Below are positions 1 through 16,254 of a DNA stretch of 16,254 nt, one piece after another. The DNA comes from a candidate division KSB1 bacterium (lineage in GTDB: Bacteria; Zhuqueibacterota; JdFR-76; DREG01): NCBI GenBank assembly GCA_022566355.1, contig JADFJB010000106.1:1-16254 (forward strand), given 5' to 3'. The translations under genes and the position numbers were made by a program. The number at the start of each line of letters is the position of its first letter. The stretch's first letter is position 1. The notes beneath the pieces were generated by a model that did not search any database, was not told the DNA's origin, and was given only the letters and a program-made list of their open reading frames with translations.

Positions 1-1057
1 GTTCGGAATTGTCGCCCAGGGAGAGTCGAACCACACCGGAACCATAGCCGTAATAAGGGATCCATGGGTTCTTGTCCGGTACCGCCAATAACGGATTAAA
101 TCCAAGGGCAAATTCACGCAGTTGTTTCGCGGCATCTCCTCCGCGCTGCATTTCCGCTTCAACAAATTCTATGCCCGACTCGGCCTCCAGGTGAACGATG
201 CGTCCTTCTGAGAACCTGAGTTTGAGACCAGTCACAGGTCGTCCATCCCATTGGGACGGCGGGAAAGCGATGACGCCATTCACAGATTGCTCCAAAGGTG
301 CGACGCGGATGGCGCCACAGGGAAGCTCGATCTCACGATCGATCAGTATCTTTGCACTTTTCATTCGTGCGGCCGATGCATCGCCGTCTTGCATATTTAC
401 CGGGCGGAACCCTACCCGAAAGCGCAGGTCTGTCCCGGCCGGAGTGGTTACCCGAACCTCGGCCTGGCGCATCGCTTCGATAAAATTTAGTTGAGCCTGT
501 CGAATCTGTTGGTAATCAGCCTGCAAAATCGCATTTTGATAGGTTGCGTCAATTAACTCAGGTGTGGGTAACGGTTGACCCGGAATTGCCAGCGCACTAC
601 CTGCCGCAAGCCAATGAAAATGGACTGTACGCCCTCGACCCTCGCGAAGCAGATCCTGGATAGCAGCATATACTGGATTTGACGGTAACGCGCCGGGCAG
701 CATTATGGAAGCATCAACCGATTGCAGCATGTTACGAAGAGCTTCCCGAGCCTGGTTGTTTGCCTTTGCGAGCACTGTCTTATCCCAGGTCTCCGGCAAT
801 GGTCTTTGCAAAACATCCATGACACCAAGATCAACACCCCCTCGTTTCATAATCTCATAACGCAGATGCGGAATGATGTCGTCGAACAAACCCGGATACG
901 CAACCAGCAAGACTTTTTCATCCTTTTGAATATCCAGTCGCTCCACAAGCTTTTGGGCTAAAGCAGCCCATTTTAATGGGTATCGAACATGCATTTGAGC
1001 GGCCAGATCCGAAATGCATCCCAAAAATACGAAGAATAAAATCAATACGGTTTTCAT
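1..1057 (-). CDS. Secreted M29-family aminopeptidase homologue (partial, C-terminus outside window)
   Basis: The frame is open from an ATG at 1057 to the window edge, giving 352 residues. It begins with a Sec signal peptide (hydrophobic residues 4-13, probable cleavage after LAA at residue 20). The rest resembles aminopeptidase T/AmpS (peptidase family M29), which are metal-dependent exopeptidases: SVNGVIAFP near 258-266, EFALGFNP near 315-322 and GVVRLSLGDN near 341-350 match family motifs. Of the metal ligands in this part of the family (Glu, Glu, His), only Glu315 is present. The first Glu position reads Ala249 (PCGAIRVAP) and the His position reads Arg344. The remaining His/Asp ligands would lie outside the window. 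AGG about 7 nt before the ATG is a plausible ribosome site. It lies 47 bp downstream of the decayed S9 peptidase on the same strand. Family assignment is fairly sure; peptidase activity is doubtful. Confidence 0.8.
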   Translation of the reverse strand, partial: MKTVLILFFVFLGCISDLAAQMHVRYPLKWAALAQKLVERLDIQKDEKVLLVAYPGLFDDIIPHLRYEIMKRGGVDLGVMDVLQRPLPETWDKTVLAKANNQAREALRNMLQSVDASIMLPGALPSNPVYAAIQDLLREGRGRTVHFHWLAAGSALAIPGQPLPTPELIDATYQNAILQADYQQIRQAQLNFIEAMRQAEVRVTTPAGTDLRFRVGFRPVNMQDGDASAARMKSAKILIDREIELPCGAIRVAPLEQSVNGVIAFPPSQWDGRPVTGLKLRFSEGRIVHLEAESGIEFVEAEMQRGGDAAKQLREFALGFNPLLAVPDKNPWIPYYGYGSGVVRLSLGDNSE

Positions 1058-1104
1058 TTCTATACCTATCTACAATATGGTCCTTCAAAATATGGTTAGT
1101 TCAA

Positions 1105-2023
1105 TCACAAATATTTTTCCAACCAACGGGTGAGATTTACTGGTTTGTTTTTTCCGGTTTGAATGAATAAGTCCCTCATCCCAGCTGGGTTTTGATCAAT
1201 AATTCGACTGTAGACAAAATGTTTGCCGTTCGGAGAGAAGGCAGGATTGTATTCAAAACCATCCCTGTCGGAATAACCGGTTAAACTTCCGGACTCAAGA
1301 TCAAGCAACATAATCTTGTTTTTGTGCCATTCCGAAGGTAAAGGGTTTTCTTTTCTACTAAAATCAAGAGTTCTTCCGTCTGTTGACCAGCTCACACCAC
1401 CATTAACAGTCCAGCCTCCCTCTGTCAATCTTTTGGTTTTTTTGTTATTTATGTTCAGGATAAACAAATGAGACGAAAGGTAGGATTGAAAATCCAAATA
1501 GCCATGAGGTTTCACTTCAAAGGCTTTTATAAAGGTTTCACTTTCCGACTTTTGTGGTTTTTCATCTCTTGCAATAAATGCGATCTTAGTCTCATCCGGG
1601 CTCCAATAAAAACTGGATACGCCAGTTTTGTGATTGCTGATCACTTCGGATTTACCATTTTGGAATTCCTGTATGACAATTTGGCTCTGGTTATTAATCC
1701 TGGCCACATACGAAAGGTATTTTCCGAGGGGACCATTGCACATCTCTCACCTCTTTTTGATCAAAATTTAACTCAGTGATCTTTTTTGACTTCATATCCA
1801 TTAGCTGATTTTTATTAATCCATCGATTGGTTTCGAAATCCGCTTTACGTGTGGAGAAAAGTAAAAAGTCACCATCCGGTGTAAATTGTAATCCGCCCAA
1901 ACTGATCGAATTCTTATTGTATTCATCCCAATCAAATGGCTGGGGGGTTGTTTGACTGATTGCACTAAGGCAATTGGCAATTACAAATAAAATAATTGTG
2001 ATTAGTTTAATTCTGTTTTTCAT
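1105..2023 (-). pseudogene. S9-type peptidase beta-propeller fragment, frameshifted and lacking the catalytic domain
   Basis: The start is ATG 2023, preceded by AAAAAGG, and a signal peptide follows (MKNRIKLITIILFVIANCLS). The product contains PD40/TolB-like propeller blades: FTPDGDFLLFSTRK, WSPDETKIAFIARDE, WSTDGRTLDFSRKE and FSPNGKHFVYSR. Such N-terminal propellers precede the alpha/beta-hydrolase domain in dipeptidyl aminopeptidase/acylaminoacyl peptidases (S9). The reading frame breaks near 1722: the upstream frame reads VQWSP then runs to a stop at 1694, while the downstream frame resumes GKYLSYVARIN. Adding two bases (GA) would restore WSPDGKY, so a 2-bp deletion is the simplest lesion. 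The second frame then stops at 1105 after about 300 residues in total, with no Ser-Asp-His hydrolase domain, which normally adds roughly 250 residues. Two independent defects make a functional peptidase unlikely. Sequencing error could explain the frameshift but not the missing domain. Confidence 0.75.
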
Positions 2024-2106
2024 TATGATTACCTTTTTGTAGGTTTGACTCATTTAATTCGAGTTGAATTAATTCTCTTTATATTGGTAGTCAGTTTCTG
2101 CTTTAT

Positions 2107-2545
2107 TTATTTATCCATTCTTTCACTATTTCGTTCATAAAGAACTTTACCTGAGATGATTATGTCATTTAGAAAAAAATCACCACATTGCAAATCGTTT
2201 GGTTATTTGTTTTTGTGTTTTAATGATGAGTCTACTCTAAAAACCGATTCAATCGCTTTTCTAAAAAAATTGATGCATAAAAACAAATACTTATGAGAGC
2301 GATGGAATCGGTATCCCTCCTTTTTAGAATGAACTCAATGATGATATCAAATGGAAATGAGTGGTCAAAGGTCAATGAGATTTCCGAACTCAAGCCCATA
2401 ATGAATTGTTTGAATTCATAATAATCAATAAATCCACATCACTTTCAGGAGTTTGTTTGCCATAAGCATAAGAACCGAACAAAATAATTTTATCCGGAGC
2501 AAACTTATCGATGATTTGATTTATCTGCGTTTTGATTTTCTTCAC
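2107..2545 (-). pseudogene. MNT-type nucleotidyltransferase remnant, frameshifted and interrupted by a small insertion element
   Basis: From a GTG at 2545 the minus strand encodes a Pol-beta-like nucleotidyltransferase start, with PDKIILFGSYAYGKQ then TPESDVDLLIIM, the GSxxxGxxxxxSDxD motif of MNT antitoxin-type proteins. That frame stops at 2390. A shifted frame continues with LTFDHSFPFDIII (to about 2337). The rest of the protein reappears beyond the inserted element: KTQKQITKRFAM, then after one extra base GDFFLNDIIISGKVLYERN and SERMDK, ending TAA at 2107. Removing the 2227-2337 element with one copy of its 4-bp duplication joins FPFDIII to KTQKQI in frame. So the original gene was about 145 codons and is now broken by two frameshifts plus one insertion. 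The GTG start has no clear ribosome site. MNT proteins usually pair with HEPN toxins; none is visible. Confidence 0.75.
2227..2337. mobile_element. 111-bp MITE-like element with terminal inverted repeats
   Basis: The ends 2227-2243 and 2321-2337 are inverted repeats of 17 bp with 14 matches (TGAG....TCTAAAAA type). An inner pair follows, CCGATTCAATCGCT at 2244-2257 against AGCGATGGAATCGG at 2298-2311, with 13 of 14 matches. The right arm carries 9 extra bases (2312-2320) between its outer and inner blocks. ATGA flanks both sides (2223-2226 and 2338-2341), consistent with a 4-bp target duplication. Removing the element plus one ATGA restores the reading frame of the host nucleotidyltransferase, which is strong evidence of insertion. 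It has no coding capacity and would need a transposase in trans. The parental IS family is not identified. Confidence 0.75.
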
Positions 2546-2602
2546 AATCTGGACAGCGTTTCGCGATAATTGAAGTCACAGTAGTCAAAAAGTTAATTAT
2601 TA

Positions 2603-3049
2603 TTACAGCGAAATAATTTCAAGTGAATGGTCAATATTTAATCTTAAAAAATCTGCTGCATTGGATGTGATAATTTTATCAGCTTTAGATTTTTTGGCAC
2701 ATTCGAATATCAAAGCATCATAAACAATCCCACCTTTAAGTTCGAGTGAAGTAATAGACTCAAGTAATCTTGAGTATTCATTTGGAGTTAGAGATTGGAT
2801 CGTTGCATATTTCGTGATATTAGTTTCAATGAGTTTTTTAGCAGTGGCTGGAGAAATATTAGGTTTAAATGGTGCGGTGGTAAGAACACTGTATATCTCT
2901 AACAATGAATGAGCAGAAACCAAAAATCTAAATTCTTTATCTTTAGCGCGTTTTAACCATGATAATGCGGGATTATGCTTTGGATGAGCTTCAACCATAG
3001 CGCAAATTAAAACTGAACTATCAAAGAGTATCTTCAAATCATTTGTCAT
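2603..3049 (-). CDS. vapC: PIN-domain ribonuclease toxin (VapC-like)
   Basis: This 148-residue protein has the PIN fold typical of VapC toxins, Mg2+-dependent endoribonucleases that cleave tRNA or rRNA. The acidic residues expected at the active site are visible: Asp10 in ILFDSSVLI, Glu51 in SLLEIYSVL, Asp111 in IVYDALIFECA, and Asp133 in TSNAADF near the C-terminus. Length is normal for the family. Its ATG overlaps the stop of the upstream AbrB-type antitoxin by 11 bp (3039-3049), the usual translationally coupled arrangement. The quartet is intact, so the toxin is probably active, unlike the decayed genes just downstream. The cellular RNA target cannot be told from sequence. Confidence 0.87.
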   Translation of the reverse strand: MTNDLKILFDSSVLICAMVEAHPKHNPALSWLKRAKDKEFRFLVSAHSLLEIYSVLTTAPFKPNISPATAKKLIETNITKYATIQSLTPNEYSRLLESITSLELKGGIVYDALIFECAKKSKADKIITSNAADFLRLNIDHSLEIISL

Positions 3050-3302
3050 CTAAATGTAAAACTTTTTTCATCCGTCGGGAGCGATTTGAACGAAGCGTCT
3101 GATCGAGATCACCTTGAATCTTTCCAGTAAAGATAAGTAAGCCATCTTTTTTTACAAGAGGTTCCTTTTCCTTAATGGGTTCAATGATAATTCGCTCCCC
3201 ATCTTCAACGATATTCATTGTTGTATCACTTGATATTCCAAGGTGCTCTCTAAATTTTTTAGGGATTAAGATTCTCCCAAATTTATCTAAAGTTGCTAAC
3301 AT
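3039..3302 (-). CDS. vapB: SpoVT/AbrB-type antitoxin (VapB-like)
   Basis: An 87-residue protein. Residues 1-47 form a swapped-hairpin AbrB DNA-binding domain (LDKFGRILIPKKFREHLG, then a beta-rich GERIIIEPI). The C-terminal part, rich in basic and acidic residues, would wrap and inhibit the PIN toxin encoded next. This class binds its own promoter palindrome and represses the pair, more tightly when bound by toxin. AGGAG lies 8 nt upstream of the ATG, so the start is well supported. The 10-bp-arm palindrome at 3320-3348, immediately upstream, is the likely operator. Confidence 0.87.
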   Translation of the reverse strand: MLATLDKFGRILIPKKFREHLGISSDTTMNIVEDGERIIIEPIKEKEPLVKKDGLLIFTGKIQGDLDQTLRSNRSRRMKKVLHLDDK

Positions 3303-3319
3303 AAATACAACTCCTATTT

Positions 3320-3348
3320 ATTGGCAATATAATAATATTATTGCCAAT
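3320..3348. promoter_or_regulatory. Palindromic operator of vapBC
   Basis: ATTGGCAATA at 3320-3329 and TATTGCCAAT at 3339-3348 are perfect 10-bp inverted repeats with a 9-bp AT spacer, 17 bp upstream of the vapB start codon. On the minus strand TTGAAA (just upstream of the palindrome) and TATATT inside it could serve as -35 and -10 with 16-bp spacing. Binding of a dimeric AbrB-type antitoxin here would block transcription. The palindrome is seen directly; the binding role is inferred from the family. Confidence 0.65.
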
Positions 3349-3350
3349 TT

Positions 3351-3364
3351 CAAGAAATTTCTTG
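3351..3364. promoter_or_regulatory. Second perfect palindrome upstream of vapBC
   Basis: CAAGAAATTTCTTG is a perfect 14-bp palindrome lying 2 bp beyond the main operator. It overlaps the possible -35 element of vapBC and may be a second repressor half-complex site. The role is inferred only from position. Confidence 0.4.
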
Positions 3365-4024
3365 TTTATTTGATTTTAGTAATCTTTTGGAATGACAGAA
3401 AAAAGGCAGGCATCTTCGACTTTCCCATATAAATCTATCCGATTTCTCAAAATACCCTCAAACATAGCACCCACTTTTTCAATTCATCTATTGAATCTTT
3501 AACGGCTAAAATATCTTTCTTTTTCATCCTCAGAAGTATATTTTTGCAAAATACTCATACCACTACCATAGGTAGTGGTTTATGCCGATTATTATGGACC
3601 ATTGCGATTAATAAGAATCCTTTATTTAAAAATTAATTGAAATTTGTCCGTTGTAATTTTTTTTACATAAAACCAAAATCCCCTTTCAAACAGCATAATA
3701 CTGTGGTTTGCAGATTTAGCAAACTTTACTTCCTTGTAATCCCCAAAATATGTTAATATGTTAAGATTTCGTTTTATCTGAATCTACCAAACCGGTTAGG
3801 AAAAGTCAAGAAAAAAGTAAAACAAGCAATTATTTTTTTGAGCCATATTTTTGTTTTCTAAACAATATTACCCCCCAATTCCCCTTGAATCCAAACCCTT
3901 TTACATTCAAATTTAATTTCAATTTTTTCTCATATTTCATCAATAGTGCAATTTATAGAATCTACAGGAAAAACCTATCGTATCAAATAGTTAGGTAATT
4001 CTATTTTTTTCAAAGGTATGTGTA
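3365..4024. other. AT-rich intergenic region with a hairpin and a small decayed frame
   Basis: No intact gene is supported in these 660 bases. On the minus strand a short frame starts at ATG 3527 (MKKKDILAVKDSIDELKKW) and stops at 3447. The next frame then carries FEGILRNRIDLYGKVED and ends at 3376, which looks like one small protein of about 50 residues with a single frameshift. I do not recognise its family. A perfect hairpin or operator lies upstream of it at 3559-3579. From about 3600 to 4024 the sequence is very AT-rich and must contain the promoter of the envelope operon, but no clear -35/-10 pair stands out. AAAGG 8 nt before 4025 is the ribosome site of the first operon gene. Confidence 0.5.
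3559..3579. promoter_or_regulatory. Perfect 9-bp inverted repeat (operator or hairpin)
   Basis: ACCACTACC at 3559-3567 and GGTAGTGGT at 3571-3579 are perfect inverted repeats around ATA. No T-run follows on either strand, so it is not a classical terminator. It sits 32 bp upstream of the short minus-strand frame starting at 3527, where an autoregulatory operator would be expected in a small toxin-antitoxin-like locus. Confidence 0.45.
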
Positions 4025-4768
4025 ATGCGTAAATGCTTTCTTTTGCTTTCGCTGTATTTTATGGCACAAATTTCATTTGCACAAACAGCTTTCGAGATCG
4101 TTAAAAAATCGGAAGATTTATTACGCGGCGAAACATCACAAGGATCATTCACCATGACCGTTGTAACGCCTGATTACACCCGAAAATTAGAGATGGATAG
4201 CTGGTGGGTTGGCAACGAAAAGGCGCTAATTGTCATCCGATCTCCTAAACGTGAAGCCGGCAACAAGACTCTCAAAATCGGAACCGAAATGTGGCAATTC
4301 CTGAAAAATACGGAAACCACTATTAAAATTCCGCCATCCATGATGCTGCAATCCTGGAACGGTTCGGATTTCACCAATGATGACCTGGTCAGGGAATCCA
4401 ATCTTTACGAAGATTATGATCTTGAATTATTAGGGGAAGAGATCGTTGAGAATGAAAACTGCTGGAAAATAAAGATGACACCTAATGAAGGCGTCGCTGT
4501 GGTCTGGGGTAACCTTTTTTATTGGGTGAGAAAAAGTGACAATTTACCCGCAAAAGTGGATTTTTATGATGAAAAAGATAAATATATAAGATCAATACAA
4601 TATACGGATTATAAAGTTTTAGGCGGCCGTAAAACCCCAACCCGGCATATTATGGTTAATAAAGTAAAGGTGGGTCACCGTACAGAATTTATTGTTCATG
4701 ACATTAAATTTGATATTGTGATCAGTGACCGGATTTTTTCATTTCGTGAACTGGAGCGTGGCAATTAA
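4025..4768 (+). CDS. LolA-like outer-membrane lipoprotein-sorting family protein (periplasmic)
   Basis: A 247-residue protein with a signal peptide (MRKCFLLLSLYFMAQISFAQ) and the body of the LolA-like 'outer membrane lipoprotein-sorting' family: SEDLLRGETSQGSFTMTVV, then alternating short beta strands such as MDSWWVGNEKALIVIRSP, TEMWQFLKNTETTIKIPPS, and a C-terminal KVDFYDEKDKYIRSIQYTD. Such proteins form an open half-barrel that carries a hydrophobic ligand (lipoprotein acyl chains or lipid) across the periplasm. It is the first gene of the operon, and its stop is 2 bp before the next start, so translation is probably coupled. AAAGG lies 8 nt upstream of the ATG. Family assignment is confident; the ligand is not known, and it is distinct from housekeeping LolA in having ABC and barrel genes linked to it. 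Confidence 0.8.
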   Translation: MRKCFLLLSLYFMAQISFAQTAFEIVKKSEDLLRGETSQGSFTMTVVTPDYTRKLEMDSWWVGNEKALIVIRSPKREAGNKTLKIGTEMWQFLKNTETTIKIPPSMMLQSWNGSDFTNDDLVRESNLYEDYDLELLGEEIVENENCWKIKMTPNEGVAVVWGNLFYWVRKSDNLPAKVDFYDEKDKYIRSIQYTDYKVLGGRKTPTRHIMVNKVKVGHRTEFIVHDIKFDIVISDRIFSFRELERGN

Positions 4769-4770
4769 CC

Positions 4771-5997
4771 ATGAATCTTCTGTTAAAACTGGCCTGGCGA
4801 AATTTATGGCGCAATAAACGTCGAACGATCATAACCATATGTGCAGTTGTATTTGCCGCGATGCTCGCCATTGCCATGCGGGGTATTCAAATTGGTACCT
4901 ACGAAGCTAATATCAAACATGCAGTCAGTTTATTCTCAGGTTATCTACAGGTACAAAAGGCCGGCTATTTAGACAATCCATCCTTGCAGAAGAGTTTCCG
5001 CTTCGATGGAAACCTGCAAACTATCCTCGCCAACGAAGAGCAGGTAACAGGGTTTACTCCTCGTGTAAATGCCCAGGGATTAATCAGCTTTAAAGAGAAC
5101 TCGATGGGCGCGGTGATCTTTGGCATTGTACCCGATTCAGAAGCCAATGTTTCAATATTTAATTCCAAATTAAACCAGGGCAGTTTTTTCCAAACCGACA
5201 GTAGTTATTCGATCATTTTAGGGTACAAGCTGCTGCAAAACCTGAATGCGGAAATTGGCGATACCGTGGTCGTATTGGCCCAGGGTATAGATGGATCATT
5301 AGGAAATTTTAAGTATGAAATTGCCGGGACAGTCAAAATCGGATCGCCAGAATTCGATGGCACAGTCATTTTCATGGGACTTTCCGTATTGCAGGAATTG
5401 CTGGCTATGGAAGGACGTGTCAATTCCGTTGCAATTTCTTTGGTCAGTTTAAACCAGGTGGATGCGTTTCAAAAAAAATTAAAACCCTATTTACCTGAGG
5501 ATCTCGACATTCCTTCATGGCTGGAGATTATGCCGGATTTAAAGCAATCTATCGAATTGGATAACATTAGCGGTTTGATTTTTTTGTGGATTCTCATCGT
5601 GGTCGTGGCCTTTGGGATTTTAAACGCTATTCTAATGTCTGTTACGGAACGATTTAACGAATTTGGTGTCGCACTTGCGATGGGCATGCGAAATTCTACA
5701 CTCGTCATCCTGGTTTTAATCGAAAGCTTTATCATCGCAGTCATTGGTTTGATTATTGGGAATATAATCGCTCTCGGGATTAATTATTACATATTTCTAA
5801 ATCCTATCGAGTTTAGCGGAGATTTTGCATTGTTGTATGAAGAATATGGTTTCATACCTAAAATTTATTCGACCTTAAAACCGAGTGTATTTATCAACTC
5901 AACACTCAACTTATTACTCATCACAATTGCTGCTAGTTTTTACCCGGCATTTAAAGTTTTCAAGTTAGAGCCTTTAAAGGGAATTAGATATACTTAG
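4771..5997 (+). CDS. ABC transporter permease, MacB/LolC-E (FtsX) type, subunit 1
   Basis: A 408-residue inner-membrane protein. The N-terminal amphipathic motif LAWRNLWRNKRRTIIT is followed by TM1 (about 20-42), a large periplasmic domain (about 45-265), and three C-terminal helices: about 267-295 (FLWILIVVVAFGILNAILM), 308-338, and 378-398 ending in YPAFKVFKLEPLKGIRY. This is the four-helix FtsX/MacB layout of lipoprotein-releasing and efflux ABC systems, which work by mechanotransmission rather than a conventional channel. The start is 2 bp after the LolA-like gene. The subunit is a clear paralogue of the permease at 6234, so the transporter is probably a LolC/LolE-like heterodimer powered by the ATPase at 7600. 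Confidence 0.87.
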   Translation: MNLLLKLAWRNLWRNKRRTIITICAVVFAAMLAIAMRGIQIGTYEANIKHAVSLFSGYLQVQKAGYLDNPSLQKSFRFDGNLQTILANEEQVTGFTPRVNAQGLISFKENSMGAVIFGIVPDSEANVSIFNSKLNQGSFFQTDSSYSIILGYKLLQNLNAEIGDTVVVLAQGIDGSLGNFKYEIAGTVKIGSPEFDGTVIFMGLSVLQELLAMEGRVNSVAISLVSLNQVDAFQKKLKPYLPEDLDIPSWLEIMPDLKQSIELDNISGLIFLWILIVVVAFGILNAILMSVTERFNEFGVALAMGMRNSTLVILVLIESFIIAVIGLIIGNIIALGINYYIFLNPIEFSGDFALLYEEYGFIPKIYSTLKPSVFINSTLNLLLITIAASFYPAFKVFKLEPLKGIRYT

Positions 5998-6233
5998 TTT
6001 TTTCTCTAAAATTATTCTGATAAGTTAGTTGTCATTATGAACGGAACGCGGTGGAGTGAAGAATCTATTAAGGATTGGATTACATCTAATTATGAACAAT
6101 AAATTAGAAGTCTGAGATCAAGAGATTCTCTCCGCCAACTGGTGGATTAGAATCACAATTGTAAAAAAGTAAATAAAATTAACAAGAACTGAATTAGAAT
6201 TTAAACAATAAGACTACAAAATCAAAACACCAA
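5998..6233. repeat. Spacer carrying a dispersed repeat with a degenerate inverted partner
   Basis: The 236-bp spacer between the two permease genes is non-coding. At about 6029-6067 it carries the sequence GTCATTATGAACGGAACGCG followed by GTGGAGTGAAGAATCT. This matches the general form of the widely seen dispersed motif GTCATTCTGAACG...GAAGAATCT found in intergenic regions of many bacteria. Around 6122-6160 a decayed complement (AGATTCTC...AGAATCACAAT) suggests a once-paired palindromic unit of about 130 bp. No promoter or terminator is clear. The second permease start has only a weak ribosome site, so this spacer may influence its expression. Confidence 0.5.
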
Positions 6234-7448
6234 ATGTTATTCAAAATAGCCTGGCGAAACATATGGAGAAATAAAAGACGATCGATCATCGTCATGATTT
6301 CGATCATGATCGGTGTTATTGCTGTCATCCTATCCAGTACGTTGTCGCTTGGATTTATGCAGCAAATATTAGATAATCAAATTGGCTCCCACGTTTCTCA
6401 TATCCAGATCCACAAAAATGGCTTTAATGATAATAAAATTATTCAAAATTATATTCCGGATGAGCGGTCAGTTGAAGCAAAACTCATTGCAAATCCCCAG
6501 GTAAAGTATTACAGCAAAAGAGTTATTAGCATGGGTTTGATGAGCAGTGCATACAATTCAGCCGGCGTGATGATTGTCGGCATCATTCCCAATGATGAAC
6601 AAAAAATTACAAAGATTAAAGAATCTATTATCGAGGGGGTCTATCTCAGCGGCAAATTTAATGAGATTGTGATGGGTAAAAAATTAGCGGAAAAACTGGA
6701 CGTTGAGTTGGGAGATAAAGTCGTTGGAATGGCGTCTTCTTTGGATGGAAGAATCGGTTCGGATGCATTCCGAATTGTTGGATTGTATAAAACCTTCAGC
6801 TCCAAATTTGATCAATTTTCGATCTATATTTCATTGCAGAATGCACAAGAAATGCTGGGATTGACGGGCAAGATTTCTGAAATTGCCATCATATCAGATG
6901 ATCTAAACAATGTACCCAACCTGGATGAGACTATTACGGCAAAACTTGATGAAAATTATGAAGTGCTTAACTATGCAGAACTACTGCCATTATCGGTTAT
7001 GCAAATAGATCTCTATAAACAATCCATGTTTATTTTTTATGCAATCATTGGCCTGGCATTGATTTTTGGCATCATCAATACCATGCTGATGTCGGTCTTT
7101 GAAAGAATTCATGAATTTGGTGTTTTGATGGCCATCGGTATGCGCAGTCGTAAATTATTTTCGATGATAATAATGGAATCGTTAGTATTGGGCGTGCTTG
7201 GAACATTGATCGGGTTTACGGTGGGATTGACTCTTTATTTTTGGTTGGCCGATGTCGGAATCGATCTAAGTTTGTTTTCCGAAAGTCTAAATTCATTTGG
7301 ATCCGGAGTTATTCTCTACCCGGTTCTCACCGTTGATAGTGTTATCAATTCATTGGTCGTGATCCCAATATTTTCCGTGATTGGCGCATTGTATCCGGCC
7401 ATTAAAGCAGCCAGGCTCGATCCAATTCAGGCGATTCGATATGTGTAA
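6234..7448 (+). CDS. ABC transporter permease, MacB/LolC-E (FtsX) type, subunit 2
   Basis: A 404-residue paralogue of the upstream permease. It opens with IAWRNIWRNKRRSIIV, has TM1 about 17-40, a periplasmic domain to about 260, then helices near 264-292 (FIFYAIIGLALIFGIINTML), 305-333, and 372-398. It ends YPAIKAARLDPIQAIRYV, the same C-terminal pattern as subunit 1. The order, topology and terminal motif define an FtsX-like permease. No strong Shine-Dalgarno precedes the ATG, but it is the first Met before the conserved N-terminal motif, so the start is well placed. It probably forms a heterodimer with subunit 1. Cargo cannot be deduced. Confidence 0.87.
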   Translation: MLFKIAWRNIWRNKRRSIIVMISIMIGVIAVILSSTLSLGFMQQILDNQIGSHVSHIQIHKNGFNDNKIIQNYIPDERSVEAKLIANPQVKYYSKRVISMGLMSSAYNSAGVMIVGIIPNDEQKITKIKESIIEGVYLSGKFNEIVMGKKLAEKLDVELGDKVVGMASSLDGRIGSDAFRIVGLYKTFSSKFDQFSIYISLQNAQEMLGLTGKISEIAIISDDLNNVPNLDETITAKLDENYEVLNYAELLPLSVMQIDLYKQSMFIFYAIIGLALIFGIINTMLMSVFERIHEFGVLMAIGMRSRKLFSMIIMESLVLGVLGTLIGFTVGLTLYFWLADVGIDLSLFSESLNSFGSGVILYPVLTVDSVINSLVVIPIFSVIGALYPAIKAARLDPIQAIRYV

Positions 7449-7460
7449 TGATTTCATTTT

Positions 7461-7567
7461 CAATCCGTGTCTTCGCGAAGAGAGAAGCGACGTGGCGATC
7501 TGATACCACACAAAAGGAGATTGCTTCGTCATCCCGACAGCTCGGGATTCCTCGCAATGACATAGAG
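7461..7567. repeat. Palindromic dispersed repeat in the spacer before the ABC ATPase
   Basis: This non-coding spacer contains CTTCGCGAAG (7471-7480, perfect palindrome), GAAGCGACGTGGCGATCT (7484-7501), AGGAGATTGCTTCGTC (7515-7530), a perfect hairpin ATCCCGA/TCGGGAT (7531-7548), and CCTCGCAATGACA (7550-7562). Read on the minus strand it begins TGTCATTGCGAGG and passes through GACGAAGCAATCTCC and then GATCGCCACGTCGC. That is the arrangement of a common interspersed palindromic repeat in many bacterial genomes. The halves GACGTGGCGATCT and AGATTGCTTCGTC pair at 10 of 13 positions. As transcribed RNA it would fold strongly just upstream of the ATPase gene. Confidence 0.6.
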
Positions 7568-7599
7568 ACAAAATCAAGAACAAATATGGAACCAGAAAA

Positions 7600-8283
7600 A
7601 TGTCGGTCATAAAAACAGAAAACGTGGAAAAAATATACAAGGACAATGGTGTCCCGGTTCATGCACTACGAGGAGTAAGCCTGGACATAAAAAAGGGTGA
7701 ATATGTTGTGATTGCCGGGCCATCAGGTTCTGGGAAAACAACATTATTGAACCTAATGGGTGGTCTCGATAAACCTACCAATGGCAAAGTATTTATCGAG
7801 GGTGAGGACATTAGTCAAAAGTCGAGGAATGAATTAGGGGATCTACGATTACATAAACTGGGATTTGTTTTCCAGGCTTACAATTTGATGCCTGTACTTA
7901 CAGCGTTGGAAAATATTGAATTTACCATGATGTTGCTTGGAATTTCGGAAAAAGAAAGACATGGCCGGGCCATGGAAGCACTGGAGGATTTGGGGATAGG
8001 AGAACTGGCGGATAAATTACCGAATGAGATGAGTGGTGGACAACAACAGCGGGTTGCAGTGGCAAGGGCGATAGTCAATAATCCGTCGATTATTCTTGCA
8101 GACGAACCCACTGCAAACCTGGATTCCAAAACCGGTAATGTTCTTCTCGATTTAATGGGCAAGATGAATCAAGACAAGCAGATCACTTTTATTTTCTCTT
8201 CGCATGCCCAGCAAGTTATAGATCGTGCCAAAAGATTGGTTACACTCGTTGATGGCCTCATTGACCAGGATCAAATAATGTAA
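7600..8283 (+). CDS. ABC transporter ATPase, LolD/MacB type
   Basis: A 227-residue nucleotide-binding subunit with every hallmark: Walker A GPSGSGKT at 40-47, Q-loop Gln92 (FVFQAYNLMPVLTALEN), ABC signature MSGGQQQRVAVARA at 144-157, Walker B IILADEP with Asp168 and Glu169, D-loop ANLD at 172-175, and H-loop His202. The length and the ALENIEF segment fit the LolD/MacB/FtsE class, which drives FtsX-type permeases, here the two encoded upstream. No strong ribosome site is seen (GGA about 12 nt upstream), and a folded repeat precedes the gene, so it may be translated less efficiently than its partners or depend on an internal start of transcription. Confidence 0.93.
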   Translation: MSVIKTENVEKIYKDNGVPVHALRGVSLDIKKGEYVVIAGPSGSGKTTLLNLMGGLDKPTNGKVFIEGEDISQKSRNELGDLRLHKLGFVFQAYNLMPVLTALENIEFTMMLLGISEKERHGRAMEALEDLGIGELADKLPNEMSGGQQQRVAVARAIVNNPSIILADEPTANLDSKTGNVLLDLMGKMNQDKQITFIFSSHAQQVIDRAKRLVTLVDGLIDQDQIM

Positions 8284-8301
8284 CTCAACATTCATGTTGA
8301 G
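8284..8301 (+). promoter_or_regulatory. Small hairpin between the ATPase and barrel genes
   Basis: CTCAACAT and ATGTTGAG (8284-8291 and 8294-8301) are perfect inverted repeats beginning directly after the ATPase stop codon. No T-run follows, so an intrinsic terminator is unlikely; a processing or stabilising hairpin inside the operon mRNA is more plausible. Confidence 0.35.
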
Positions 8302-8329
8302 AAAGGAGTGGTGAGCAGGAATCTACATT

Positions 8330-9481
8330 ATGAAAGCCACAGCATTAAGAATTCTACTCAGCATTTTATTGTTCCCCGTTTGTGGATTCACCCAAATTCA
8401 ATTCAATTTTTCCGGTTATATAATCGATTTACCGGTTTTCCAGAGAAATAATCAAAACATCTCACAGCTTTTTCAGTTCAATCGGGATCAACAATTCAAT
8501 ATAACCCGTTTACGGCTGAGGCCGACTATCGAATTTAATGCGGAATCCAGGCTTTCGATTGAATACGAAGTGACAACATTTTACCAGTCGCAATTATCGT
8601 TTTCACAAGTTGCATTTCCCCGGGCAAAGCGACAACTATTCGATCTAAACTGGACTCTTCTGGATGAACGGCACTGGAGTAGCCAACATTTTATCGATCG
8701 CTTTTATTATCGCCAGGAATTCGATTTTGGTCAGATTACTATTGGTCGTCAACGGATTGCCTGGGGCAGTGGCCGAATTTGGAATCCTACCGATTTATTC
8801 AACCCCATCAATCCTGCTAATTTTGCCAAGATCGAAAAAGATGGAGCCGATTTAATTACAGGCAAATTTTATTTGGGTGATTTTACCGATTTGACTTTGG
8901 TCTTTAATCCCCAGGAAGAAAACCCGAGTAATGCCGGTGTCCGTTTTCGCACCAACTTGCATAAATACGATTTTTCAATTGTATCCGGCATTTTTGATGA
9001 AAGAATCATAATGGGAGGGGATTTTGCCGGTAACCTTTTTAAAGCCGGGTTTCGTGGCGAGGCCATTATTTCCGGGAAAAAAGATGATTTTGGATCTAAT
9101 TTTGCCCGCTATATTCTTGGGCTGGATTATCAATTTACAGCCAGGTTGTATACTTTAATGGAGTACCAATTTAATGGAGAGGGTTCAAAAGATAAACGGA
9201 AATATAATCTGCTAAAACTATTGCAGGGTGAAATTCTGAATGTGGCTAAGAATTATCTTTTTATCAGCGCTAATTATTTACTTTATCCGTTGGTCTCTTC
9301 GTCTTTGTCGATAAACCTCAACCTGGATGATAACAGCGGTTACTTTCTCGGGATGATCAATTATTCGGCCGGCCAAAATACCTACCTCGGACTTGGCGGT
9401 CAATTTTTCTTTGGCGACAACCTGGATGAATACTGGTATTTTCCTAATAGCGGCTTTTTGAAGATAGAATTTTATTTTTGA
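8330..9481 (+). CDS. Outer-membrane beta-barrel protein of the envelope ABC operon
   Basis: A 383-residue protein with a signal peptide (MKATALRILLSILLFPVCGF, cleavage probably after FTQ or nearby) followed by alternating hydrophobic/polar strands (FNITRLRLRPTIEFNAESRL, LSIEYEVTTFY, YYRQEFDFGQITIGRQRIAW). It ends in LKIEFYF; a C-terminal Phe is the BAM recognition signature of outer-membrane barrels. The stretch WGSGRIWNPTDLFNPINP recurs in porin-like proteins such as DUF1302, but this protein is shorter. AGGA lies about 10 nt before the ATG. As the last gene of the operon it is probably the outer-membrane partner of the ABC/LolA-like components, either exit channel or acceptor. The precise family is not recognised. 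It stops with TGA. Confidence 0.72.
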   Translation: MKATALRILLSILLFPVCGFTQIQFNFSGYIIDLPVFQRNNQNISQLFQFNRDQQFNITRLRLRPTIEFNAESRLSIEYEVTTFYQSQLSFSQVAFPRAKRQLFDLNWTLLDERHWSSQHFIDRFYYRQEFDFGQITIGRQRIAWGSGRIWNPTDLFNPINPANFAKIEKDGADLITGKFYLGDFTDLTLVFNPQEENPSNAGVRFRTNLHKYDFSIVSGIFDERIIMGGDFAGNLFKAGFRGEAIISGKKDDFGSNFARYILGLDYQFTARLYTLMEYQFNGEGSKDKRKYNLLKLLQGEILNVAKNYLFISANYLLYPLVSSSLSINLNLDDNSGYFLGMINYSAGQNTYLGLGGQFFFGDNLDEYWYFPNSGFLKIEFYF

Positions 9482-9523
9482 TGGATCGTAATGATTCGAG
9501 GCAATTAATTGTAGGTTGAGATT

Positions 9524-9790
9524 ATGGAAATTAACAAAAAAGATTTTGTAAAAGCTAAGGTAAACAAAGAAATTACTCCAGGTGAAATGTTAAAAACTCT
9601 CAGAGAATTGCAAGAGCTCAACCAAAAAGAATTGGCTGAAATAACTGCAATACCTCAATCCAATATTTCTGCAATGGAAACCAATGCTAGAAGTATAGGT
9701 AGAGAGCGAGCCATAATATTAGCTCAAGCTTTAAAAGTACATCCTGCAGTAATTTTGTTTCCTGATTTTGATATTGCCCAGGTTGCTTAA
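9524..9790 (+). CDS. XRE-family HTH protein, HigA-like antitoxin without visible toxin
   Basis: An 88-residue protein. A short charged N-terminus leads to a Cro/C1-type helix-turn-helix (MLKTLRELQELNQKELAEIT, AIPQSNISAMETNARSIG) and ends LAQALKVHPAVILFPDF, a tail common in HigA-like antitoxins. These normally pair with a RelE/HigB toxin encoded immediately before or after. Here only 42 bp separate it from the barrel gene, and the next gene is an unrelated secreted protein, so no toxin is present. It may be a relic of a TA module or a free-standing regulator. GGTTGAG just upstream is a weak ribosome site. Confidence 0.75.
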   Translation: MEINKKDFVKAKVNKEITPGEMLKTLRELQELNQKELAEITAIPQSNISAMETNARSIGRERAIILAQALKVHPAVILFPDFDIAQVA

Positions 9791-9812
9791 CCGTAAATTT
9801 GGTATTCTAAAA

Positions 9813-10586
9813 ATGAGTCACATTTTAATCTACCTCTTTCCCATTACCGTATTATTTGTATCCAATGTCACTTTTGCACAACCGGACTCCAAAATTTCCA
9901 GCAAAACCAATCCGCAACATTTTGCTGTTGTCGAATTATTTACTTCGGAAGGATGTTCCAGTTGTCCTCCTGCTGATAAGCTGCTGGCAGAACTTGTTAG
10001 AAACGAAAAAGAAAATAGTAGAAATATATTCCCCATTTCCTTTCACGTCGATTATTGGAATTATATTGGCTGGACCGATCCATTCAGCGATCCGGCCTAT
10101 TCAGACCGACAGAGAAAATACGCAGCGGCTTTTCGAACCGCAAGAATTTATACTCCGCAAATGATTGTGAATGGAAAGGTTGAATTTGTTGGTTCTGATA
10201 GGGGAGCTGCAAAAGAAAGAATTGAAGATGCCTTGCGGCAACCTGCGCAAGTAGAATTATATTTAGATGTTAAATTAAGTGAAGATCAAAAGGAATTATC
10301 CATTGAATATGAAGCGAAGGGTTTCGGCGCCAATCAGGTTCTGAATATTGTAATTGTCGAACGTGGTTTATCAAGCCGGGTTACGAAAGGCGAGAATAGA
10401 AACAGGATGCTTAATCATGAGAATGTGGTAAGGAAGTTTGTTACACTAAAAATCTCCCATTCAGGAAATGATGTTGTTAAGATAAAAATTCCCCAAAATA
10501 TTAAGATTGAAAAATCCTCAATTGTTGCATTTATACAAAATCAAAAAACCATGGAAATTCTGGGGGCAGTGGGTTTGGATCTTTAA
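9813..10586 (+). CDS. DUF1223 secreted thioredoxin-like protein
   Basis: A 257-residue protein when started at ATG 9813. I prefer this to the ATG at 9768, because it begins directly with a signal peptide (MSHILIYLFPITVLFVSNVT, cleavage near FAQ) and does not overlap the HTH gene. The mature part has the DUF1223 pattern: VVELFTSEGCSSCPPADKLL with a CxxC pair at Cys48/Cys51, FHVDYWNYIGWTDPFSD, and YTPQMIVNG with the cis-Pro-like loop of thioredoxin folds. The C-terminal half is a beta-rich domain. The family's substrate is unknown; a periplasmic redox role is inferred from CxxC and export. It follows the HTH gene by 22 bp and is convergent with fic. Confidence 0.85.
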   Translation: MSHILIYLFPITVLFVSNVTFAQPDSKISSKTNPQHFAVVELFTSEGCSSCPPADKLLAELVRNEKENSRNIFPISFHVDYWNYIGWTDPFSDPAYSDRQRKYAAAFRTARIYTPQMIVNGKVEFVGSDRGAAKERIEDALRQPAQVELYLDVKLSEDQKELSIEYEAKGFGANQVLNIVIVERGLSSRVTKGENRNRMLNHENVVRKFVTLKISHSGNDVVKIKIPQNIKIEKSSIVAFIQNQKTMEILGAVGLDL

Positions 10587-10713
10587 AAAGTTCCGCACTC
10601 AGAAATCATAATTCTCTACTTTTCCGACTGGCTAAACGGAGCCCAAAAGAATGGTTGTGCGGTTGTATAAACTATCCAAAATTATATTTCGTAAACTGGT
10701 TCAATGTGACTTC

Positions 10714-11859
10714 TTACTTTGGAATAAGATGAGCCAATACTTTAATATTTGCTTTGTATTTATCCTGGTTTTTGGTCAATAATTCCAAACGTTCTAACTC
10801 CTTTAAATCACGGTCAATTGTCCTTAACGATAAGCTTGCATAGTCTTTTGCAATTTGCGGGGTTAATAATATAATCTCATTGAGAGTAAATTCTTTTTCT
10901 GTGTTCAATTGTAACATTAAATTTCTTCTACGTTTGAAAACGTTTTTATTTGCATATTTCTGATCTGCAAAACGGTCATATATAAACTTTTGCCATGAAA
11001 TATTCAGCAAGCTATCCCGAATTACTTCAAAAGTCTGTATAAGTCCATCTCGATAACCTTGCACTGCATATGCAATAAACTCCGTTAAGTCTTTCTTTTT
11101 CTTTGCATTTTCAAATTGCCTGTAGTACTCAGGACGTGTTTCATTGTAAAAAGTTGATAAAATATGCGAAGTTATAATAGGCGCTCCAGAGCGCAAAAGG
11201 ATATAAAATTCAGCTAATCTACCCGTTCTACCGTTACCATCACCGAAAGGGTGGATAAATTCTATATAAATGTGAGTTACAATTGCCTTGATTATTGAAT
11301 TAAAAAACTCGTGACCCCTTTCAAATTTAAAGTCTTCCTTAAGCCAATCACAAAACATTTCCACTAGTGTTTTGACATCTCCATGATCAGGGGTCCGATA
11401 AGTACCCACAATTCTATTATCAGTACGAAATTTGCCTGGGATTGCTTCAAAATGCTTACCAAGGTTCTTTCCTATTGCTTTGTGAAATTGTCGCAGTAAC
11501 TTCAGGGATATTAGACTTGATTTATTATGAACTACAACATCTTTGATAATATCATTAAAAGTATCAATTATATTTTTTACCTCGATTTCCTGATATTCTT
11601 TACTTGGTGGTAAATGTTTCCCTTTCTGAATATTCTCTATATCTTGCTCTGTTAAAGTGTTTCCTTCAATTGCAGTGGTTGCTAATGCACCCTTTACAAG
11701 AGACACAGTTAATAGCTGTTTTTTGTATTCTGGCTGCAACGGTAATGCTGAAATTGTCTTGATTAAATTGTCACATTGCCCTAATTGAAAAGCTATTTCT
11801 TTGGTAATTGCCCAATGTTTTTTAAACTTTATATGTGAATATGTTTCTAGAATATTCAT
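10714..11859 (-). CDS. fic: Fic-family AMP-transferase with N-terminal inhibitory motif and C-terminal winged helix
   Basis: A 381-residue protein. An N-terminal Fic-associated domain carries TTAIEGN (Thr61-Glu65-Gly66), matching the (S/T)xxxE(G/N) inhibitory helix that blocks ATP binding in class II Fic enzymes. The core motif HPFGDGNGRTGR spans 203-214, with catalytic His203, Asp207, Asn209, Arg211 and Arg214 intact. The flap segment is near GKFRTDNRIVGTYRTP. Residues about 310-372 form a winged helix (LSLRTIDRDLKELERLELL), seen in many Fic proteins and suggestive of DNA binding. Such enzymes transfer AMP from ATP to hydroxyl groups of target proteins. GGAGG lies 9 nt before the ATG. A 48-bp palindrome covers the promoter, so the protein may autoregulate through its own winged helix. 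The target is unknown. Confidence 0.92.
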   Translation of the reverse strand: MNILETYSHIKFKKHWAITKEIAFQLGQCDNLIKTISALPLQPEYKKQLLTVSLVKGALATTAIEGNTLTEQDIENIQKGKHLPPSKEYQEIEVKNIIDTFNDIIKDVVVHNKSSLISLKLLRQFHKAIGKNLGKHFEAIPGKFRTDNRIVGTYRTPDHGDVKTLVEMFCDWLKEDFKFERGHEFFNSIIKAIVTHIYIEFIHPFGDGNGRTGRLAEFYILLRSGAPIITSHILSTFYNETRPEYYRQFENAKKKKDLTEFIAYAVQGYRDGLIQTFEVIRDSLLNISWQKFIYDRFADQKYANKNVFKRRRNLMLQLNTEKEFTLNEIILLTPQIAKDYASLSLRTIDRDLKELERLELLTKNQDKYKANIKVLAHLIPK

Positions 11860-11882
11860 AGATTGACCTCCGTGTTGACAAA

Positions 11883-11911
11883 AGTATCGACATATTATTT
11901 GACAAAATCAA
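11883..11911 (-). promoter_or_regulatory. Probable fic promoter
   Basis: On the minus strand TTGATT (11911-11906) and GATACT (11888-11883) are separated by 17 bp, 24 bp upstream of the fic ATG. The -35 box lies in the centre of the large palindrome at 11889-11936. Match to sigma70 consensus is moderate (4 of 6 in each box). Confidence 0.35.
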
Positions 11912-11936
11912 GTGATTTTTTGTCAAAAGATATGTC
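11889..11936. promoter_or_regulatory. 48-bp imperfect palindrome over the fic promoter
   Basis: The left arm GACATATTATTTGACAAAA plus TCA and the complement of the right arm, GACATATCTTTTGACAAAA plus AATCA, agree except for two substitutions and a 2-nt indel, around a short AG centre. TTGACAAAA / TTTTGTCAA (11899-11907 and 11918-11926) is its perfect core. A further TTGACAAAA copy occurs closer to the gene (around 11876), giving three related half-sites. This is the form of a multi-dimer repressor operator. No T-rich end makes a terminator less likely. Confidence 0.6.
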
Positions 11937-12181
11937 ACGTTAAATGTAATTACAATTGTCTTGAACAATCAGAGTTCAAACTACTCTCAATTTTCTTAGA
12001 TAAAATTCCTGTCCCCTTTATGCACTTATAAATAAGTTCGAAATGTTTGTCGAATGTTATCTAGACATCCTCTTCAATAAAAATATATTTTAAGCTTTTC
12101 TTCCTTTCGTTCCATTCGCGTTTGAAAATTTTCGTCTGTTTTAAGAAAACCCTCCGCCAAAATCATTCAGCCTATGAATGA
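11937..12181. other. Non-coding stretch between fic promoter and PLP remnant
   Basis: I see no supported gene. A 30-codon minus-strand frame at 12074-12166 (MILAEGFLKTDENFQTRMER, then KEEKLKIYFY) looks partly protein-like, and IFIEEDV appears in a shifted frame just after it, so it may be another eroded fragment. I do not recognise it. No rho-independent terminator for the hppD operon is evident. Confidence 0.35.
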
Positions 12182-12329
12182 CTAACTCTTGGCTTTTTCA
12201 AGCAAAACTCCAGTTTCGCCAGGGCATATGAATGTATAGGTTGACGAAATCGGTGATCGAAGAATTTACATCTCCGAATTCGCCAAAAACCAAAATATCT
12301 TGAATTTCTCTGCTTGGATCAAAAATCAT
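12182..12329 (-). pseudogene. N-terminal remnant of a Cys/Met-type PLP-dependent enzyme
   Basis: ATG 12329 is preceded by AGGAG (overlapping the end of hppD) and opens MIFDPSREIQDILVFGEFGD then VNSSITD. After one extra T the next frame continues SSTYTFICPGETGVLLEKAK and stops at 12182. The pattern GEFG(G)VNxSIxDSSTxTF is typical of the N-terminus of PLP-dependent Cys/Met-metabolism or aminotransferase-like enzymes. The lysine-containing PLP domain (several hundred residues) is missing, so this is a truncated, frameshifted remnant. Its position 11 bp after hppD with a good ribosome site suggests it was once the third gene of the Lrp-hppD operon. Family assignment is from memory of the N-terminal motif and is moderately sure. 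Confidence 0.5.
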
Positions 12330-12340
12330 TTTTAAAACTC

Positions 12341-13477
12341 CTACAAATTGCCTCTTCGTTCCTGTTCTATCTCGATGCTCTCAAAGAGCGCTTTGAAATT
12401 ACCGACACCAAAACCCTGGGAGCCTCTTCGCTGGATAATCTCTAGAAACAGGGTCGGGCGGTCCTGGATCGGTTGCGTAAAAATCTGCAGCAAATAACCC
12501 TCATCATCACGATCAGCCAATATACCAAGTTCGGCAATATCTTTATAGCTTTCTTTGATATCACCAATTCGATCCGGGAGAGCCTCGTAATAGGATTTAG
12601 GCACTTGCAAAAATCGTAATCCACGACCCCGTAACTCACGCATGGTTTGGATAATATCACCCGTAATTAAAGCGAGGTGCTGAACACCCGGACCCAAATT
12701 ATAATTTAAATATTCTTCAATCTGACTCTTTTTTCTCCCCTCGGCAGGCTCGTTGATGGGAAATTTTATTCTGCCGCTGTCGTTGGACATCACTTTGCTC
12801 ATCAAGGCAGAATACGCGGTATGGATCACTTTATCATCAAAATGGAGGATCTGGCGAAAGCCAAGCACTTGATGAAACCAGTTTACCCAGTAGTTCATCT
12901 TGCCCAGTTCAACGTTACCCACAATATGATCTATCGCTGCAAGCCCTGCAGGTTTCACGGTTGCATCATCGGGTAATGGCATGTAGCCAGGCATGAAAGC
13001 GCCGGTGTAATTTGTGTTTTCTATGAATTTGATCAATGTTTCCCCATAACAACGCAGAGAAGCAGTCTTAATCGAACCAAATTCATCTGATTTTTCGTTA
13101 GGTTCTTCAGCATTTACACCCCCACGAATTGTAGTCTCATGCCATGCTTTTTCAACATCATCGACGCTAATTACAATCGACTTCACCCCATCGCCATGCA
13201 TCAGTATATGTGTTGCCATTGCACTATGGGGATTATATGGAGTATTGAGTACTAACCGAATCTTATTTTGTTCCAAGACCCAGCTGGCAAATTCACGGTT
13301 GCCGGTTTCCAGCCCGCTATATGCAATAGCCTTGAAACCCAGGGTCTTCCAGAAAAACATATTTTGGTAGGCATTACCCACCCATAATTCCACATGATCG
13401 ATAGCATTGAGTTTTAAAAAGTCGCCCTCTTGATCAATTGCACGTTTTTCTTCTTTTACATCAACCATTACTGCCAT
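12341..13477 (-). CDS. hppD: 4-Hydroxyphenylpyruvate dioxygenase
   Basis: This non-haem Fe(II) enzyme converts 4-hydroxyphenylpyruvate to homogentisate, the second step of tyrosine breakdown after transamination. The product has two vicinal-oxygen-chelate halves: NAIDHVELWVGNAYQN near the N-terminus and AAIDHIVGNV in the catalytic half. Counting from ATG 13477 (378 residues), the Fe ligands are His184 (DHIVGNV), His267 (GPGVQHLAL) and Glu346 (LFLEIIQR). The substrate-pocket segments PINEP and QIEEYL and the C-terminal GFGVGNFKALFESIE are present. I prefer ATG 13477 to 13498 because GGAGG lies 8 nt before it. It overlaps the 3' end of the Lrp gene by 17 bp. TAG ends the gene. All key residues are intact. 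Confidence 0.95.
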   Translation of the reverse strand: MAVMVDVKEEKRAIDQEGDFLKLNAIDHVELWVGNAYQNMFFWKTLGFKAIAYSGLETGNREFASWVLEQNKIRLVLNTPYNPHSAMATHILMHGDGVKSIVISVDDVEKAWHETTIRGGVNAEEPNEKSDEFGSIKTASLRCYGETLIKFIENTNYTGAFMPGYMPLPDDATVKPAGLAAIDHIVGNVELGKMNYWVNWFHQVLGFRQILHFDDKVIHTAYSALMSKVMSNDSGRIKFPINEPAEGRKKSQIEEYLNYNLGPGVQHLALITGDIIQTMRELRGRGLRFLQVPKSYYEALPDRIGDIKESYKDIAELGILADRDDEGYLLQIFTQPIQDRPTLFLEIIQRRGSQGFGVGNFKALFESIEIEQERRGNL

Positions 13478-13955
13478 TTTTATTGCCTCCATTTTCATTG
13501 ATGGTTACTTTGGTCTCATATTTTACTGTTGACAAAACAAAAGATGTTCTTATTTTATTCACACCGGGAATTTGGCTGATTTTATGCAGAATAAAATTTT
13601 CATATTCTTTGATATTGTCTACGGCTACTTTCAGAACAAAATCGTCTTCACCGGTAATGTGGAAACATTCCAGAATTTCGTCCAGTTTATCGATCTCCTC
13701 CTTAAATCCATCAACCGAAGTTAATTGATGAACAGTCAAAGACACAGACACAATGGCCATAATTCCCTTACCGACTTTTTCGCGATCCAATAGAGCTACA
13801 TATCGCTGAATAACCCCCGTATTTTCCAGTCGTTTCACCCTCTCCAGCATACCTGGAGGCGAGATGCCAATATCTGCAGCTAATTTAGCATTAGTGATCC
13901 GTCCCTCGGATTGAAGAATATCGAGAATTTTTCTATCTGTTTGATCTAATTTCAT
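13461..13955 (-). CDS. Lrp/AsnC-family transcriptional regulator
   Basis: A 164-residue protein. An N-terminal winged helix (LDQTDRKILDILQSEGRITN, AKLAADIGISPPGMLERVKRL) is followed by the RAM ligand-binding/oligomerisation domain (GIMAIVSVSLTV, HITGEDDFVLKVAVDNIKEY, IPGVNKIRTSFVLSTVKYET). Lrp-type proteins form octamers that sense amino acids. The hppD start lies within the end of this gene, so the two are co-transcribed and probably translationally coupled; tyrosine or phenylalanine is the likely effector (inference). The C-terminal NENGGNKNGSNG tail is an extension created by the overlap. A consensus-like promoter lies about 40 bp upstream. It diverges from the amino-acid permease at 14295, a natural second target. 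Confidence 0.9.
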   Translation of the reverse strand: MKLDQTDRKILDILQSEGRITNAKLAADIGISPPGMLERVKRLENTGVIQRYVALLDREKVGKGIMAIVSVSLTVHQLTSVDGFKEEIDKLDEILECFHITGEDDFVLKVAVDNIKEYENFILHKISQIPGVNKIRTSFVLSTVKYETKVTINENGGNKNGSNG

Positions 13956-14294
13956 TAAATAAAATTGGGATTATTCAAATGATTAATTTTTGAATAAAAT
14001 ATAATAAAATTGCCTAAATGTCAAATTATATAAGTTAATTATAATATTATTTCTAATATAATTAAGATAAAGACCGGGTTTGTAGGTGTTGCAAGTGAAT
14101 CAAAAAAAGAGAATTTCAATTAAAAAAACCAGCATGCTTGCTTATCAATAAAGATTTATGTATTTTTCTGCGACTCATGAATCGTTTTGAAAAACAAAAT
14201 AATAGGAAACAACTCATCCTTTTGAATTTTGAGAAATGAATTTGTTGCTATTGAACTATTTCATTGATTTCTACTTTTCAGAACCACAATCAAA
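13956..14294. other. Divergent regulatory region between the Lrp-hppD operon and the APC permease
   Basis: 339 bp of strongly AT-rich DNA with no gene. It must hold promoters in both directions. The leftward promoter is suggested at 13996-14024. An imperfect AT-only inverted repeat lies at about 14036-14063 (AATTATAATATTA / TAATATAATT), a plausible Lrp-type binding site since these are AT-rich and degenerate. No clear promoter or Shine-Dalgarno for the permease is visible. Confidence 0.5.
13996..14024 (-). promoter_or_regulatory. Probable promoter of the Lrp-hppD operon
   Basis: A perfect -35 box TTGACA (minus strand, 14024-14019) is followed after 17 bp by TATTTT (14001-13996), 40 bp upstream of the Lrp start codon. 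The -10 matches consensus at 4 of 6 positions. Spacing and the perfect -35 box make it the best candidate. Confidence 0.45.
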
Positions 14295-15599
14295 ATGAAC
14301 GAATTAAAACGACAACTTGGCTTAAGCACGGCAATCGCTACAGTCATCGGCGAAGTCATAGCCGTTGGCATATTTCTGACTCCCGCCGGGATGATCAAAT
14401 CAATTGGATCGCCATTTTGGTTGTTAATCGTTTGGCTGACCATGGGTTTAATGGCTATTTGCGGAGCTCTTTGTTATGGTGAGCTGGCCACCAGGTTTCC
14501 CGAAGCCGGTGGCGGTTATGTCTATTTGCGTGAAGCGTTCGGAAAACCGATCGCATTCCTTTATGGTTGGAAGTCATTCCTGGTAATGGATCCCGGCATC
14601 ACCGCGGCGCTTGCCGTAGGTTTGGCAAGCTATGTTGGTTACATGGTCAAACTTGCGCCATTCGGGATCAAAATAGTTGCCATATCAACCATTCTTATTC
14701 TAGCCGCAGTTAACATTATTGGCATCCGGTTAGGCGCCTGGTTAATACGTGGTTTAACATTCATTAAAGTGGGCTTTTTAATGTTTATTGCAATATGGGC
14801 AGTTGGATTTCAATTGGGTGACTTGTCCAACCTGCAGCCATTTTTTCAACAGAGATCCGGATCAGATCCGTTGCCGGTAGCATTAGCCGGGGGCATTGTT
14901 GCTGCTTTCTTTTCGTTCGGAGGCTGGTGGGATGCCGGTAAAATCGCCGGGGAAATAACTGATCCAAATCGGAATTTACCACGTGCTTTCATCTACGGCG
15001 TACTGGTTATTACAACAGTTTATATCATAACGACTATGGTTTTTTTGTATTTAGTACCGGTTCAAGATGTAACTTCCGGAGAGACTTTTGCAGCCCAGGC
15101 CGGTGAAGTTCTTTTTGGCTATGCCGGCGGACAAGTATTTTCGATCATCGTTATTATTTCGGTGTTGGGAAGTCTGCTGGCTATCATTATGACAGCTCCC
15201 CGGGTGTATTATGCGATGGCGCGAAATAAATTATTTTTGAGCGCTGCTGCTAAGGTGCATCCAAAATATGGTACCCCTGCGCGAGCGATTATCTTACAAG
15301 CTATGCTCGCCTCCATTCTGGTAGCGCTTGGCACTTTTAATCAAATCGTATCTTATTTTGTTTTCGTAACGGTCTTCTTCATCGCTTTAACAGTCATTGC
15401 TTTGTTTATCCTGCGTAAAAAACAAAGCGGTTCGACTGGTTATTTAACTCCCGGATATCCCTGGACTCCCGCTATTTTTTTGTTTTTGATCATAGGTTTA
15501 CTTGTGCTTTTGGCCGGTAATAATCCACTGCAAGTATTACTTGGTGTGGGTGTAGTTCTTTTAGGAATACCGGTTTATTATTTTAATTTCAAGAGATAA
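14295..15599 (+). CDS. APC-superfamily amino-acid permease
   Basis: A 434-residue integral membrane protein with about 12 hydrophobic segments. The start IATVIGEVIAVGIFLTPAGM carries the GIF loop of TM1 typical of the amino acid-polyamine-organocation family. FPEAGGGYVYLREAFGKPIA (TM3 entry) and FFSFGGWWDAGKIAGEITDP (TM6 region, followed by NRNLPRAF) are further family motifs. It would import amino acids with H+ or Na+, or exchange them. Its divergence from Lrp-hppD suggests an aromatic amino acid as substrate (inference). No Shine-Dalgarno is seen before ATG 14295, but the next Met codons would cut TM1. Its TAA overlaps the AAGGAGG of the next gene. Confidence 0.9.
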   Translation: MNELKRQLGLSTAIATVIGEVIAVGIFLTPAGMIKSIGSPFWLLIVWLTMGLMAICGALCYGELATRFPEAGGGYVYLREAFGKPIAFLYGWKSFLVMDPGITAALAVGLASYVGYMVKLAPFGIKIVAISTILILAAVNIIGIRLGAWLIRGLTFIKVGFLMFIAIWAVGFQLGDLSNLQPFFQQRSGSDPLPVALAGGIVAAFFSFGGWWDAGKIAGEITDPNRNLPRAFIYGVLVITTVYIITTMVFLYLVPVQDVTSGETFAAQAGEVLFGYAGGQVFSIIVIISVLGSLLAIIMTAPRVYYAMARNKLFLSAAAKVHPKYGTPARAIILQAMLASILVALGTFNQIVSYFVFVTVFFIALTVIALFILRKKQSGSTGYLTPGYPWTPAIFLFLIIGLLVLLAGNNPLQVLLGVGVVLLGIPVYYFNFKR

Positions 15600-15604
15600 G
15601 GAGG
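15598..15604 (+). promoter_or_regulatory. Near-perfect Shine-Dalgarno of the AhpD-like gene
   Basis: AAGGAGG begins within the permease stop codon and lies 8 nt before ATG 15613. It is the strongest ribosome site in the window and shows the downstream gene is set up for efficient translation, coupled to the permease. Confidence 0.8.
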
Positions 15605-15612
15605 TTAACTAC

Positions 15613-16182
15613 ATGACATGGATTAAAACAATCCCGGTTTCAGAAGGAGATGAACGACTACGCAAAGCCGTAGAAGGACAGGCCTCATTATACCCTTCGG
15701 AATATGATGATCCTGTTCATCCATCCGGTGAAGGATCTTCTGATATTGTTGCATCCCACAGCTTAATCCCGGATGCTGCCTTTCATGCATTTGCGACTTA
15801 CGGCGTTTTACTGTCACCGGATCTGCCGTTGACCCGTCAGCAGCATGAAATGCTTGCTACGGTCGTCTCCGCACAAAATCGTTGTGTGTACTGAATTGAA
15901 TCTCACGCAGAGTTTCTGCGTCGCATTAATATTGATGAAAAACTTGTTCAGACATTGGAACAGGATTACACCCAAGCCGATTTATCCGATCAAGATCGCG
16001 TTATGTTGGATTATGCAGTAAAGATAACAAAAGATGCAACCAAGGTTCATCCCGGCGATCATGAGAAGCTTAGATCGGTTGGTTTTGACGATACGGCAAT
16101 ATTACAAATTACCCTGATTGCATCCTGGTTTAATTACATTAACCGGGCTGCAGATGCGTTGGGTGTTGGGAGGGAAGGATAA
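15613..16182 (+). CDS. AhpD-like peroxidase-related protein, probable selenoprotein (CxxU, in-frame TGA at 15892-15894)
   Basis: The frame from ATG 15613 to TAA 16182 is open for 189 residues apart from one TGA at codon 94. The flanking translation is [13 protein letters not shown]-(TGA)[12 protein letters not shown], the AhpD/carboxymuconolactone decarboxylase-type CxxCxxxH site with TGA at the second Cys. Glu79, Cys91, codon 94 and His98 have the same spacing as Glu118, Cys130, Cys133 and His137 of mycobacterial AhpD. The downstream part ([39 protein letters not shown]) is intact. AhpD-like selenoproteins with CxxU are a known bacterial class, and a hairpin suited to bSECIS starts 10 nt after the TGA. 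TGA is an ordinary stop elsewhere here (barrel gene, Lrp, vapB). It would reduce peroxides or act as a thiol oxidoreductase. The alternative is a nonsense mutation of a Cys codon. Confidence 0.75.
15905..15921 (+). promoter_or_regulatory. Candidate bacterial SECIS hairpin
   Basis: ACGCAG (15905-15910) and CTGCGT (15916-15921) form a perfect 6-bp stem with the loop AGUUU. The loop starts 17 nt after the TGA, has G at its second position followed by U, and lies inside the coding frame, all within the loose consensus for bacterial SECIS elements as I recall it. The lower stem is weak. Folding and comparison to SelB-binding elements were not done. Confidence 0.55.
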
Positions 16183-16254
16183 GCATAAGGTATATTTGAA
16201 AAAACTCCCATTTCCAAAAAAATATTTCCTTATAAACCATAATTGTGTAAATTA

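Follow-up and report, generated by a model that had tools for sequence, protein, structure and literature searches.

Does the TGA codon that interrupts a reading frame near the end of a contig from a candidate division KSB1 bacterium specify selenocysteine, or is it a lesion in a broken gene? The analyzed stretch of DNA (the window, 16,254 nucleotides) is the entire contig C106 (JADFJB010000106.1) of a draft genome of 4.62 Mb, which consists of 213 contigs and is 98.5% complete. Positions 15613–16182 translate to one frame of 189 residues, in which TGA at 15892–15894 (residue 94) is the sole interruption before the TAA stop; the single frame broken only by TGA that was described in the initial annotation is borne out by this translation. 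The locus contains the following features.

14295–15599, plus strand: gene of an amino acid permease of the APC family (PF13520), separated by 13 bp from the selenoprotein gene that follows.
15600–15604, plus strand: GGAGG ribosome-binding site, recognized from sequence, right behind the permease stop codon.
15613–16182, plus strand: gene of a predicted AhpD-like (TIGR01926 peroxidase-related) selenoprotein of 189 residues, in which Sec is residue 94.
15847–15849, plus strand: codon of Glu79, proton-relay position, 12 residues before Cys91 (compare Glu36 and Cys48 of PA0269).
15883–15885, plus strand: codon of Cys91, the partner of Sec94.
15892–15894, plus strand: in-frame TGA, predicted to encode selenocysteine 94 at the second CxxC position.
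15904–15906, plus strand: codon of His98, proton-relay position.
15905–15921, plus strand: predicted upper stem-loop of a bacterial SECIS element, formed by ACGCAG (15905–15910), the loop AGTTT (15911–15915, G second) and CTGCGT (15916–15921).

A repeat terminates the contig 72 bp past the gene. The last 189 bp of the window (16066–16254) run from the 3′ part of the gene into the DNA beyond it. They recur with 100% identity inside contig C43 (L036 6920–7108, minus strand), where the Sec part of the gene is absent. The GC content of the window contig, 0.387, equals that of the other contigs in the genome. Both the GC content and the repeat identity fit the membership of the contig in this genome without proving it.

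The protein belongs to the peroxidase-related AhpD-like enzymes. It matches NCBIfam TIGR01926 with 113.9 bits (curated cut-off 81.8) and Pfam PF02627 (CMD), and its relatives by sequence in the PDB are the peroxidase-related AhpD proteins 2pfx, 2oyo, 3c1l, 2prr, and 6k40. A fold search with the AlphaFold model (pLDDT 76.6), which is predicted to have the all-helical AhpD fold, returns the same AhpD-like set as best matches. Residues E79, C91, Y93, U94, and H98 reproduce the AhpD proton relay of Glu, Cys, His/Tyr, Cys, and His at fixed spacing, so that the relay residues E79, C91, U94, and H98 named in the initial annotation are all present, and in the alignment of homologues the TGA codon stands for the second cysteine of CxxC. 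The spacing is identical to that of Glu36, Cys48, Tyr50, Cys51, and His55 in PA0269, the relay of which has been described (PMC3141380). The five PDB relatives and PA0269 share the fold and the E-x11-C-x-Y-C-x3-H relay with the window protein; however, they have Cys at the position of its Sec. The relay of Mycobacterium tuberculosis AhpD (1gu9/1knc), Glu118-Cys130-Cys133-His137 (PMC3141380), has the same spacing, but the overall similarity of the two proteins is very low, the catalytic helix pair is located elsewhere, and the fold match is weak. The window protein resembles two related families of AhpD-type selenoproteins; nevertheless, it is a member of neither NF041238 (AhpD_rel_CFYUT, 54 bits, cut-off 175) nor NF053654 (YciW-related (seleno)protein, 31.6 bits, cut-off 310). 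A second AhpD-like paralogue from the same genome (L035, G000 C108:6110–6574) is 31% identical and has an ordinary CEYC motif.

Relatives of the gene were identified by scanning genome contigs with peptide patterns that did not cover the CxxC motif, and the best 80 of 258 were kept. These 80 are 65–72% identical to the window protein and come from drafts of Acidobacteriota, Gemmatimonadota, and Latescibacterota. All of them carry TGA at the equivalent of codon 94, followed by the hairpin, and two further members from the phylum of the window, which are 64–66% identical, also carry TGA. Cysteine at this codon, or a lesion, occurs in none of the 83 sequences examined (80 loci, the window, and the two members from its phylum). 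More distant TIGR01926-type homologues in the window's phylum, about 42% identical, have TGA at the same codon.

Comparison of the window gene with five relatives gives pN values of 0.17–0.22 and pS values of 0.82–0.94, the latter saturated, and the values are equal before and after the TGA. The part of the gene behind the TGA is thus under full purifying selection, which excludes a relic shared by the whole family. The statement that the protein flanking the TGA is conserved and free of other lesions proved correct, since the gene contains neither a frameshift nor an extra stop and is selected equally before and behind the TGA. Judged from these sequences, codon 94 is almost certainly a selenocysteine codon and not a lesion, with UGA read as Sec; the selenoprotein reading proposed initially is strongly supported by the homologues, with TGA in 83/83 examined members of the close subfamily.

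The stem-loop ACGCAG-AGTTT-CTGCGT starts 10 nucleotides past the TGA. The folding energy of the window sequence by itself is unexceptional (z about −1), and a single-sequence z-score is uninformative here. The evidence beyond chance is comparative and comprises the TGA in relatives, silent-site conservation, and pairing. Codons 99–102 (GCA GAG TTT CTG) are identical in 81/81 sequences, codon 98 in 79, and codon 103 in 78, even though four to six synonymous codons are available for each of Ala, Leu, and Arg. By contrast, the flanking Ser97 and Arg104 use many codons. The mean codon entropy is 0.07 for codons 98–103 versus 1.31 for other conserved columns of the 81 sequences (Mann-Whitney p 2.6e-5, uncorrected for relatedness among the sequences). 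This freeze of silent sites is the footprint of an RNA element. The relatives from the window's phylum that are about 42% identical have the stem ACGGAG/CTCCGY in place of ACGCAG/CTGCGT, a compensatory exchange of C-G for G-C, and stem pairing is kept in 95.6% of cells, compared with 25–52% for slid controls. Since only one pair covaries, the covariation evidence is modest by itself. Taken with the silent-site conservation, these comparisons indicate that the TGA is followed by a SECIS-like hairpin with a G in its apical loop that is conserved as RNA. Rfam contains no matching family.

The selA gene accompanies the selenoprotein gene in nearly all carriers tested. Of 40 carrier genomes tested from other phyla, 37 have SelA above the cut-off and 39 have at least some match. 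Six of the carriers from Latescibacterota and Gemmatimonadota, G076, G082, G086, G087, G089, and G093 (L167, L183, L192, L196, L200, and L205), have two SelA-like genes each, a strong one that lacks the N-terminal 60–70 positions and a full-length one that is weak. In the phylum of the window, selA is above the cut-off in 44 of 59 genomes, including both genomes of the same family, the first of which also has tRNA-Sec. A search of the window's genome for the machinery, as suggested initially, recovered only part of it. The genome has a selD gene whose catalytic position (TCGUAAK) is encoded by an in-frame TGA, with a stable hairpin behind it, but the draft yielded no selA, no selB above the cut-off, and no tRNA-Sec. 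The selD gene (L118 / L128 8838–9812; G000 C12:35945–36865) adjoins genes of a phosphonate-type ABC transporter (substrate-binding protein, ATPase, and permease), which is perhaps a selenium uptake system. The best matches to selB are translation GTPases or CysN: the candidate on contig C43 of the window's genome is CysN, and the best match, a frame of 400 residues on C37, was assigned to EF-Tu by its size and score. ARAGORN identifies the tRNA-Sec-like matches that score around the gathering threshold or lower as ordinary tRNAs.

The missing components raise the alternative that the gene descends from selenoprotein genes but is carried by an organism that has recently lost Sec insertion, in which case UGA would end translation after residue 93 and the gene would be a fresh relic. 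Besides the lack of selA, selB, and tRNA-Sec in the assembly, the existence of a decayed copy agrees with such a course: an internal deletion has removed the Sec part from a relative in G035, a genome that does contain selA. This copy (contig C43 of G035, L033 / L125 10200–10430) is 65% identical to the window gene, and the deletion joins approximately residue 8 to residue 138, so that the Sec codon and the active site are gone. However, the window's genome retains an intact selD containing TGA, and the window gene has no frameshift or other stop and is under equal selection on both sides of the TGA. Furthermore, machinery gaps occur elsewhere: selA is missing in 3 of 35 genomes of the phylum with TGA-containing selD (the window's genome, G032, and G033), and a tRNA-Sec match above the cut-off is missing in at least 9 of 44 with selA, so holes of this kind are no rarity. 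The selA and selB genes lie side by side in the five nearest genomes examined; therefore, one gap would hide both. The neighbors of selA in the same-family genomes, an MFS gene and a membrane-protein gene, were likewise not found in the window's genome, and synteny therefore cannot tell an assembly gap from loss. The absence of selA, selB, and tRNA-Sec is most likely an assembly or binning gap, and recent loss of Sec insertion is improbable.

One might suspect a mistake in sequencing or assembly, or an ordinary nonsense mutation in what was a TGC/TGT codon for cysteine, because the sequence comes from a single draft assembly and the contig ends so close behind the gene. Nevertheless, both are rejected as contradicted by the homologues, since the same TGA, with the conserved hairpin, recurs in 80 independent assemblies and in the two additional members from the window's phylum, which leaves this explanation a negligible chance. 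The reading of UGA as Trp or Cys through general recoding or a suppressor is equally hard to credit, because TGA is the normal stop of several window genes (for example, the 8330–9481 gene and the Lrp gene), which rejects genome-wide recoding, the only tRNA-Trp met in those parts of the genome that were scanned for tRNAs has the anticodon CCA, and the conserved downstream hairpin and co-occurrence with selA fit Sec.

The preferred reading, to which we assign a probability of about 0.9, is that the gene encodes an AhpD-fold thiol/selenol oxidoreductase with SECIS-driven incorporation of Sec94 that functions as follows. During translation, UGA-94 and the hairpin at 15905–15921 would recruit SelB carrying Sec-tRNA(Sec), so that selenocysteine would take the second place in the CxxC motif. 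The relay of Glu79 and His98 may activate Sec94 for attack on a peroxide or another electrophilic or oxidized substrate, in a peroxidase-type reaction. Cys91 would then resolve Sec94 as a selenenylsulfide, which a thioredoxin- or lipoyl-type reductant could reduce. The gene would be co-transcribed, and probably translationally coupled, with the amino acid permease gene, the stop codon of which abuts the GGAGG.

The same permease (48–67% identical) adjoins the gene in 21 of the best 80 of 258 relatives, directly upstream in 19 and downstream in 2. In G120, from the window's phylum, a 66% identical permease is located about 1.1 kb upstream. In 35 other loci, a nearby gene, mostly downstream, resembles an AMP-dependent ligase, a likeness judged by eye only. 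The pairing with the permease is recurrent, not obligatory, and it may reflect a functional link. The initial annotation regarded the setting of the gene as undescribed; this holds for the permease pairing, of which no description was found, but not for the larger "peroxidase-related" subfamily, in which such selenoproteins had already been predicted. Elsewhere in the window, a 4-hydroxyphenylpyruvate dioxygenase gene overlaps an Lrp/AsnC regulator gene (12341–13955, minus strand), and the latter is divergent from the permease gene. Two overlapping open reading frames in different frames at 1105–2053 (minus strand) look like one frameshifted protein of the beta-propeller/peptidase type.

AhpD-like CxxU selenoproteins are a known class, as the initial annotation held. 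The first prediction of COG2128 members came in 2005 from the Sargasso Sea study, with 27 sequences (PMC1088965); such proteins were among the commonest selenoproteins in GOS (PMC2398784), and are listed under TIGR01926 with CxxU in a 2026 review (PMC13188914). The Sargasso Sea/GOS proteins share with the window gene the family by profile, Sec at the second CxxC position, and a SECIS-like hairpin with G in a small apical loop. The window gene belongs to this known COG2128/TIGR01926 CxxU kind, and its novelty is modest. The clade of the window gene appears to differ from the Sargasso Sea/GOS family in its near-invariant SECIS, its frequent permease neighbor, and its own conserved N-terminal segment, Y27-P28-x-E30-Y31-x-x-P34 ... 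G41, I45-V46-x-S48-H49, in a comparison that did not extend to the published representative MCB9421940.1. A dedicated model for this subfamily was not found in NCBIfam release 20, and the literature searched, including that on selenoproteins in Acidobacteria, contained nothing on it. What appears to be new is a widespread subfamily that has Sec in every member examined and a near-frozen 18-nucleotide SECIS stem-loop, and that is often located beside the same permease.

In a tree that left out the two members from the window's phylum at 64–66% identity, the window protein is placed within the clade from Acidobacteriota, Gemmatimonadota, and Latescibacterota (support 100/99) and away from the proteins of its own phylum that are 42% identical. 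The patchy spread suggests horizontal transfer, while loss is also possible. The base composition of the window gene lacks a recent foreign signature. We tentatively propose, as a speculation that is unlikely to hold in full, that this AhpD-like subfamily, with Sec in every member examined, has spread across phyla, probably by horizontal transfer together with the permease, and that the two genes form a module, the selenoenzyme acting on compounds that are oxidized or electrophilic and are linked to what the permease transports.

The clade comprises at least 83 sequences, mostly from uncultured soil and groundwater lineages. Automatic annotation would end the gene at residue 93 and drop the catalytic part of the protein; however, since the SECIS element is near-frozen at the nucleotide level, the clade is easy to model and easy to correct in databases. 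The recurring permease offers an initial clue to what AhpD-like selenoproteins do physiologically.
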